NCBI GenBank assembly: GCA_030432755.1
Contig: JAUILZ010000014.1
Span: forward strand, 1 to 64,000
DNA length: 64,000 nt
DNA from: Gammaproteobacteria bacterium
GTDB taxonomy: Bacteria; Pseudomonadota; Gammaproteobacteria; Arenicellales; Poriferihabitantaceae
Direction of reading: 5' to 3'
Part shown: piece after piece, positions 1-64,000 of the stretch
How positions within the stretch are numbered: position 1 is the stretch's first letter
Layout: the number at the start of each line of letters is the position of its first letter
Notes under the pieces: model-generated
The model's database searches: none
Told to the model about the DNA's origin: nothing
What the model saw: only the letters and a program-made list of their open reading frames with translations
Position numbers and translations under genes: made by a program

Positions 1-280
1 CTTTATCGATGCCGACGCGGCACTCGACTATGGTCTCGTCAACCGCGTCTGCAATGCCGAGACACTGGACGACACGGTGGCAACCCTGGCGCAAAGCATC
101 TGTGACAAGCCCGCGCACGCGGTGCAGCTTGGCAAGGAAATGGTGTACCGGCAGCTGGACCAGTCCCTGGCGGTCGCCTATGCCGGCGCCACCGACGCCA
201 TGGCCTGCAACATGATGATGGACGAGGCGCGCGAGGGGATCGACGCCTTTATCGAGAAACGCCAACCGAACTGGGATTGA
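1..280 (+). CDS. Enoyl-CoA hydratase/isomerase family protein, C-terminal part (5' truncated by window edge)
   Basis: An open frame runs in from the window edge and ends at TGA 278-280. The visible 92 residues contain the crotonase-fold signature of an Ala-rich helix followed by YGLVNRV, then the C-terminal trimerisation helices (AREGIDAFIEKRQPNW). Enzymes of this family hydrate or isomerise enoyl-CoA thioesters in the cytoplasm. The catalytic oxyanion-hole region lies upstream of the window, so the exact reaction cannot be assigned. A dehydrogenase-like gene follows 44 bp downstream on the same strand and may be co-transcribed. Confidence 0.85.
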   Translation, partial: FIDADAALDYGLVNRVCNAETLDDTVATLAQSICDKPAHAVQLGKEMVYRQLDQSLAVAYAGATDAMACNMMMDEAREGIDAFIEKRQPNWD

Positions 281-324
281 GCGCGGCCACGGAGACCGCG
301 TCTTCCAACTCTTTTACTCCCGAC

Positions 325-1428
325 ATGACGCAATACAAGATCGCGCTGCTGCCCGGCGACGGCATTGGCGAGGAAATCATGGCCGAGGCGGTCAAGATCC
401 TGCAATTGGTGGATTCCCGTCACGACGACGTGTCCTTCGATCTCACGCCCGCGCCCTTCGGCGCCAGCGCATGGTTCTCCCACGGCAGTTGCTGGCCGGA
501 AGAGACCCAGACGCTGTGTGACGGCGCCGACGCGATCCTCAAGGGTACCATCGGCCTCAGCCACGCGGAGTCGAAGAAGATTCCCTCCGACCAGTCGGCG
601 GAGAAGGGCCTGCTGGCGATGCGACGACGCTACGATACCTACGCCAATTTCCGCCCGGTGTTCCTGCCGGGATCACTGGGACATTTCTCGCCGCTCAAAC
701 CGGAAATCATCGGCGACGGCATCGACATCCTGATCATCCGCGAGCTGGTGGGCGGTCTCTACTTCGGCGAGAAGGAGGCCGGCATCAATGCCGAGGGCTT
801 GCGTTACGCGCGCGAACAGCTGGACTACGACGAGAACCAGATCCGCCGCATCGTCGAGGTCGCGTTCCAGGCGGCGATGAAGCGCCGCCGCAAGCTCCAC
901 AGCGTGCACAAGAGCAACGTGCTCAAGTCCAGCGTCCTGTGGACGGAGATCGTCGAGGAGGTGGCGCCTGAGTATCCCGAGGTGGAAGTGCACCACGTGC
1001 TCGTCGACGCCGCCGCCACCTACCTATGCTTGAAGCCCACGGACTTCGACGTCATGGTGATGGAGAACCTGTTCGGCGACATCCTGAGCGACCAGGCGGG
1101 CGGAATCCTCGGCTCACTGGGGCTGATGCCGTCTGCCTGCGTGGGACCGGAGAAGTCCTACTACGAACCCTCCCACGGATCGGCGCCGGACATCGCCGGC
1201 CAGAACATCGCCAATCCCTATTCCATGATCGGCTCGGTGGCGATGATGCTGGAAATGAGTTTCGGCATGACGAAAGAGGCCGAAAACCTGTGGCAGGCGA
1301 TGCAGGGCGTGTTCGCCGCGGGCTATTCCACCCCGGATCTTTCGCGGCCCGGGGCCGGCGTCACCCTCGTCGGTACCGACGAATTCGGCGACCGGGTGGC
1401 GGAGGCGCTGGACGGGATGCCCGCCTGA
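325..1428 (+). CDS. Isocitrate/isopropylmalate dehydrogenase family protein (3-isopropylmalate or tartrate dehydrogenase-like)
   Basis: The 367-residue product is a beta-decarboxylating, NAD-dependent hydroxyacid dehydrogenase. The N-terminus has the family motif LLPGDGIGEEI. The middle has RELVGGLYFG and the catalytic Lys segment VHKSNVLKSS. The metal-binding acidic motif is FGDILSDQAGG, and SHGSAPDIAGQNIANP marks the cofactor site. I chose ATG 325 because conservation begins there; a TTG at 277 would overlap the previous stop. Isopropylmalate dehydrogenase normally sits with leuCD, which are absent here. The neighbour is an enoyl-CoA hydratase, so a catabolic role on another beta-substituted malate or tartrate is possible. 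Substrate specificity is not resolved. Confidence 0.85.
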   Translation: MTQYKIALLPGDGIGEEIMAEAVKILQLVDSRHDDVSFDLTPAPFGASAWFSHGSCWPEETQTLCDGADAILKGTIGLSHAESKKIPSDQSAEKGLLAMRRRYDTYANFRPVFLPGSLGHFSPLKPEIIGDGIDILIIRELVGGLYFGEKEAGINAEGLRYAREQLDYDENQIRRIVEVAFQAAMKRRRKLHSVHKSNVLKSSVLWTEIVEEVAPEYPEVEVHHVLVDAAATYLCLKPTDFDVMVMENLFGDILSDQAGGILGSLGLMPSACVGPEKSYYEPSHGSAPDIAGQNIANPYSMIGSVAMMLEMSFGMTKEAENLWQAMQGVFAAGYSTPDLSRPGAGVTLVGTDEFGDRVAEALDGMPA

Positions 1429-1432
1429 GCGC

Positions 1433-1861
1433 TTACCGGTTGTCGCGCGCCCAGATCTTCTGCATCTCCAGGAACAGGAAGGACGCCGTCCAGGTAATCA
1501 GCACGAGGCCCGTGAGCGCCTCGAAGCCGGCGATGAAACGCAGCGCACCCAGGGGCTGGATGTCGCCCATGCCGAGACTGGTGTAGTTACTGATGGAGAA
1601 GTAGACGCAGTCCATGAGGCTGCCATCGGCCCCGGAAAGCGCCCCGAGGTCGCTGTCCTTGAGCACGAAATACATCACCAGGCCGTAGAGCCAGATCTCG
1701 ATCACGTGCGCGATGAGCGCGCCGAACACCGCGATCAGCAGGTGGATGCGTCGCCTCTGTGTCAGGTGCTGCAGCCGGTCCCCCATGAACCGCAGGAACT
1801 CGTAGTGAATCCAGACCGCGCCCACGGTCAGGAGGGCATTGATGAGAAACATTTTCCCCAT
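1433..1861 (-). CDS. Small two-TM ion channel (Ion_trans_2 type)
   Basis: The 142-residue protein has an N-terminal hydrophobic helix (about 4-20), a second around residues 40-66, a pore loop and a C-terminal helix (about 105-132). The pore-loop motif is TSLGMGDI, which fits the potassium-channel filter pattern T-x-G-x-G-D with Met in place of the usual Tyr or Phe. No RCK or cyclic-nucleotide-binding domain is attached. It is the last gene of a leftward set, starting 21 bp after the peptidase stop codon. Potassium selectivity is inferred from the family, not proven. Confidence 0.7.
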   Translation of the reverse strand: MGKMFLINALLTVGAVWIHYEFLRFMGDRLQHLTQRRRIHLLIAVFGALIAHVIEIWLYGLVMYFVLKDSDLGALSGADGSLMDCVYFSISNYTSLGMGDIQPLGALRFIAGFEALTGLVLITWTASFLFLEMQKIWARDNR

Positions 1862-1882
1862 GACGAGAGGATTGCGGCCTGC

Positions 1883-3094
1883 CTACAGTATCGGTAACGC
1901 TTCGGGCGCCCGCGGCGTTAACCAGCGCGCACCGCGATCGGTGATCACGATGTTTTCCTCGTGTACCATCTGCCTTCCCGCGGCGAAGGTCATGCCGGGC
2001 TCCAGGGTGAGCACCATGCCGTTGGCCAGCTCGGTCTCGTCACTGGAAGTAATGGACGGCCGCTCGGTGAGTTCCATGCCAAGACCATGCCCCATGCGGC
2101 CGACATCGTTTCCCGTGCTGCCTCCTGCCGCCAGTACGGATTGCATGGCGCGCCACAGGTCGCTGGTGGTGGCGCCCGGCCGGGCGGCGACGAATCCCGC
2201 CTCGGTGGCTTCCCAGGTCACGCGGTAAGCATCTCGTGCGGCGTTGTCGACACGGCCAAAAGCCCAGTTGCGGTCGAAATCGCAGAAGTAGCCGTCGCGC
2301 ACGCTGCCCGTGTCGATGATCAACAGGTCACCCGGTTCGACAACGCGGTCTGTGGGACCCATGATGATGCTGTCGTATCCCCCCGGCCCGGAACCCGCCA
2401 CCATGTAGGGGAAGCCGTCGGCGCCAAGATCCAGCAGGTCGCGCTGCATCCGGCGGCAGATCTCCCGTTCCGTCTGTCCCGCCGCGGCATGTTGCGCCAG
2501 GTGTTCGAATGCCTGTCCGGCGATACGGCAAATGGCCTCGATGCGATCGACTTCCCTGGCTGACTTGACCATTCGCTGACGTTGCAGCGTATCCGCGATG
2601 TCCACCAATGTTGCGTCGAGTCGCTCCCGTAGCGCGGCGAAGGCTTCCGCGGGCATCCGCACCAGACTTTCCGGTCCAAGGCTCATGCCGATCCGGTGGT
2701 TGTGACGGGGCAATGACTTCACGGTCTCCACCAGCAACGAGACGCCGTCGTCCTCCGGCCGCGGAGATGGCCAGGTGCGGATGTCCTCGATCCAGGTGCG
2801 CCTCATGCCGCTTGCGCCAATTTCAGGAATCACCGCGATTGGTTTACCGGCGGCGGGAATGACCAGGAACCAGGGCCGCGTGGGACTCTGCCAGAACTGG
2901 GTGAGGAAGCCGCTGAAATAGCGCACCTCCGGCTCGGTAGTCAGGATCACCGCGTCACAGCCGAGCGCATCCATGCTTTGCTGGAATTTCGCCAGGCGCT
3001 GCTGGAACTCTTCCTCGGGGAAGCCCCGGCTCGGCAGCTCCAGGACCACGCGCGCGTCAGTGATGGTGGCCGCCTGCTCCGTGAGCATGACCAT
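1883..3094 (-). CDS. M24 family metallopeptidase (Xaa-Pro aminopeptidase/creatinase-like)
   Basis: A 403-residue pita-bread-fold protein. Residues about 15-160 form the creatinase N-terminal domain and about 170-400 the catalytic domain. The expected five metal ligands can be placed: Asp in LLIIDTGS, Asp in CDFDRN, His in GRMGHGLGM, Glu in LTLEPGM and Glu in HEENIVI. Such enzymes remove residues before proline or hydrolyse creatine-like amides. ATG 3094 was chosen (ATG 3088 is a close alternative). Either start lies inside the 3' end of slyD, giving a 38-bp overlap in another frame, which suggests translational coupling. The exact substrate is unknown. Confidence 0.85.
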   Translation of the reverse strand: MVMLTEQAATITDARVVLELPSRGFPEEEFQQRLAKFQQSMDALGCDAVILTTEPEVRYFSGFLTQFWQSPTRPWFLVIPAAGKPIAVIPEIGASGMRRTWIEDIRTWPSPRPEDDGVSLLVETVKSLPRHNHRIGMSLGPESLVRMPAEAFAALRERLDATLVDIADTLQRQRMVKSAREVDRIEAICRIAGQAFEHLAQHAAAGQTEREICRRMQRDLLDLGADGFPYMVAGSGPGGYDSIIMGPTDRVVEPGDLLIIDTGSVRDGYFCDFDRNWAFGRVDNAARDAYRVTWEATEAGFVAARPGATTSDLWRAMQSVLAAGGSTGNDVGRMGHGLGMELTERPSITSSDETELANGMVLTLEPGMTFAAGRQMVHEENIVITDRGARWLTPRAPEALPIL

Positions 3095-3539
3095 GGGCGA
3101 TTTCCTCCGCGGTGGCCGCGCGTACGTCGCCGATATCAACGACGAAACGCAGGGTGCGGCCGGCCAGCGGATGGTTGCTGTCAACGTCGAGATTGAAACG
3201 CCCCACCTTGCGCACCACCACCTCCCGCGGACCGTGGCTCGTATTGACCTGGACGACGTCGCCCGGCCGGAAACGGCCTTTCGTAAGGACGTACTTCACC
3301 GGCACCCGTTCCAGGGGAATCTCGCGCCTCGGTCCGTAGGCCTTTTCCGGTGGCAGTGTGACCTCGAACCGGTCACCGGCGGAGCGCCCTTCCATGGCCT
3401 CCTCGAGTCCGGACGGGATATCGCCACGCCCGTGCAGGTAGAGGACGCCTGGCCCATCCGCGGGGGAGGCTTCAAGAAGGGTGTCGTCCTCGTACACCTG
3501 GTAGTGAAACGACACCACCGCGTCCGTGGCTATCTGCAT
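3057..3539 (-). CDS. slyD: FKBP-type peptidyl-prolyl isomerase, SlyD family
   Basis: The 160-residue protein has the SlyD arrangement: an N-terminal FKBP half, an inserted chaperone flap (about 65-125) and the return to the FKBP fold with LAGRTLRFVVDIGDVRAAT. The tail is His-rich (HGHAHGAGGHHH), as in metal-binding SlyD proteins that deliver nickel and assist folding in the cytoplasm. The His-tail codons are read in a second frame as the start of the M24 peptidase gene. The upstream unknown gene on the same strand ends 21 bp before this start. Confidence 0.9.
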   Translation of the reverse strand: MQIATDAVVSFHYQVYEDDTLLEASPADGPGVLYLHGRGDIPSGLEEAMEGRSAGDRFEVTLPPEKAYGPRREIPLERVPVKYVLTKGRFRPGDVVQVNTSHGPREVVVRKVGRFNLDVDSNHPLAGRTLRFVVDIGDVRAATAEEIAHGHAHGAGGHHH

Positions 3540-3560
3540 GCTGCTGCGAACCGCGGGGAG

Positions 3561-4088
3561 TCAGAACATGTCCAAAAGTTCGTTGCGCACGCTGTCCACG
3601 CGGGTCAGGTTGGCCGGGTTCTCGGACAGGGCCTGGTACCACGGATCGACCAGGTCGCGCAGCGCGCTGCGGTTCGGTGCTTCCTCGATCTTGCCGCCCA
3701 GTCGCCGGTACTGGATCGGGCTCGCCATGGTCTTCAGCGTATGCAACATGAAGCCCCGCGGATCAGATGGTTCCCCGGCGCCACTGGCGGCCGGCGCCGG
3801 TTCACGCCGCGTAGCGGCCGGTCGCGCAGCACCGCCACCAACCCCACGTTGTCTTGCACTGGCCGTGGAGCCACCACCACTACCCGGGGCGATGTAGCCG
3901 GCATCTTCCAGTCGCTGGAGCATGTGCTCGTAATCGGCAACCTTGGTGATCTTCCAGATGTCTCCGGCACTGCGCTTGCCATCCACCAGGATCAATAGTC
4001 TCCGTTCCAGCATGCTGAGCCCCCCGGTGCGGTCCCGGATTTCCAGCATACCCTTCCTGGTTTTGTTGAATATGGTATTGGGATTCAT
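3561..4088 (-). CDS. Conserved hypothetical protein with winged-helix-like N-terminus
   Basis: The likely product is 175 residues from ATG 4088. Residues about 7-65 (KGMLEIRDRTGGLSMLERR, then LLILVDGKRSAGDIW) look like the small helical domain found in proteobacterial proteins of unknown function that begin with a 'sorting/degree of degradation' type helix-turn-helix. A Gly/Ser/Pro/Ala-rich linker (about 70-110) follows, then a C-terminal helical segment ending in RVDSVRNELLDMF. There is no signal peptide or membrane span. It is divergent from the symporter-kinase gene across a 102-bp gap. I do not recognise a specific function. Confidence 0.65.
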   Translation of the reverse strand: MNPNTIFNKTRKGMLEIRDRTGGLSMLERRLLILVDGKRSAGDIWKITKVADYEHMLQRLEDAGYIAPGSGGGSTASARQRGVGGGAARPAATRREPAPAASGAGEPSDPRGFMLHTLKTMASPIQYRRLGGKIEEAPNRSALRDLVDPWYQALSENPANLTRVDSVRNELLDMF

Positions 4089-4190
4089 GTCGCAGAATCT
4101 CATTGGGGATGCGTGGGGCAGAGTATACAGACATTGACGCGGAGGAAAAGCTGCTAAACTGTTGATCGGTCGTTGCGATTGCCGGTTTCC

Positions 4191-7100
4191 ATGAACATCA
4201 TTTCGCCCGAGGTGCTTGCGCTGTCGGGCCTGCTCTACGTCAGCCTTCTGTTTTTCATCGCCTGGCGTGGCGACCGGCAGGAACCGCATCACATTCCTAC
4301 CAAGTCCGCGCTGGTCTACAGCCTGTCCCTCGCGGTCTACTGTTCATCCTGGACTTTTTTTGGCGCGGTGGGCACGGCCTCTTCGCGCGGCTGGGATTTC
4401 TTCGCCATCTATCTCGGGCCGATCCTGCTGTTCCTGTTCGGCTCGCGCATGATCCAGCGGGTGATCCTGATCAGCAAGCAGCAGAGCATCACGTCCGTAT
4501 CCGATTTCATCTCCTCGCGCTACGGCAAGAGCCGCGCGGTAGCGGTCCTCGTCACCGGCATCGCGGTGCTCGGCTCCCTGCCCTATATCTCGCTCCAACT
4601 GCACGCCATCGCCATGGCGTTCAATACCATCACCTCGGAAACCCTCACCGGCGTCGGCCTGGGTGGGACCAATGTGCTTGCGGATACCGCGTTCTACAGC
4701 GCCATCATGCTCGCGGTGTTCACCATCCTCTTCGGCACCCGCCATCTCAATGCCACCGAGCACCATCGCGGCATGATCCAGGCCATCGCCTTTGAATCGG
4801 TGGTGAAACTGATCGCGATCCTTCTCGTGGGCGTCTTCTGCGCCCGCCTGCTGCTGGCGGACGGCGGTCCCGCCAACATCCAGTGGATGGAACTGCGTTC
4901 CCCGGCCCAGGACGTCCGCGCGCCGGGATCATCATACGATTTCATCACCCGCATGCTGCTCAGCATGGGAGCCATCCTGTTCCTGCCGCGGCAGTTCCAC
5001 GTCACCGTGGTGGAGGCCGACAGTCATCGCCAGATACGCAGCGCGCGCTGGATGTTGCCGGCCTACCTGCTGCTGGTGAGCATCGCCGTGGTGCCCATCG
5101 CCATCGCCGGCAACTACCTGCTTCCCGGTGGCAGCAATGCCGACCTGTTCGTGCTCAACCTGCCCCTGTCCAACGGCAATCACTGGCTCGTCACCGTGGG
5201 CTTCATCGGTGGCATCTCCGCGGCCACCGGCATGGTCATCGTCGCAGCCATCAGCCTCAGCACCATGGTCTGCAACGACATCGTGATGCCGATGCTGATC
5301 CATATCCGGCGACTGTCGATTCTCCAGCGACCCAACCTGAACCGGATCATCCTCACCATCCGGCGGATCGCGATCATCCTCATCATCCTGTTTTCCTACG
5401 GCTATTACCGGCTGTCGGATACCACCCAGGGGCTGGCAAACATCGGCCTCGTCTCCTTCGCCGCGATCATGCAGGTCGCGCCCGCCGCTCTGGTGGGGCT
5501 TTACTGGGGCGGCGCCAACCGGCGCGGCGCGGTGACCGGGCTGTCACTCGGTCTGCTGGTCTGGACCTACTGCCTGCTCATGCCCACCCTGCTCGGCCAC
5601 CTCCAGATCGAGCGCCTGTTTGGCGGTACCGACTGGCTGCACCCGCATCACCTGTTCGGGCTCGATGGCCTGTCACCGCTCACCCATGGCGTGTTCTGGA
5701 GCATGGTGTTCAACATCGGCGGCTTGCTGATCGGTTCCATCCGCTTCCAGCCTTCCCTGCTGGACAAGATCCAGGCCAGCATCTTCCTTCACACCAGTCC
5801 GCTGGACAATGCGATCACCCTGCCGCGCAGCGACAGCAGCTACGCCAGCGTGCGCGATGCGCGCACCCTCTGCCAGAGCATTCTCGGCGAGGAGGCCTCG
5901 AACCGCGTGTTCGACCATCCCGATGCGCCCGCGGATGGCTATCCCCCCGACAGCAAGGTGACGCGCGAGCTGGTGCAGCGGATCGAGCGTTCCATCGCCA
6001 GCGTTATCGGCGCCTCGTCCGCGCGCCACGTGGTGGCGAAGACACTGCTCGGCGAGGACATCAGCGCGGAAGACCTGGTGGTGTTGATGGACGAAACCTC
6101 CCAGGCGATCACCTTCAACCGTGAGCTGCTGCAGTCCGGGTTCGAGAACATCAGCCAGGGGATCAGCGTGATCGACCGCCAGCAGAAGCTGGTGGCCTGG
6201 AACTCGCGTTACCTAGAGTTGTTCGAGTTTCCCAAGGACTTCCTCTATGTCGGCATGCCGGTGGAAGAGGTGCTGCGTTACAACGCCGGTCGCGGCGAGT
6301 ACGGCGACGCGCAGCGCGAACACCAGGTGGGCCGGCGGATGACCTGCTACCGCACCGGTGAACCCTACAACGAGGAACGTCGGCGCCCCAATGGCCGCCA
6401 CATCCGCTCCCAGGGCAATCCCATGCCGGGTGGCGGATTCGTTACCAGCTATACCGACATTACCGATGCGGTGAACGCGGAGGAACTGCTGCGCAAGGTC
6501 AACGAGGACCTCGAGAACCGCGTCATGGAACGCACCCGGGATCTCGAACAACTCAATCGCCAGTTGCGCGAGGTCACCGAGGGCAAGACCCGCTTCCTCG
6601 CCGCCGCGAGCCACGACCTGCTGCAACCCATCAATGCCGCGCGCCTTTTCAACCAGAGTATTCGCGAGCACTGCGACCGGACCGACACGGGGGTCGAGGA
6701 ACTCACGGGTAGGGTGGACCGTTCACTGGTGAGCGCTGACCGGTTGCTGCGCGCCCTGCTCGACATCTCCAAGCTCGACGCCGGCAGCATCGCACCGGAG
6801 TTCTCCACCTTCGACGTCAACGACGTGCTCGAGGAACTGGCGCTGGAACTCGGCCCGTTGGCCAATCGCAAGGGGCTCGAACTGGTGGTGCGGCCCTGCC
6901 ATGCGGGTGTGCACAGCGATCGCCGGCTGCTCCGGTCCATGGTGCAGAACCTGATGGTGAATGCGATTCGCTATACCAGCAGGGGACGTATCCTGGTGGG
7001 CTGCCGCCGTCGCGGGGAACGGATGGAGATCGCGGTCTATGACACCGGCGTGGGCATCCAGGAGAAGGATCTTGAGCGCATTTTCCAGGAATTCCAGCGC

Positions 7101-7751
7101 GTCCGGGACAGCGCTGGCGACAGCGACGACAAGGGCCTCGGGCTTGGCCTCGCGATCACCCGCCGGCTGTCGCAGATACTCGATCACCCGGTGGACGTGC
7201 GCTCGGATTTCGGTCGGGGCAGCCGCTTCAGCATCTCGGTTCCCGCGCGCAAGCTGGAGGCGGTCAGCCGCCCCGCCCCGCGCACCTGGACCCCGGGAGG
7301 CCGGCTCGACGGCCTGCGGGTGCTGTGCCTGGAAAATGCCCCGGAGGTTCTGGACGCGATGCGCGACCTGCTCGTTCGCTGGGGATGCGACGTGGTGGCC
7401 TGCCGGGACATCGGCGCCGCGCGCGAGGGCCTGGCGCGTGGCGACCGCGAGGTGGTGATCGCCGACTACAGCCTCGACGGGCCGGAATCCGGTCTCGATT
7501 TTCTCGAGGAAGCGCGCGCGGGCAGTGCGGAAGAGGATTTCCACGGCATCATGATTTCCGCGGAACAGGATCCCACCGTCCGCGGACGGGTACGCGCCGC
7601 GGGATTTTATTTCCTCGCCAAGCCGGTGGACCCGGCGTCGCTACGCACCCTGCTGCGGCGCGCCATAGCGGGCAGGATACTGGTGCAGGCGGAGGCGGAT
7701 GAAAAATCGCTGCCATCGGTGCATTGGGCTGCCGGCTCGAGCACCGCCTAG
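4191..7751 (+). CDS. Sodium:solute symporter-fused hybrid histidine kinase (PAS, HisKA, HATPase, REC)
   Basis: The 1186-residue protein starts with about 13 membrane helices of the sodium:solute symporter fold (residues about 5-530). A PAS domain (about 646-765), a short coiled coil and the kinase core follow. The H-box is AASHDLLQPI with phospho-acceptor His near residue 808; the N-box is QNLMVNAIRYT; the G-boxes are DTGVGI and GLGLGLAI. The C-terminus is a receiver domain with Asp near 1092 (IADYSLD) and the conserved Lys in LAKPVDP. CbrA-type kinases with this layout sense or transport nutrients. ATG 4191 was preferred over TTG 4173. A candidate extended -10 (TGCTAAACT) lies at 4152-4160. 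The cognate regulator is not adjacent; the orphan LuxR-type regulator at 20428-21081 is a plausible partner. Confidence 0.93.
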   Translation: MNIISPEVLALSGLLYVSLLFFIAWRGDRQEPHHIPTKSALVYSLSLAVYCSSWTFFGAVGTASSRGWDFFAIYLGPILLFLFGSRMIQRVILISKQQSITSVSDFISSRYGKSRAVAVLVTGIAVLGSLPYISLQLHAIAMAFNTITSETLTGVGLGGTNVLADTAFYSAIMLAVFTILFGTRHLNATEHHRGMIQAIAFESVVKLIAILLVGVFCARLLLADGGPANIQWMELRSPAQDVRAPGSSYDFITRMLLSMGAILFLPRQFHVTVVEADSHRQIRSARWMLPAYLLLVSIAVVPIAIAGNYLLPGGSNADLFVLNLPLSNGNHWLVTVGFIGGISAATGMVIVAAISLSTMVCNDIVMPMLIHIRRLSILQRPNLNRIILTIRRIAIILIILFSYGYYRLSDTTQGLANIGLVSFAAIMQVAPAALVGLYWGGANRRGAVTGLSLGLLVWTYCLLMPTLLGHLQIERLFGGTDWLHPHHLFGLDGLSPLTHGVFWSMVFNIGGLLIGSIRFQPSLLDKIQASIFLHTSPLDNAITLPRSDSSYASVRDARTLCQSILGEEASNRVFDHPDAPADGYPPDSKVTRELVQRIERSIASVIGASSARHVVAKTLLGEDISAEDLVVLMDETSQAITFNRELLQSGFENISQGISVIDRQQKLVAWNSRYLELFEFPKDFLYVGMPVEEVLRYNAGRGEYGDAQREHQVGRRMTCYRTGEPYNEERRRPNGRHIRSQGNPMPGGGFVTSYTDITDAVNAEELLRKVNEDLENRVMERTRDLEQLNRQLREVTEGKTRFLAAASHDLLQPINAARLFNQSIREHCDRTDTGVEELTGRVDRSLVSADRLLRALLDISKLDAGSIAPEFSTFDVNDVLEELALELGPLANRKGLELVVRPCHAGVHSDRRLLRSMVQNLMVNAIRYTSRGRILVGCRRRGERMEIAVYDTGVGIQEKDLERIFQEFQRVRDSAGDSDDKGLGLGLAITRRLSQILDHPVDVRSDFGRGSRFSISVPARKLEAVSRPAPRTWTPGGRLDGLRVLCLENAPEVLDAMRDLLVRWGCDVVACRDIGAAREGLARGDREVVIADYSLDGPESGLDFLEEARAGSAEEDFHGIMISAEQDPTVRGRVRAAGFYFLAKPVDPASLRTLLRRAIAGRILVQAEADEKSLPSVHWAAGSSTA

Positions 7752-7756
7752 CCCGA

Positions 7757-7776
7757 CTCGCTTACGCGAGCTTTTT
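7757..7776 (+). terminator. Intrinsic terminator after the symporter-kinase gene
   Basis: A short hairpin, CTCGC-TTAC-GCGAG, is followed directly by CTTTTT on the plus strand, 5 bp after the kinase stop codon. The stem is only 5 bp, so efficiency may be modest. It overlaps the last codons of the convergent acyl-CoA synthetase gene. Confidence 0.5.
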
Positions 7777-9450
7777 CGCCTCCTCGCGCAACACGTGCTT
7801 CTGGATCTTGCCGGTGGAGGTTTTCGGTAACTCGCCGAAGACCACCGCCCGGGGCGCCTTGAAACGCGCCATGCGTTCACGGCACCAGTCGATGATCTCC
7901 TCGTCACTGGCTTTCGCGCCGGCGCGCAGGGCGACGAAGGCGCAGGGCGTTTCCCCCCACTTGTCGTCGGGGCGCGCCACCACCGCGGCCTCGAGCACCG
8001 CCGGGTGGGCATAGAGCACCTCCTCGACCTCCAGGCTCGAGATATTCTCGCCACCGGAAATGATGATGTCCTTGGAACGGTCCTTGATCTCGATGTAACC
8101 GTCTTCATGCCATACCGCGAGATCGCCGGTGCGAAACCAGCCGCCGTGCAACGCCTCGTCGGTGGCCGCCGGGTTCTTCAGGTAGCCCTTCATCACCGTG
8201 TTGCCGCGCAGCAGTATCTCGCCCATGGTAGCGCCGTCGCGGGGTACCGGAACCTGCGTTTCCGGGTCGGCGACGATGGCCTCGTCGGCGGTCACGTGAT
8301 TCACTCCCTGGCGCGCCATGTGGATGCCGCGCTGTTCCGGATCGAGGTCATCCCAGGACGGCTGCCACACGCAGACCGTGGCCGGACCATAAGTCTCGGT
8401 CAGGCCGTAGAGGTGGGTCACCCGGAATCCCAGTCGTTCCAGCGCGCGGATCACCGTCGTCGGCGGCGCCGCCCCGCCGGTGGCCACCTCCACCGTGTGC
8501 TCTAACGGAGCGTCATCTCCCTCGCCTCTCGCCAGCATGTTGAGGATGATCGGCGCGCCGCACATGTGGGTCACGCCGTGCTCGCGAATCTTCGCGAATA
8601 CCTGCTCGCGCTCCACCTTGCGCAGGCAGACATGGGTGCCACCAACAGCGGTGACCGCCCAGGTATAGGTCCAGCCATTGCAGTGAAACATCGGCAACGT
8701 CCACAGGTACACCGTGCGCGCGTCGAGGCCGAAGGTCATCACGTTACCGAGGGCGTTGAGGCAGGCGCCGCGATGGCTGTACACCACCCCCTTGGGATTG
8801 CCGGTGGTTCCCGAGGTGTAGTTCAGGCTGATCGCCAGCCACTCGTCCGCCGGGGGTTGCCATGGCTGGTCCGGGTCGCCACTGGCAAGGAAGTCTTCGT
8901 AATCCGTCGCACTACCCGGCATCTTCGCGTTGCCCGCCGGAGTACCGCCGTCCGCCTCCGCGCCCGGGTCGTGGTAGACCACCACGCGCGCACCGAAGTC
9001 GTTGCCTTCCATCACTTCGCGCACCACGTCCAGCCAGGCCGAGTCGACGATCAAGACCTTCGCCTGCGCGTGGCCGAGTATGAAACCGATGGTGGCGGCG
9101 TCGAGCCGGGAATTGATGGCGTTGAGCACCGCCCCGGCCATGGGCACGCCGTAATGCGCCTCCAGCAGGGGCGGTACGTTGGGCGCGAGCACCGAGACCG
9201 TCTCGCCCGGACCGACACCGGCGGCGGTAAGCGCCGAGGCCAGCGCCCGGCAGCGCCGGTAGAAGTCCGCGTAGCTGAAGTGTTGCTCACCATGGATGAC
9301 CGCGATCTTGTCCGGGTAGACCGCGGCGGAACGCCGCAGAAAGGACAGCGGCGTCAGCACCGCATGGTTGGCGGCGCGGCGCGGCAGATTCCTTTCGAAG
9401 ATGTTCTCTTCGTCGGTCACGGTTGGCGGCAAGGAGGATTGGTCACTCAC
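7762..9450 (-). CDS. AMP-dependent acyl-CoA synthetase (medium-chain/DmdB-like)
   Basis: The 562-residue adenylate-forming enzyme activates a carboxylic acid to its acyl-CoA through an acyl-AMP. The ATP-binding loop is YTSGTTGNPKG (about residue 210). Later motifs are YGLTETYGP, RTGDLAVWHEDGYIEIKDRS and the hinge region IIISGGENISS. The catalytic Lys of the C-terminal domain is in STGKIQK near residue 548. The sequence style resembles medium-chain and methylmercaptopropionate-CoA ligases, but the acyl substrate cannot be settled by eye. It is divergent from the GntR/FCD regulator at 9565, across a 114-bp gap holding possible regulator half-sites, so it may be part of the same regulon. Confidence 0.92.
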   Translation of the reverse strand: MSDQSSLPPTVTDEENIFERNLPRRAANHAVLTPLSFLRRSAAVYPDKIAVIHGEQHFSYADFYRRCRALASALTAAGVGPGETVSVLAPNVPPLLEAHYGVPMAGAVLNAINSRLDAATIGFILGHAQAKVLIVDSAWLDVVREVMEGNDFGARVVVYHDPGAEADGGTPAGNAKMPGSATDYEDFLASGDPDQPWQPPADEWLAISLNYTSGTTGNPKGVVYSHRGACLNALGNVMTFGLDARTVYLWTLPMFHCNGWTYTWAVTAVGGTHVCLRKVEREQVFAKIREHGVTHMCGAPIILNMLARGEGDDAPLEHTVEVATGGAAPPTTVIRALERLGFRVTHLYGLTETYGPATVCVWQPSWDDLDPEQRGIHMARQGVNHVTADEAIVADPETQVPVPRDGATMGEILLRGNTVMKGYLKNPAATDEALHGGWFRTGDLAVWHEDGYIEIKDRSKDIIISGGENISSLEVEEVLYAHPAVLEAAVVARPDDKWGETPCAFVALRAGAKASDEEIIDWCRERMARFKAPRAVVFGELPKTSTGKIQKHVLREEAKKLA

Positions 9451-9483
9451 GCGCGCTTTCTCCGGTTAGCGGCCCTGGGCCCT

Positions 9484-9526
9484 ACCAATCGGCGCAAAGT
9501 TCTGGTATATTGGTTCCGCATTGGTT
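9484..9526 (+). promoter_or_regulatory. Extended -10 promoter and GntR half-sites upstream of the gntR gene
   Basis: An extended -10 (TGGTATATT, 9503-9511) lies upstream of the regulator. ACCAAT (9484-9489) and two ATTGGT copies (9509-9514 and 9520-9525) match the inner half-site AACCAATA/TATTGGTT of the palindrome at 10299-10329. One copy overlaps the -10 hexamer. Autoregulation by the GntR/FCD protein is inferred. Confidence 0.45.
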
Positions 9527-9564
9527 CTACAATAAACAATCCACAGGGACCTTCAGAACATACC

Positions 9565-10224
9565 ATGAGCGCAGAGCTTCTACTACACGCGCTACAGGAG
9601 AAACTGGATACGGGAGCCTGGCAGGCGGGCGCCCGCCTGCCCACGGAACGCGAGCTCGCGCGCCGCTACAGTGTCGGCCGCAATACCGTGCGCCGGGTCC
9701 TCGGCAACCTCGAGAGCCGTGGCCTGATTGTTCGCCACGTCGGCCGTGGCACTTTCGTTGCCGACAACCTTGCCGCCAGTCCGCGCACCGACGTCGACGC
9801 CAGCGTGGTGAATCCCGAGGAAATGATGGAGGCTCGACTGCTGATCGAGCCACTGCTCGCCCGGCTGGTTGTGGCGCGCGCCTCGAGCGCGGAACTCGAC
9901 ACTATCCGCACGTTGGTCATGCGCGGGGGTGAAGCACGATCCATGGCCGAATTCGAGCAATGGGACAACCGGTTCCACCGCGCCATCGCCCGCGCCAGCA
10001 AGAACCAGTACCTGATCGGCATCGTCGAGGGCATGCATCGCATTCGCAGATCTGACGAATGGGGTGCGCTCAGGCGTCGTGGTCTCACCGACGACCGGCG
10101 ACTCGCCTACCAGGCCGATCACGAGCGCATCGTCGAGGCGCTATGCTCGCGCGATGCCGAACAGGCCCGCCAGGCCATCGTCGAACACCTTTCCCGGGTC
10201 AAGGGTAACCTCCTGGTCGGATAG
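9565..10224 (+). CDS. GntR family transcriptional regulator, FadR/FCD subfamily
   Basis: The 219-residue regulator has a winged helix-turn-helix at residues about 5-70 (LPTERELARRYSVGRNTVRR, then LIVRHVGRGTFV) and an all-helical FCD ligand-binding domain from about 88 to 215. The FCD metal/ligand site pattern is visible as D..H (WDNRFHRAIARAS) and a late His (ADHERIVEAL). Such proteins usually bind a small carboxylate and release DNA. The start is ATG 9565. Conserved sequence does not extend upstream, where the same frame lies within the divergent synthetase gene. It stands directly before the gamma-glutamyltransferase/TRAP operon, which it probably controls through the palindrome at 10299-10329. 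Confidence 0.93.
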   Translation: MSAELLLHALQEKLDTGAWQAGARLPTERELARRYSVGRNTVRRVLGNLESRGLIVRHVGRGTFVADNLAASPRTDVDASVVNPEEMMEARLLIEPLLARLVVARASSAELDTIRTLVMRGGEARSMAEFEQWDNRFHRAIARASKNQYLIGIVEGMHRIRRSDEWGALRRRGLTDDRRLAYQADHERIVEALCSRDAEQARQAIVEHLSRVKGNLLVG

Positions 10225-10258
10225 AACCCTTTACGGGAACGTCCTCCATCGGACCCGT

Positions 10259-10288
10259 TTGACTCCCCTTTCCCACTGTGCCTATAAT
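10259..10288 (+). promoter_or_regulatory. Sigma-70 type promoter of the ggt-TRAP operon
   Basis: TTGACT (10259-10264) and TATAAT (10283-10288) are separated by 18 bp. Transcription would start near 10295, so the perfect palindrome beginning at 10299 would lie just downstream of the start point. Confidence 0.75.
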
Positions 10289-10298
10289 GGTTCCTAAT

Positions 10299-10329
10299 AT
10301 GCAAACCAATATTCCTTATTGGTTTGCAT
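10299..10329. promoter_or_regulatory. Perfect 13-bp inverted repeat, probable GntR operator
   Basis: The arms ATGCAAACCAATA (10299-10311) and TATTGGTTTGCAT (10317-10329) are exact reverse complements with a 5-bp spacer (TTCCT). The site lies between the near-consensus promoter and the ATG of the operon's first gene, where a bound dimer would block initiation or elongation. Related half-sites occur upstream of the regulator gene itself. A role as a transcript hairpin is possible, but there is no T-run after it. Confidence 0.8.
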
Positions 10330-10362
10330 CAATTAACTCTTCACCGGGACGGGACAGGTCGA

Positions 10363-12177
10363 ATGCAGCTCACGCGGCCGGAAATCGTCGGTACGTTCGG
10401 CGCCGTTTCCTCATCGCACTGGATTGCCAGTTCCTGCGCCATGCGCGTGCTGGAGCGCGGTGGTAATGCCTTCGATGCGGCGGTTGCCGGCGGTTTCGTG
10501 CTGCAGGTGGTGGCTCCCCATCTCAACGGTCCGGCGGGTGATGTAGCTATTCTCCTGCACCGCGCTGGTGAGCCCGGCGCTCTGTCGGTCTGCGGCCAGG
10601 GACCGGTCCCGGTAGCGGCTACCATCGATCGCTTCCGTGCGTTGAATCTCGACTTGGTGCCCGGCACCGGCCTGCTGCCGGCAGTGGTCCCCGGCGCCTT
10701 CGACGCCTGGATGCTGGTACTACGCGATTACGGTCGACTGGATGTCGTCGAGGTTCTTGAATGCGCCATGCACTACGCAGGACATGGTGTGCCCGTGAGC
10801 CCACGACTACACGAAACACTTGCCGCCGCCGCTGGCCTGTTCCGTCGTTACTGGCCTGATTCCGCGGCTTGCTTCCTGCACCACAACGACATTCCGGCCT
10901 GCGACACACTACTGCGGAATCCATCGCTGGCTGCCACCCTGAGCCGCCTCACCCGAGCCGCCTCACAGGCCGGCGGAAACCGGGTACAACGCATCGAGGC
11001 CGTCCGCCGCGCATGGTCGAACGGTTTCGTGGCTGATGCTATCGATCGCTTCTGCCGCGCGGCGACGGCGATGGACGTCACCGGTCGTGAACATTCCGCC
11101 CTGCTGACAGGTGATGACATCAGCGGCTGGTCAGCGACAGTGGAAGCGCCGCAATGCCTTCACTATGCCGGCTGGACGGTAGCCAAGTGCGCCGCCTGGA
11201 GCCAGGGCCCGGCACTGTTGCAGACACTGGCGCTGCTCGATGCCGGCGAAATATCCGCGCTGGATCCGGGCGGTGCGGAATTCGTCCACCGTATCACCGA
11301 GGCGATGAAGCTGGCGTTCGCCGACCGCGAGGCGTGGTACGGCGATCCCGCTGGCAGTAACGTTCCCATGGATCACCTGTTGTCGGATGCCTACAACCGT
11401 GAACGCCGCGAGCTGATCGGCGAAATGGCCGACAACCGCTGGCGTCCCGGCGCGGCGGGCGCAGAACCGGTGGCATTCGACTACAAGGCCGCTACGGATC
11501 GCGTACGCGAGAACGGTCTCTTGTCCGCCTACGGTGGCGGAGAGCCCACGGTGGGAGAAATCTCCAGTCCTGGCTACCTGGCCAGCGTGGCCGGTGATAC
11601 CTGCCACATTGACGTCGTCGACGACGCCGGCAACATGGTATCGGCGACGCCGTCCGGTGGCTGGCTGCAATCCTCTCCAGTAATCCCGGAACTCGGATTT
11701 CCGCTCGGTACCCGCGCGCAGATGACCTGGCTCGACGATGCCTTGCCATCGCGGCTGGCACCGGGCCTCAGGCCACGCACCACGCTGACGCCAACGCTGG
11801 TGTTGGATGAAGAGGATCGCGGCTACCTCGCCTGTGGTACGCCGGGCGGCGACCAGCAGGACCAGTGGCAGGTCACCTTCCTGCTGCGCCACCTGTTGCA
11901 CGGGACGGGCCTGCAGGAGGCGATAGAAGCGCCGGCATTCCATTCAGAGCACTGGCCCAATTCCTTTTACCCGCGTCACGCGTCTCCCGGAAAGCTGGTG
12001 GTGGAAAGCCGCTTCGGCGAGACAGTCATCCAGGACCTGAAGCGTCGCGGACACGCCGTCGAGGAGAACGGACCGTGGTCAGAGGGCCGACTGACCGCGA
12101 TCGCACGGGAACCGGATGGCCGCATCCGCGCGGCGGCCAATCCACGTGGAGGCATCGGCTATGCGGTCGGTCGCTGA
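10363..12177 (+). CDS. Gamma-glutamyltransferase family protein (Ntn hydrolase)
   Basis: The 604-residue protein belongs to the gamma-glutamyltransferase/cephalosporin acylase Ntn-hydrolase family, which matures by self-cleavage to expose an N-terminal Thr. The predicted nucleophile is Thr413 in GDTCHIDVVD. It is followed by the family stretch GNMVSATPSGGWLQSS and the small-subunit motifs RPRTTLTPTLV and GTPGGDQQDQW. No signal peptide is evident, so the enzyme is probably cytoplasmic, unlike periplasmic Ggt. ATG 10363 was chosen; the upstream TTG 10324 lies inside the operator. It is the first gene of an operon with a TRAP transporter, suggesting hydrolysis of an imported gamma-glutamyl or related amide. 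The true substrate is unknown. Confidence 0.85.
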   Translation: MQLTRPEIVGTFGAVSSSHWIASSCAMRVLERGGNAFDAAVAGGFVLQVVAPHLNGPAGDVAILLHRAGEPGALSVCGQGPVPVAATIDRFRALNLDLVPGTGLLPAVVPGAFDAWMLVLRDYGRLDVVEVLECAMHYAGHGVPVSPRLHETLAAAAGLFRRYWPDSAACFLHHNDIPACDTLLRNPSLAATLSRLTRAASQAGGNRVQRIEAVRRAWSNGFVADAIDRFCRAATAMDVTGREHSALLTGDDISGWSATVEAPQCLHYAGWTVAKCAAWSQGPALLQTLALLDAGEISALDPGGAEFVHRITEAMKLAFADREAWYGDPAGSNVPMDHLLSDAYNRERRELIGEMADNRWRPGAAGAEPVAFDYKAATDRVRENGLLSAYGGGEPTVGEISSPGYLASVAGDTCHIDVVDDAGNMVSATPSGGWLQSSPVIPELGFPLGTRAQMTWLDDALPSRLAPGLRPRTTLTPTLVLDEEDRGYLACGTPGGDQQDQWQVTFLLRHLLHGTGLQEAIEAPAFHSEHWPNSFYPRHASPGKLVVESRFGETVIQDLKRRGHAVEENGPWSEGRLTAIAREPDGRIRAAANPRGGIGYAVGR

Positions 12178-14062
12178 ACCCCGTCTCGGCATCGCACCTG
12201 ACGGACCCCGCGCGAGCGGGCTGCGGGGCCTGGTGCAACGTTGCCTCGGCCTGCTCGACGAACTCATCGGCGGCGCCGTCACCCTGGCGCTGATAGCACT
12301 GATCGTTATCGTGTTCACCAATGTCGTCGGCCGCTACGGTTTCAACAATTCGATCACCTGGGCGGCGGACGCGGCGCAGTGGTTGTTTGTCGCGGTCATC
12401 TTCCTTGCCGTGCCCCTGGCGCATCGCACACGCATGCACCTGTCTATCGGCCTGTTCGTCGACAGGCTACCGACACGGGCACGCACAGTCGCTGAACTGG
12501 CCAGCGACATCATCATCGCCTATACGACCATCATGTTGCTGTTTGGCGGCATGACCATCATCGAAATGGTTGGCGGGGTGAACTACGCCCTTGGCCTGCC
12601 GACCTGGGTAAAATTCTCGCTGATTCCTGTCGCCTGCGTACTCGGCCTGGTGTACCTGGCGCTGCGTGGTATCGACGAGGGGCGTGAACCGTGGCGGGGA
12701 CCGCTCGCCATCTTGCTGGGCGTAGGGCTGTACTTCATTGTCAACCGCCTGGGATGGGTGTCCATCGCCGGGTGGGATCCCGGGTTGGTCATGGCCGCGT
12801 CGTTCATCGTCGCCATGATGCTGGGTTCGCCGGTGGCTTTCGCGATGATATTCGCCGCGTTCGTCGCCAACCTGGCCGGCGGGTTGCTGCCACCGGCCGC
12901 GGTGGTGCAGAACATGGTCAACGGCGCCACCAAGTTTCTTCTGCTGGCGATCCCGTTTTTCATTACCGCCGGGGCACTGATGAATGCCGGGGGCCTGACC
13001 CACCGCCTGATGGATTTTGCCTTCAAGCTGGTTGGTCACATGCGCGGCGGTTTCGCCCAGGTCAACGTGGTGTCGAGCGGCCTGTACGCGGGTATTTCCG
13101 GCTCCAGCTATTCGGAAGCCGCGCTGGGCACCAAGCTGCTGGTGCCACAGATGGTCAAGCACGGTTACTCGCCAGCATTTTCCTGCGCGATCACGGCTGC
13201 CTCAGCGACAGTTCCAAACGTGATCCCGCCGTCAATCGCCCTGCTGATACTCGCCGCCGCCGCCAATCTGTCAGTAGGAAGTCTGTGGTTGGCCGGTGTC
13301 GTCCCGGGCCTGCTGATGATTTTCTCGTTGATGATCTGCGTGTATTTCATTGCCCGCATCAAGGGATTCGGCACGGCCAATGAACGAGCCGGTACGGGCG
13401 AGCGCTGGCGCGCCTTCGGCCACGCGCTGCCGGTGCTGGGGCTTGCGGTACTGATACTTGGCGGCATCCGCTTCGGCGTCGTCACACCGACCGAGGCCGG
13501 AGTGCTGGCAGTGGTCTATGGCTGGGTTCTGGGCATGTTCGTCTACCGCAGCTATGGCATGCGCGAGTTGTGGAGCACGCTCCGTGGTGCGGCCGTGGAA
13601 GCGGCCATGGTCGGCCTGTTGATCGGCGCCGCCGCGCCGTTCGCCTTCGTGCTGGTCACCGAGCAGATCCCGCAACTGCTCACCGTCACCGTCGCGACCC
13701 TTTCGGACAACCCGATCCTGGTACTGCTGCTGGTCAACCTGCTGATGCTTCTTTTTGGCATGTTCCTGGATATCGGCGCCGCCATCCTGATCCTGACTCC
13801 GTTGCTGATGCCGCTAGTCACCAGCCTCGGTATCGACCCGGTCCACTTTGGTATCGTAATCGTAGTCAACCTGATGCTCGGTGGGCTGACGCCACCGGTG
13901 GGAATGCTGGCCTTTATCACTGGAACGATTTCCCGCACCCCGGTACACGAGGTGTTCCGCGCCATGGTGCCGCTGCTGGCGGCGCTGTTTACAGCATTGA
14001 TGATCATCACCTACGTACCTGCAGTTTCCCTTGGGCTTGGCTGGTTGATCAGCGGTCGCTGA
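12161..14062 (+). CDS. TRAP transporter permease, fused small (DctQ) and large (DctM) subunits
   Basis: The 633-residue membrane protein joins both TRAP permease subunits. Residues about 20-170 are the four-helix DctQ part (VVGRYGFNNSITWAADAAQW is typical). Residues about 205-630 are the DctM part, with VAFAMIFAAF, GLYAGISGSSYSEAALGTK and the late GGLTPPVGMLAFI. It imports organic acids using the sodium gradient together with a periplasmic binding protein. ATG 12161 overlaps the end of the hydrolase gene by 17 bp, showing tight coupling. The binding-protein gene follows 56 bp downstream. Confidence 0.93.
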   Translation: MRSVAEPRLGIAPDGPRASGLRGLVQRCLGLLDELIGGAVTLALIALIVIVFTNVVGRYGFNNSITWAADAAQWLFVAVIFLAVPLAHRTRMHLSIGLFVDRLPTRARTVAELASDIIIAYTTIMLLFGGMTIIEMVGGVNYALGLPTWVKFSLIPVACVLGLVYLALRGIDEGREPWRGPLAILLGVGLYFIVNRLGWVSIAGWDPGLVMAASFIVAMMLGSPVAFAMIFAAFVANLAGGLLPPAAVVQNMVNGATKFLLLAIPFFITAGALMNAGGLTHRLMDFAFKLVGHMRGGFAQVNVVSSGLYAGISGSSYSEAALGTKLLVPQMVKHGYSPAFSCAITAASATVPNVIPPSIALLILAAAANLSVGSLWLAGVVPGLLMIFSLMICVYFIARIKGFGTANERAGTGERWRAFGHALPVLGLAVLILGGIRFGVVTPTEAGVLAVVYGWVLGMFVYRSYGMRELWSTLRGAAVEAAMVGLLIGAAAPFAFVLVTEQIPQLLTVTVATLSDNPILVLLLVNLLMLLFGMFLDIGAAILILTPLLMPLVTSLGIDPVHFGIVIVVNLMLGGLTPPVGMLAFITGTISRTPVHEVFRAMVPLLAALFTALMIITYVPAVSLGLGWLISGR

Positions 14063-14118
14063 CCGCTATCAGGCAGGTTTCCCGTTCATCGTACATCCGT
14101 CATAGTGAGGTAAGAACC

Positions 14119-15117
14119 GTGAGAGTGAAGAAGTTCAACTGGTTAAAGCCCTCAGCGCTGGCCGCGATTGCGGCGCTGGGAATCATCGCCACCGGTCAGG
14201 CATCAGCACAGACGCCAAAGACTCTGACCGTATCCGTGATCTACGGTCCGGAAAAGCCACAATCGAAAATCTGGTACAAGTTCCGCGACATCGTTGAGGA
14301 AAATCTTCCCGGGCAATTCGACGTCAAGGTCGTCACCGACGGTGCCCTTGGCGGCGAGAAGGAAACCACCGAGGGAATTCGTCTCGGCTCGATCCAGGGC
14401 GCCTTGTCCACCCTTGCCAACCTGACCACCTGGGTACCCGAAGGCGCGTTGTTCGACATGCCCTTCATGTTCCGCGACATGGATCACATCAGCAAGACCA
14501 TGGCGGGACCAATCGGCGACGAGTACAAGGCGCTCTACGAGGCACAGGGCTTCAAGGTTCTCGGATTCATCGTCTACGGCTCGCGACATGTCATCAGCAA
14601 GGAACCGATCCGCGCGCCAGCGGATGTACAGGGCAAGAAGATGCGCGTGCTGCAAAGTCCGCTGCACATCGATCTCTGGGGATCTCTTGGCGCCAACCCG
14701 ACACCGGTGCCGATCACCGAGGCCTACAATGCGCTGCAAACCGGGGTGGTGGATTACATGGACATGACCAAGTCGGGTTACGATGCGCTGAAACTCTACG
14801 AGGTGGTGCCGTATATTACCGAAACAAACCATATCTGGTCGCTCGGCGTCATGTACTTGAGCAAGCCATTCTGGGACGGCCTCAGTGCCGAGCAGCAGGT
14901 TATCATGCAGGAAGCAGCCGACGAGGCCATCCCATACTTCAACGGGCTCGCCGCGGCCGAACAGGATGCCTCGCTGGCGAAGACCGTGGCGGCCGGCGCC
15001 GAGGTCGTGCAACCGGACCTGGCAGCCTGGCAGGACGCGATGGCATCATTCTGGCCGACCTACGCCGATAACGTTGGCGGCATGGAGCGCATCGAGGCGA
15101 TCGTCGAGATCGAGTAA
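14119..15117 (+). CDS. TRAP transporter solute-binding protein (DctP family)
   Basis: The 332-residue periplasmic protein has a signal peptide of about 31 residues ending ATGQASAQ. The DctP fold follows, with LGGEKETTEGIRLGSIQ near residue 80, GKKMRVLQSP (containing the conserved ligand-binding Arg) and EAYNALQTGVVD. It captures the substrate for the fused permease encoded just upstream. GTG 14119 is preceded by GTGAGGTAAG, a good ribosome-binding site. The ligand is probably a carboxylate, because the Arg-carboxylate contact is conserved in this family. Confidence 0.92.
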   Translation: MRVKKFNWLKPSALAAIAALGIIATGQASAQTPKTLTVSVIYGPEKPQSKIWYKFRDIVEENLPGQFDVKVVTDGALGGEKETTEGIRLGSIQGALSTLANLTTWVPEGALFDMPFMFRDMDHISKTMAGPIGDEYKALYEAQGFKVLGFIVYGSRHVISKEPIRAPADVQGKKMRVLQSPLHIDLWGSLGANPTPVPITEAYNALQTGVVDYMDMTKSGYDALKLYEVVPYITETNHIWSLGVMYLSKPFWDGLSAEQQVIMQEAADEAIPYFNGLAAAEQDASLAKTVAAGAEVVQPDLAAWQDAMASFWPTYADNVGGMERIEAIVEIE

Positions 15118-15123
15118 GTGTCG

Positions 15124-15153
15124 GGGCCGGTGGCTGACGATAGCCACCGGCCC
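15124..15153 (+). terminator. Strong GC hairpin after the binding-protein gene
   Basis: GGGCCGGTGGCT (15124-15135) pairs perfectly with AGCCACCGGCCC (15142-15153) around a 6-nt loop, beginning 7 bp after the dctP stop codon. No T-run follows. It is more likely an mRNA-stabilising or partial-termination hairpin that raises binding-protein level relative to downstream genes than a full terminator. Confidence 0.5.
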
Positions 15154-15174
15154 GCTCGTTACCCTGTGTCCCGC

Positions 15175-15435
15175 ATGAACAACTCCACGCATCCACCACC
15201 GGACCTCGGCGGCGACTTCCCGGAAATCGAGTTCTCCTTCGAGGATTCGATGGAAGAGGAAATCCTGCAGATGGTCATCGACGCGCTGAACCAGCAGGGC
15301 TATCCCGGCCTCGATCGGGAAAGCCTTTCAACCAACCGCGCCCATCGCGAAGCTGCCCTCGACATGCTCGGGGACTGCCGACCACTACCCGTAGTGCGGC
15401 AACTGATCGACCGGATAACGCGCGGCCAACTGTAA
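15175..15435 (+). CDS. Small acidic hypothetical protein in the TRAP/aldehyde dehydrogenase operon
   Basis: The 86-residue product starts at ATG 15175. The N-terminal half is strongly acidic ([15 protein letters not shown], residues about 16-30). It is followed by a helical region with [12 protein letters not shown] and a basic end. There is no signal peptide and no membrane span. The gene lies between the binding-protein hairpin and the aldehyde dehydrogenase gene, 22 bp before the latter, so it is probably co-expressed. I do not recognise the family. Confidence 0.6.
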
Positions 15436-15457
15436 TTCCCGAACAACTTGTTTCTCC

Positions 15458-16921
15458 ATGCTCATTGACCGGTCCGTCTTCTCGCCACTGATCGATCGCT
15501 ACGCTGCCGGCAGCCTGTTCATCGATGGCGGCTATCATGCCGCGCCCCGTACCCTGCCGGTACTCGGCAAGGTGAACGACGACCCGCTGGCGGAAGTCGG
15601 CGCCGCTGACACCACCGTCGTGGACGACGCCGTCAGCAGTGCTGCCCGTGCCTTCCCGACCTGGCGTGCCACGTCGCCGGCATGGCGCGCGCGTATCCTG
15701 AACGACATGGCCGCGGCGCTGGAAGCTGACGCCGATCGCTGGATCGCGCTGGAAGCCGTGCATGCCGGCAAGCCAGTCACCGACGCGCGCATCGATATCC
15801 TCGCGTCGATCGGCGTGCTGCGCTGGTACGCCGGTTTCGCGGATCGCATCGACGGCAGGCTGGTAGCGTCCGCCGACCAGCAACACCGATACGTGCGCCG
15901 CGAGCCGTTGGGCGTCTGCGCCGCCATCGTGCCCTGGAACTTTCCGCTACTGCTGATGTTGTGGAAGGTAGCGCCGGCACTCGCTGCCGGTAACGTGGTC
16001 GTGGTAAAGCCTGCGAGTGCCACGCCACTGACGGCGCTGTTGTTCGCCGAACTTGCAACCACCGCCGGACTGCCTGCTGGCGTGCTCAATGTGGTTCCCG
16101 GTGCGGGGGGCGAAGTCGGCACGCACCTGGCTCGTCACGTGGACGTCGCCAAGGTCAGTTTCACCGGTTCCACGGAAGTGGGGCGGGAGGTCGCACACGC
16201 GGCGGCGGACGGCATCAAGCGGATTACTCTGGAGCTGGGCGGCAAGTCACCGAACCTGGTATTCGACGATGCCGATATTGACCGCGCTGCAGCGGGCACC
16301 GCAGCCGGCGTCTTCGGTCACGCCGGGCAGAAATGCGCCGCGCGGACAAGGTGTATCGTCACCGAGGCGATTGCCGACGAACTGGTGGAAAAGATCGCGC
16401 GCGCGGCGAAATCGCTGAAGATCGGCGACGTTCTCGATCCAGACACACAGCTCGGGCCGGTCATCGACAGGTACGCGCAACAAAGAATCCTCAACTATTG
16501 CGAGCAGGCTACCACGGAGGGCGCGGAACGCATCTGCGGCGGCCGTGCGGCCGACCAAGCCGGCCCGTTCGTCGAGGCCACGGTGTTCGATCGCGCCCGC
16601 AATGACATGGCTTTCGCCCGCGAGGAGATCTTCGGCCCGGTGCTGGCGGTGATCCGTGTCACCGACGAGGAAGAGGCCATTGCCGTGGCCAACGACAGCG
16701 ACTATGGGCTCGCCGCCAGTGTGTGGACACGGGACGTCGGCCGCGCCCACCGCGTTGCCGCCGCCATCGAAGCCGGCACGGTGAGCGTCAACACGCCGGC
16801 CGTGGTCGGTCTGGAGACACCTTTCGGTGGCTACAAGCAAAGTGGCTACGGACGCGAGCTGGGCAGTGAAGGGCTGGATGGCTACCTACAATCCAAATCC
16901 GTGATCGTCGACCTGACATAG
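15458..16921 (+). CDS. NAD(P)-dependent aldehyde dehydrogenase
   Basis: The 487-residue enzyme oxidises an aldehyde to the acid. Family landmarks are [20 protein letters not shown], the nucleotide-binding turn [11 protein letters not shown], the general base Glu259 in LELGGKS, the catalytic Cys293 in [15 protein letters not shown] and [13 protein letters not shown]. It closely resembles betaine/gamma-aminobutyraldehyde-type enzymes in overall pattern, but the substrate is not fixed. It is followed 11 bp later by an iron alcohol dehydrogenase, so an alcohol-aldehyde-acid sequence is plausible for the imported compound. Confidence 0.95.
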
Positions 16922-16932
16922 ACCGCCATAAC

Positions 16933-18102
16933 ATGAACACCCCTACTCCTTTTTCCTTTTCCCACGCCACCCATCGCGTGGTCTTTGGCAATGGCTGCCT
17001 TGCGCAACTGCCGGATGTCGCTCGGCAGGAGAAGCGACATCGCGCGCTGGTCATTCTCGACGAGTTCTTTCTCGGCGGTGATTTGCACCAACGGCTGGAA
17101 GAACTGTTGGCAGGGTTCGCCCCCCGCTTTCACGGAATCCCGCGTCATGAGCCGGACACCGACACGGTGGAGGATGCGCGTGCCGCGCTGGTCGACAGCA
17201 ACGCGGACCTCGTCATCGCCATCGGCGGTGGCTCGGCGATGGATACCGCCAAGGCCGCTCGTATGGCGGCAAGCAATCCCGGACCCATCGACGACATCGT
17301 CGGGCCGATGGGTGTCTACATGCTGCCCCACCCCTCATTCTTCGTCTGCGTACCGACTACCGCGGGTACCGGTAGCGAGGTCTCCGAGTCGGCCATCGTC
17401 GCGAAGACCGGTACCGACTACAAGATGGTGCTTCGCTCGCCGGAGATGAGTGCGCGTCTGGCGCTGCTCGACCCGGAACTGTCGGTCACCGCGCCGGCCA
17501 GCGTCACCGCCGCGTCCGGTTACGATGCCGTGACCCACGCGGTGGAAGCGTTCACCTCGAAAGTATCCGGCCCAATGACCGACCCCTATGCCCGCTCCGC
17601 AATGCAACTGCTTGCCAGGGGCCTGCCGGTGGCCTTCCGGGAACCGGACAATCTCGATGCGCGAGCTGCCTGCCTGGTGGGCTCCATGCAGGCGGGCATC
17701 GCCTTCAACAGCGCACATCTCGGCCTGGCCCATGCCATTGCGGGCGCGCTGGGCGCACTCAACCACGTACCCCATGGGCTCGCCAACGCTCTCGCCCTGC
17801 CCTGGACGATGGCCTTCAACCAGCCGACGCTGGGAAACAAGGGAGACGAGATCGCGCAAATCTTCGGCGGCGATACCGCCGCTGCCGCGCTGTCGCGGCT
17901 GCGCTTGGAGGTCGGTCTGGACCTCAGCCTCGATGACTGGGTCGGCGACGATGCCGGTCGGGATGCGGTGGCCGCCGGAGCCATGAAAAGCGGACAGGTG
18001 CGCGTCAACCCTCGCCTGCCCGAAGCGAACGAGTTGCGCGATATCGTCGAGGCGATGCGAACCCCGACGGGCGGCGCCCAACCACAACTGGCAATCTCCT
18101 GA
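16933..18102 (+). CDS. Iron-containing alcohol dehydrogenase
   Basis: The 389-residue protein has the group III dehydrogenase architecture. An N-terminal Rossmann-like half has IAIGGGSAMDTAKA (NAD site), followed by PTTAGTGSEVSESAI. A helical C-terminal half carries the metal ligands: Asp and His around GYDAVTHAVEAF and His in HLGLAHAIAGALG and NHVPHGLANALALPW. It interconverts an alcohol and an aldehyde using NAD(P)H. The start at ATG 16933 is 11 bp after the aldehyde dehydrogenase stop. A second, distinct member is encoded at 33323-34474. Confidence 0.94.
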   Translation: MNTPTPFSFSHATHRVVFGNGCLAQLPDVARQEKRHRALVILDEFFLGGDLHQRLEELLAGFAPRFHGIPRHEPDTDTVEDARAALVDSNADLVIAIGGGSAMDTAKAARMAASNPGPIDDIVGPMGVYMLPHPSFFVCVPTTAGTGSEVSESAIVAKTGTDYKMVLRSPEMSARLALLDPELSVTAPASVTAASGYDAVTHAVEAFTSKVSGPMTDPYARSAMQLLARGLPVAFREPDNLDARAACLVGSMQAGIAFNSAHLGLAHAIAGALGALNHVPHGLANALALPWTMAFNQPTLGNKGDEIAQIFGGDTAAAALSRLRLEVGLDLSLDDWVGDDAGRDAVAAGAMKSGQVRVNPRLPEANELRDIVEAMRTPTGGAQPQLAIS

Positions 18103-18122
18103 ACACCAGATCGTTACCAACC

Positions 18123-18509
18123 ATGAAGACGCACAACCCCGATAATGTTCCCTCACCGGTTTCCGCGTACAGCCACGGTATCGAAATTCCACCAGGGGCA
18201 CGCTGGCTTACCGTGTCCGGCCAGGTTGGCATCGATCTCGACGGCAGCCTGCCACCGGATGCCGCCAGCCAGTCGACGATCATCTGGCGGAACATCGAGC
18301 GCATCCTGAAGAGCGCCGGCATGGGCATCAGTGACATCGTCAGGATGACTGCCTACCTGGTCGATGAGGAAGATCTTGCCGCCTACGGCGCCGCGCGCAC
18401 GCAGGCGCTCGGCGAGCACCGTCCCGCCTCCACGCTGGTCTACGTGAAAGGCCTGGTCAGGCCGGAAATGAAGGTCGAAGTAGAGGTGCAGGCCGCGCAC
18501 GTAGACTGA
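18123..18509 (+). CDS. RidA/YjgF/UK114 family protein lacking the canonical RidA arginine
   Basis: The 128-residue protein has the Rid fold pattern: SAYSHGIEIPPG, LTVSGQVGIDLDG, a central helix with IWRNIERILKSAG and a C-terminal MKVEVEVQAAHV strand. Archetypal RidA enzymes deaminate reactive enamines and imines using an Arg in a V-A-R-L motif. Here the aligned site reads VKGL, so that Arg is missing. This places the protein in one of the divergent Rid groups of uncertain activity. It is the last gene of the operon, 20 bp after the alcohol dehydrogenase. Confidence 0.85.
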   Translation: MKTHNPDNVPSPVSAYSHGIEIPPGARWLTVSGQVGIDLDGSLPPDAASQSTIIWRNIERILKSAGMGISDIVRMTAYLVDEEDLAAYGAARTQALGEHRPASTLVYVKGLVRPEMKVEVEVQAAHVD

Positions 18510-18551
18510 AGCGCGCATCGATGTAACCGGGCACGGCCAGGCCGGCAAGGA

Positions 18552-19490
18552 CTATGCCATCGCGCGCCACTCCGGCGCGTCGACCTCCCCTTCCACTTCC
18601 GGGATGCGCGGGATTGGCACGTCGAAGGGCGCCACGTCCTCGCGAATCTGCGCCAGTGCCGAGGCGATAATATCCACCTCCTCGTCCGGGTGGGTCGCGC
18701 CGAGACCGTACTCCGCTGCGAGCGCGCGGGCACGGCCGGAACGCTTGCGCTCGTCGGCGGACAGGTTCACCACCGAGTAGACGCCATTGAGCAGGCTGCC
18801 TCGCAGCTTCTTTGCGAACTTCGTACCCAGCATCTCTTTTTCCTCCATCGACAGGCTCTCGAAGAAGCGGCGCATGAGGATGCGACCAAACTGGATGTGG
18901 CGCGCCTCGTCGCGAAGAATTAGCTTGCACGACTCGCGGATGCCCTCGTAGCGGGCATTGCGGTAACGCGCGGTCAGCAATTCCCCGGACAACTGCTCGA
19001 ACAGCGTGTTTACCGCCATGCCGGCGTAGAAGGACATCTGGCGCTCGTCCTTCTCATCGTGGAACTTCGGGATCACCAGCTTGAAGTAGTCGCTGCGTGG
19101 TTGCGGCTGGTAACCGCCGAGCACGTCGGCGATGCGGAAGGACGCCTCGTGGTGACGCAACTCTTCCATGATGAAGTTCGCGACATGCTGCTTGATCTCG
19201 AACGGCAGGTGCTCGAACACCGCCTGGCGAAAGCGTTCGGCGCCGTAGGGCGTGGCGCCGTGTTCCATCCAGGCACGCAGCGACCACCACTCGGCGCCGG
19301 CTTCGCGCACTTCGGCGGGCAGTTCGGCCAGTTCCTCCTTCAGCTTCTCCCAGTCGATGTCCCGCGCCGGATCCCAGGCAAGGTCGCGGGCCTGCTGGCA
19401 CAGGTGCCAGACATCTTCATAGTGCGGTTCGGCGACAATGGGATAGGGATTGGGATTCTGGATGGTTTCCTCCAGCATGGATGCTTCCAT
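18552..19490 (-). CDS. Ferritin-like diiron protein (R2/AurF-like fold), possible oxygenase
   Basis: The 312-residue cytoplasmic protein has two carboxylate-helix pairs typical of diiron enzymes. The first contains a Glu-bearing helix and EELRHHEAS (E-x-x-H, near residue 118). The second contains FEQLSGELL and RDEARHIQFG (E-x-x-H, near residue 200). The C-terminus is a basic helix and an acidic tail. Proteins of this type oxidise or reduce substrates with O2, but the reaction here is unknown. ATG 19490 is preceded on its strand by GAGGAG. It is divergently paired with the GntR/UTRA regulator, across a perfect operator-like palindrome that overlaps a candidate -10 for this gene. Confidence 0.75.
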   Translation of the reverse strand: MEASMLEETIQNPNPYPIVAEPHYEDVWHLCQQARDLAWDPARDIDWEKLKEELAELPAEVREAGAEWWSLRAWMEHGATPYGAERFRQAVFEHLPFEIKQHVANFIMEELRHHEASFRIADVLGGYQPQPRSDYFKLVIPKFHDEKDERQMSFYAGMAVNTLFEQLSGELLTARYRNARYEGIRESCKLILRDEARHIQFGRILMRRFFESLSMEEKEMLGTKFAKKLRGSLLNGVYSVVNLSADERKRSGRARALAAEYGLGATHPDEEVDIIASALAQIREDVAPFDVPIPRIPEVEGEVDAPEWRAMA

Positions 19491-19548
19491 TGTGACTCCT
19501 CGCGCGGGCTTGGCGGTATCGGTAAGTGAGAGTAGCCGGTTCAGGCTA

Positions 19549-19570
19549 AATGTATAGTAGACTATACATT
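19549..19570. promoter_or_regulatory. Perfect palindromic operator of the GntR/UTRA regulator
   Basis: AATGTATAGT (19549-19558) and ACTATACATT (19561-19570) are exact inverted repeats with a 2-bp centre. It resembles HutC/GntR operators in size and T/A-rich ends. On the minus strand, a TATAGT hexamer inside it lies 17 bp from TTGCGA (19584-19589), forming a candidate promoter for the diiron gene that the bound regulator would block. Confidence 0.8.
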
Positions 19571-19613
19571 CTGTAATTTTCCTTCGCAATACCCCTGTAG
19601 CCCAACCGCCGTC

Positions 19614-20384
19614 ATGCGTGGAGTGACCCGTCCTCTCGACCCGGAATCGCCGATCCCGCTGTTCATGCAGATCCGCCTTGACCTGTTATCGGAGATCCTG
19701 CGCTGGCCGGATCCCGCGGAACGATTTCACGGCGACAACGCGCTGGCGGATCGCTACGGCGTCAGTAGAATGACCGTGCGCCAGGCCATCGCCGGGCTCG
19801 TGGAGGAAGGTCTGCTCAGGCGTCATTCCGGGCAGGGCACCTTCGTCACCGAGCGGGTATTCGTCGAGCGGCTTGACCGCGAGCTCGACATCGCCGGCCA
19901 GTACGCTGACATCGGGGTCACCCAGGAAGTGCGCGTACTGACATTCGAGTTTCGCACTCCCGAACCGGTAGAGGCAGCGCAGCTCGATCTCGCCGAGGAC
20001 GAGGAGATCCTGTGGATCGTTCGAACAAGGTCGGTGGGGTCCTCGCCGGTGGCAGTGGACGAGCGGTTGCTATCTGGATCGCTTGCCAGAAAAGCAAAGT
20101 TTCACGCCGGCAATGCCCGGGATTCCATCGCCGAGCGCCTTCGCAGGGCAACCAGTCTGGGCCAGGTGCGGTGGACCATCGGCGCCGGGACAGCCGGAGA
20201 AGCACTTGCCACATTACTGTGGCTCATGCCGCAAGATGCGGTGCTCGAACGGCGCATGACGTATCGCGACGCCGCGGGCAACCGCGTCCTCAGCGGCCGC
20301 ACCGTACATCGGGCGGACATGATCCGTTACGGCTTCAACCTCGACCTGGACGGGAACCGCCCCCAAGTGCTCGTCAGACCCTGA
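19614..20384 (+). CDS. GntR family transcriptional regulator, HutC/UTRA subfamily
   Basis: The 256-residue regulator starts with PLFMQIRLDLLSEI, then a helix-turn-helix (LADRYGVSRMTVRQAIAGL) and the wing LLRRHSGQGTFV. Residues about 100-250 form a UTRA effector domain, ending ADMIRYGFNLDLD. It lies 124 bp from the divergent diiron gene with a perfect palindrome between them, which strongly suggests that it represses the diiron gene, itself, or both. The effector is not predictable from sequence. Confidence 0.93.
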   Translation: MRGVTRPLDPESPIPLFMQIRLDLLSEILRWPDPAERFHGDNALADRYGVSRMTVRQAIAGLVEEGLLRRHSGQGTFVTERVFVERLDRELDIAGQYADIGVTQEVRVLTFEFRTPEPVEAAQLDLAEDEEILWIVRTRSVGSSPVAVDERLLSGSLARKAKFHAGNARDSIAERLRRATSLGQVRWTIGAGTAGEALATLLWLMPQDAVLERRMTYRDAAGNRVLSGRTVHRADMIRYGFNLDLDGNRPQVLVRP

Positions 20385-20427
20385 CGAAATTGACTGTCCG
20401 CTGAACGCCCGAGGCAGAGGGACGCGG

Positions 20428-21081
20428 TCAGGCGCCGCTGTCGGAAAGCACGAAATCGAGCTGCTTGGCGAGCACCACCGCCTGGGTTCGGGTGCGCACC
20501 TTGAGCTTGCGGAAGATGGCGGTGACATGGGACTTCACCGTGGCCTCTGAGATATCCATCTCCCAGGCGATCTGCTTGTTGAGCAGGCCGTCGGTCATCT
20601 TCACCAGCACCTTGAGCTGGGTCGGCGTCAGCAGGGTGATGTTCTCGATCGCCTCGAGTTCCTTTTGCTCGTTCTCGGAGATTTCGGACAGGGCGTTTTC
20701 CGGAATCGCGGTTTCCCCGTTCTTGACCCGCTCGATGGCCTCGCGGATGCCCTCGGGAGACGACGACTTGGAGATATAACCCGACGCGCCCGCCTGGATC
20801 GCCGCGCGCACGGTTTCCGCCCCCTCGCTCGCGCTCACCACGATCACGGGAATTTCGGGATAGCTGCCCTTGATGATCATCAGCCCGGCGAGGCCCTGGC
20901 TGTCACTCATGCGCAGGTCGAGCAGCAACAGGTCCACCTCGTTCTGTTCCACCGCCTCCAGGGTCGCCGCAAGGGTTTCCACTTCGACGATGCGCGCGCC
21001 ACTGAAGAGCGGGGTTACGGCGGAGCGGAGGGCCTGGCGGAAAAGCGGGTGGTCATCGGAAATAATAATTGTTGTATGCAT
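20428..21081 (-). CDS. Response regulator, NarL/LuxR family (orphan)
   Basis: The 217-residue protein has a receiver domain (about 1-120) with the acidic pair SDDHP, phospho-acceptor Asp in LLLLDLRMSD, Ser in VSASEG and Lys in ISKSSSPEG. A LuxR-type DNA-binding domain follows at about 150-210 (LTPTQLKVLVKMTDGLLNKQ, ISEATVKSHVTAIFRKL). ATG 21081 was chosen because conservation starts at MHTTIIISDDHP. No kinase is adjacent. CbrB/AgmR-like regulators pair with symporter-type kinases, so the kinase at 4191-7751 is one candidate partner. This is inference. Confidence 0.93.
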   Translation of the reverse strand: MHTTIIISDDHPLFRQALRSAVTPLFSGARIVEVETLAATLEAVEQNEVDLLLLDLRMSDSQGLAGLMIIKGSYPEIPVIVVSASEGAETVRAAIQAGASGYISKSSSPEGIREAIERVKNGETAIPENALSEISENEQKELEAIENITLLTPTQLKVLVKMTDGLLNKQIAWEMDISEATVKSHVTAIFRKLKVRTRTQAVVLAKQLDFVLSDSGA

Positions 21082-21151
21082 TGGCCAGTTTCGGCTTTCC
21101 TCGCCATGATAGTATTTGGAATTGCCCATCCAGTCCAGTTCAGCCCCCGCC

Positions 21152-21880
21152 ATGTGTTGTCCCGAGGCCGTTCCGGCAGATTTCGATCCCGCGCCGGACC
21201 TGCTGCAACACCGTAACCTGTTGCTTGTCGGCGCGCATACGGACCTCGGCCACGCGCTCGCGCGTTGCCTCGCCGGGCATGGCGCCACCCTGCTCCTTCC
21301 CACCCGCAAGGAACGCCTGCTGGCGCCGCTCTACGATGACATCGTCGCCAACGACGGCCCCGAACCGCTACTCATCGCGATGGACCTGGACAAGGCGGAA
21401 AGCGCTCATTTCGATGCGCTTGCGGAGGGCCTGGCGGATGCGGTGACAGTGATCCACGGTCTCGTACATGTCGATCTGCCGGCGGCGCCGCTTTCGCCGC
21501 TGGTCAACAGCAGTCCGGAAACTTGGCAGTCCTGCTTCCACTCGATCGTTCACCAGCCGATGCTGTTGCTGCGCGGGCTGTTGCCTTTGCTGCAGGTAAC
21601 AGAGCGTGCCGCGGCGATCTTCCTCACCCTGCCCTGCGGCCGCAGCGGGGCCGCCAACTGGGGCCCACTGGGCGCCGCGCTTGCCGCCCGCGAGAACCTG
21701 TGCAATACGCTGACCCGGGAACATCCGTCAATCCATTGCAGTACCCTGGATACCGGTCCGGTTTCCTCTGACCTTCGGCGGCGTTTCTATCCCGCGGAGG
21801 AGCGCGCAGGGTTGCGCGCGGTGGATGATCCGTTCGTTCAGAACGCCTTTCTCCACAGGCTTTCTGTCGCCCTGGACTGA
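21152..21880 (+). CDS. Degenerate short-chain dehydrogenase-like protein
   Basis: The 242-residue protein has an N-terminal Rossmann-like segment (RNLLLVGAHTDLGHALARCL), in which the usual T-G-x3-G-x-G is reduced to G-A-H-T-D-L-G. Later SDR-like helices (WQSCFHSIVHQPMLLLRGLL) follow. The YxxxK catalytic pair is not present at the expected place, which reads WGPLGAALAARENL. It may bind nucleotide without catalysis, or serve structurally. The YciK-like subgroup is the nearest style. ATG 21152 was chosen; TTG 21116 is an alternative. The gene is divergent from the LuxR-type regulator, 70 bp apart. Confidence 0.65.
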   Translation: MCCPEAVPADFDPAPDLLQHRNLLLVGAHTDLGHALARCLAGHGATLLLPTRKERLLAPLYDDIVANDGPEPLLIAMDLDKAESAHFDALAEGLADAVTVIHGLVHVDLPAAPLSPLVNSSPETWQSCFHSIVHQPMLLLRGLLPLLQVTERAAAIFLTLPCGRSGAANWGPLGAALAARENLCNTLTREHPSIHCSTLDTGPVSSDLRRRFYPAEERAGLRAVDDPFVQNAFLHRLSVALD

Positions 21881-21920
21881 ATCGCGGTCAACCAACCCGA
21901 CCGTGGGTCGATGGGACGAG

Positions 21921-23183
21921 TCACGATTCCTCCTCGTCGACGCCACCCAGTTCAAGCAACTGCACCGACGGAATCGCATTGCCCGCGATGCCGCGCACCG
22001 AGCCAACCATCTGGTTGGTATTGAGTAACACCTTCTCGATCTGTTTCTCGCGTTTCTTCCAGATCATCTGCATGGAGCGCTTCTCCGACTCGAGGTCAGT
22101 CTGCATCTGGGTGAAGCCCTCGACGATACCTTCGACCTGCTGGCGAAATTCGTTGCCGGTGAGATAGTCGTACAGCATGCCCATCTTGTCGCCACGGTTC
22201 TCGCGCGCCCCCACCGCGTCGCTCAGGCGAATCGCGGCGTCGCGCAGTACCAGGGACAGCCCCCGAAACTCCTCCACGTTGCAGATCCAGACACCGTCGC
22301 GGAGGCCCATGCGCTCCATGTCTGCGGGCATCGCCTGGGTCACCAGCACGCCGACGTCGGCGCCGCGCTCACGGATGTCTGCGCGGAATTTCTCCAGCCA
22401 ACCGGGCTGATACGCCTTGGCGCGCTTGCTCTCGTAGTAGATCGTGCCGCAGTTTCGCCGGCTGCGGGTGTGGATGGTCTGGATGCAGTCCGCACCACGC
22501 GCACCCTTGCGGATTTCCTCTATGGTGTCGAGGGGGAACTGCGCCGCGAGCCATTCCTCGATGGCAAGCTCCTGGACCTCGCCCTGGAGCTGCATCGAGC
22601 CCTGCTCGGCACGCCGCTGGGCATCGCGCAATTGCTGGCCGAGGTCGGCGATTGTCTTGTCGCGTTCCGCGAGGTCGAGACGGGTTTTTTCCTCTACCCC
22701 GCGGCGGATCTTTTCCCGCTCCACGGCCAGGTCCTGGTTCAGCTTGCGCTCCGCCTCGGCAAGGATCGCATCCCGGAGTTCATCCTTCTCACGCTTCAGC
22801 CGCTCCACCTCCGCCTGCGCGCGGTGATATTCCTTCAGCTTCTCGTTCTTCTCGCCGAGCTCCTTCTGCAGGCTGTCGAGGCGCTCGGACTGCTCTGATT
22901 CGAGGCTCGCGCGAAGCTGCTCGCGAAGCGATTTCTCGCGCTGGCGAAGTCCTTCCTCGATGGCCACGCGGGTCTCCTCCGCCTGTCGGGCGCGGGCTTC
23001 CTCGAGAGACTGTTGCTGCGCGCCGAGTTCCGCCATCCGCGCCTTGAGGGCCTCCGCTTCCTGCTGGCGCTCCGCCGCCACCTGGCGGCGCAGGCGATCC
23101 TCGATCTGGTGCGCGAGGATATCGTTGACGTCGATTACCTGACCGCAGTTGGGGCAGCTTATCCGCCCGTGATCATCAGTCAT
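21921..23183 (-). CDS. DUF2130 family protein (coiled coil plus PD-(D/E)XK-like domain)
   Basis: The 420-residue protein begins with a zinc-ribbon-like CPNCGQ motif (about 10-15). A long charged coiled coil (about 25-210) follows. The DUF2130 core reads GEVQELAIEEWL, GARGADCIQTI and IYYESKRAKAYQPGW, the pattern expected for a PD-(D/E)XK nuclease-like fold (E, D, E-x-K). The C-terminal part is a second helical segment. Function is not established for the family. Its start overlaps the end of the adenine deaminase gene by 8 bp, so the two are co-transcribed. Confidence 0.85.
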   Translation of the reverse strand: MTDDHGRISCPNCGQVIDVNDILAHQIEDRLRRQVAAERQQEAEALKARMAELGAQQQSLEEARARQAEETRVAIEEGLRQREKSLREQLRASLESEQSERLDSLQKELGEKNEKLKEYHRAQAEVERLKREKDELRDAILAEAERKLNQDLAVEREKIRRGVEEKTRLDLAERDKTIADLGQQLRDAQRRAEQGSMQLQGEVQELAIEEWLAAQFPLDTIEEIRKGARGADCIQTIHTRSRRNCGTIYYESKRAKAYQPGWLEKFRADIRERGADVGVLVTQAMPADMERMGLRDGVWICNVEEFRGLSLVLRDAAIRLSDAVGARENRGDKMGMLYDYLTGNEFRQQVEGIVEGFTQMQTDLESEKRSMQMIWKKREKQIEKVLLNTNQMVGSVRGIAGNAIPSVQLLELGGVDEEES

Positions 23184-24198
23184 TCCGGGTGGCGACGAAG
23201 AGGTCGAGTTCCTCGTGCAGCGCCTGGCGGCGGGGTTCGGGCGCGAACGCGGCGTCGATGGCGTTGCGGGTGAGGGTGACCAGGTGGCGGCGGTCGAGGC
23301 CGAGGGCCGTGGTGACCGCCTCCATGTTCTCGTTCATGTAGCCACCGAAGTAGGCCGGATCATCCGAGTTGATGGTCACCTTGAGGCCGAGGTCGAGCAT
23401 CTTTTTGAGCGGGTGATGGTCGATGCTCGGGACCCCGCAGAGGCGTACGTTGGACAGCGGGCAAACCGTCATCGGTACCTGCTCACGCACCAGCCGGCGC
23501 ACGAGTTCCTCGTCCTCGAGGCAACTGTTGCCATGGTCGATACGGTCCACCCCGAGGCTGTCTAGCGCGCCGACGATATAGGCCGGCGGGCCTTCCTCCC
23601 CCGCATGGGCGACGCGCAGGTAGCCGCGCGCCGCGGCCTCGGCGAACACCCGGGTGAATTTCTCCGGCGGATTGCCGCGCTCGCCGGAATCGAGGCCTAC
23701 CGCGCGGATGCGGTGGCGGAACGACTCGGCCTGGTCGAGGGTGCGGAACGCGTCCTCCTCGTCGAGGTGCCGCAGGAAGCACATGATGAGTTCTGAACTG
23801 ATGCCGAACTCGCGTTCGGCGTGATCCAGCGCGGAAGTGATGCCGATGAACGCGGTGTCGAACGCGATGCCCCGGCTGACATGCCCCTGGGGATCGAAGA
23901 AGATCTCTGTATGGCGAACGTTCTGCGCGTTGATTCGCTCCAGGTAGGCCAGGGTGAGATCGTAGAAGTCCTGCTCCGTGCGCAGGACGTTCATGCCCTC
24001 GTAGTAGATATCGAGGAAGTCCTGCAGGCGCGAGAAGTCATAGGCGGTACGCAGCTTCTCCACCGATGGATAGGGCAGTTGCACGCCGTTCCGTTCGGCG
24101 AGGCTGAACATCAGTTCGGGCTCGAAGGTGCCCTCGATATGGCAGTGCAGTTCGACCTTCGGGAGGTCAAGAATGAAGTCAGAGAGTGCAGCGTCCAT
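23176..24198 (-). CDS. Adenine/adenosine deaminase family protein, probably adenine deaminase
   Basis: The 340-residue metal-dependent hydrolase shows the zinc ligands HCH near the N-terminus (VELHCHIEG), His and Glu in AHAGEEGP, His in RIDHGNSC and the Asp pair in INSDDPAYFGGY. The combination SDDPAYFGGY with SGERGNPPEKF is typical of the bacterial/fungal adenine deaminase branch rather than adenosine deaminase. It would convert adenine to hypoxanthine for purine salvage. ATG 24198 was selected because conservation starts soon after. It is upstream of, and overlaps, the DUF2130 gene. Confidence 0.88.
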   Translation of the reverse strand: MDAALSDFILDLPKVELHCHIEGTFEPELMFSLAERNGVQLPYPSVEKLRTAYDFSRLQDFLDIYYEGMNVLRTEQDFYDLTLAYLERINAQNVRHTEIFFDPQGHVSRGIAFDTAFIGITSALDHAEREFGISSELIMCFLRHLDEEDAFRTLDQAESFRHRIRAVGLDSGERGNPPEKFTRVFAEAAARGYLRVAHAGEEGPPAYIVGALDSLGVDRIDHGNSCLEDEELVRRLVREQVPMTVCPLSNVRLCGVPSIDHHPLKKMLDLGLKVTINSDDPAYFGGYMNENMEAVTTALGLDRRHLVTLTRNAIDAAFAPEPRRQALHEELDLFVATRND

Positions 24199-24219
24199 GG
24201 CGCGAAGATAGCACAGGCC

Positions 24220-24249
24220 GAACGAGAAACGCCCCTCCAGGGAGGGGCG
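24220..24249 (-). terminator. Possible minus-strand intrinsic terminator or attenuator
   Basis: An 8-bp perfect stem (CGCCCCTC/GAGGGGCG, 24230-24249) with loop CAGG is followed on the minus strand by TTTCTCGTT. It lies after the 72-residue gene and only about 20 bp before the adenine deaminase start codon, so it might end the former transcript or attenuate the latter. Confidence 0.45.
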
Positions 24250-24387
24250 CTCGGTCTCCATATGGTGCTTATTGCTTTTGGTGCCGGGACGTTATCACTG
24301 GCGGCGGAATTGCGTCAACGACTGTCGTGTTACGGGTCGGTAATGCGGCAGCGCAGCATTCGCGCCGCCCCCCTGTCGGGACGGGTA

Positions 24388-24606
24388 TCAGTAAACGGGT
24401 GATACGACGAGACCCACGGTGCGGCCTTCGGTGCCCGTGGCGGTGCGCCGGGCATCCTCGATCATGCGCACGAAAACCCGCTTGCCATCCAGTTCCACCT
24501 GGGCCGCCATCAGCCATGCCGGTGCGCTCAGGTCGCCGGGCAAGCGTACGAAGTGCATCTGTCCGCCTTCGAAGGGTACCGATTTGAGTGTCTGTAGTCT
24601 GTGCAT
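24388..24606 (-). CDS. Small conserved-looking hypothetical protein
   Basis: The 72-residue product starts at ATG 24606, preceded on its strand by GATGAGGATA, a fair ribosome-binding site. It has no signal peptide. Two alternating hydrophobic beta-like stretches (LMAAQVELDGKRVFVRM, RTVGLVVSPVY) surround a charged turn, suggesting a small beta-rich soluble protein. It stands alone in a 666-bp interval between adenine deaminase and a divergent DMT transporter. Function is not recognised. Confidence 0.5.
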   Translation of the reverse strand: MHRLQTLKSVPFEGGQMHFVRLPGDLSAPAWLMAAQVELDGKRVFVRMIEDARRTATGTEGRTVGLVVSPVY

Positions 24607-24864
24607 GGTCGTATCCTCATCTGCCTGGTATTGTCTCTGCCGCCGCGTTCGGTTGCTGTGCGCTGGATCACGACTTTTTCGTGAATTTGTCACGCTGCGA
24701 CCGCCGCATTGGCTTCCGGGATGACTAACGCCCGGTCCAGGCGAAGGTTGTGTGACGGATTACCCGTCATTTCATTCTCCAGCGTCCGTGGGCAATGCCA
24801 CACTCTTGGTAACCAGGCATATTTGACTTACGCTTCCGGGCCGCCTCCGGTATCCACCCCGTCC
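24607..24864. other. Divergent intergenic region with two short inverted repeats
   Basis: This 258-bp region separates the small hypothetical gene from the DMT transporter gene. It contains CGTGA-ATTTG-TCACG and TGACGG-ATTAC-CCGTCA, perfect short palindromes that could be operators or weak terminators. No convincing promoter hexamer pair, RNA gene or longer repeat was seen. Confidence 0.35.
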
Positions 24865-25737
24865 ATGCTGTCGCGCTATTTCATTCCGCTGCTCTTCGTC
24901 GCCCTCTGGAGCACCGGATTCGTCGGCGCAAAGTTCGGCCTGCCGGCGGCGGAGCCATTCACGTTCCTCGGCGTGCGCATGCTGCTGGCGGTGACGGCGG
25001 TGGGCATCCTGATTCCCTTTTTCCGCGTTTCCTGGCCGAAGCGCGTCGTCGACTACCTGCACATTTCAGTGGTCGGCATCCTGATTCACGGGATCTACCT
25101 TGGCGGGGTCTTCTCCGCCATATACCGCGGCGTGGATTCGGGCCTGAGCGCGGTTGTAGTGGGACTGCAGCCGCTGGTCACGGTATTGCTGTCCGCGGTA
25201 TGGCTGGGGGAACGCCTGGGGCCAGTCAAACTCATTGGCACCCTGGTGGGCTTCGCCGGCATCCTGGTGGTGATCGGCGACCGCGGCATCGGCATCGACG
25301 GTGTCAATGGCGCGGGGCTGCTGTTCTGCGTCGCCTCGCTGATCGCGATCTCCGTCGGCACGATCTACCAGAAGCGCCACGGCACCGGCTTCGACCTGCT
25401 CGCCGGGGTGTTCGTACAGTACGTCGCCGCCGGGCTGTTCTACTGGGCGATGGCCTTCGCCTTCGAGCAGCGCGACATCCTCTGGACTCCGCGCTTCATT
25501 TTTGCCCTGGGATGGCTGGTGCTGGTGCTGTCACTCGGCGCTGTGCTGCTGCTCATGTGGCTCATTCGCCACGGCGAAGCCGGCCGGGTGGCGAGCCTGT
25601 TCTACCTCGTTCCCCCCTTCGTCGCGGTGGAGGCCTGGCTGCTGTTCGACGAGCAGCTGTCGATGATCGCCATCGGCGGTATCGGCCTTTGCGTCTTCGG
25701 CGTCGCCATGGTGATGCGCGCGCCGGCGAAAGGTTGA
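24865..25737 (+). CDS. EamA/DMT superfamily transporter
   Basis: The 290-residue protein has ten predicted membrane helices in two repeated halves. The first half starts YFIPLLFVALWSTGFVGAKF and the second GLLFCVASLIAISVGTIYQK. This is the layout of RhaT/EamA drug-and-metabolite exporters of the inner membrane. ATG 24865 was chosen, as the upstream open frame is not hydrophobic. It is followed on the same strand by a methyltransferase gene 70 bp away. The exported metabolite cannot be predicted. Confidence 0.92.
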   Translation: MLSRYFIPLLFVALWSTGFVGAKFGLPAAEPFTFLGVRMLLAVTAVGILIPFFRVSWPKRVVDYLHISVVGILIHGIYLGGVFSAIYRGVDSGLSAVVVGLQPLVTVLLSAVWLGERLGPVKLIGTLVGFAGILVVIGDRGIGIDGVNGAGLLFCVASLIAISVGTIYQKRHGTGFDLLAGVFVQYVAAGLFYWAMAFAFEQRDILWTPRFIFALGWLVLVLSLGAVLLLMWLIRHGEAGRVASLFYLVPPFVAVEAWLLFDEQLSMIAIGGIGLCVFGVAMVMRAPAKG

Positions 25738-25807
25738 CCCGGCGCCGCGCTTTCGCGGACCGACCGCAGGCGGTACCATCCCGGTGAACCCTCACCAGGA
25801 TCGAGCC

Positions 25808-26461
25808 ATGCCGGAAGAGCCGGAAGATGCCCGCGGCCCCAATGCCTTCGTCACCGAAGCCTACGGGCTCCACGACAAGGAAAGCATCCTCGCTTTCTAT
25901 CGCAAGTGGGCGGGAGAGTACGATGCGAAAATGGCCGCGGAGGGCTATCGTTCCCCACGGGACGTCGCCCGACTGCTGGCGGCCCACCTCGATACCCGGA
26001 CGGCGGAGGTCCTGGATGTCGGCTGCGGTACCGGCCTGACCGGCCAGGAAGCAAGCCGCCTGGGGTTCAGCGTACTCGATGGCGTGGATATCTCGGGCGA
26101 GATGATCGCAGTGGCGCGGAGCCGTGATATCTACCGCCGCCTGATGGTCGGAGACCTGAACCAGCCTCTCGCCCTCGACGACGCCAGCTATGACGGCGTG
26201 ATCTCGTCGGGCACTTTCACCCATGGCCATGTCGGCCCGGAGCCGTTGCCGGAAATCTTCCGCGTGTTGCGGCCAGGGGGCATCTTCTCCTGCACGGTGC
26301 ATTTCGATCTCTGGCACGAGCGCGGTTTCGACGCCATGTTCGCGCGCCTGATGGGGGACGGCGTGATCGAGTGTATCGCGCTGGCGGAGGGACCATTCTA
26401 CGAAGGTGGAAAGAACGAGGGATGGTTCTGCGCCTACCGGCGCAAGAATGGCGACGACTGA
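25808..26461 (+). CDS. Class I SAM-dependent methyltransferase
   Basis: The 217-residue protein has the seven-strand methyltransferase core. Motif I is VLDVGCGTGLTGQEA, followed by the acidic residue in LDGVDISGEM, motif II VISSGTFTHGHV and motif III VLRPGGIF. Before it comes the small-molecule methyltransferase style YRKWAGEYDAKM (about 35-46). ATG 25808 is preferred over GTG 25784. It ends 8 bp before the OmpR-type regulator and may be co-transcribed with the two-component system. Substrate unknown. Confidence 0.88.
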   Translation: MPEEPEDARGPNAFVTEAYGLHDKESILAFYRKWAGEYDAKMAAEGYRSPRDVARLLAAHLDTRTAEVLDVGCGTGLTGQEASRLGFSVLDGVDISGEMIAVARSRDIYRRLMVGDLNQPLALDDASYDGVISSGTFTHGHVGPEPLPEIFRVLRPGGIFSCTVHFDLWHERGFDAMFARLMGDGVIECIALAEGPFYEGGKNEGWFCAYRRKNGDD

Positions 26462-26469
26462 TCGCGGGC

Positions 26470-27168
26470 ATGCCGCGCATCCTGCTCATCGACGACGACG
26501 AGCGCCTGGCGGCGCCGCTGGGTAATTTTTTGCGCCGGCACAACCTGGAACTGATCAATGCCACCGATCCGCAAGCCGGGCTGGATCTCCTGCACGAGGG
26601 CGATATCGATCTCGTGATCCTCGACGTCATGCTGCCGGGCCAGGACGGCTTCTCGGTGTGCCGCCAGATACGCCGCAGCAGCAACATACCCGTGGTCATG
26701 CTGTCCGCGCGCGGGGAGGTCAACGACCGCCTCGTGGGCCTGGAAACCGGCGCCGACGACTACATCGCCAAACCCTTCGAACCCAGGGAACTGGTGATGC
26801 GTATCCAGAACATCCTCCGGCGCAGTGACAGTCCCGGCTTCGCGGGCAATCGCCTGCGATTCCGCGACCTGGCCATCGACAAGACCCTGGAGCAGGTACG
26901 GGTCGGCGGCGAGGTGGTCAACCTGAGCGACCGCGAATACCGCCTGCTGCTGATGCTCGCCTCTTCTCCCGGCAAGGATTTCTCACGCGACGACATCTTC
27001 AGCTTCCTGCGTGGCACGGAGCTGGAACTCGTCTCGCGCGCGGTGGATATCCAGATCAGCCGCCTGCGACAGAAACTGAAGCCGACGGATTACATCCGTA
27101 CCGTGCGCGGCGCCGGTTACCGGTTCGTCGCCCCGGCGGAAGATGGCGGCGATCCCTCCGAAGACTGA
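26470..27168 (+). CDS. OmpR-family response regulator
   Basis: The 232-residue protein has a receiver domain with the acidic pair in LLIDDDE, phospho-acceptor Asp in VILDVMLPGQDG and Lys in YIAKPFEP. A winged-helix effector domain follows (about 125-225) with VNLSDREYRLLLMLASSPGK and RTVRGAGYRFV. It is encoded 6 bp before its sensor kinase, and in the same operon as a retropepsin-like protease, which suggests an envelope- or periplasm-related regulon. Confidence 0.95.
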   Translation: MPRILLIDDDERLAAPLGNFLRRHNLELINATDPQAGLDLLHEGDIDLVILDVMLPGQDGFSVCRQIRRSSNIPVVMLSARGEVNDRLVGLETGADDYIAKPFEPRELVMRIQNILRRSDSPGFAGNRLRFRDLAIDKTLEQVRVGGEVVNLSDREYRLLLMLASSPGKDFSRDDIFSFLRGTELELVSRAVDIQISRLRQKLKPTDYIRTVRGAGYRFVAPAEDGGDPSED

Positions 27169-27174
27169 ACTGTC

Positions 27175-28485
27175 GTGCTGAAGGAGCTCACCCGCTCACT
27201 ATCCGCGCGCCTGCTGCTGCTGTTCATCGTCGCCGGCGCGGTGCTGCTGTTGCTGGTGGGCGTGGTGGTGGGCAAGGGGTATTCGAGCCACCTGCGAAAC
27301 ACGGTGTGGCCGCTCATGGTGCACTACGTCTCGCTCATGGAGAACCAGGTCGGCGTGCCGCCGGATTACGACCGGGCGGTCGAGATAACCCGCGGCACAC
27401 CCGTGGCGATCCATGCCTATGGACCCGAGGGCGACTGGACAACCGGGGCGCGCTTGCCGGACCGGGATGCGCTGGTGCCCGCGAGCGCGCAGTCCAGTTC
27501 GGCATTCGGCCGTTACCGACGATACCTGGTACGCGACCATGACGAGTCCCTGGTGCTGTACTCACGGGTTGGCGACACGGATCTTTTCTTCCAGGTCGCC
27601 CCGCCCCGCGGTGCGTACACCGGTGGCCCATACAACTGGCTCGTGCTCTGGTCCATCGTCGGCATCCTGGTGCTGATCTTCTTCGTCACCAGGATGCTGT
27701 TCCGACCCATCGAGGACATCCAGGAAGGAGTCGCCGTGATCGGCAGCGGGCATCTCGATTACCGCATCCCGAGACGCCGTGACGACGAGTTCGGCGAACT
27801 CGCGGACAACGTCAACGCCATGGCGGACGACATCAACAAGATGCTCGAGGCCAAGCGCCAGTTACTACTTGGCATCAGCCACGAGCTGCGCAGCCCGCTC
27901 ACCCGCAGCCGGGTGCATCTCGCGCTCATGGAAGACTCCGACTCGCGCCGCGAGGTGGAGCAGGAGATCATCGCCATGGAGCAGATGATCACCGAACTGC
28001 TGGAAAGCGAACGTCTCAATTCGCGCCACGTCAGCCTGAACCGTGAAATGCTGCGCCTGGACGAACTCGTCAAGGATATGGTCGCGCACGAGTTTCCGCG
28101 CCGGGTCGAGATCATGGACCTCGCGCCGGTGGAAGGACAGTTCGACGCGGCGCGGATCAAGCTCCTGCTGCGCAACCTGCTGCAGAATGCTGTCCGTCAC
28201 AGCATCGACCCGGAACGCAAGCCGACGATCTCCGTGGCCGCGGAGCCCGGGCTTGCCTGCATCTACGTCACCGACAGCGGCGCGGGCATCGATGCCGACC
28301 AGTTGCCCCATCTCACCGAACCCTTCTACCGTGCCGACCCCTCGCGCCAGCGCAAGACCGGTGGCTACGGGCTGGGGCTGTACCTGTGCAAGGTGATCGT
28401 CGAAGCCCATGAAGGCAAACTCGAGATCACCAGCGAGGCCGGCAAGGGCACCACCATGCGCTGCGCGTTTCCGCAGGAACGGTGA
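27175..28485 (+). CDS. Membrane-bound sensor histidine kinase (HAMP, HisKA, HATPase)
   Basis: The 436-residue kinase has a membrane helix at about 10-33, a periplasmic sensor of about 125 residues, a second helix at about 160-180 and a HAMP domain. The H-box is LLGISHELRSPLTRSR (His near 240). The N-box is LRNLLQNAVRHS, and the G-boxes are DSGAGID and GYGLGLYLCK. It starts at GTG 27175 and its stop codon overlaps the next gene by 4 bp. The periplasmic domain does not match a known sensor module by eye. Confidence 0.95.
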   Translation: MLKELTRSLSARLLLLFIVAGAVLLLLVGVVVGKGYSSHLRNTVWPLMVHYVSLMENQVGVPPDYDRAVEITRGTPVAIHAYGPEGDWTTGARLPDRDALVPASAQSSSAFGRYRRYLVRDHDESLVLYSRVGDTDLFFQVAPPRGAYTGGPYNWLVLWSIVGILVLIFFVTRMLFRPIEDIQEGVAVIGSGHLDYRIPRRRDDEFGELADNVNAMADDINKMLEAKRQLLLGISHELRSPLTRSRVHLALMEDSDSRREVEQEIIAMEQMITELLESERLNSRHVSLNREMLRLDELVKDMVAHEFPRRVEIMDLAPVEGQFDAARIKLLLRNLLQNAVRHSIDPERKPTISVAAEPGLACIYVTDSGAGIDADQLPHLTEPFYRADPSRQRKTGGYGLGLYLCKVIVEAHEGKLEITSEAGKGTTMRCAFPQER

Positions 28486-29711
28486 ACGCACTGCTTCGGG
28501 GACTGGGGGTTCTGATTGCCGGCATCGCTATTGGCTGGTGGCTGAACGATCGGTACGATGCGCCTGTTCAACCAGGAATTGAATTACCACGGCATGTCTT
28601 TCCTGAAGAAGAGCGCGGCCTGACGCCGGTTGAGCCTGCCGCGCCCGCGGCCGTGACGACCACGCGCGAGGTGACCGCAAACGAGACGGAACTGCCAGCC
28701 TCCGCGACAGGCGAGTCAGCCCGGCCGCCGGAGCCGGAACGCTCGAATGAAACGATCGACGACTCCATCGATCCACGTGAACGTGCACGCCAATGCCTTG
28801 AAGGGGTGAGCAACCCGGCGGACCGGGAGGCCTGCAGCGATCTCGTCGTTGCGATCGCTGGCAGTGACCTGGATCCTCTCGAGGCCCGCCAATGGCTGAC
28901 GCAGTGGTTGCTCGAAGCGCCCGACGACATCGACGCCGCCTTCGCCCTGGCTGGTTTGCTCGCGGAAGATGGCGAATACATCGCCGCGGCGGAGACGCTG
29001 GCGGAATTACAGGGCCATCTCGCAAACCCCGTAGCGCAGGACGCAGCGCTCGAGCGCGTCCGGCGACTGGTGCGGGGTATCGACGGCAGGCTGTCCAGCG
29101 GTGCGGAGCCCGGCGTGAGACGGGACTTCTACCGCCTGCTGGTAACGCATTTCCCGGCGCAGCAGGATTGGCGCCTGTCGCTGGCGGAATCCCTCATTTC
29201 CACTGGCGAACACCAGGGCGCCATGGAGATGCTGAACTTCCTGCTTTATGACCCCGAATTCGGCGAGCGCACTGAACGATTGCAGCGCGAACTACTTGCC
29301 CGCGTCGATCTCGCTGACTACGACGCGGTCGCGCTGGAAGCCACTGGATCACAGTTCATCGTGGGGGCGACGCTCAACGATGTCCACGATCTGAGGCTGC
29401 TCATCGACACCGGCGCTTCGGTTACCGCGCTCAGGGAGAGCACCCTGCGCCGTTTCGGCGTGGATGTCAGTGCAGGGCGCCGGATCCTGATCGAAACCGC
29501 CGGCGGGGCGGTTCCCTCCACCCTGCTGGCGATGCCGTCCCTGGCGGTCGGCGGGCAGCGAGTCCCGGGTCTGGAGGTGGTCAGCCTCGGGGCCGGCGAC
29601 CTGCCCGCCGATGGCCTGCTGGGAATGAACTTCCTCGGCCGCTTTCATTTCGTCATCGACCAGCAGCGCAACTTGCTGCTCCTGCAACCACGACGGGCAA
29701 CCAACCTGTAA
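28482..29711 (+). CDS. Membrane-anchored retropepsin-like aspartic protease
   Basis: The 409-residue protein has one N-terminal membrane helix (LLRGLGVLIAGIAIGWWL). A Pro/Glu/Thr-rich periplasmic linker (about 30-100) and a TPR-like helical middle (about 110-260) follow. The C-terminal clan-AA protease domain has the catalytic motif LLIDTGASVTAL (Asp near 308) and the later DGLLGMNFLGRF element. Bacterial retropepsin-like enzymes act as homodimers. It starts at GTG 28482, overlapping the kinase stop, so it is co-translated with the two-component system. A signal-linked proteolytic output or sensor-processing role is an inference. Confidence 0.85.
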   Translation: MNALLRGLGVLIAGIAIGWWLNDRYDAPVQPGIELPRHVFPEEERGLTPVEPAAPAAVTTTREVTANETELPASATGESARPPEPERSNETIDDSIDPRERARQCLEGVSNPADREACSDLVVAIAGSDLDPLEARQWLTQWLLEAPDDIDAAFALAGLLAEDGEYIAAAETLAELQGHLANPVAQDAALERVRRLVRGIDGRLSSGAEPGVRRDFYRLLVTHFPAQQDWRLSLAESLISTGEHQGAMEMLNFLLYDPEFGERTERLQRELLARVDLADYDAVALEATGSQFIVGATLNDVHDLRLLIDTGASVTALRESTLRRFGVDVSAGRRILIETAGGAVPSTLLAMPSLAVGGQRVPGLEVVSLGAGDLPADGLLGMNFLGRFHFVIDQQRNLLLLQPRRATNL

Positions 29712-29757
29712 ATTCCTGGCCAAATGACAGATGCCGTTGCGGTGCGAATGGCGGAAC

Positions 29758-30246
29758 TCAGAGCGGATCGCCCGCGAATGCGGTCCTGGGCAGCGCAACC
29801 TGGCGCACCCAGCGGGCCAGTTGATCCCATTCCCGCTCGCAGTCGCCCCAGTAATCCACGGCAACACCGAGAAGTCCCCCGCCGATGTCTCCGGCGGAAA
29901 TCACCAGCCTACCCAGCCGTGTGGGCAGCATGTACTCCACCAGGCGCCCGGCGTAGCGTTCCATGCCGGAAACCGGAAGTGCAGCAAGACCGGATTCGAA
30001 AGCCTCCGGCGACACCGCACTTTGCAGGAACTCGGAGCGCCGCACCGGGCTCGTCTGGTACCTGAAAGCGCTGCGTTCGCGACGGCTAAAAAATTGTGAT
30101 GGCGGATTCGGGCTGCTCCTGGAAACGCTGGCAAGCGAACCACACAGACCCCGTTCGTGATCGGGACGCGGGGCTTCCGGCAATGTGCCGTGGATACCCG
30201 ATGGGTTTGCGACACTATCCCGGGCGCGTGGGTGCTTCAGGTTCAT
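29758..30246 (-). CDS. Hypothetical protein
   Basis: The 162-residue product begins at ATG 30246, preceded on its strand by CGGAGAGCAAACC. The first 85 residues are Pro/Ser/Arg-rich and look disordered. The last 75 are better ordered (MERYAGRLVEYMLP, VISAGDIGGGLLGVAVDYWG). There is no signal peptide. It is divergent from the CadC/TPR regulator across a region with three 11-bp repeats, so it could be a regulator target. Function is not recognised. Confidence 0.5.
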   Translation of the reverse strand: MNLKHPRARDSVANPSGIHGTLPEAPRPDHERGLCGSLASVSRSSPNPPSQFFSRRERSAFRYQTSPVRRSEFLQSAVSPEAFESGLAALPVSGMERYAGRLVEYMLPTRLGRLVISAGDIGGGLLGVAVDYWGDCEREWDQLARWVRQVALPRTAFAGDPL

Positions 30247-30321
30247 GGTTTGCTCTCCGTTGTAACCGTCTGGGCTCGTTGATGACGGAGCGCAGTGTGC
30301 CCGTGCCACGGACACGGAACT

Positions 30322-30354
30322 TGGAGACAGCATGGAGATTCATTGGAGATTGAT
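30322..30354 (+). repeat. Three tandem 11-bp repeats (TGGAGA core), possible CadC/TPR-regulator binding site
   Basis: TGGAGACAGCA, TGGAGATTCAT and TGGAGATTGAT follow each other without gaps at 30322, 30333 and 30344. A helical-turn spacing of 11 bp is what OmpR/CadC-type winged helices bind as direct repeats. The array lies 91 bp upstream of the regulator gene at 30445 and 76 bp upstream of the divergent gene at 30246. The same motif occurs upstream of the methyltransferase gene at 32104. Confidence 0.65.
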
Positions 30355-30444
30355 TGCCATCGAAGACGCCGTATCGGTAACATGCACGTTTTCCAGCGAC
30401 AACCGGTTGAAATCCCGTAGACACGGATAAGAAGACTAAAAACT

Positions 30445-31959
30445 GTGCAATATCGTTTCGACGACATCGTTCTGGACGCCACGCAATACCGGTTGACGCG
30501 GCAGGGAGAGCCCGTGACGGTGGAACCCATGGTATTCGACCTGCTGCTCCACTTCGTTCGCCACCCTGGCCAGGTATTCAGCATGGACGAACTGATGCAG
30601 TCGGTATGGAACGGGCGTGTGGTTTCCGACGCCACCATCTCGAGCCGGATAAAGAGCGCGCGCCAGGCCCTTGGCGACAGTGGCGGCGCGCAACGATATA
30701 TCCAGACGGTGCGCGGAAGGGGTTTTCGTTTCGACGCCGAGGTCGGCGAGGACCAGGGCATGCCAACCCAGGCGCAGGACGACGCGTCCCCGGTCGTCAA
30801 TCCCTCGCTTCTGCTTTTGCCGTTTCGCACCCTGGCGGATGACGCGCTGCCCGCGCACACCGGGGAAATCCTGGCCGCGGAACTGGGGGCCATATTGACC
30901 CGGGTACCGTTGCTTGCCATTCGCACGGGCGCGGACGGCGATGACGGTCCCGGGAGGGACATCACCCCGCGTGCGCTCTACGAGGCAACCGGCGTGCATT
31001 TCATACTTGACGGCCGCCTGCATGCCGCGGGAGGCAGCATTCGCTGCAACGCACAGTTGGTCAATGCCCGCAGCGGTTTCCAGATCTGGGCCACCACGCT
31101 CGAGGCAAACCCTGGCGAACCGAAATGGCTGGAGCGGCTGGTGCATGCGCTGGTGAGCCGGCTGGAGTCCCAGTTGCTCGGCGCCATCGTCGAGGCGGTA
31201 CGTTCCGGCGATGGCCGTCCCACGGCTGCGCTCCGCTACCTCGAGGCGAGCGGCATCCTCTCGCGCCGCGGCTGGAACCGGGACACCTTCAACACCACCA
31301 TAGATACCCTGCGGGAAAGCTGCGATCTCGACCCGGACCTGTCCGAGGCGCCGGCGTTCCTCTCCCTGATGTACGCGCTTGGTTACCGCGTCGGCATCCT
31401 GCGCGAGGCCGAATTCGAACACCAGGCGCTGACCATGGCGGAACATGCAATGCAACTGGACGGGATGAATTCCACCGTACTCGGCTTTACCGGCTGTGCC
31501 CTCGCGGATGTCGGCCAGGTCCAGCGCTCGCTGCCGATCCTGCGCAACGCGGTGGAACTCAACCCGGTCAATGCCCAGGCCTGGTCCGCCCTGGGTTCGG
31601 CCTGCCTGCTCGACGGCAACCTCGACGAGGCGATCCGGCACCTGCGCCACGGCATGGCCATCAGCCCGCTCAACAAGTGGTTGTCATTGTGGGGCTCCTT
31701 GCTTTCACTCGGTTACATGCACAAGGAAGACCTCGAGACCGCCGCCGGCGAGGCGCTCCTGGCCTGCCAGCGCGACGACCTGCTCTACATTCCCAGGGTG
31801 GTCCTCGCGGGCGTGGAAGTCTGCCGCGGCGACCGCGCGCAGGCGCGACTGGCCCTTGCCGAGGCCCGCCGGATCAAGCCGGACCTGACCCCCGCGGAGG
31901 TGAACTACGTCCTCGGCAAGCGACTCGGCGCCATCACTGCGAAAACCGTTGGTCTCTGA
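30445..31959 (+). CDS. CadC-like winged-helix transcriptional regulator with TPR-type domain
   Basis: The 504-residue protein starts at GTG 30445. Residues about 1-95 form an OmpR/CadC-type winged helix (EPMVFDLLLHFVRHPGQVFS, VSDATISSRIKSARQALG, TVRGRGFRFD). No membrane helix follows, so it is cytoplasmic, unlike CadC. Residues about 110-220 resemble an adenylate-cyclase-associated periplasmic-like alpha/beta module, and 250-495 are helical TPR-like repeats. The target sites are probably the 11-bp repeats upstream. It sits before a methyltransferase gene with the same repeat motif. Confidence 0.85.
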   Translation: MQYRFDDIVLDATQYRLTRQGEPVTVEPMVFDLLLHFVRHPGQVFSMDELMQSVWNGRVVSDATISSRIKSARQALGDSGGAQRYIQTVRGRGFRFDAEVGEDQGMPTQAQDDASPVVNPSLLLLPFRTLADDALPAHTGEILAAELGAILTRVPLLAIRTGADGDDGPGRDITPRALYEATGVHFILDGRLHAAGGSIRCNAQLVNARSGFQIWATTLEANPGEPKWLERLVHALVSRLESQLLGAIVEAVRSGDGRPTAALRYLEASGILSRRGWNRDTFNTTIDTLRESCDLDPDLSEAPAFLSLMYALGYRVGILREAEFEHQALTMAEHAMQLDGMNSTVLGFTGCALADVGQVQRSLPILRNAVELNPVNAQAWSALGSACLLDGNLDEAIRHLRHGMAISPLNKWLSLWGSLLSLGYMHKEDLETAAGEALLACQRDDLLYIPRVVLAGVEVCRGDRAQARLALAEARRIKPDLTPAEVNYVLGKRLGAITAKTVGL

Positions 31960-31974
31960 GTATTCCCGCACAAT

Positions 31975-31991
31975 TCTCCAAGCAATCTCCA
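31975..31991 (-). repeat. Two 11-bp-spaced TGGAGA repeats upstream of the methyltransferase gene
   Basis: TCTCCA occurs at 31975-31980 and 31986-31991, exactly 11 bp apart. On the minus strand this reads TGGAGATTGCTTGGAGAATT, closely matching the array at 30322-30354 but inverted. A degraded third copy lies near 31995-32002. It is 113 bp upstream of the methyltransferase start. Confidence 0.55.
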
Positions 31992-32103
31992 GATAACCTG
32001 CAAGTTCCGCACGCGCCGGATACCTATCATTCCCTCCATCAGCACCGGCGGCATCCCGCAGCCGGCTGATTTCATACAAACTTGATCAGATGGAGATTAC
32101 ACA

Positions 32104-32937
32104 ATGAATATCGCTACCAAACCGGTCATCGCGAACGCGCCGAACTACACCGCCATCAAGGCCAAGCAACAGGTCGCCTGGGGATCCGGCGACTACGCCC
32201 GGGTGGGCGTGACCCTGCAGATCAGCGGGGAGGAACTGTGCGAGGCAATGGACCTGCGCGCCGGACAGAGCGTGCTCGACGTCGCTGCCGGCAACGGCAA
32301 CGTGACCCTCGCCGCCGCGCGCCGCTTCTGCCACGTGGTATCCACCGACTATGTCGAATCCCTGCTGGAGAACTCGCGTCGACGCGCCGAGGCCGACGGC
32401 CTGGCGGTGGAATTCCGCCAGGCCGATGCCGAGGCGCTGCCCTTCGGGGATGCCAGCTTCGACAACGTGGTCTCCACGTTCGGCGTCATGTTCGCTCCCG
32501 ACCAGGCCCAGGTCGCCCGGGAACTGCTGCGGGTCTGCCGTCCCGGTGGTCGCATCGGCATGGCGAACTGGACCCCCGACAGCTTCATCGGCCGGCTGTT
32601 CCGCACCATCGGCAAGCGCCTGCCGCCCCCGGCGGGCGTCAGCTCCCCCGCCAACTGGGGTGACGAGGCGTTTCTCGAGGCCAACTTCGGCCCCGCCACC
32701 CGCGGCGTGCGCAGCGTGCGCAAGGTGTTCAACTTCCGCTATCACTCGCCGCAGCACTGGCTCGACGTGTTCGGCACCTACTATGGCCCGGTGCTGAAAG
32801 CCTTCGAGGCGCTGGACGCGGAAAACGCCGAGGGGCTGCGCGAGGACATCCTCGGTCTCATCGACGAACTCAACGTCGCCGAGGACGGCACCATGGTGGT
32901 TCCCTCCGATTACCTGGAGGTGGTCATCGACCGCTGA
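32104..32937 (+). CDS. SAM-dependent methyltransferase (UbiE/ArsM-type fold)
   Basis: The 277-residue protein has motif I SVLDVAAGNGNVTLAAARRF, the acidic strand-2 end STDYVES, QADAEALPFGDASFDNVVST and motif III ELLRVCRPGGRIGM. This is the small-molecule methyltransferase pattern common near ubiquinone- or toxic-metabolite-modifying enzymes. The ribosome-binding site is TGGAGATTAC just before ATG 32104. It is preceded by repeats matching those at the neighbouring CadC/TPR regulator gene, suggesting regulation by that protein. Substrate unknown. Confidence 0.88.
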   Translation: MNIATKPVIANAPNYTAIKAKQQVAWGSGDYARVGVTLQISGEELCEAMDLRAGQSVLDVAAGNGNVTLAAARRFCHVVSTDYVESLLENSRRRAEADGLAVEFRQADAEALPFGDASFDNVVSTFGVMFAPDQAQVARELLRVCRPGGRIGMANWTPDSFIGRLFRTIGKRLPPPAGVSSPANWGDEAFLEANFGPATRGVRSVRKVFNFRYHSPQHWLDVFGTYYGPVLKAFEALDAENAEGLREDILGLIDELNVAEDGTMVVPSDYLEVVIDR

Positions 32938-32944
32938 GAAAACT

Positions 32945-32983
32945 GACCGCGCGGCCACCGGGTTATCCGGTGGCCGCGCGGTC
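32945..32983 (+). terminator. Perfect 17-bp hairpin, terminator of the methyltransferase gene
   Basis: The arms at 32945-32961 (GACCGCGCGGCCACCGG) and 32967-32983 are exact complements around the loop GTTAT. It lies 7 bp after the stop codon and is followed by a weak T-tract (GTTTGCG). A stem of this strength probably stops or pauses transcription. Confidence 0.7.
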
Positions 32984-33322
32984 GTTTGCGTCGCGGGTTT
33001 CCGTGACGCCGGCGCCTTCGCCCCTCCCCTCGCGCGTATTCCCTCGATCGACAGCCTCGCCGGATTTCCGGCCAACGGCAAATCCATGGGCCGGTTCCGG
33101 TCCAACTCCTTACCGATCCGCCCGGTAAACCCGGTAATCCGCTATTCCCGCCACCACCGGTTTCACGTCCGGCCTGGCATCGCCGGTCAATGACTTATCC
33201 GGTAGCGGACACCAGTATAATATTTGCTGTCGGCGGGACCGATCCGCCGCCGCGTTTTCCCGCCGGATTCCGTCCGGACCCCGCGACCAACCGACTCAAC
33301 ACGCTTTACCTTCCCCAACCGA
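32984..33322. other. Intergenic region upstream of the iron alcohol dehydrogenase
   Basis: About 340 bp without a supported gene. It holds a TATAAT hexamer at 33216-33221, roughly 100 bp before the ATG at 33323, with no clear -35 at 17 bp. Several GCC/GGC-rich short palindromes (for example CCGGATTTCCGG near 33060) are present but not conserved as a unit. No RNA gene or mobile element was recognised. Confidence 0.35.
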
Positions 33323-34474
33323 ATGAACGTCAACTGGAACTATCCCACCACCATCCGCGCCGGCGAGGGCCGGGTCTCCGAAATTGCGCAGATATGCAGG
33401 GAACGAGATATGTCCGCACCCTTGCTGGTCACCGATCCAGGCCTCGCGAAACTACCCATGACGGAGAATATCCTCGAAGCGGCGCGCGCCGACGGTCTGC
33501 GCATCGGCCTGTTCAGCGACGTCAAGCCAAACCCCACGGGGGCCAATGTCGCCGCGGGTATCGCGGTGTTTCGCGAGGGAGGCCACGACGGCGTGATCGC
33601 CCTTGGCGGCGGCAGCGGCCTCGATGCCGGCAAGGCGGTGGCGGTGGCGGCGAACCAGTCCTGCAGCCTGTGGGACCTGGAGGATGTCGGCGACAACTGG
33701 CTCAACGCGGACCCCGAAAAAATCGTTCCCATCATCGCCATCCCCACCACCGCGGGCACCGGGTCCGAAGTCGGTCGCGTATCGGTGATCGTCAAGGAGG
33801 ACGAGGAGCGCAAGGTGCTCATCTTCCATCCGCTGATGATGCCTGGTTGCGTGATCCTCGACCCGGAACTCACCGTGGGCCTTCCCGCGGTGCTGACCGC
33901 CGCCACCGGCATGGACGCGCTGTCGCATAACCTCGAGGCCTATTGCTCGCCGATGTACCACCCGCTGGCGGAGGGAGTTTCCATCGAGGGGATCCGGCTG
34001 ATCAAGGAACATCTCCCGACCGCGGTGGCGAAGGGCAGCGACATCGAGGCCCGGCGGCAGATGCTGGTGGCCTCCACCATGGGCGCCACCGCGTTCCAGC
34101 GCGGGCTCGGCGGCATGCATGCCCTCGCGCATCCCCTGGGCGCGGTCTACGACGCCCATCACGGCACCCTGAACGCGGTGCTGATGCCCTACGTGCTGGT
34201 GGCCAATCGCGAGGTCATCAGCGAACGCATCGCGCGGCTTGCGCGTTACCTGGAGCTTCCCCCGACCTTTGACGGATTCCTCGACTGGGTGCTGGAACTG
34301 CGTAACGAAGTTGGCATTCCCAATAACCTTTCCGCCCTCGGCATCGGCGAGGACAGGCTCGGGGAGATCGGCGAGATGGCGGTGGCGGACCCGTCCGCCG
34401 GCACCAACCCGATCGTGCACGATGCCGCGGCCTATTCGCAGATCGCCACCCGGGCGGTGCGGGGTACCCTGTAG
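33323..34474 (+). CDS. Iron-containing alcohol dehydrogenase (second paralogue)
   Basis: The 383-residue group III dehydrogenase has IALGGGSGLDAGKA for NAD, IPTTAGTGSEVGRV, and metal-ligand regions ATGMDALSHNLEAY (Asp/His), GMHALAHPLGAVYDAHHG (His, His). It would interconvert an alcohol and aldehyde or a hydroxy acid. It differs clearly from the member at 16933 and is not in that operon. ATG 33323 was chosen from the start of conservation (MNVNWNYPTTIRAGEG). It ends 3 bp before the CorA-type gene, so the two are probably co-transcribed. Confidence 0.93.
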   Translation: MNVNWNYPTTIRAGEGRVSEIAQICRERDMSAPLLVTDPGLAKLPMTENILEAARADGLRIGLFSDVKPNPTGANVAAGIAVFREGGHDGVIALGGGSGLDAGKAVAVAANQSCSLWDLEDVGDNWLNADPEKIVPIIAIPTTAGTGSEVGRVSVIVKEDEERKVLIFHPLMMPGCVILDPELTVGLPAVLTAATGMDALSHNLEAYCSPMYHPLAEGVSIEGIRLIKEHLPTAVAKGSDIEARRQMLVASTMGATAFQRGLGGMHALAHPLGAVYDAHHGTLNAVLMPYVLVANREVISERIARLARYLELPPTFDGFLDWVLELRNEVGIPNNLSALGIGEDRLGEIGEMAVADPSAGTNPIVHDAAAYSQIATRAVRGTL

Positions 34475-34477
34475 GCG

Positions 34478-35482
34478 GTGAGCGCCTCGCGGTTCATGCT
34501 GCTGGATCCCGCCACGCGTGATGTCATTCGTGGTGGCCAGGAACTGGTGGCGCGCTGGCAGGCGGAATCCGGCTCGATCCTGTGGGCGGATTTCCAGGGG
34601 CTGCTGGACGAGGCGGACAAGGCGCTTCTGCGCGAGGTGTTCGGCCTGGACCCGTTTACCGTGTCGGACATCCAGCGCGACCGTCATCCGCCCAAGGTGG
34701 AACTGTTCGACGACCACGTATTCGTGATCATGACCGGGTTGTCGGCGGAAACGGCGTCGCTCGATTACCGCACGCTGAAAATCTCGATCGTCTTCGGGCG
34801 GCGGTTCTTCATCAGCCAGCACGACGGCGTCTCTGTCAGCACGGATCGGCTATGGAACGAGGTCGATACGGCGCCTCGCACGCGGGGACTCTCTTCGTCC
34901 ACGCTGTGCCACCGTCTCTGCCGCAACATCATCGACCGCTATACGCCGATCATCACCGCCCAGGAGCAGCGCCTGGACGAACTCGAGGACGCCATCTTCG
35001 GCGAGCGGGGGGACCGCTCACTGGAGGAACTGGTGGAGATCAACACCCGGCTGAAGAAACTGCGCCGCATCTTCACCTATCACCGTGACCTGTTCGACGA
35101 GATCCAGGACTACATTCGCGATCATCACGCCGGTGGCCTGATGGACAAGCGAGACCTTCCCGGGTTTCGCGATGTCTGGGATCATGTCGATCGGCTCACC
35201 ACGTTCCTCGACCTGTTCCAGGAACTCGCGGTGGACCTGATCACTGGTTATACCTCAGTATCGGCGCATAACCTCAACAACATCATGAAGACCCTCACCC
35301 TGGTGACGGTGGTGTTCCTGCCGCTCAGCCTGATGGTGGGCATCTACGGCATGAACTTTGGCCACATGCCGGAACTCGGCTGGCACTACGGTTACTTCAT
35401 GCTGCTGGGGGTGATGGCCTGCATCGCGGGTGGCATCATCTACCTGTTTCGCCGCAAGGGCTGGCTGTCGCCGGGGAAGTGA
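34478..35482 (+). CDS. CorA-type magnesium/divalent cation transporter
   Basis: The 334-residue protein has a cytoplasmic alpha/beta N-domain (about 1-150), a long stalk helix (about 170-265) and two C-terminal membrane helices. The pore loop carries the diagnostic YGMNFGHMPEL (G-M-N), as in CorA/ZntB pentamers. It starts at GTG 34478 and its stop codon overlaps the ATG of the MscS-type gene by 1 bp, indicating a two-gene unit of cation transport and osmotic release. Confidence 0.93.
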   Translation: MSASRFMLLDPATRDVIRGGQELVARWQAESGSILWADFQGLLDEADKALLREVFGLDPFTVSDIQRDRHPPKVELFDDHVFVIMTGLSAETASLDYRTLKISIVFGRRFFISQHDGVSVSTDRLWNEVDTAPRTRGLSSSTLCHRLCRNIIDRYTPIITAQEQRLDELEDAIFGERGDRSLEELVEINTRLKKLRRIFTYHRDLFDEIQDYIRDHHAGGLMDKRDLPGFRDVWDHVDRLTTFLDLFQELAVDLITGYTSVSAHNLNNIMKTLTLVTVVFLPLSLMVGIYGMNFGHMPELGWHYGYFMLLGVMACIAGGIIYLFRRKGWLSPGK

Positions 35483-37830
35483 TGCGAAGGCCGTTTCTTC
35501 TCGCCCTGCTGCTGGCCTTGTTCCTGTCGCCTGCCGCCCACGCACAGATTTCCGGCCTGTCTGCCAGCGGCTTCAGTACAGAGGTTACGCGCCAGCTCCT
35601 GGACGCAATCGACTTCCAGTCCTCCATAGCGAATTTCCGCGGCCAGGACTGGCTCGACGTCGCCATCGCACAGGTGGAAGATCAACGCGCCGAGATAAGC
35701 CATTGCGTGACTGCGCGTGAGCGGGAAGTCGCGTCCATCACCCAGAACCTGGGCCAGGACTTCATCGACCAGCTCGCCGCCAAGGAGCAGAAATCTCCCG
35801 AGGAGCAGGCGGTCAGCGTGCAGATCGAGCGACTGAAAGCCTCCCTGGCGGAATGCAAACTTCTGCTCGAGCGCGCGAGCCAGCTACAGGCCCGGCTCAC
35901 CCGGCTCGAGGCGGAATACAAGCGCGAACAACTCAACCGGCGCGATAACTCGGTGGTCCATAACCTGACCCATGGTCTGCCGGAGCTCGCCGCCTACCAG
36001 AAGGGCCGGCTGGAACAGTTCTTCGGCCTGCTGACGCGCGCCAGCGGCATGCATCACGTACGCGACATGGCCATCCTGCTGGTAGCCGGAATTCTCATCG
36101 GCTTCCTGGTCAGACGTCGCGCGCGCATGCCGGATCTGTCACCGGAGCAGCCACTCTCCCTCCAGACCTACCTGGGCTTCGGCTACCTGGTACAGAAAAG
36201 AGCGCCGCTTCTATTGCCCATCGTGTTGCTCCTGGGTTACCTGGCTATTGCCGAGGGCATGGCATTCCTGTTATCGCCGCCAGGACGCATCCTGATGTTG
36301 TTGCTCGGCTACCTGCTCACCCTGATCCTGGTGCGCATCGTGGTACGCCGGGCCAGGATGTACGCGCACGCGGAGCTGGGTTCGGAGATACCGGCGCGCG
36401 GCCTGTATGTGAGACTGGTCGTCATCGTCACGTTGCTGTTCATCTGGATCCAGAAGCTGATGATCCTCGGGCCGCTGCAGGATCAGGGGGATGCGCAGTC
36501 GCTGATGCGCAACCTGGTGGCTTCGGCCACCATCCTGTCGCTGCTGGAATTCGCCCTGTTCCTCAACCGGTTTCCACGGCTGCCGCGGGTCGCCAATCTC
36601 ATTCGCGTGGCGAGCGCCATCCTGCTGGCCGTCAGCCTGCTGCTGGAGCTCGCCGGATTCCGCTCCATGTCGCGTTTCCTCTGGGGCGGCCTCGTGATGA
36701 CGGCCTGCCTGCTGGCGGCGTACTACCTGCTGGAGAGAATATTGCGGGATTTCTACGATGGCCTCGACAACGGCAAGAAATCCTGGCAACTGCGCTTCCG
36801 TAATTTCTTCTCGGTGGAGGAAGATGAGCCGGTACCCGGGCTTCTCTGGCTGCGCCTGCTGTCCGTGGCGGCGATCTGGATCCTGCTCGCGTTGGCATTG
36901 CTGAAGGCCTGGGGCGCGCCGGATTCCACCCTGACCTCGCTGATTTCCCTCGCGCGCAACGGCTTCCGTTTCGGCGACACGCAGATCGTCCCGTCCGATG
37001 TGCTGGTTGGCATCCTGGTGTTCGCGTTGCTGCTGATGCTGGTTCGCTGGTTCAAGGACTCCCTGGATCGCAAGTACCTGGTGCGCTCGCGCATGGACAT
37101 CGGCGCGCGCGAGGCGCTGGTCACCATCACCGGTTATGTCGGCTTCGTGATCGCCGTCATCGTCGGCCTTTCCATCGCCGGGGTGAGCTTCGACAATCTC
37201 GCCATCGTCGCGGGCGCGCTGTCGCTGGGCATCGGTTTCGGCCTGCAGAACATCGTCAACAACTTCGTCTCGGGCATCATCCTGCTGTTCGAGCGCCCGA
37301 TCCGTACGGGCGACTGGATCGTCACCGGCAGCACCGAGGGATTCGTGAAGAAGATCAGCGTGCGCTCCACCGAGGTACAGACCTTCGACCGCTCCGATGT
37401 CATCGTGCCCAATTCAGAGCTGATCTCCACCCAGGTCACCAACTGGACCCTGCGCGACAAGCACGGGCGGGTGATCGTCCGCGTGGGGGTGGCCTACGGC
37501 AGTGACACCGAACTGGTGAAGAAACTCCTCGAGGAAGCCGCCGCGGAGGTGCCGGACATCATCAAGAACCGCCCGCTGTTGCCCACCAAGATCATCTTCC
37601 ACAGCTTCGGTGACAGCGCCCTCATGTTCGAGCTGCGCGCCTACATCTATGACATCTGGCGGGTGCTCGACGTGCGCAGCAACCTGCACTTCATCATCGA
37701 TCGCAAGTTCCGCGAGAACGGCATCGAGATCGCCTTCCCGCAGATGGACATCCACGTGCGCTCCGGCCTGCACCCGCCGGCGGAAACCGGATCCAGCGCG
37801 AAAACCGATCCCGGAGACAAGTCAGGCTAG
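35482..37830 (+). CDS. Large MscS-family mechanosensitive channel
   Basis: The 782-residue inner-membrane protein has a signal peptide (PFLLALLLALFLSPAAHA) and a periplasmic coiled coil (about 60-165). Roughly ten membrane helices follow, then the MscS pore and beta-domain signature GIGFGLQNIVNNFVSGIILL with FERPIRTGDWI. It opens under membrane tension to release osmolytes. ATG 35482 follows GGGGAAG and overlaps the upstream stop codon. Its stop codon TAG shares a CTAG with the stop codon of the convergent gene. Confidence 0.93.
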   Translation: MRRPFLLALLLALFLSPAAHAQISGLSASGFSTEVTRQLLDAIDFQSSIANFRGQDWLDVAIAQVEDQRAEISHCVTAREREVASITQNLGQDFIDQLAAKEQKSPEEQAVSVQIERLKASLAECKLLLERASQLQARLTRLEAEYKREQLNRRDNSVVHNLTHGLPELAAYQKGRLEQFFGLLTRASGMHHVRDMAILLVAGILIGFLVRRRARMPDLSPEQPLSLQTYLGFGYLVQKRAPLLLPIVLLLGYLAIAEGMAFLLSPPGRILMLLLGYLLTLILVRIVVRRARMYAHAELGSEIPARGLYVRLVVIVTLLFIWIQKLMILGPLQDQGDAQSLMRNLVASATILSLLEFALFLNRFPRLPRVANLIRVASAILLAVSLLLELAGFRSMSRFLWGGLVMTACLLAAYYLLERILRDFYDGLDNGKKSWQLRFRNFFSVEEDEPVPGLLWLRLLSVAAIWILLALALLKAWGAPDSTLTSLISLARNGFRFGDTQIVPSDVLVGILVFALLLMLVRWFKDSLDRKYLVRSRMDIGAREALVTITGYVGFVIAVIVGLSIAGVSFDNLAIVAGALSLGIGFGLQNIVNNFVSGIILLFERPIRTGDWIVTGSTEGFVKKISVRSTEVQTFDRSDVIVPNSELISTQVTNWTLRDKHGRVIVRVGVAYGSDTELVKKLLEEAAAEVPDIIKNRPLLPTKIIFHSFGDSALMFELRAYIYDIWRVLDVRSNLHFIIDRKFRENGIEIAFPQMDIHVRSGLHPPAETGSSAKTDPGDKSG

Positions 37831-39443
37831 TACCCGTGACTTTCGAATGCCGAGATCACTATCCGGCGCACCGCGGGATCCTGGAATGGAAGAGCCTGGA
37901 GGAAGAAGTCCGCGTTCATCTGTACGCCGGTGGCACGGATCAGCTGGTCCCAGTAAGCTACCTGCTTCCGGTCACCATGGAGAATGTTCATCAGCAGCGC
38001 GGCAGCGTATATGATGACATGGGCTCCTGGTGAGCGTGCCCCCTTCTCCGCCCAGCGAACAGCGCTTTCGATATCGCCCTGCATCATGTACGCAAACGCC
38101 TGCGTACAGCGCATCGCGTAGAGCAGCGGATCCAGCGGACTCAGGTTCATCGCATCGTCACTGAAACGGATCGCGTCCCCGGGCTGGCATGCCAGCACCC
38201 CGGTGAAGGCGCGGGAGTAGATGCCCTGTGCATAGTTCGGGCTGAGCTCGATGGCGCGATCCAGCAGCACCTTGGCGCCCTCCAGGTCACGGTGGAGCAC
38301 GCGCGAGCGCCCCAGTGAAAAATTCGCGAACGGATCCAGGGGGTCGAGGTCAACTGCCACCCGGGCCAGTTGAGTCGCCCGTTGTATCTCGCCGTCCCGA
38401 TCCCCGGTGTAACGCAGGAACGCGTTCTGGAAATGGGCGCAGGACATGGCCGCGTGACCGCGGGCAAACTCCGGCGCCATTTCCCGCACGCGGGTAAAGA
38501 TCTCCCCGGCGCGCAGGTTGTCTTCACGATTGAAGCGCATGAGGTGCTGCAGGCCGAGGTGATACAGGGACCACGCGTCGAGCCGGTCCGGCGCGGTCAC
38601 CCGCGCGAGACTGGCCTCGTTCTGGGAAATCTGTAGCTCCAGGTTGGAGACAATGCTGTTGACGATTTCCTGGCGGAAGCCGTGCACGTTGTCCAGAGCC
38701 CCCTTGAAGGTCTCGCTCCACACCACCCTCTGGTCGCGCGCATCCTCGAGTTCGATCACGATGGCGAGATAGCTGCCGGAGATCTCCACCACCCCGGAGA
38801 GGCAGTAGTGAACGTCCAGCGCGCTGGCGATCTCCGCTGTTGGGTGTTCTCCGGAACGAAACCTGAAGGACGAGCCGCGAGCGATGACGCGCAACCACTG
38901 CAGGCGTGCGACCGAGCTGATCAGGTCGTGCGGGATGGCGTCGGCGATGGCGACATGTTCACCGGGCGTGCCGACGAGCTGCAGCGGCAGGATCGCAATG
39001 GAGGGTTTTCCGCGGGGCTTCGCGGCGGCCTGCGTGGCGATGTCATCCATTGCGGGGAGCGCCGTGATTGCCGGCGCAGCCGCGGGCTCGTCATCCAGCA
39101 CCTCGGCAACGAAGCGGAATCCATGGCCATAGACGGTGCGTATGGTGTGCTGGGTATTGCCGTCGTCGGCGAGCGCGCGCCTGAGCGACTTGACACGGCT
39201 CGAGACCGCGGAATCCGACACCACCCTGCCACGCCAGATCCTGTCGATGATCTCCTCTTTCGACACCGCCCGCTCGCGGTGCGCGACCAGCAACAGGAGC
39301 AATTGATAGACCTGGCGCTCGAGCGGCACGCGCTCACCCTCGCAGGACAGTTCATGCTTGCGCGTATCGAGAGAGAATGCGCCGAACCGGATCGTCGCCG
39401 GCAAACTCTCCGCCAGGTCCGTCGCGAGTTGCATGTTTTTCAT
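37827..39443 (-). CDS. CadC-like winged-helix regulator with TPR domain (second copy type)
   Basis: The 538-residue protein has a CadC/OmpR-type winged helix (about 18-112; VYQLLLLLVAHRERAVSKEE, VSDSAVSSRVKSLRRAL, TVYGHGFRFVAE). It is followed by a Pro/Ala linker, an alpha/beta module (SIAILPLQL, about 145-260) and TPR-like helices to the end. There is no membrane helix. It shares this layout with the 30445 regulator but is not a close duplicate. Regulators of this type often respond to metabolic state; the signal is unknown. Confidence 0.83.
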   Translation of the reverse strand: MKNMQLATDLAESLPATIRFGAFSLDTRKHELSCEGERVPLERQVYQLLLLLVAHRERAVSKEEIIDRIWRGRVVSDSAVSSRVKSLRRALADDGNTQHTIRTVYGHGFRFVAEVLDDEPAAAPAITALPAMDDIATQAAAKPRGKPSIAILPLQLVGTPGEHVAIADAIPHDLISSVARLQWLRVIARGSSFRFRSGEHPTAEIASALDVHYCLSGVVEISGSYLAIVIELEDARDQRVVWSETFKGALDNVHGFRQEIVNSIVSNLELQISQNEASLARVTAPDRLDAWSLYHLGLQHLMRFNREDNLRAGEIFTRVREMAPEFARGHAAMSCAHFQNAFLRYTGDRDGEIQRATQLARVAVDLDPLDPFANFSLGRSRVLHRDLEGAKVLLDRAIELSPNYAQGIYSRAFTGVLACQPGDAIRFSDDAMNLSPLDPLLYAMRCTQAFAYMMQGDIESAVRWAEKGARSPGAHVIIYAAALLMNILHGDRKQVAYWDQLIRATGVQMNADFFLQALPFQDPAVRRIVISAFESHGY

Positions 39444-39470
39444 ACTTTTCCGGGATCGTCACGCCGGTGA

Positions 39471-40262
39471 TCAGGCCCGCAACGCGATTTCGTAGCCGCC
39501 GAACTTGCGCATGTTGACGACGCCGCTGTCCAGGATCAGGTATTGCCCCTTGATCCCCTGCAGCCTGCCGCGCAGTTCCGGGGTCTTGTCGAAATTCAGG
39601 CTGGAGACCTTTGCCGGCCACTCCTCCACCGGGTACTCGATCTCCACCACCTGCTCGTCCAGTGACTCCCATTCGAGAAAGTCGTGGCGCTCGGCCAGTG
39701 CCTCGAGGTCCGGGCGCGCGGCATCGAGTATCGCACCGGCGCGCTCTGCCATGTCGTCCAGCGGCGAGCTGCCCTTCAGCATGCGCCGCCAGTCAGTGCG
39801 ATCACTGACATGCTTCTTCACTGCGTCCTCTATCAGCCCCGAGTGAAACCGGTTCTGCACCCGGAACACCGGAACCGCCTGGCTCGCGCCCTGGTCGATC
39901 CAGCGGGTGGGCACCTGGTTGCCGCGGGTAATGCCGACCTTGAGACCGGAGGAATTCGCGATATAGACGATATGCCGCTGCATGCAGTGATTCTCCGCCC
40001 AGGCGGGGTCGCGGCAGGTGCCGAGATGGTGATGGCAGGTCTCGGGACGCATGATGCACATGTCGCATTCGGCGAGGGTCTTGAAACAGGGAAAGCAATA
40101 GCCCTGGTTGAAGCTCTTCTTCGTCTCGCGCCCGCAGTTGACGCAGAGAATCCTGCCACTGAAATCGAGCGTGATCTCACTGCCGATGAGCGGGTTCATC
40201 TCTACCACCGCGTCGCCCATGGGCAGTGCATAACGCACCGGCGACTCCAGCATGGTACGCAT
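39471..40262 (-). CDS. DUF2797 family protein
   Basis: The 263-residue protein shows the DUF2797 pattern: CVNCGRETKKSFNQGYCFPC (a four-Cys metal-binding site near residue 40), CDMCIMRPETCHHHLGTCRD (a second Cys/His cluster) and the GIY-YIG-like segment IVYIANSSGLKVGITR. The function of the family is unknown; nuclease-like folding has been proposed from the last segment, and I cannot test it here. ATG 40262 was chosen. It is downstream of the trans-sulfuration gene with 32 bp between. Confidence 0.85.
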   Translation of the reverse strand: MRTMLESPVRYALPMGDAVVEMNPLIGSEITLDFSGRILCVNCGRETKKSFNQGYCFPCFKTLAECDMCIMRPETCHHHLGTCRDPAWAENHCMQRHIVYIANSSGLKVGITRGNQVPTRWIDQGASQAVPVFRVQNRFHSGLIEDAVKKHVSDRTDWRRMLKGSSPLDDMAERAGAILDAARPDLEALAERHDFLEWESLDEQVVEIEYPVEEWPAKVSSLNFDKTPELRGRLQGIKGQYLILDSGVVNMRKFGGYEIALRA

Positions 40263-40294
40263 CTTGCGGACGGGGCCGCTTCCCAGCACCGTGC

Positions 40295-41470
40295 TCAAGT
40301 CGCGACGCTCCCATCCAGGGCGCTGGCAAAGTCCGCGCACAGGTCGTTGGCGCCCTCGATGCCCACCGCCACCCGCACCAGCCCATCACCGATGCCAATC
40401 TTGCGTCGCTCCGCCACGCTCAGTCCGGCATGGGAGGTTTCCGCGGGCAGCGTTACCAGGGTTTCCACTCCGCCGAGGCTCACCGCGCCGGTGGCGATGG
40501 TCAATGCTTCCACGGTGCGGCGCGCGCCTTCGGCGCCGGCGGCATGGTCGAAACTCAGCAGGCCACCGAACCCACGCAGAAACGCCGAGGCGCGCTCATG
40601 GTCAGGATGGGTATCGAGGCCGGGATAATTGACCCGGGACACCGCGGGGTGAGTGGAGAGCATCGTCGCCAGGGTCAACGCGTTGGCATTCTGTCGCTCG
40701 ACCCTGAGCGCTAGCGTACGAATGCCGCGCTGGAGCAGGAAACAGGCATGGGGATCCAGGGTCGCGCCGAGATGATCGAGCTTTCGCTTGCAGGCCAGAA
40801 TCATCTCCGCGCTGCCCGCGATCACCCCGGCGACGATATCGCTGTGGCCATTGAGGTACTTGGTGGCGCTGTGCACCACCAGGTCGAAGCCGATCGCCAG
40901 TGGATTGCAGTTCACCGGCGTCGCGAGGGTGTTGTCGATCATGCCCAGCAGTCCGTGGGAGCGACAGAACGCCACCACCGCCGGCAGGTCGCCCACGGTG
41001 AGCAAAGGGTTGGTGATCGTCTCGACGTAGAACGCCCGGGTCTCCGGGCGCAACCTGGCGCGCCAGCTATCGGGATCCCGCAAGTCGACGAAGTCGTGAC
41101 TGATGCCCAGCGCGGGCAGGTCATGGGCGAACAGCGTATGGGTGCCGCCATACAGCCCCTCCTGTGCCAGCACGTGATCGCCGGCGCGCAACGTACCAAA
41201 GAGCGCGGTGGAGATCGCCCCCATGCCGCTCGAGGTGACCAGCGCGCTCTCCGCCCCTTCCAGGTCGGCGAGCTTGCGATGCAATGTCGCGTGATTGGGG
41301 GAGTTGTTGAGCCGAAGATACGGCAGGTCGTGGTACTCACGGCTGCCATCGTCGACGTAGGTAGAAGACTGGAACACCGGCGTCACCAGCGCGCCGCCGA
41401 TACGCGGTTCCGGTTCCCCCGCGTGCACCACGCGGGTCTCCAGCGACAGGGGCCGGTCGTCCGCGCTCAT
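40295..41470 (-). CDS. PLP-dependent trans-sulfuration enzyme (cystathionine gamma-synthase/beta-lyase family)
   Basis: The 391-residue protein is a fold-type I PLP enzyme. The Schiff-base Lys is in VHSATKYLNGHSD. The cofactor phosphate region is SSGMGAIST, and the C-terminal substrate-binding region is ETLVTLPAETSHAG followed by VRVAVGIEG. Family members make or split cystathionine in methionine and cysteine metabolism, and a few act on other sulfur or selenium amino acids. Which reaction applies here is not resolved. A HerA-like ATPase gene lies 26 bp upstream on the same strand. Confidence 0.92.
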   Translation of the reverse strand: MSADDRPLSLETRVVHAGEPEPRIGGALVTPVFQSSTYVDDGSREYHDLPYLRLNNSPNHATLHRKLADLEGAESALVTSSGMGAISTALFGTLRAGDHVLAQEGLYGGTHTLFAHDLPALGISHDFVDLRDPDSWRARLRPETRAFYVETITNPLLTVGDLPAVVAFCRSHGLLGMIDNTLATPVNCNPLAIGFDLVVHSATKYLNGHSDIVAGVIAGSAEMILACKRKLDHLGATLDPHACFLLQRGIRTLALRVERQNANALTLATMLSTHPAVSRVNYPGLDTHPDHERASAFLRGFGGLLSFDHAAGAEGARRTVEALTIATGAVSLGGVETLVTLPAETSHAGLSVAERRKIGIGDGLVRVAVGIEGANDLCADFASALDGSVAT

Positions 41471-41496
41471 GTCAGAACGCGCTCGCTGGCTTCGCG

Positions 41497-43008
41497 CTAG
41501 CGGCCACGCTTGAATGAACCCAGGATGCCGCGGGACAACGCGCGGCCGAGTTGTGTGCCAAAGCTGCGCGCGAGGCTGGTAACCATCGCCTCCGCGGAGG
41601 TCTGCCGGCGGCTGGACCCGCCACTCCGGCGATAGGGGGTCGGATCGCCCTTCTGACCTGCCTTCTCCGCCTTCTCCCGTTCCTCGCGGGCGGCCTGCTC
41701 TTCCGCCAGGCGCGCCTGTTCCTCCGCGCGCTGCTTCAGGATCTCCATCGCCGACTCGCGATTGAGCGTCTCGTCGTAGCGCGTGCCGATGGGGGAGCGC
41801 TGGATCATCTCCGCGCGCTCGGCGTCAGTAGCCGGTCCGATGCGGGATTCCGGCGGACGCACCAGCACCTGCTCCACCGGGGTTGGTACTCCCTCCTCGT
41901 CGAGCACGGACACCAGGGCCTCGCCGACGCCCAGCTCGGTGATCACGCTCACGGTATCGATGTCGGGATTGGCGCGGAAGTTCTCCGCCACCACCTTCAC
42001 CGCCTTCTGTTCCTTGGGAGTGAACGCGCGCAACGCATGCTGGATCTTCATCCCCAGCTGGCCGAGCACGGACTCGGGAATGTCCAGCGGACTCTGGCTG
42101 ACGAAGTACACGCCGACGCCCTTGGAACGGATCAGCCGCACCACCTGTTCGATCTTGTCCACCAGCGCCGCCGGCGCGTCATCGAACAGCAGGTGTGCCT
42201 CGTCGAAGAACATCACGAACTCCGGCTTGTCGGGGTCCCCCACCTCGGGCATGTTCTCGAACAGTTCCGACATCAGCCACAGCAGGAAGGTTGCGTAGAG
42301 CCGTGGGCCCCGGGAGATGACGGTAGTGACGTCGAGTATGTTGACGATGCCGCGGCCGGAGAAGTCCTTGCGCATGAGGTCGGCGAGCTGCAACACCGGC
42401 TCGCCGAGAAACACCTCCGCGTCCTGCTCCTCCAGCACCAGCAGGTCTCGCTGGATGGCGCCGATGCTCGCGCTGGTGAAGTTGCCGTATTCGCCGCGCA
42501 GCTCCGAGGCATTGTCCGCCATCCAGCCGAGCAGCGCCTGCAGGTCCTCGAGATCGAGCAACAACAGGCCGTTGTCGTCGGCGATCTTGAACGCCGCGTA
42601 CATCACCCCGGTCTGGGTCTCGTTGAGCTCCATCAGGCTGGACAGGAGCAACGGTCCAAGCTCGCTCACGGTAGCGCGCACCGGGTGGCCCTTCTTGCCG
42701 TATAGATCCCAGAACACCACCGGACTGGCCTGCATCTGGTAACCGTCGATGCCGATGGCTTCCACGCGTTCGTCGATCCTGGGATGCGGCGAGGCGGCAC
42801 AGGCGAGGCCGGATACGTCGCCCTTCACGTCCGCCAGCAGCACCGGTACCCCGGCGCGCGAGAATTCCTCTGCCATGATCTGCATGGTGATGGTCTTGCC
42901 GGTGCCCGTGGCGCCGGCGATCATGCCATGACGGTTCGCCATGCGCGGGTTCATCAGGACCTGTTTCTGATCGCGGCCGCCGATCAGCAGCATTGTGTTT
43001 TCTGACAT
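41497..43008 (-). CDS. yjgR: HerA/FtsK-like ATPase, YjgR family (DUF853)
   Basis: The 503-residue ATPase has Walker [10 protein letters not shown], a Walker B-type [10 protein letters not shown], and the arginine/sensor region [15 protein letters not shown]. The C-terminal tail (about 420-500) is charged, with an [12 protein letters not shown] repeat and a Ser/Arg-rich end (SGGSSRR). Such proteins are hexameric HerA-like motors of uncertain role. ATG 43008 was chosen; the upstream part of the frame has no conserved features. It is divergent from folE. Confidence 0.9.
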
Positions 43009-43163
43009 CTGGACAGGGATTGGGCTCCGGGTTTGTTTTCCCCGGCGGTGGTCACCGGGGCCATTCCTCGGGGGATGATAACCCGACCGGATACGCCGCA
43101 AAAGGCGCATGCGCCCGCAGGGCCGGGTGGTACAATGCCCGGTCGCAACCGATTGACCAACGC

Positions 43164-43724
43164 ATGAAAGACCCAGAGGAACTGGCACGGCATTACGCCG
43201 CGCTGATCAACCTGGTCGGCGAGGACGCCAGCCGGGATGGCCTCGCCAATACCCCGCTGCGCGCGGCGAAGGCATTGCAGTACCTGACCCAGGGCTACGA
43301 ACAGAGCCTGGAAGAGGTGGTCAACGGGGCGATCTTCGAGTCGGATAACGACGAGATGGTGATAGTCAAGGACATCGAGCTGTACTCGATGTGCGAGCAT
43401 CACCTGCTCCCCTTCGTCGGCAAGTGCCATATCGCCTATCTCCCGGAGGGCAAGGTCATCGGCCTGTCCAAGCTCGCGCGTATCGCCGACATGTACGCGC
43501 GTCGTCTGCAGATCCAGGAAACCCTGACCAAGCAGATCGCGCGCGCGGTGGAAGACATGACCGGCGCCCGCGGCGTTGGCGTGATCATCGAGGCGAAGCA
43601 TTTCTGCATGATGATGCGCGGCGTGGAGAAGCAGAGCTCGGTGATGAAGACCTCGATGATGCTCGGCACGTTCCGTACCGATCACCGGACCCGCACCGAA
43701 TTCCTCAACCTGGTCCATGACTGA
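43164..43724 (+). CDS. folE: GTP cyclohydrolase I
   Basis: The 186-residue enzyme converts GTP to dihydroneopterin triphosphate, the first step of folate and pterin synthesis. Zinc ligands are Cys and His in [16 protein letters not shown] and Cys in [20 protein letters not shown] carries the substrate pocket. An extended -10 (TGGTACAAT) ends at 43136, giving a 5' leader of about 20 nt before ATG 43164. The size matches bacterial FolE. Confidence 0.97.
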
Positions 43725-43804
43725 GCATCGCGCCTTCCCGACCGGCGCATCCTGCCGCCCGCTTCGCATGCTCCGGCACGTGTTCCAACGAATGGTGGCA
43801 GGCC

Positions 43805-44587
43805 ATGAAGGCCCTGCTGGTCGACGGACTTAACCTCGTCCGCAGAATACACGCCGCGGTGCCCGCGCCGGATCCGGGGGCCGATGAAACCCTCATGGAT
43901 CGCGTCATCGACTCCTGCACGAAGTCACTGGAGCGCGCTCTCCGCTTCCACCAGCCCAGCCACGTGGTGGTGGTGTTTGAATCGGACGCCCCTACCTGGC
44001 GCCATCGGCTTTACTCCGGGTACAAGCAGAACCGCCCGCCAATGCCCGAGGACCTGCGCGATGGCCTGCCGGCGATCCAGCGTGCTTTCCTGGGCGTGGG
44101 GGTGCGCAGTTACGAACGCCCCGGCTACGAGGCCGACGACATCATCGCCACCATCGCCAGCAAGATCGCGCGCGCAGGGGGAAAGTCCACCATCCTGTCC
44201 ACCGACCGGCACTACTGCCAGTTGCTGGGCGATGCGGTGGCGGTATACGACCATTTCGGCCAGCGTTATCTCGACCACGAGATGATCCGCCAGCGCTTTG
44301 ACGTGGAGCCCGGGATGCTGGCGTATTTCTTCGCTCTCACCGGCGATCCCGGCAAGTCCGTGCCGGGAATCCGCGGCGTGGGCCCGCATACCGCGGCGCG
44401 CCTGGTGAAAGAGTACCCGGACCTGGATTCCCTGCTGGAAGGCGCGCGCGACATGACAGGCAAGATCAGCACCAAGCTTATCAGTGGCGCGGAGGAAGCG
44501 AGGCTCGGGTTCTCGCTCTTTCAACTGCGCACCGATATCGAACTCGGCATCAACCTGAACCAGTTTCGCTACCAGTCCGCGGCATGA
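43805..44587 (+). CDS. xni: Xni/ExoIX-type 5'-3' exonuclease-like protein
   Basis: The 260-residue protein matches the PolA N-terminal nuclease fold. Acidic residues appear in LLVDGLNL, FESDAPTWRH, YEADDIIAT and STDRHYCQL, and a helix-three-turn-helix DNA-binding region is GIRGVGPHTAARLV. The length is close to E. coli Xni (251). Metal-binding Asp clusters are present. It overlaps the ydbH start by 4 bp. Confidence 0.88.
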   Translation: MKALLVDGLNLVRRIHAAVPAPDPGADETLMDRVIDSCTKSLERALRFHQPSHVVVVFESDAPTWRHRLYSGYKQNRPPMPEDLRDGLPAIQRAFLGVGVRSYERPGYEADDIIATIASKIARAGGKSTILSTDRHYCQLLGDAVAVYDHFGQRYLDHEMIRQRFDVEPGMLAYFFALTGDPGKSVPGIRGVGPHTAARLVKEYPDLDSLLEGARDMTGKISTKLISGAEEARLGFSLFQLRTDIELGINLNQFRYQSAA

Positions 44588-47115
44588 GCCGGCCGGGCTT
44601 TCTGCGTTTCATCCCGCTGTGGCCGTTCGTTATTGGCGGGTTGCTCTTTGTTGCCTGGCATCAACGCCTCGAAATCGCCGCCTGGGTGTTGTCCCGGGTC
44701 ACCAGTGTCGGCAACCTGGAAGATCTCGAGATCACTCCCGCCCACTTCGACACCGAGCGTCTGGTGCTGGAACGGCTTGCGTTCACCATGAAGGCGGGAA
44801 GCAGCTCCTATCGAATCGTCGGCGATGACCTTGAACTCTCCCTGGCGCCAGTAAGCGGACTGCTACCGGAACCGCGCGCGCTCAAGGTGACGTCGCTGCG
44901 CATGGATACCCTGTCGTCGGGTGACGCCGAAACGACACCCCTCACGGTGCGCGGTCTTCGACAGGGCCTGCTCGACGCGCTGGCCCTGGGCGCCGATCTG
45001 CCCGGGCCGCCGCTGTCGCGAATCGATGTCGAAAGGTTACGGGTGGATACCCTTTCCAGCCTCGGACTGACGGGCGAACCGTCCCTTGCGCTTGACCTCG
45101 TGGACAGGCAGATCGATGCGGAACTGTCTCTTGATGACACCAGGGTCATCGCCGCGGTATCACCAGGAATTATCACTTTGACAGTGCGCGACCGCGTTGA
45201 CGCGGTTCCGCCTCCACTGACGCTGCGCCTGGAGCGGCGTGGAGAGGACCCGGGCGTTTCGGGCCAGGTAGACCTCGACGCCCTGGCGCAACGCGCCGCT
45301 GAAAACGGCATCGAACATGCCGATGGATTGGGCCTGCCGGCGGGAGCCATCGACCTGGATGCCGCGCTCGCACTGAAAGGCGGCGCCGTTCTCCTCGACC
45401 TCGATTTATCGGGCGCGCTCCTGTCGTCTCGCGGCATGCGAACCGAGGACTGGCATCTCGTCCTGCCCGTCACGCTGGCGCCGGACCTGCCCTTGATGGA
45501 ACTGGCGTCGGAACGTATCCGCCTCGAGGACGGCGTCAGGCTCGAGGCAGGGCTTCTGCACGCCGGGGAACTTGAGATCGGGAGGCTGCTGACCACGCCT
45601 CGCGGCGAGATGGATCCCGCCACCGGTGCGCTGGTGTTTACTGCGGACTCGATGCTCTCCGCTGGCCGCGTTGCGGGCAACACGTTCAGCGCGACCGACC
45701 TCACGCTTGCGCCGGCACTCGATCATGCTTCGGACACCGTGACCGTTCGCGCCGGGAGTTCAGTGCGACTCGGCTCCCTGCAACTGACAAACGGCTGGGC
45801 AGTCAACGACCTGGCAATGGAAGCAACCAGCGACGCCCTGATCCGGCTGCCCCCCGAAGGTCCCGCGCTGGATACCTCCGCCTGGCTGGTGGATATAACC
45901 GCCGATGATGGTGAGGGTTCCCGATTCCACCTCGATGGTGAAATCTCGGTCAGCCGCGCCGCGCCGGCCGCCGGGGATATCACGTTGTCGATCACGCGCC
46001 CGGAAATGGAGCTCGGCGGCGAACCACTACCGCTGGATCTGGATTTGCTGGATGCCCGCCTGTCATGGCTGGGAGAGCAACTGTCTTTCAGTGGAGAAGC
46101 TCTCCTTGCGGCGGAGCCGGTTTCGTTGCGGTTCGAAGGCGAACATGACCTCGGAAGCGGGAGCGGGGCCGCGATCTGGCGTAGCGGCGAAGTGGTGGAC
46201 CTCGCGACCGCCCGCCGCCTCGTCCTGCGCCTCGCACCGGGTACGCTCGCTGACCTCGGCGTGGAATCCGGCGGCGTCGCCGTGAACGGAGAGGCCTCCT
46301 GGAATGACGATGGCGCGACGCTCGACGCCTCGCTCGACGTGCAGGACGCCGTCGGACTGTTTGACGACATCCGCTTCGAAGGCCTGGCGCTTTCCGGCCA
46401 GTGGCAACTGCTACCGACTCTCGCCACGCCAAGCCCGGCCAGGCTGAAAATCGCGACGCTGGAGTACGGCGTCGCCCTGCGCGACATCGCCGTCAGCCTG
46501 GTGCCGGAATTCAACGCGAATACCTTTGCTTCGCTACGTGTTCTCTGGTTCCAGGGCGGCCTTTTCGACGGCCGTATCAGCGGTGGCCCGTTCAGTCTCG
46601 ACCTGGACGCCCCCGATACATCTTTCGACATGGTGGTTCAGGATCTCGACATCGCGCGCGTGGTTGAAGCCCAGAACGTCGAGGGGCTCTCCGCGGACGG
46701 CCGCATCAGCGGGCGGCTTCCGGTAGAGATTACTGCCGCAGGCATACGCATTGACAACGGCAGGCTGCGCAGCGTGGGTGGCGGCAATATCAGCTACCTG
46801 GTCAGTGACGAACAGGCGGCTGCTCTCGCCAATCCATTGACCGACGTGGTGATCCAGGCGTTGCGGGACTTTCGCTACGATTTGCTGACGACAACGGTGC
46901 GATACGACCCCGACGGCACGCTGGATCTTGCGCTCCACATCGAGGGCAGGAGCCCGTCGCTGGACACCGACAGGCCGGTACACCTCAACATCAACAGCGA
47001 ACAAAATGTGCTATCGTTACTGCGGAGCCTGGATTACTCGGATGGATTGAGTGAAAGCCTCGACCGGGAGATCCAGGAGCACTACGACAGGGCCGACGAA
47101 GCCGGGGCGCAGTAA
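44584..47115 (+). CDS. ydbH: YdbH family AsmA-like intermembrane phospholipid transport protein
   Basis: The 843-residue protein has one N-terminal membrane helix (PLWPFVIGGLLFVAW) and a long periplasmic beta-rich body of repeats. The C-terminal YdbH domain is recognisable from IRIDNGRLRSVGGGNISYLV and VRYDPDGTLDLALHIEGRSP. YdbH/TamB/YhdP-type bridge proteins carry phospholipids between the inner and outer membranes. It is followed by ynbE and ydbL, the conserved partners. Confidence 0.88.
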   Translation: MSRPGFLRFIPLWPFVIGGLLFVAWHQRLEIAAWVLSRVTSVGNLEDLEITPAHFDTERLVLERLAFTMKAGSSSYRIVGDDLELSLAPVSGLLPEPRALKVTSLRMDTLSSGDAETTPLTVRGLRQGLLDALALGADLPGPPLSRIDVERLRVDTLSSLGLTGEPSLALDLVDRQIDAELSLDDTRVIAAVSPGIITLTVRDRVDAVPPPLTLRLERRGEDPGVSGQVDLDALAQRAAENGIEHADGLGLPAGAIDLDAALALKGGAVLLDLDLSGALLSSRGMRTEDWHLVLPVTLAPDLPLMELASERIRLEDGVRLEAGLLHAGELEIGRLLTTPRGEMDPATGALVFTADSMLSAGRVAGNTFSATDLTLAPALDHASDTVTVRAGSSVRLGSLQLTNGWAVNDLAMEATSDALIRLPPEGPALDTSAWLVDITADDGEGSRFHLDGEISVSRAAPAAGDITLSITRPEMELGGEPLPLDLDLLDARLSWLGEQLSFSGEALLAAEPVSLRFEGEHDLGSGSGAAIWRSGEVVDLATARRLVLRLAPGTLADLGVESGGVAVNGEASWNDDGATLDASLDVQDAVGLFDDIRFEGLALSGQWQLLPTLATPSPARLKIATLEYGVALRDIAVSLVPEFNANTFASLRVLWFQGGLFDGRISGGPFSLDLDAPDTSFDMVVQDLDIARVVEAQNVEGLSADGRISGRLPVEITAAGIRIDNGRLRSVGGGNISYLVSDEQAAALANPLTDVVIQALRDFRYDLLTTTVRYDPDGTLDLALHIEGRSPSLDTDRPVHLNINSEQNVLSLLRSLDYSDGLSESLDREIQEHYDRADEAGAQ

Positions 47116-47161
47116 TCCCGCCTTTCGCTCTGGACGACGCCAGACCGCCACGAGACACGCA

Positions 47162-47359
47162 ATGCATCCGATTCGCGCCCTGCTTCCCTGCGCCATCCTG
47201 CTTGTCGCCGGCTTCGCCGGCTGCGCCCCCACCGTCAAGGTCGCGACCCCAAGCGAGCCCATCACCATCAATCTCAACGTCAAGATCGAACACGAGATTC
47301 GCGTCAAGGTGGAGAAGGACCTGGAGGAGGTATTCAGTGAAGACAGCGACCTGTTCTGA
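47162..47359 (+). CDS. ynbE: YnbE family outer-membrane lipoprotein
   Basis: The 65-residue protein has a lipoprotein signal peptide with lipobox GFAGC (Cys near 21). It is followed by the YnbE core VKVATPSEPITINLNVKIEH. It is the outer-membrane partner of YdbH. ATG 47162 was chosen because the signal peptide starts there. It lies 46 bp after ydbH and 49 bp before ydbL, giving the standard ydbH-ynbE-ydbL order. Confidence 0.9.
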   Translation: MHPIRALLPCAILLVAGFAGCAPTVKVATPSEPITINLNVKIEHEIRVKVEKDLEEVFSEDSDLF

Positions 47360-47408
47360 CGCAACCCTTTTGTCAGTGATCTCGAACCAAGACGCCAATG
47401 CATTCGCC

Positions 47409-47765
47409 ATGAACGCCATGACACATCGCAACACCACGTTCCACCAGGCCCTGCGCGCCGGCGCGGCCGCCCTGTTGCTGCTCGTAGCGACTGCCGCGTG
47501 GGCCCTCGGCCTCGACGAGGCCAAGTCCCGCGGACTGGTCGGCGAAACCCCGAGCGGCTACCTGCAGGCGGTGAACAGCCCCACAGCGGAAGTGAAGGCG
47601 CTGGTCAACCGCATCAACGCGGAGCGGCGCAAGATCTACCAGGACATTGCCGCGAAGCGCGGCACCTCCCTCGGCAACGTGGAAGCCCTGGCGGGCAAGC
47701 AGGCGATAGAAAAGTCCCGCAAGGGCGAGTACGTGCTGGTTGGAGGCAACTGGCGCAAGAAGTAG
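47409..47765 (+). CDS. ydbL: YdbL family protein (DUF1318)
   Basis: The 118-residue periplasmic protein has a signal peptide ending ATAAWA. The DUF1318 core is LDEAKSRGLVGETPSGYLQA, VNRINAERRKIYQDIA and LAGKQAIEKSRKGEYV. It is thought to modulate YdbH-YnbE assembly. ATG 47409 or 47418 both fit. The next gene starts 3 bp after its stop codon. Confidence 0.9.
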   Translation: MNAMTHRNTTFHQALRAGAAALLLLVATAAWALGLDEAKSRGLVGETPSGYLQAVNSPTAEVKALVNRINAERRKIYQDIAAKRGTSLGNVEALAGKQAIEKSRKGEYVLVGGNWRKK

Positions 47766-47768
47766 AAC

Positions 47769-47948
47769 ATGGAAACCTGGGAACAGGTCGTCCTCGGCGC
47801 CTTCATCGTCCTGCTCCTGCTCTGGCAGGGGCCGGCCATGCTTCGCGCCTCACGTGAAAAACAGGACGCGCCGAAAGACTGGACCGGCGTACTGGTGCCG
47901 CTGGGGCTGGTAGTGCTGTTCGTGATTTTCCTGATCAGCCTGGTGTAG
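47769..47948 (+). CDS. 59-residue two-TM membrane protein in the ydbH operon
   Basis: The reading frame at 47769-47948 encodes METWEQVVLGAFIVLLLL, then WQGPAMLRASREK, a short hydrophilic loop (QDAPKDWTG) and a second hydrophobic helix ending FLISLV. This is a clear two-span inner-membrane peptide with a short loop. It starts 3 bp after ydbL, so it is almost certainly co-transcribed. I believe similar small proteins occur beside ydbL in other gammaproteobacteria but cannot check. A role as an accessory to the YdbH bridge is inferred from context. Confidence 0.75.
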   Translation: METWEQVVLGAFIVLLLLWQGPAMLRASREKQDAPKDWTGVLVPLGLVVLFVIFLISLV

Positions 47949-48002
47949 GAACCACTACCTTCCCGCTTCCAGCGGCCTGTCCCGAAAAAATCCACCCGTT
48001 CT

Positions 48003-48019
48003 TGCACCCGATTGGTGCG
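48003..48019. promoter_or_regulatory. NtrC-like palindrome upstream of the second TRAP operon
   Basis: TGCACC-CGATT-GGTGCG is a nearly perfect inverted repeat and matches the classical NtrC-site pattern TGCACC-N5-GGTGCA at 11 of 12 fixed positions. It lies 201 bp upstream of the binding-protein ATG (48220), a usual enhancer distance. No convincing sigma-54 -24/-12 pair was found nearby, so the assignment is weak. Confidence 0.4.
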
Positions 48020-48219
48020 ACCCGTACCAGCGCGTTTTTCAGCTTCTGCCGCGCTTTACTGCCATTCCCAAATAAGTAATACTATCCCGCACTTCGGCGT
48101 CAGCGCGATCCGGTGAAGATCCGCGGCAGCCGGAATCATAACGATTAATCCTGCATCTCTTCCTGCAAAATTAAACGTTTACCTCAACCATTCGACCAAT
48201 ACAGAGGAGAAAATCCAAC

Positions 48220-49311
48220 ATGAAACGTCGTGACTTACTGAAAGGCGGCGCAGCGGCGGCAGCAACCGCCGGCGCAACCACGCTTGCGGCCCCGGCCATC
48301 GCCCAGGAGCGCATCGAGATCGCCATGGTATCCACCTGGCCGCGCGACTTCCCCGGGCTCGGTACCGGCGCACAGCGGTTCGCCGAGCGCCTCGGCGCCA
48401 TCAGCGACGGCCGTTTTCAGGTGCAGTACTTTGCCGCCGGCGAGCGCGTGGGCGCATTCGACTCATTTGACGAAGTCGCTTCCGGCAACGCCCAGATGTA
48501 CCACGGGGCGGACTACTACTGGAAAGGCAAGCACCCGGCATGGGCCTATTTCACCGCGGTGCCGTTCGGCCTCACCTACACCGAGCTCAATGCCTGGATC
48601 CGCTTCGGCGGCGGCCAGGAACTGTGGGACGAACTTGCCGGCGAGTACGGCCTGAAGAACCTGATGTGCGGAAGCACCGGCTCCCAGATGGGTGGCTGGT
48701 TCCGCAAGGAAATGAATTCCGCGGACGACTTCAAGGGCCTCAAGATGCGGATCCCGGGCCTCGGCGGCGACGTACTCGCCAAGCTGGGTGCTTCCCCGGT
48801 TTCCCTTCCCGGCGGACAGATCTACGAGAACCTGATCTCGGGCGCCATCGACGCCACCGAGTGGGTGGGTCCGTGGAACGACCTCGCGATGAAATTCTAC
48901 GAGGCCGCCAAGTACTACTACTACCCCGGCATGCACGAGCCCGGCTCGATGCTCGCGGTGGGCATGAACAAGAGTTTCTGGGAAGGCCTGTCCGCAAGCG
49001 ACAAGGTCATGGTGGAAGCAGCGGCCTCCATGGAGAACGACGTCATGATGTCCGAGTTCAATGCCAAGAACGGTACCTCGCTGGCGCGCCTGATCAACGA
49101 GCAGGGCGTGGAGCTTCGCCAGTTCACCGACGACACCTACGATGCCTTCGGCGAAGCGGCGGACGAGGTATTCGCGGAGACCGTGGCACACAGCGACCTG
49201 GCTCGCCGTGTGCACGAGAGCTTTCTCAAGGCGCGTGCCGATATCGGCGCGTGGCAGAAAATTTCCGACCAGGCCTATCTCGAACAACGCAACCGCGTTA
49301 CCGGCGTCTGA
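48220..49311 (+). CDS. TRAP transporter solute-binding protein with Tat signal
   Basis: The 363-residue periplasmic protein carries a twin-Arg signal (MKRRDLLKGGAAAA) ending around ATLAAPAIA. The binding-protein fold follows, with the ligand-Arg region GLKMRIPGLGGDV and IDATEWVGPWND, which is typical of the TakP/lactate or alpha-keto acid subgroup. RBS AGAGGAGA precedes the ATG. It is separated from its permease genes by an intrinsic terminator, which would give excess binding protein. Confidence 0.93.
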   Translation: MKRRDLLKGGAAAAATAGATTLAAPAIAQERIEIAMVSTWPRDFPGLGTGAQRFAERLGAISDGRFQVQYFAAGERVGAFDSFDEVASGNAQMYHGADYYWKGKHPAWAYFTAVPFGLTYTELNAWIRFGGGQELWDELAGEYGLKNLMCGSTGSQMGGWFRKEMNSADDFKGLKMRIPGLGGDVLAKLGASPVSLPGGQIYENLISGAIDATEWVGPWNDLAMKFYEAAKYYYYPGMHEPGSMLAVGMNKSFWEGLSASDKVMVEAAASMENDVMMSEFNAKNGTSLARLINEQGVELRQFTDDTYDAFGEAADEVFAETVAHSDLARRVHESFLKARADIGAWQKISDQAYLEQRNRVTGV

Positions 49312-49370
49312 TCCTGACGGAACTGCCGTGCCTCGCCGGGTCACCGGTGATGGTACAAGCTGCCTCATCC

Positions 49371-49405
49371 GGGAAGCGGGGCCTTCGGGCTTCGCTTCCC
49401 GTTTT
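49371..49405 (+). terminator. Intrinsic terminator between TRAP binding-protein and permease genes
   Basis: A 13-bp stem (49371-49383 with 49388-49400, containing two G-T pairs) closes a TTCG tetraloop and is followed by GTTTT. This is a good terminator hairpin in the gap between the binding-protein gene and DctQ. Partial read-through would produce a high binding-protein to permease ratio. Confidence 0.8.
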
Positions 49406-49465
49406 ACCTGCCTACCGAATTTTCGCTGACCGGGATCCCGGCCAGCTTCCCGAACGAATACTCCC

Positions 49466-50518
49466 TTGATCGGCCTGCTGCAAAAAGCCGCCTGCTATCC
49501 CCGTGTCCTGCGTGGTTTGGCTGCGCTGGCGGTTCTCGCGATAGTTCTCTTCCTGCTGGACAACCTGCTGATCTACTGGGCCGAACTCCCGGGCCTGCGC
49601 GCTTTCCTCGTCCACCTGGGAGTGCTCGCAGGCGATGGCCGCGCCGCGCCGCTGGAAGGCGCCGCCGTAGCCGGCGGCTGGCTGCAGTTGCTGGTTACCC
49701 TGGTGGCAATACTCGCAGTCCTCTGGCTTGTCATTCGCAGCCCGCAACGTGGAATGGAAGCGGATGCGGCGTTATATACTGCCATGGCTGCCTACCTGGT
49801 GCGCCTGGCCTTCTGGGCGGTGTTCCTGGTGGGTCTCGCCGATACCGTGATCTCATTTCTCCGCGTCGAAGGATTTCTGCAGGCCGTCGTCGGCGACCAC
49901 CTCACAACCCAGCTCGGGCGTTCGATCTTTCGCGGCACCTGGGTCCACTATCCCCTGGTGGGCGTCGCGGCGGTGATCGCGCTGTTCACCCGCAGCCTGT
50001 CCGTCGTCTGGCTGGCGCTGATGATCGTCGCGGCGGAATTCCTGATCGTCATCACCCGCTTCGTATTCTCCTACGAACAGGCTTTCCAGGGCGACCTGGT
50101 GCGCTTCTGGTACGCGGGGATGTTCCTCTTCGCCAGCGCATACACCCTGGTGGAGGACGGCCATGTACGGGTCGACGTGCTATATGCCAACTTCTCGGAC
50201 CGGGGCAAGGCTGTCACCAATGCCCTGGGATCGCTTCTTCTCGGGCTGCCGCTGTGCTGGACCATCCTGGTGCTTGGCACCGCCAGTCGCGGCAGCATCA
50301 TCGTCAGCCCGCTGCTGAGCTTCGAAATTTCGCAGAGCGGCTTCGGCATGTATACCAAGTACCTGATGGCGGCCTACCTGCTGATCTTCGCCGTGAGCAT
50401 GGCATTCCAGTTCGTGAGTTTCTTCCTCTCCAACATGGCGCGCTTCACCGCCGATGGCGATATCGCGTCAGACGCGCCAGCGAATACGATGGACGCTGCC
50501 GAATCGGTGGAGGCCTGA
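49466..50518 (+). CDS. TRAP transporter small permease (large, multi-span DctQ-type)
   Basis: The 350-residue membrane protein is larger than the usual DctQ of about 160-230 residues. It has roughly seven helices. The DctQ core is in the second half (YAGMFLFASAYTLVEDGHVR, VLYANFSDRGKA), and an N-terminal extension of three or four helices precedes it. Start TTG 49466 was taken since no ATG precedes the first hydrophobic helix. The next gene starts 3 bp after its stop codon. Similar extended DctQ proteins accompany TakP-type systems in some marine bacteria (recollection). Confidence 0.85.
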   Translation: MIGLLQKAACYPRVLRGLAALAVLAIVLFLLDNLLIYWAELPGLRAFLVHLGVLAGDGRAAPLEGAAVAGGWLQLLVTLVAILAVLWLVIRSPQRGMEADAALYTAMAAYLVRLAFWAVFLVGLADTVISFLRVEGFLQAVVGDHLTTQLGRSIFRGTWVHYPLVGVAAVIALFTRSLSVVWLALMIVAAEFLIVITRFVFSYEQAFQGDLVRFWYAGMFLFASAYTLVEDGHVRVDVLYANFSDRGKAVTNALGSLLLGLPLCWTILVLGTASRGSIIVSPLLSFEISQSGFGMYTKYLMAAYLLIFAVSMAFQFVSFFLSNMARFTADGDIASDAPANTMDAAESVEA

Positions 50519-50521
50519 TCC

Positions 50522-53185
50522 ATGGAACTGGTCTTCCTCACCATCCTCATCCTGCTGATGGTCGTGGCGCTCAGCTCGGGATTTCCCGTGGCCTTCGCCC
50601 TGCCCGGATCCGCCATCGCCACCATCGCCCTGGCCGCCGCCAGCGGCTACCTGTTCGCCGACAATCCCTCGGCCTACTTCGCCCAGGATGGTCCCACCCA
50701 GTGGCTCACCGCGGGGATCACGAACTTCCGAAGTCTCTACTGGGAGGTGGAGCGCGACACACTGATCGCGATCCCCCTGTTCGTGTTCATGGGAATCATG
50801 CTCGAGCGTTCGCGCATTGCCGAGGACCTGCTGGTCTCCATGGCGCAACTGTTCGGACCGATCCCGGGCGGCCTCGGTATCTCGGTGGTCTTCGTCGGTG
50901 CGCTGCTCGCGGCCACCACCGGCATCCTCGGCGCCACCGTGATCGCCATGGGCCTGATCTCTCTCCCGGCGATGCTGCGCAACAATTACTCGAGACCCCT
51001 CGCCACGGGTACCATCTGCGCGTCGGGCACCCTGGGGCAGATCATCCCGCCGTCGATCGTCCTCATCATCCTCGCGGACCAGCTCGCCAATGCCGCCGAC
51101 CAGGCGAGCACCCTGCGAAAGGCGGAGTTCAAGGAACTCACCGGCGAGTTCTCCATGCCCTCGGAGCTGGACATCACTTCCGCCAGCGCCGGCGACATGT
51201 TCATGGGTGCGCTGATTCCGGGGATGATCCTGGTCGGCCTGTACATGCTCTACATCCTCGCGGTGGCCATCCTCAAGCCCGGTACCGCGCCGCCGGTGCC
51301 CTACGAGGGCAAGTACGACCGCAAGTTCGCGATCTCGGTGACGCTGTCTCTTGTGCCGCCGCTCGCGCTGATCTTCGCCGTCCTCGGCTCCATCATTCTC
51401 GGCATCGCCACGGTCAACCAGGCCGGCGCCATCGGCGCGGTGGGCGCCATCGTCATGGGCGGCTACCGGCTGACCGAGGGCAAGCGCAACCAGTACACGC
51501 CGACCATGATGATCGTAGCCTCGATCGTGGTGATCCTGGTGCTACTGCAGTTCTTCGACCTCAACATCAAGAACATCACCACGCGCGCCGACCTCATCGC
51601 CATCCTCGTGGCGGTCGCCGCAGTGCTCGTGTTCCTCGTGGCGCTGGTATGGAGCACCTGGCGCACGTGGCGCATCAACAATACCCTGGTCAGCGTCATG
51701 GTGGATTCCGCCAAAACCACCTCCATGGTATTCATCATCCTCATCGGCGCCGCGATGCTGACCTCCGCATTCCGCGCCTTCGGCGGCGAGGAACTGGTGA
51801 AGCATTTCCTCACCGGCCTGCCCGGCGGCTTCTGGACCCAGTTCCTGGTGGTTATGCTGGTGATCTTCCTGCTGGGCTTCTTCCTCGACTTCATCGAGAT
51901 CGCGGTGGTGGTGGTGCCCATCGTCGCGCCCATCCTGCTTTCCGATCCCGGCGCGAACATCACCGCGGTCTGGCTTGGCGTGATGATCGGGCTCAACATC
52001 CAGACCTCGTTTCTGACGCCGCCCTTCGGCTTCGCGCTGTTCTACCTTCGTGGGGTGGCGCCGCCCACGGTGAAGACCACCCATATCTACAAGGGCGCGG
52101 TGGCATTTATCGGGCTCCAGTTGCTCGGCCTCGCCATCGCCGGTTACTTCCCGAGCCTGGTGAACTACATGCCGAGTCGAACCTATCTGACCGCGGAAAC
52201 CGCGCCACCGCCGGTGAACCCCAGGCTGCAGCAATGTATCGAGGAAGACCTCCTGCCCTATTACGCGGATAATCGTGACGACCTGCTGGCGGCCATCGAC
52301 AGGGTACGCAAACTCGACCTTGCCATACTCCCCGAGGAACACCGCGAATCGCTGCTGGGTGGCCTCGACGCCGCCGCCGCGACGTTCGACAACGTGGCGG
52401 AAGTGGAACAGACCAGCGCCACCCTGGCAGCGTTCGCGGAAGATTACCGGTCCTTGCACCAGTCCGTACGTCGTACACAGGCTCAACTGCGCCGCCTCGA
52501 GGGAGAACTGGAGGCGCAGCGAAGGGCCGCCGATCGCCTCAGCCGTCTCGAGGAAGTACCGGAGGACCGGCTCGCCGAAGTCAACGCGCAGATCGATGCC
52601 CTGGAGGACGAGATGGCCGCGCTCAATGCGAGCATCCCGGCCGAGTGGGAAGCGCAGCACGCCGAGTACAAGCAACTCGCCACCGCGGACAAGATCACCC
52701 GTGGCAAGTATCGTCGCGGCACCGACGAGGCCTATGAACCGGTGAAGAACCTGCGCGCCCTGCTCGTCAGTGTCGATGCCCTCAAAGGAGCGGAAGCCGC
52801 GGTGGATGATGTCGCGGAAATCATCGCCGAGCCGGACGCCGAGCTGGCGATGACGAAAATCGAGGAGAAAGAGAGCGTCCTGTCCGACATCGAGGGCGCC
52901 GGTGCGATCAAGACCGCGCTCTCCCGCGCGCGACGCGCGCTGAAAGGCGACGCCCCGGATCGCGCCGAGGCCATGGCCCAGCAACAGGAAGCCGTGCGCC
53001 TCTTCGCTGAAGAGGTGCGCTGGCGTGAAGCTGCCGCGGAATCCCTGCTGGCGCCGCTCAATGCCTACAACAACGCAATTCGCGACAGTATCGGGCTGCG
53101 TTCGCAAAGCCGCCTGCCGCAGCATCGCGCCAAGGCGGTGGCATCCTGCCTCTCCCATCACCGGGACATCTCGCTGAGCTTCTGA
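50522..53185 (+). CDS. TRAP transporter large permease (DctM) with C-terminal coiled-coil extension
   Basis: Residues 1 to about 555 form a DctM permease with GLGISVVFVGALLAATTGIL, GTLGQIIPPSIVLII, FLGFFLDFIEIAVVVVP-type helices and LNIQTSFLTPPFGFALF. The remaining 330 residues are hydrophilic and helical, with a long coiled coil (about 630-720; RRTQAQLRRLEGELEAQRRA) and many acidic residues. Standard DctM proteins are 425-450 residues, though TakP-associated ones reach about 500-600. The tail has no domain that I can name. Its stop codon precedes a GC hairpin at 53187. Confidence 0.9.
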   Translation: MELVFLTILILLMVVALSSGFPVAFALPGSAIATIALAAASGYLFADNPSAYFAQDGPTQWLTAGITNFRSLYWEVERDTLIAIPLFVFMGIMLERSRIAEDLLVSMAQLFGPIPGGLGISVVFVGALLAATTGILGATVIAMGLISLPAMLRNNYSRPLATGTICASGTLGQIIPPSIVLIILADQLANAADQASTLRKAEFKELTGEFSMPSELDITSASAGDMFMGALIPGMILVGLYMLYILAVAILKPGTAPPVPYEGKYDRKFAISVTLSLVPPLALIFAVLGSIILGIATVNQAGAIGAVGAIVMGGYRLTEGKRNQYTPTMMIVASIVVILVLLQFFDLNIKNITTRADLIAILVAVAAVLVFLVALVWSTWRTWRINNTLVSVMVDSAKTTSMVFIILIGAAMLTSAFRAFGGEELVKHFLTGLPGGFWTQFLVVMLVIFLLGFFLDFIEIAVVVVPIVAPILLSDPGANITAVWLGVMIGLNIQTSFLTPPFGFALFYLRGVAPPTVKTTHIYKGAVAFIGLQLLGLAIAGYFPSLVNYMPSRTYLTAETAPPPVNPRLQQCIEEDLLPYYADNRDDLLAAIDRVRKLDLAILPEEHRESLLGGLDAAAATFDNVAEVEQTSATLAAFAEDYRSLHQSVRRTQAQLRRLEGELEAQRRAADRLSRLEEVPEDRLAEVNAQIDALEDEMAALNASIPAEWEAQHAEYKQLATADKITRGKYRRGTDEAYEPVKNLRALLVSVDALKGAEAAVDDVAEIIAEPDAELAMTKIEEKESVLSDIEGAGAIKTALSRARRALKGDAPDRAEAMAQQQEAVRLFAEEVRWREAAAESLLAPLNAYNNAIRDSIGLRSQSRLPQHRAKAVASCLSHHRDISLSF

Positions 53186-53186
53186 T

Positions 53187-53207
53187 CCTGCCGGGGATCC
53201 CGGCAGG
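53187..53207 (+). terminator. GC-rich hairpin after the TRAP operon
   Basis: CCTGCCGGG-GAT-CCCGGCAGG is a perfect 9-bp stem directly after the dctM stop codon. The T-rich tail is poor (GTTGGGT), so termination here may depend on other factors. Confidence 0.5.
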
Positions 53208-53343
53208 GTTGGGTCCGGCGGTAGCTCCTGGCAGCCGCGCTGGCGATCGACACGCTGGTGATGGCCCAAATCCGGACCACTTCCCGCGCCGTTCGCGGGA
53301 AATTCTCCTGCTCGACAAGCGGTAATTTTTTTGCGACAGGCGG
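53208..53343. other. Intergenic region between TRAP operon and small-RNA locus
   Basis: About 135 bp with no gene. It includes an AT-rich tract (GGTAATTTTTTTGCG, near 53322-53336), which lies just upstream of the promoter at 53344 and could act as an UP-element. Nothing else was recognised. Confidence 0.35.
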
Positions 53344-53371
53344 TTGACAGCCCCCGCCCAATGGTTATAAT
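53344..53371 (+). promoter_or_regulatory. Consensus sigma-70 promoter driving the small-RNA locus
   Basis: TTGACA (53344-53349) and TATAAT (53366-53371) match both sigma-70 consensus hexamers exactly, with a 16-bp spacer. Transcription is expected to start at about A53378, 7 bp beyond the -10. No protein start codon with a ribosome-binding site follows before the strong terminator ending at 53452. Confidence 0.9.
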
Positions 53372-53377
53372 TAACTC

Positions 53378-53452
53378 ACGCTCCGCCGTACCTCCTTCAC
53401 CTCCGATTTATGCGGCGGATCATTGAAAAACCCAGGGACTGGGTTTTTTTTT
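53378..53452 (+). ncRNA. Candidate small RNA with anti-Shine-Dalgarno loop (about 75 nt)
   Basis: The predicted transcript runs from about 53378 to the T-run ending at 53452. It has two structural elements. Hairpin 1 pairs TCCGCCG (53382-53388) with CGGCGGA (53413-53419), and can be extended by a G-U and an A-U pair. It presents a 20-nt loop at 53391-53410 containing CCUCCUUCACCUCC, which is complementary to Shine-Dalgarno sequences (AAGGAGG). Hairpin 2 (53426-53448) is an intrinsic terminator. Small RNAs with CCUCC-type loops in other bacteria block ribosome binding on target mRNAs. Alternatively the unit may be a leader that attenuates the downstream cyclase gene. Confidence 0.7.
53426..53452 (+). 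terminator. Strong intrinsic terminator of the small-RNA locus
   Basis: AAAAACCCAG-GGA-CTGGGTTTTT forms a perfect 10-bp stem with a 3-nt loop, followed by further T residues (9 in a row in total, 53444-53452). It is the best terminator in the window and ends the unit 72 bp before the cyclase TTG codon. Confidence 0.93.
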
Positions 53453-53524
53453 GCCCTCACGAAACGCCCGCGGCGGCGCCCTGCCCTGTGCTACCTTTGA
53501 CGTTTCCCCGCGCGCCGGCCATCG

Positions 53525-55750
53525 TTGAACAAGGCGTTTCCCCGCTATCTTGCCGGAATTCTCGCCGTGCTGCCGGTACTGCTGCACGGTCTAGGCATGC
53601 TGGAAATCCGCTGGCTGCGGGAGTTCGAGTACCGCCTCTACGACACCCGCCTGCGCCTGACGGCCCCCGAAGGCCTGGATCCGCGGGTGGTCATCATCGA
53701 TATAGACGAGAAGAGCCTCGAGGTTCTCGGCCAGTGGCCCTGGAAGCGGGACGTGCTCGCGCGACTCGTGGAACGACTGTTCGCGGACTACGACATCGGC
53801 CTCCTGGGACTCGACGTGGTATTCGCGGAGCCGGATACCGATCCCACCCTGACGGCTTTACGCGACCTGCGATCCCGCCAGAACCTCTCAGCATTGCCCG
53901 GTGTTGAGGAACTCGCCGCATCGCCGGACAGGGACGTACGGTTCGCACAGGTGTTGTCCCGATATCCCGTGGTCATGGGATACACCTTCGGCCAGGATCC
54001 GGCGCAGGCCAGCGTAGGCGCCCTGCCGCCACCCCTGTTCGACAGCGAGAGTGAGATCGCCGCCCTGACCCGGGCGCCGGCGGCGATCCGCCATACCGGA
54101 AACCTCGGGTTGTTGCAGGGGGGCCGACCCGGCGGTTTTTTCTCCCTGCTCGGTGGCGTCGACAGCGATGGCATCATTCGCCGCGTACCGCTCCTCAACA
54201 GGTACGACGGAGCGCTCTATCCGACATTGTCACTGGTGACTGCTGCCGCCTGGCTCGGCACCGATATCGGAGTGGTGCGCGACGCAGGCGGTGGTGAACA
54301 TTATGCCGGCCTGGAAGCACTGGACTTCGGCACCCACCGGATTGCCCTCGACCAGAATGCCTCGGTGTGGGTTCCCTATCGCGCCTCGCCGGGCCTGTTC
54401 CGCCGGGTTTCCGCGGTGGACGTTCTACGCGGCGAAGCCCCCGAGGCCGGCACGCTGGCCGGGGTGGTGGCACTGCTCGGGACCTCCGCGGCTGGCCTGG
54501 TGGACAATCGCGCCACCCCGATTCACCCCGTTTTTCCCGGGGTGGAGATCCATGCGAGCCTGGTGTCCGGGTTGCTGGACGGTGGCTTCCGCGCCCATCC
54601 CGGCTGGGCGGTGGGCGCCGAACGCCTGGCGCTGGGAGTCGTGGCGCTCTCGCTGGTCCTGCTGCTTCCCGGGCTTGGGGCGCTCGCGATGACCCTGGTG
54701 AGCTTCGCCATGGCCGCGGCGCTCATTGGCGCCAACCTGTGGCTGTGGATTCGCCAGGATTTCATCCTCGTGCTGGCGCCCGTTCTGGCGGCCGTCCTGG
54801 CGGTGTACCTCGTCAATCTGGTGATCGGCTATTTCGTCGAGTCGCGTAGCAGGAAACAGCTCAGGCAATCATTCGGCCTCTACGTCCCGCCGCAGATCAT
54901 CGAACGGATGCAGGGGCGGAGCGTGGAGGATTTATTGCGCAGTGAAAAGCGGGAGCTCACGGTGTTGTTCACCGATATCCGTGGATTCACCCCCATTTCC
55001 GAGTCGATGCCGCCGGAGGAACTGTCGCAATTGATGAATGCCTTTCTCACCCCGATGACGGCCATCGTGCATCGCCAGGGCGGCGCCATCGACAAGTACA
55101 TGGGTGATGCGATGATGGCGTTCTGGGGCGCTCCCGTGGAACAGGAGGATCACGCCACGCGCGCGGCGGACGCGGCGCTGGAGATGATCGAATCACTCGA
55201 AACGCTCAACCGCGACTTCGCCGCGCGTGGCTGGCCCGTGGTGCGCATCGGTATCGGGCTGAACACCGGAGCCATGAGCGTGGGCAACATGGGTTCCGAG
55301 TTCCGCATGGCGTACACGGTGCTCGGCGACGCGGTGAATCTAGGCTCCCGCATCGAGGGCCTGACCGCGCAGTACGGGGTGCCGGTGCTGATGAGCGAGA
55401 GCACCGCGCGCGGTTGCCCGCATCTCGAGTTGCTGGAAGTGGACCGGGTCAGGGTCAAGGGCAAGGCGGAACCGGTGCGGCTGTTTACACCCCTCGGCAG
55501 GAAGGGGGAGGTTTCGGACACGCGACGCGAACGGGCCGCACGTTTCCGCGCCGCTGCGGATGCAATGAGCGCGCGCCAGTTCGAAAAAGCACGGGAGGCT
55601 TTCGAGGCGCTGGAAGCGGAATCGATGGCTTCCGCGAAACCGGCAGCGGAAGTCGCGCTATTCGCGGCGTTCCATGCCCGCGCCGCTGACTACGCGCTGT
55701 CACCTCCCGGCCCGGACTGGGACGGAGTGATGGACTTCAAGGTGAAATAG
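53525..55750 (+). CDS. CHASE2-domain adenylate/guanylate cyclase
   Basis: The 741-residue protein has an N-terminal helix, a CHASE2 extracellular sensor (about 30-330; VVIIDIDEKSLEVLGQWPW and the tail GVEIHASLVSGLLDG), three membrane helices (about 360-440) and a class III cyclase domain. Metal-binding Asp residues are in VLFTDIRGF and DKYMGDAMMAF, and GDAVNLGSRIEG is the conserved core. The C-terminus has a short helical tail. It would make cAMP (or cGMP) in response to an external signal. TTG 53525 is the only plausible start before the first hydrophobic helix. Confidence 0.93.
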   Translation: MNKAFPRYLAGILAVLPVLLHGLGMLEIRWLREFEYRLYDTRLRLTAPEGLDPRVVIIDIDEKSLEVLGQWPWKRDVLARLVERLFADYDIGLLGLDVVFAEPDTDPTLTALRDLRSRQNLSALPGVEELAASPDRDVRFAQVLSRYPVVMGYTFGQDPAQASVGALPPPLFDSESEIAALTRAPAAIRHTGNLGLLQGGRPGGFFSLLGGVDSDGIIRRVPLLNRYDGALYPTLSLVTAAAWLGTDIGVVRDAGGGEHYAGLEALDFGTHRIALDQNASVWVPYRASPGLFRRVSAVDVLRGEAPEAGTLAGVVALLGTSAAGLVDNRATPIHPVFPGVEIHASLVSGLLDGGFRAHPGWAVGAERLALGVVALSLVLLLPGLGALAMTLVSFAMAAALIGANLWLWIRQDFILVLAPVLAAVLAVYLVNLVIGYFVESRSRKQLRQSFGLYVPPQIIERMQGRSVEDLLRSEKRELTVLFTDIRGFTPISESMPPEELSQLMNAFLTPMTAIVHRQGGAIDKYMGDAMMAFWGAPVEQEDHATRAADAALEMIESLETLNRDFAARGWPVVRIGIGLNTGAMSVGNMGSEFRMAYTVLGDAVNLGSRIEGLTAQYGVPVLMSESTARGCPHLELLEVDRVRVKGKAEPVRLFTPLGRKGEVSDTRRERAARFRAAADAMSARQFEKAREAFEALEAESMASAKPAAEVALFAAFHARAADYALSPPGPDWDGVMDFKVK

Positions 55751-55774
55751 GCCGGCGCGGAAGCCGGCAGAAGG

Positions 55775-56362
55775 TTATCTCTTCAGATACTTCCAGCCGG
55801 CGGTCAGCAGCGCAACGCCGAGAACGATCTTCAACAGGTCGCCGTAGAGGAAAGGCGCCATGCCGAGTTCCACCAGCGGCTTGTCCCAGCCGATCACGCT
55901 GCCGAGCCAGGCGAGACCGAGGGCGTAGATGGCTGCGTTGCCGATGACCATGGCGATGGCCACGAGCAGCGGGCTCCGGTCCCAGCCGCGTTCCGCGAGC
56001 CAGCCGCAGATCAGCGCGGCGACGACGAAGCCGATGAGATAGCCGCCCGTGGTGCCGAGCATGTAGGCCATGCCGATGCCTTTTTCCGGGGTGCCGGCGA
56101 ACACCGGCAGGCCGAACGCGCCCTGGGCGAGGTAGAACAGCACCGTGGCCGCCCCGAGGCGCCAGCCAAAGGCGAAACCGATCAGCATCACTGCCAGGGT
56201 CTGCATCGTCATCGGCACCGGGTAGAACGGCACCTGGATCCTGGCGGACAGGGTCAGGAGCAGTGATCCGGCCACCACCAGGAGGATGTTCTGCAGGACG
56301 CTACGCTCCTGCAGGAGAGTGTCCAGGAGGGTACGTTGGGCGACGGCGGTGGTTGATTGCAT
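55775..56362 (-). CDS. bioY: BioY biotin transporter S-component
   Basis: The 195-residue membrane protein has six helices with the BioY markers ARIQVPFYPVPMTMQT, GFAFGWRLGAATVLFYLAQG, GLPVFAG and TGGYLIGFVVAALICG. It binds biotin for uptake through an ECF-type system or alone. ATG 56362 was taken; an ATG at 56395 would overlap lnt. It lies 22 bp downstream of lnt on the same strand, an unusual neighbour for this gene. No BirA box was found upstream. Confidence 0.92.
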   Translation of the reverse strand: MQSTTAVAQRTLLDTLLQERSVLQNILLVVAGSLLLTLSARIQVPFYPVPMTMQTLAVMLIGFAFGWRLGAATVLFYLAQGAFGLPVFAGTPEKGIGMAYMLGTTGGYLIGFVVAALICGWLAERGWDRSPLLVAIAMVIGNAAIYALGLAWLGSVIGWDKPLVELGMAPFLYGDLLKIVLGVALLTAGWKYLKR

Positions 56363-56384
56363 CGGTAATTCAAGGGTGTTCTGT

Positions 56385-57857
56385 TCAGCTCGCATTGTAG
56401 CCCGCTCCGCGGCGGCCGAACAATAATCCCGCAAGCAACATCGCCACGGCGAGCAGCACCGCCAACCAGTCACCCCAACGGATAAACGGCGTCTCTCCTG
56501 TGCGAGGCTGGATCTCGCCACGCACCACCGCCTTCTCGAACTGCGGCGCAATCGTGGTGATGTTGCCACGCCAGTCGATCAGCGACGAAAGCCCGTTGTT
56601 GGAGGAACGCACCATCGGCCGCTCCGACTCGCGCGCGCGAAAGCGCGCCATCTGCAGGCGTTGATGCGGCGCGAGGGAATCACCGAACCACATGTCCTCG
56701 CTCACGTTGAGGAGGAATCCCGCCGCCGCCACCTGGCTTCGCCATTCATGGGGAAATGCGTCTTCGAAGCAGATCGACGCCGCGGCGCGATGTCCCGCCA
56801 TGGGCAGGGGCTCCTGTGGATCCCGCCAGGGGGTGAAATCCGCCATGGGCATCGTGAGATGACGCAGGATCGGATCGAGCAGTCGCTGGAACGGGAAGTA
56901 CTCTCCGAAAGGCACCAGGTGCTGCTTGTTGTAGAGATGCAGCTCGTCGCTCACCACCGCGATGGTGTTGTAGTAATCCTCGCCCGGCGGCGGTCGATGC
57001 AGGGCGCCGAAGGCGAAGTCCGCGGGATGCACCGCGAGCGCTTCCCAGAATACCCGCGGCAGGTTTTCCAGGTAGCCGGGAATCGCGCTCTCGGGCCATA
57101 CCACCAGGTCACGATCGGTCTGTTCCCTGCTCCGTTCCATGTATTCGCTGATGATGGACGGGCGAATGTTCGCGTTCCACTTGTCACGCAGGGGCACGTT
57201 GTTCTGGATCACCGCCACCCGTATCGGGGCGCCCGTCGGCGTGGACCACTGGACACGATCAACCCCAAGCCCGGCGATCCACAACACGGCGGGCAACGAC
57301 AGCCAGGCCAGCGCCCTGCCGCGCTGGCCCAGGCCGAGCGCCAGTGCCCCCGCCGATGCCAGCGTCAGCAGGCCGACCAGGTAAACCCCGCCCAGCGGCG
57401 CGAATCCGGAGAACGGGGTCTCCATGAGGGAGTAACCGGTACTGAGCCACGGCATGCCGCCGAACAACCAGCCCCGGACCCACTCGAGCAGCAACCAGCA
57501 GGCCGGAACCAGCGCGACCAGTCGCGCGGCCGGATGGAAGCTTCGAAAACGATCCTGCAACAACCCGGTCAGCGCGGGAAACAGCGCCAGGATCAGCACC
57601 AGGCCGAACACGCAGAGGCCGGCGAGCACCGGCGGCATGCCGCCGAACCCATGTATGCTGATGTACACCCAGGACACGCCGACGCCGAACTGGCCGAATC
57701 CGAAGCAGAGACCGAGCAGGAACCCGCGCCGCCCGCCGGGCTGCATCCACAGGTGAAACAGGGTGCCGAGGCACAGTGGCAACAGCCACCACCATGCCAG
57801 CGGCGCGAAGGCGGCCACGGAAAGGACGCCCGCGAAAAGGGCCAGCAGGTAGATCAA
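56385..57857 (-). CDS. lnt: Apolipoprotein N-acyltransferase
   Basis: The 490-residue inner-membrane enzyme adds the third acyl chain to lipoproteins. About seven membrane helices precede the nitrilase-type periplasmic domain. The catalytic triad is visible as Glu in WPESAIPG, Lys in NKQHLVPFGEYF and Cys in SICFEDAFP. The TTG start at 57857 overlaps the ybeY stop by 4 bp. The usual ybeX (corC) gene between ybeY and lnt is missing. Confidence 0.95.
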   Translation of the reverse strand: MIYLLALFAGVLSVAAFAPLAWWWLLPLCLGTLFHLWMQPGGRRGFLLGLCFGFGQFGVGVSWVYISIHGFGGMPPVLAGLCVFGLVLILALFPALTGLLQDRFRSFHPAARLVALVPACWLLLEWVRGWLFGGMPWLSTGYSLMETPFSGFAPLGGVYLVGLLTLASAGALALGLGQRGRALAWLSLPAVLWIAGLGVDRVQWSTPTGAPIRVAVIQNNVPLRDKWNANIRPSIISEYMERSREQTDRDLVVWPESAIPGYLENLPRVFWEALAVHPADFAFGALHRPPPGEDYYNTIAVVSDELHLYNKQHLVPFGEYFPFQRLLDPILRHLTMPMADFTPWRDPQEPLPMAGHRAAASICFEDAFPHEWRSQVAAAGFLLNVSEDMWFGDSLAPHQRLQMARFRARESERPMVRSSNNGLSSLIDWRGNITTIAPQFEKAVVRGEIQPRTGETPFIRWGDWLAVLLAVAMLLAGLLFGRRGAGYNAS

Positions 57858-58321
57858 GCGCCCGTCTCCCGGTAGGGATCAGGAAAACCGAGCCCTGCGA
57901 GAATCCGGGTCTCGAGCGCTTCCATGGTTTCCGCCCCGGCATCATCGACATGGTCGTAGCCGCAGAGATGCAGCATACCGTGCACCACCATGTGCGCCCA
58001 GTGCGCCTCCGCCGGCTTGCCCTGCTCCCGCGACTCGTCGGCGACCACGCGCGCGCAGATCACGAGATCGCCCAGGTGATCGGCTTCCACCCCGGGGATC
58101 GGCTCGAACGGAAACGACAGGACATTGGTGGGCCGGTCCTTGCCTCTATAGTCATTGTTCAGCGCCCGGCTTTCCGCGTCATCAACCAGACGGATGACGA
58201 GACCGCGCCGATCCGTGGATATGGCGGCACAAACGGCCTCCACCCATTGGCGGAAGCATTCGTCGGATGGTAGACCGTCCGCGCTGGTCGCCCGCTGGAG
58301 CTCCAGCGCCGGATCTTCCAT
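57854..58321 (-). CDS. ybeY: rRNA maturation endoribonuclease YbeY
   Basis: The 155-residue protein carries the zinc site HMVVHGMLHLCGYDH (H-x3-H-x5-H) near its C-terminus and the family motif YRGKDRPTNVLSFPF. It takes part in 16S rRNA 3'-end maturation and ribosome quality control. ATG 58321 is 1 bp from the phoH stop. The size is typical. Confidence 0.96.
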   Translation of the reverse strand: MEDPALELQRATSADGLPSDECFRQWVEAVCAAISTDRRGLVIRLVDDAESRALNNDYRGKDRPTNVLSFPFEPIPGVEADHLGDLVICARVVADESREQGKPAEAHWAHMVVHGMLHLCGYDHVDDAGAETMEALETRILAGLGFPDPYRETGA

Positions 58322-58322
58322 T

Positions 58323-59315
58323 TCAGGCCGCGCCGCCTTCCCCTTCGCGCGCGCTTTCCGCCTGCTCGTAGGCCTGCACGATTCGTTGCACCAGCGGATG
58401 ACGCACCACGTCGCGGGGCTGGAAACGGGTAAAGCTGATGCCTTCCACCTCCGACAGCACGCCCGCGGCATGCTTGAGGCCGGAAAACTGCCCCCGCGGA
58501 AGATCGATCTGGGTGATATCGCCCGTGATGATAGCCTTGGAGCCGAATCCTATACGGGTCAGGAACATCTTCATCTGTTCCACCGTGGTGTTCTGCGCCT
58601 CGTCGAGGATGACGAAGGACTCGTTCAGCGTGCGTCCGCGCATGTAGGCCAGGGGCGCAAGCTCGATGGTGCCGCGGGCGATGAGCTTGCCCACGCGCTC
58701 GAATCCCAGCATCTCGTAGAGCGCGTCGAACAGGGGTCGCAGGTAGGGGTCGATTTTCTGGCCGATGTCGCCGGGCAGGAAGCCGAGCTTCTCCCCCGCC
58801 TCCACCGCCGGCCGCACCAGCAGGATGCGCTCGATCTCGTTGTCCGACAGCGCCGCAACCGCGCAGGCCACGGCGAGATAGGTCTTTCCGGTGCCGGCAG
58901 GCCCCACGCCGAAGTTGATGTCATGGGTGGCGATGCGCCGCAGGTAGTCGCGCTGGCGCGGATTCTGCCCGCGGATCACCTGCTTGCGCAGGCGGATCAC
59001 CACCTCGTCGTCATCCTCTTGGGATTCTGCGCCATCCTCCTCGTCGCGCTCGACGCGTGACAGTTCGAGGTGCACCTGGCCGCGCTGGAGCGGAAGGCCG
59101 GTGTCCCCGGTCATCTCGAACAGGCGCCGGATCACCGATTCCGCGCGCGCGCTGCGATGCGCGCCGCCGACGATGCTGAAGGCGTTGTTACGCTGGGTGA
59201 TCTTCACCCCGAGATAGGATTCGATCTGCTCGAGGTTGGCGTTCTGCTGTCCGCACAGGATGGACAGGCGCTCGGCTTCTGCCGGGTGCAGTTCGAAGGT
59301 TAGCGGACTAGGCAA
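58323..59315 (-). CDS. ybeZ: PhoH-like ATPase (YbeZ)
   Basis: The 330-residue protein has an N-terminal KH-like segment ([20 protein letters not shown]) and the PhoH ATPase core with Walker A GPAGTGKT, Walker [10 protein letters not shown] and ITGDITQID. It works with YbeY in RNA metabolism. The TTG at 59315 overlaps the end of miaB by 8 bp, consistent with a co-translated cluster. Confidence 0.95.
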
Positions 59316-60690
59316 ATTTCAATGTGGGCGAGAAGTTTGCGATCTGGCGCGGCGTCGCCGGGATGTCACCGACCAGGCGGCCACGAAGGGAATTGGGCAA
59401 TGCCTCGGTAATGAGGATGTCCACGAACTGCCCCACCAGACCGGCATCACCGTCGAAGTTCACCACCCGGTTGTTCTCCGTGCGCCCGGACTGTTGCGCC
59501 GGGTCCTTGCGCGACGGACCTTCCACCAGCACCTTTTCCACATTGCCCACCATGGACGCGCTGATGCGGTTGGCGGAGTCAAGGATCGTCGACTGCAACC
59601 GCGCGAGGCGCGCCTTCTTGGTCTCGACGCCGACATCGTCGGGCAGCTGCTCCGCCGGCGTGCCCGGCCGCGGGCTGTAGAGGAAACTGAAACTGTGGTC
59701 GTAACCCACGCGCTCGATGAGATTCATCGTCGCCTCGAAATCCTCGTCGCTCTCACCCGGGAAGCCAACGATGAAATCCGACGAGAAGGAGATCCCGGGA
59801 CGATGCGCGCGCACCCGCTCTATCCAGTGGACATACTCTTCCGCGGTATAGCCGCGCTTCATCAGCGCGAGAATGCGGTCCGAGCCGCTCTGCACCGGCA
59901 GGTGCAGGTGGCTTACCAGTTCCGGGATCGCGGCGTAGGCGTCCACCAGAGCGTCGGTGAAGTCGATGGGATGGGAGGTGGTATAGCGCAGGCGATCGAT
60001 GCCGTCCACGGCCGCGACGTAGTGCAGCAGTTCGGCGAAATCCACCACCCGCCCGTCATGGGTCGGACCGCGATAGCCGTTGACGTTCTGCCCGAGCAGG
60101 TTGATCTCGCGCACGCCCTGCTCGGCGAGGCCAACAACCTCCTCGATCACATCGTCGAAGGGGCGGCTGAACTCGGTGCCCCGGGTATAGGGCACGACGC
60201 AGAACGAGCAGTACTTGCTGCAGCCCTCCATGATGGAAACGAAGGCCTTGACGCCGTCCACGCGCGGCGGCGGCAGGTTGTCGAATTTCTCGATCTCCGG
60301 AAAGCTGACGTCCACGCAGGCCCGGTGCTCCTCGAGCACCTCGTCCAGCATCTGCGGCAGGCGATGCAGGGTCTGCGGGCCAAACACCATGTCGACGTAG
60401 GGCGCGCGTTCCATGATCATGCGTCCCTCCTGGCTCGCGACGCAGCCGCCCACGCCGATGACCAGGTTACCCCGGCGCTGCTTGATCCGGCGCCAGCGTC
60501 CGAGGGTGGAAAACACCTTTTCCTGGGCCTTCTCGCGCACCGAGCAGGTATTCAGCAGCACCATGTCGGCATCCTCGACGTCGTCTGTGCGGCGATAGCC
60601 GTGAGACTCGTTCAGGAGGTCGGCCATGCGCGACGAGTCGTACTCGTTCATCTGGCAGCCGAAGGTATGGATATAAAGCTTGCGTGACAC
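59308..60690 (-). CDS. miaB: tRNA-2-methylthio-N6-dimethylallyladenosine synthase MiaB
   Basis: The 460-residue radical-SAM methylthiotransferase has N-terminal cluster Cys residues in [21 protein letters not shown] and GVGGCVASQ, and the radical-SAM motif CSKYCSFC (C-x3-C-x2-C). A TRAM domain follows, ending in NSLRGRLVG. It thiomethylates A37 of tRNA. GTG 60690 was chosen since AAAGGA precedes it and conservation starts at once ([14 protein letters not shown]). Confidence 0.96.
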
Positions 60691-60778
60691 GGTGGTCGTC
60701 CTTTCGCGGGAGGGCGATTTTACCCGAGAATCACCGCTATCGCAGGACGACGGGGCGGGCCACGAAACGACGCGGGAA

Positions 60779-61570
60779 TCAGTCTTCGACAGCCCAGCCG
60801 CGCCAGCGGTAGTAAACCAGGCCGATGATTTCATGCCAGGCCCGGGTGGTCAGGGCGAGCGCGCCCGCCGAGGGGATGTAGGCAAAAATTTCCGGCTCCG
60901 TGGGTGCGGTGACCTGGATGTCCGTGGTCGCCGGAATCACGCGCACCCCCGCGGCGCGGAAGGTCTCCACCGCGCGCGGCATGTGCAGCGCCGAGGTCAC
61001 CAGGATCACCGGCTCGTTGATCAGGCCCTGCTCCGATAGCCAGTTGCGCGCCTCGATGCCGTTCTGGTGGGTGGTGCGCGACAAGGTGCCCACCGCCATT
61101 TGGTTATCCCTAAGCCCCCATTCGCGCAACAAAATGCGGGAAAACTCCGATTCGCCGCCACCGACGTAGCCGTCGAAGACATTGCCACCCACCAGGTAGA
61201 GGCGATTGGCGCGGCCCTGGCGGACGATGCGGGAGGCGTGCAGCAGGCGATCGGAGCTGTCCACCAGCTCGGCGCGGGGACGCGGGTCCCGCGGCAAAGC
61301 GAGCACGCCGCCGAGCATCACCACGGCGTCGGATTTCGGCAGCGCGCCAATGGGTACCGGCGGGTACTGACGCTCGAGATGGCCCGCCAGGAGGGCGGCG
61401 GTCTTCGGCAACGACGCGACCAGGATGATGATGATCCCGAACCAGATCAGGACGCGTGAAACCACACGGCTGCCACCCAGGCGCATCAGGAGGGACAGGA
61501 CGACAAGCAGGCTGAAAAGACCAACCGGGTAGACCAGCTGGGCCGCCAGCTTGGTGAGCAGGATTTCTAT
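60779..61570 (-). CDS. DUF218/YdcF family membrane protein with apparent AUA or AUC start
   Basis: The 263-residue frame contains a first hydrophobic stretch ([20 protein letters not shown]), a second ([15 protein letters not shown]) and the DUF218 core with [41 protein letters not shown] and [14 protein letters not shown]. This N-terminus matches the family pattern, but its natural start position holds only ATC (61573-61571) or ATA (61570-61568), behind a good AAGGAG site (61584-61579). The first ATG (61486) would remove the first membrane span. The family acts on cell-envelope or secondary-metabolite substrates; the exact role is unknown. The upstream side abuts the MITE-like element. Confidence 0.7.
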
Positions 61571-61582
61571 GATTCTTTCTCC

Positions 61583-61844
61583 TTAACCCGGATATTTCAC
61601 CAGCATCCCGGATGCTGACGCAGGACAGGGGCGGCTGGGCGCCGCGCTGGAGCGGACCGCATAGCCGTAGCTATGGGGTGAGTGAAGCGCAAGTCCAGGC
61701 GTTCCTGGACCAGTCAGAGCCGGGATAGAAACCGGGCTCGACGTATACTGTAATGGGAACACTTGTAATCTGCTCAATGAATTTTCCGGTCTTTCAGAAA
61801 GTTATTGCTGTGCCCGGTTTCGGCTGGTGAATTATTCGGGTCAA
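61583..61844. mobile_element. MITE-like element with 22-bp imperfect terminal inverted repeats
   Basis: The left end (TTAACCCGGATATTTCACCA, 61583-61602) and the inverted right end (TTGACCCGAATAATTCACCA) match at 19 of 22 positions. The 262-bp interior has no open gene but several perfect hairpins: CAGCATC-CCG-GATGCTG (61601-61617), CATAGC-CGTA-GCTATG (61660-61675) and GTCCAGG-CGTT-CCTGGAC (61693-61710). No target-site duplication was seen. The termini may belong to an IS1380-like or other family (recollection). It sits between the hrpA stop and the DUF218 gene start. Confidence 0.7.
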
Positions 61845-61859
61845 GCAGTTAGCCCGGGA

Positions 61860-64000
61860 TCATAACCGATTTTCCACGAATGGCCGCTGTGCCTCGAACG
61901 CTTCGACTTCTTCCCAGGCAACCGCCAGGCGCCGGTCCGATACGCGCACGGACGTGCCGAGACCCTGGGCGAACACCGAGACGCGGAACTCCTCCAGCAT
62001 CCAGCGAAACGCGACGAGCGGCTCGCTGTAATCATAATCCGCGGTCATGAAGCGTTGTTGCCAGGGCTTGATTCGCGCCAGACGCTGGAGGTCGGTCTGC
62101 GGGTCGAGACGCGCCTGCTCGAGGCGCACCGAAACACCCTCGAGATAGCGCGCCAACTCCCCCAGCCAGCGCGCGGGGGTATCGTCGACGAAACCGTCGT
62201 ACACCAGCCAGCCTACCTGCTCGCGCACGTCGGCCAGGGTCTCCGCGGATATTGCGCCCGAGTGTTTCCCCAGCCACGTGCGCACAGTGTGATGCGCGGC
62301 CAGCGTTGCCGCCACCTGGCGCGCGATGGTCTCCAGCATCGCCGGCAGTTCGGATGCCCGCCGCGTCACCAGCGACTCGAACGCCGCGCGCGTCCGCACC
62401 ACGGGTTCGTCTTCGAAGAACACCCGATCCTGGGCCTTGTGCAACATCGCGAGCTGCAATGCCGACAGGTCTCCCACGGCGGCGTAGAGCAGGCTGATCC
62501 GCTGCCAGTCCGGCAATGGCTGGCGCAGCAGCCGGCGCTGGTTCGGCAGGGTCAGCCAGAGCAACCGGCGGACGCCGTCGCGATGAGCGATGCGTGCGAT
62601 CTCCTCGCGGTCGAACACCTCGATGGCGACGCTGTCCTCGCAGTCCACCAGAGCGGGCCAGGCCACGGTCTCGTACTCGCCCACGCGTACGCGGATCGAT
62701 TCCGGCAAGTCAGTGAAATCCCAGCGGGTAATGCCGTCGCGCTCGATTTTCGCGTCACCGCTGTCGACGAAGCTCGCATGGGCGCGGCCGCCGAACTCCG
62801 ACTGCAGCGCCTCGAGGTCGCGGCCGTACCCGAGTATCCTCTCGTCCTCGCCGACCACCGCGATGCCGATGCGCAGAAAACCGGGCAGCGCCGAGGGGTC
62901 GAAATCCGCGGGCGAAACGTCGATGCCGCGAACCTCGGCAATGGCTTCCGCGAGCGCCACCCGCAGTGGCCGCGGGTCTGTGGCCACGCGTTCCCTCACG
63001 GCCGCCACCGTATCCGGTATCGGCACCAGGTTACGCCGAAGTGACTTGGGCAATGAACGCGTCAGCGCCTCGAGCTTTTCGCCAAGCAGGCCAGGCACCA
63101 GTCGCTCGAGCACCGGCGCGCTCACCTGGTTGAGCAGCGGCAGGCGCACGCGTGCCGTGACACCGTCCTGGTCCGACGACGGGTCGTAGAGATAGTCCAG
63201 CGGCAGCGCGATGCCATTGTTGTCGATCCTGTCGGGAAACTGTTCCAGTGTTTCCCCGGGATCCCCCAAAAGCAGCCGTTCCCTGGGAATGCGAAGCGCC
63301 TGCCTCTCGTCCTCACCAAGCGTCCGGTGCCACTTGCGCAGCGCGCTCGCGCTGTTGATGTCGGCGGGAATCACTTCATCGTAGAAGGCGAAGATCTCGG
63401 CGTCGTCGACGAGGATGTCCCGCCGCCGGGTACGGTGCTCGAGAGACTCGATTTCCTCTACCAGCGCGCGGTTGTAGTTGTAGAACCCGAGGCGCGAGTC
63501 GAGGGCGCCGTCCACCAGCGCGGCGCGGATAAAGATCGCGCGGCAGTCCACGGGATTGATGCGGCTGTAGTCGCATTTGCGTCCGCTGTAGACGGTGAGG
63601 CCATAGAGCGTGGCGCGGCGCCGCGCCACCACCCGTTCCTGGCGGGGGTCCCAGTGGGGATCGCTGTAGTGGTACTGCAGCAGGTGCCCGGCGGCGGCCT
63701 CGATCCAGCCCGCTTCCACGCCCGCCACGGTGCGTGCGTAGACCTGGCCGGTCTCCACCAGCTCCGCGCACATGATCCAGCGCGGCGCGCTGCCCTGGAG
63801 AACGGAGCCGGGGAAGATACGCAGCGACTTGCCGAAGGTGCCGTCATAGGTGGCGCCCCTGGATTTCTTTGCGCCGCGTCCGCCTCGACGGTCGCCATTC
63901 GCAGCGGGCGCGGAGACGAGGGCGACATTGCAGAGGAGCCCCGTCAATAATGCGCGGTGAATGGCGTCCGGGTCCGAGCCACCGCCAACGCGAAAGCCGA
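61860..64000 (-). CDS. hrpA: ATP-dependent RNA helicase HrpA, C-terminal part (5' truncated by window edge)
   Basis: The frame continues past the window edge: codons up to 64000 read GFRVGGGSDPDAIHRALLTG, the HrpA helicase-associated segment. The visible 710 or so residues hold the OB-fold region and the DUF3418 domain typical of HrpA (for example VAWPALVDCEDSVAIEVFD), ending VEAFEAQRPFVENRL. HrpA is a DEAH-box RNA helicase involved in ribosome rescue and mRNA processing. The helicase motifs lie outside the window. Confidence 0.95.
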   Translation of the reverse strand, partial: GFRVGGGSDPDAIHRALLTGLLCNVALVSAPAANGDRRGGRGAKKSRGATYDGTFGKSLRIFPGSVLQGSAPRWIMCAELVETGQVYARTVAGVEAGWIEAAAGHLLQYHYSDPHWDPRQERVVARRRATLYGLTVYSGRKCDYSRINPVDCRAIFIRAALVDGALDSRLGFYNYNRALVEEIESLEHRTRRRDILVDDAEIFAFYDEVIPADINSASALRKWHRTLGEDERQALRIPRERLLLGDPGETLEQFPDRIDNNGIALPLDYLYDPSSDQDGVTARVRLPLLNQVSAPVLERLVPGLLGEKLEALTRSLPKSLRRNLVPIPDTVAAVRERVATDPRPLRVALAEAIAEVRGIDVSPADFDPSALPGFLRIGIAVVGEDERILGYGRDLEALQSEFGGRAHASFVDSGDAKIERDGITRWDFTDLPESIRVRVGEYETVAWPALVDCEDSVAIEVFDREEIARIAHRDGVRRLLWLTLPNQRRLLRQPLPDWQRISLLYAAVGDLSALQLAMLHKAQDRVFFEDEPVVRTRAAFESLVTRRASELPAMLETIARQVAATLAAHHTVRTWLGKHSGAISAETLADVREQVGWLVYDGFVDDTPARWLGELARYLEGVSVRLEQARLDPQTDLQRLARIKPWQQRFMTADYDYSEPLVAFRWMLEEFRVSVFAQGLGTSVRVSDRRLAVAWEEVEAFEAQRPFVENRL

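Follow-up and report, generated by a model that had tools for sequence, protein, structure and literature searches.

Introduction

Small RNAs of the anti-Shine-Dalgarno (anti-SD) type have been tested in several bacteria, and these include NfeR1/ar14 (PMC10746234), NmsRA and NmsRB (PMC5362039), S17 (PMC11722255) and the ncS27 group (PMC5688073). The ar14/NfeR1 RNAs (RF02344, cuckoo RNAs) have an ultraconserved anti-SD loop carried on freely varying stems, and their silencing through pairing at start regions has been tested (PMC10746234, PMC3927594). NmsRA and NmsRB, sibling small RNAs of Neisseria, each contain two anti-SD motifs and repress via SD pairing (PMC5362039). In Xanthomonas, sX13 pairs with G-rich motifs near starts through C-rich loops set on stable stems (PMC3771888). 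The toxic small RNAs of the Betaproteobacteria (RF02278; ncS03, ncS05, ncS27, ncS62 and bdhR1), to which Bordetella S17S is related, are double-hairpin RNAs of about 60-70 nt with CU-rich unpaired stretches complementary to the ribosome-binding site, and RNAs of this type occur in several copies per genome (PMC5688073, PMC11722255). Anti-hemB (RF02837; also Burkholderia RNA 7 or ncS04), described in Burkholderia, is composed of a stem, a CCUCC loop, a linker, a C/G terminator and a U tail.

Here we report a small RNA gene found in 64,000 nt of gammaproteobacterial DNA (the whole analysed stretch, hereafter the window). It resembles anti-hemB over the full length of that model, but the model has an extra 20-nt linker and other letters in stem and loop. 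It shares its double-hairpin form with the RF02278 RNAs, although in the RF02278 model CUCCUCC lies at an unpaired 5' end, whereas here a closed 20-nt loop is found, and S17S is cut out of a longer RNA by RNase E. NmsRA and NmsRB differ in having three stem-loops, with the motifs in separate regions and without an A/U-rich stretch before the terminator, while sX13 is 115 nt long, has three stems and 4C motifs and is Hfq-independent. The ar14/NfeR1 RNAs belong to the alphaproteobacteria and have three hairpins with CCUCCUCCC; in place of the several CCUCCUCCC-loop hairpins that mark cuckoo RNAs, the RNA described here has one hairpin with a single loop, CCUCCUUCACCUCCGAUUUA, that contains two different copies of the 16S rRNA tail.

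No Rfam 15 family matches the small RNA at its gathering threshold, either in the window or in relatives. The best match was anti-hemB, with 19.4 bits in the window and 19.8 and 23.5 bits in relatives from a second family of the order (f8), against a gathering score of 49.5; RF02278 reached 13.9 bits (cut-off 50) and ar14 12.5 bits (cut-off 58.8). A literature search with the loop sequence found nothing related. An earlier note on this DNA had not recognised the RNA as a member of any named family, which agrees with these results, and we consider it very likely that the RNA represents a new family outside Rfam 15. The Rfam Phe_leader model also matched the same hairpins at three f8 homologues (L028, L031 and L032; 27.5-38.8 bits against a cut-off of 55). 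These scores fall under the cut-off, no phenylalanine gene was seen near the f8 homologues, and the match is probably a coincidence of shape.

Results and Discussion

Organization of the locus

The features of the locus are as follows, in positions of the window.

53314..53344, + strand: 21-bp direct repeat GACAAGCGGT-N11-GACAGGCGGT, candidate regulator site (from conservation)
53344-53349, + strand: -35 hexamer TTGACA (sequence)
53344..53371, + strand: sigma-70 type promoter, TTGACA-16-TATAAT (geometry common to all five orthologues)
53366-53371, + strand: -10 hexamer TATAAT (sequence)
53378, + strand: predicted +1
53378..53452, + strand: small RNA gene, predicted transcript of about 75 nt (block conserved from +1 to the T run; covariance model 95.8 bits)
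53382..53390, + strand: hairpin 1, 5' arm UCCGCCGUA (two-sided changes in 7 of 9 pairs among 11 sequences)
53391..53410, + strand: 20-nt loop CCUCCUUCACCUCCGAUUUA with two anti-SD motifs (conservation and match to the 16S 3' end)
53391-53397, + strand: loop motif CCUCCUU
53397-53404, + strand: loop motif UCACCUCC
53411..53419, + strand: hairpin 1, 3' arm UGCGGCGGA (covariation)
53420..53427, + strand: A/U-rich linker UCAUUGAA joining the two hairpins (conservation); may contact Hfq
53426..53452, + strand: intrinsic terminator AAAAACCCAG/CUGGGUUUUU with GGA loop and nine T (fold; covarying stem)
about 53426-53435/53439-53448, + strand: terminator stem arms
53444-53452, + strand: terminator T run

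The exact TTGACA and TATAAT hexamers, 16 bp apart, that the earlier note had described were confirmed base for base and at exact coordinates, as were the predicted 75-nt transcript, the 10-bp terminator stem (11 bp when a G-U pair is counted) and the nine T residues. The promoter scores 12 of 12 against the consensus and is the sole promoter-like site within 3 kb, a search in which 0.5 weaker sites would be expected by chance. The predicted transcript folds with a minimum free energy of -27.5 kcal/mol (z = -3.75 relative to dinucleotide shuffles), a value equalled by none of 200 shuffles. The GC-rich hairpin with its 20-nt loop is present as claimed and has 9 bp, one of them G-U. The two loop motifs overlap by one U, and each occurs without change in the 3' end of 16S rRNA, ...GGATCACCTCCTTA, as compared with the 16S rRNA of E. 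coli; such identity had been claimed for CCUCCUU, and the second motif noted at that time, CACCUCC, is also identical to the tail when read as UCACCUCC. The small RNA is single-copy in the window and in the genome from which the window comes.

The second copy of the 21-bp direct repeat extends into the -35 box. The consensus of the repeat pair, GA[C/T]AA[G/A]CGGT-N11-GAC[A/G][A/G][A/G]CGGT, running into TTGAC, was found in four of the five orthologues; the 21-bp register is identical in three congeners (G001, G002 and G003), and the fourth (G004) retains the promoter-proximal half only. No such repeat pair occurs elsewhere in the window's own genome at the same stringency. Direct half-sites placed two helical turns apart at a -35 box suggest a bound regulator, which may be an activator, for instance of the response regulator type.

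Conservation and covariation

A DNA search of 60 relatives identified orthologues in all four congeners, with 90-93% identity. When the congeners are aligned, conservation sets in at the predicted +1 and is lost beyond the T run. Averaged over pairs of orthologues, identity is 98% in the loop, 94% in the terminator and 87-89% in the arms of hairpin 1, falling to 59% in the 8 bases that precede the stem and 24-37% in the flanking zones. The unpaired loop is therefore the most constrained part of the molecule, as would be expected of a base-pairing seed. All five orthologues retain TTGAC[A/T]-16-[T/C]ATAAT while the letters of the spacer diverge, and changes in the spacer under a fixed promoter geometry are the pattern expected of a promoter in use. 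The linker is kept among the orthologues as UCAUU[U/G], with variants in the two other families in which the RNA was found. The small RNA gene probably does not encode a protein, since the transcript's only ATG (53410-53412) reads ATA in three of the four congeners, in agreement with the earlier claim that there is no translatable start with a ribosome-binding site.

A second copy of the RNA is present in the congener G002 (contig 82, about 37029-37103, minus strand). Its loop is identical letter for letter to that of the orthologues, and its stem is rewritten yet fully paired (UCUGUUGUA/UACAACAGA versus UCCGCCGUA/UACGGCGGA). This copy adjoins a sulfatase-like gene, and the promoter is not kept there. 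A covariance model (R1) then recovered a diverged relative belonging to a different family within the order, and later, improved models recovered further members, giving all four genomes of the second family (f8) and one genome of a third (f5). The f8 loop, ACCCCCAUCCCGUCACCUCCGACUA, retains UCACCUCCGA and contains one exact tail copy, UCACCUCC, with CCCCCAUCCC standing where the other copy was. The f5 loop is UCCUCCUUCCCGUACGACAAACCCCUCUU, carried on the stem GUUCCGUCCA/UGGACGGAAC.

In the resulting 11-sequence alignment, which was fitted with the model and hence leans towards the structure, 97.9% of 187 stem cells pair, compared with 81.6% in shuffled alignments and at most 58% in slid ones. 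Two-sided changes occur at ten pairs, seven of the nine in hairpin 1 and three of the eight modelled in the terminator, and no shuffle reached the covariation score of the alignment. A model-free MAFFT alignment of the first six sequences already had six two-sided pairs. One minus-strand model match (L019, 21.3 bits), which is probably noise at the near-palindromic terminator, was not included in the alignment. A chance assembly of promoter-like, hairpin-like and terminator-like sequence with no function, which we would regard as vanishingly improbable, is refuted by this covariation and by conservation across three families. The hairpin conservation that the earlier note had proposed to look for in relatives was thus found in all four congeners, with a covarying stem and the loop kept. 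Together with the conserved promoter and ends and the varying gene contexts described below, these comparisons indicate that 53378-53452 is almost certainly a real RNA gene, predicted to be transcribed independently as that note had supposed.

Searches farther afield returned little. The exact 21-base loop pattern had no matches in GTDB genomes beyond the congeners, and a 17-base loop pattern had two matches in viral contigs, both without hairpin or terminator. A covariance search that took in 369 genomes from the whole class recovered the window alone, an absence that is weak since 12 candidates were scored per genome.

Gene neighbourhood

In this genus the small RNA gene lies downstream of a TRAP transporter operon, whose DctP, DctQ and DctM genes are present in the window, where dctM ends at 53185 and a CHASE2-adenylate cyclase gene begins at about 53525. 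The DctM-type TRAP permease (50522-53182) is 887 aa long with a long, coiled-coil-like C-terminal extension, and in each of the four congeners, too, the ORF has exactly this length. Farther along the window, on the minus strand, the listed BioY and apolipoprotein N-acyltransferase ORFs (55775-56569 and 56385-57857) overlap, and BioY probably starts farther downstream than listed.

The position of the small RNA between dctM and the cyclase gene would allow it to be read as a 5' leader or attenuator of the latter, or as a piece of the 3'-UTR of the TRAP operon. The cyclase gene is also downstream in G001, but in G003 a reverse-strand gene intervenes before a cyclase-like gene, and in G002 and G004 no cyclase gene was found in the 4 kb or so that follow the small RNA. 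In f8 the small RNA is downstream of genes with mpl-like and dsbA-like protein starts and in f5 it is near ABC-type permease-like genes, all assignments outside the window being based on similarity of protein starts. The second copy in G002, too, has unrelated neighbours. Because the neighbours vary in this way, the small RNA is neither a cyclase leader nor bound to any one neighbour, and the ordinary cyclase leader, which the earlier note had named as the finding that would overturn its proposal, is itself refuted. The small RNA also has its own conserved promoter and strong terminator, and we consider a leader or 3'-UTR origin very unlikely.

Proposed function

In keeping with the design of the anti-SD loop RNAs, the SD-complementary loop is more conserved than the stem and changes in the stem are compensated, and at the sequence level the gene has its own promoter and an intrinsic terminator with a U tail. 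A constrained SD-complementary loop, a compensating stem and a U-rich terminator constitute the design of the tested anti-SD small RNAs, from which we infer silencing in trans. Anti-SD action, and the broad repression that the earlier note had mentioned for CCUCC-loop RNAs of other bacteria, are plausible here from the sequence and from these analogues. As far as this analysis goes, the RNA is probably a trans-acting anti-SD regulator of a set of mRNAs. It would be transcribed independently as a double hairpin, whose covarying stem would present a single-stranded loop that copies the 16S anti-SD tail twice (CCUCCUU and UCACCUCC). The loop would then pair in trans with the SD sequences of its target mRNAs and block ribosome binding, probably with the assistance of Hfq on the U tail, and the promoter may be under the control of a factor that recognises the 21-bp direct repeat. 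Of 30 relatives, 26 have an hfq gene, among them all four congeners. In the window's own assembly (G000, 83% complete) none was found, which is likely due to an assembly gap.

Matches to the 10-mer complement of the loop (TCGGAGGTGA), and to the 14-mer complement (GGAGGTGAAGGAGG) with one mismatch in five genomes, fell almost all in coding frames, for example over Glu-Val-Lys-Glu codons, and none was at a conserved start site. Duplex energies at start regions in the window, taken from rough gene calls, were not above those of random 55-mers. At the start of the neighbouring dctM the duplex energy in the five genomes was no better than random and was not conserved. Short SD duplexes of 7-8 nt would be expected at many genes.

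Since no conserved, dedicated target was found by the complement searches, and since each motif copies the 16S tail exactly, the loop could instead be a decoy that titrates a ribosomal or maturation factor recognising the tail or mRNA leaders generally, or SD sequences at large, and so dampens translation globally; overexpressed ncS27, of the RF02278 family, is known to attenuate growth (PMC5688073). However, the loop letters outside the tail copies (GAUUUA) are conserved as well, and the second family has just one exact copy, UCACCUCC, with CCCCCAUCCC replacing the other, and this agrees better with pairing to mRNAs, with chosen extensions, than with mimicry of the tail. We therefore regard a decoy as unlikely, and find it similarly doubtful that the twice-carried tail mimic serves as a global throttle on translation, controlled by a regulator on the 21-bp repeat, rather than as a regulon-specific small RNA. 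The RNA might also be a sponge that neutralises an RNA rich in GGAGG or AGGA loops, such as a Csr/Rsm-type RNA or another small RNA, since CU-rich loops should be able to pair with GGA-rich loops as they do with SD sequences. No such partner was found, the 14-nt complements in the five genomes being in coding frames, and a sponge seems quite improbable. The reading that we favour remains repression of a set of mRNAs through their SD sequences.

Conclusions

Anti-SD small RNAs are already known elsewhere; the present family is new, and its functional likeness to them extends as far as sequence can tell. For a gammaproteobacterial order that is seen here via metagenome assemblies, it contributes a well-supported RNA family that had not been annotated, and it provides a further case in which an anti-SD loop is nearly fixed while the stem beneath it is rewritten. 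Similar designs in the alpha- and betaproteobacteria miss each other's models, which raises the question of whether such RNAs have originated repeatedly or descend from a shared ancestor from which they have diverged too far.
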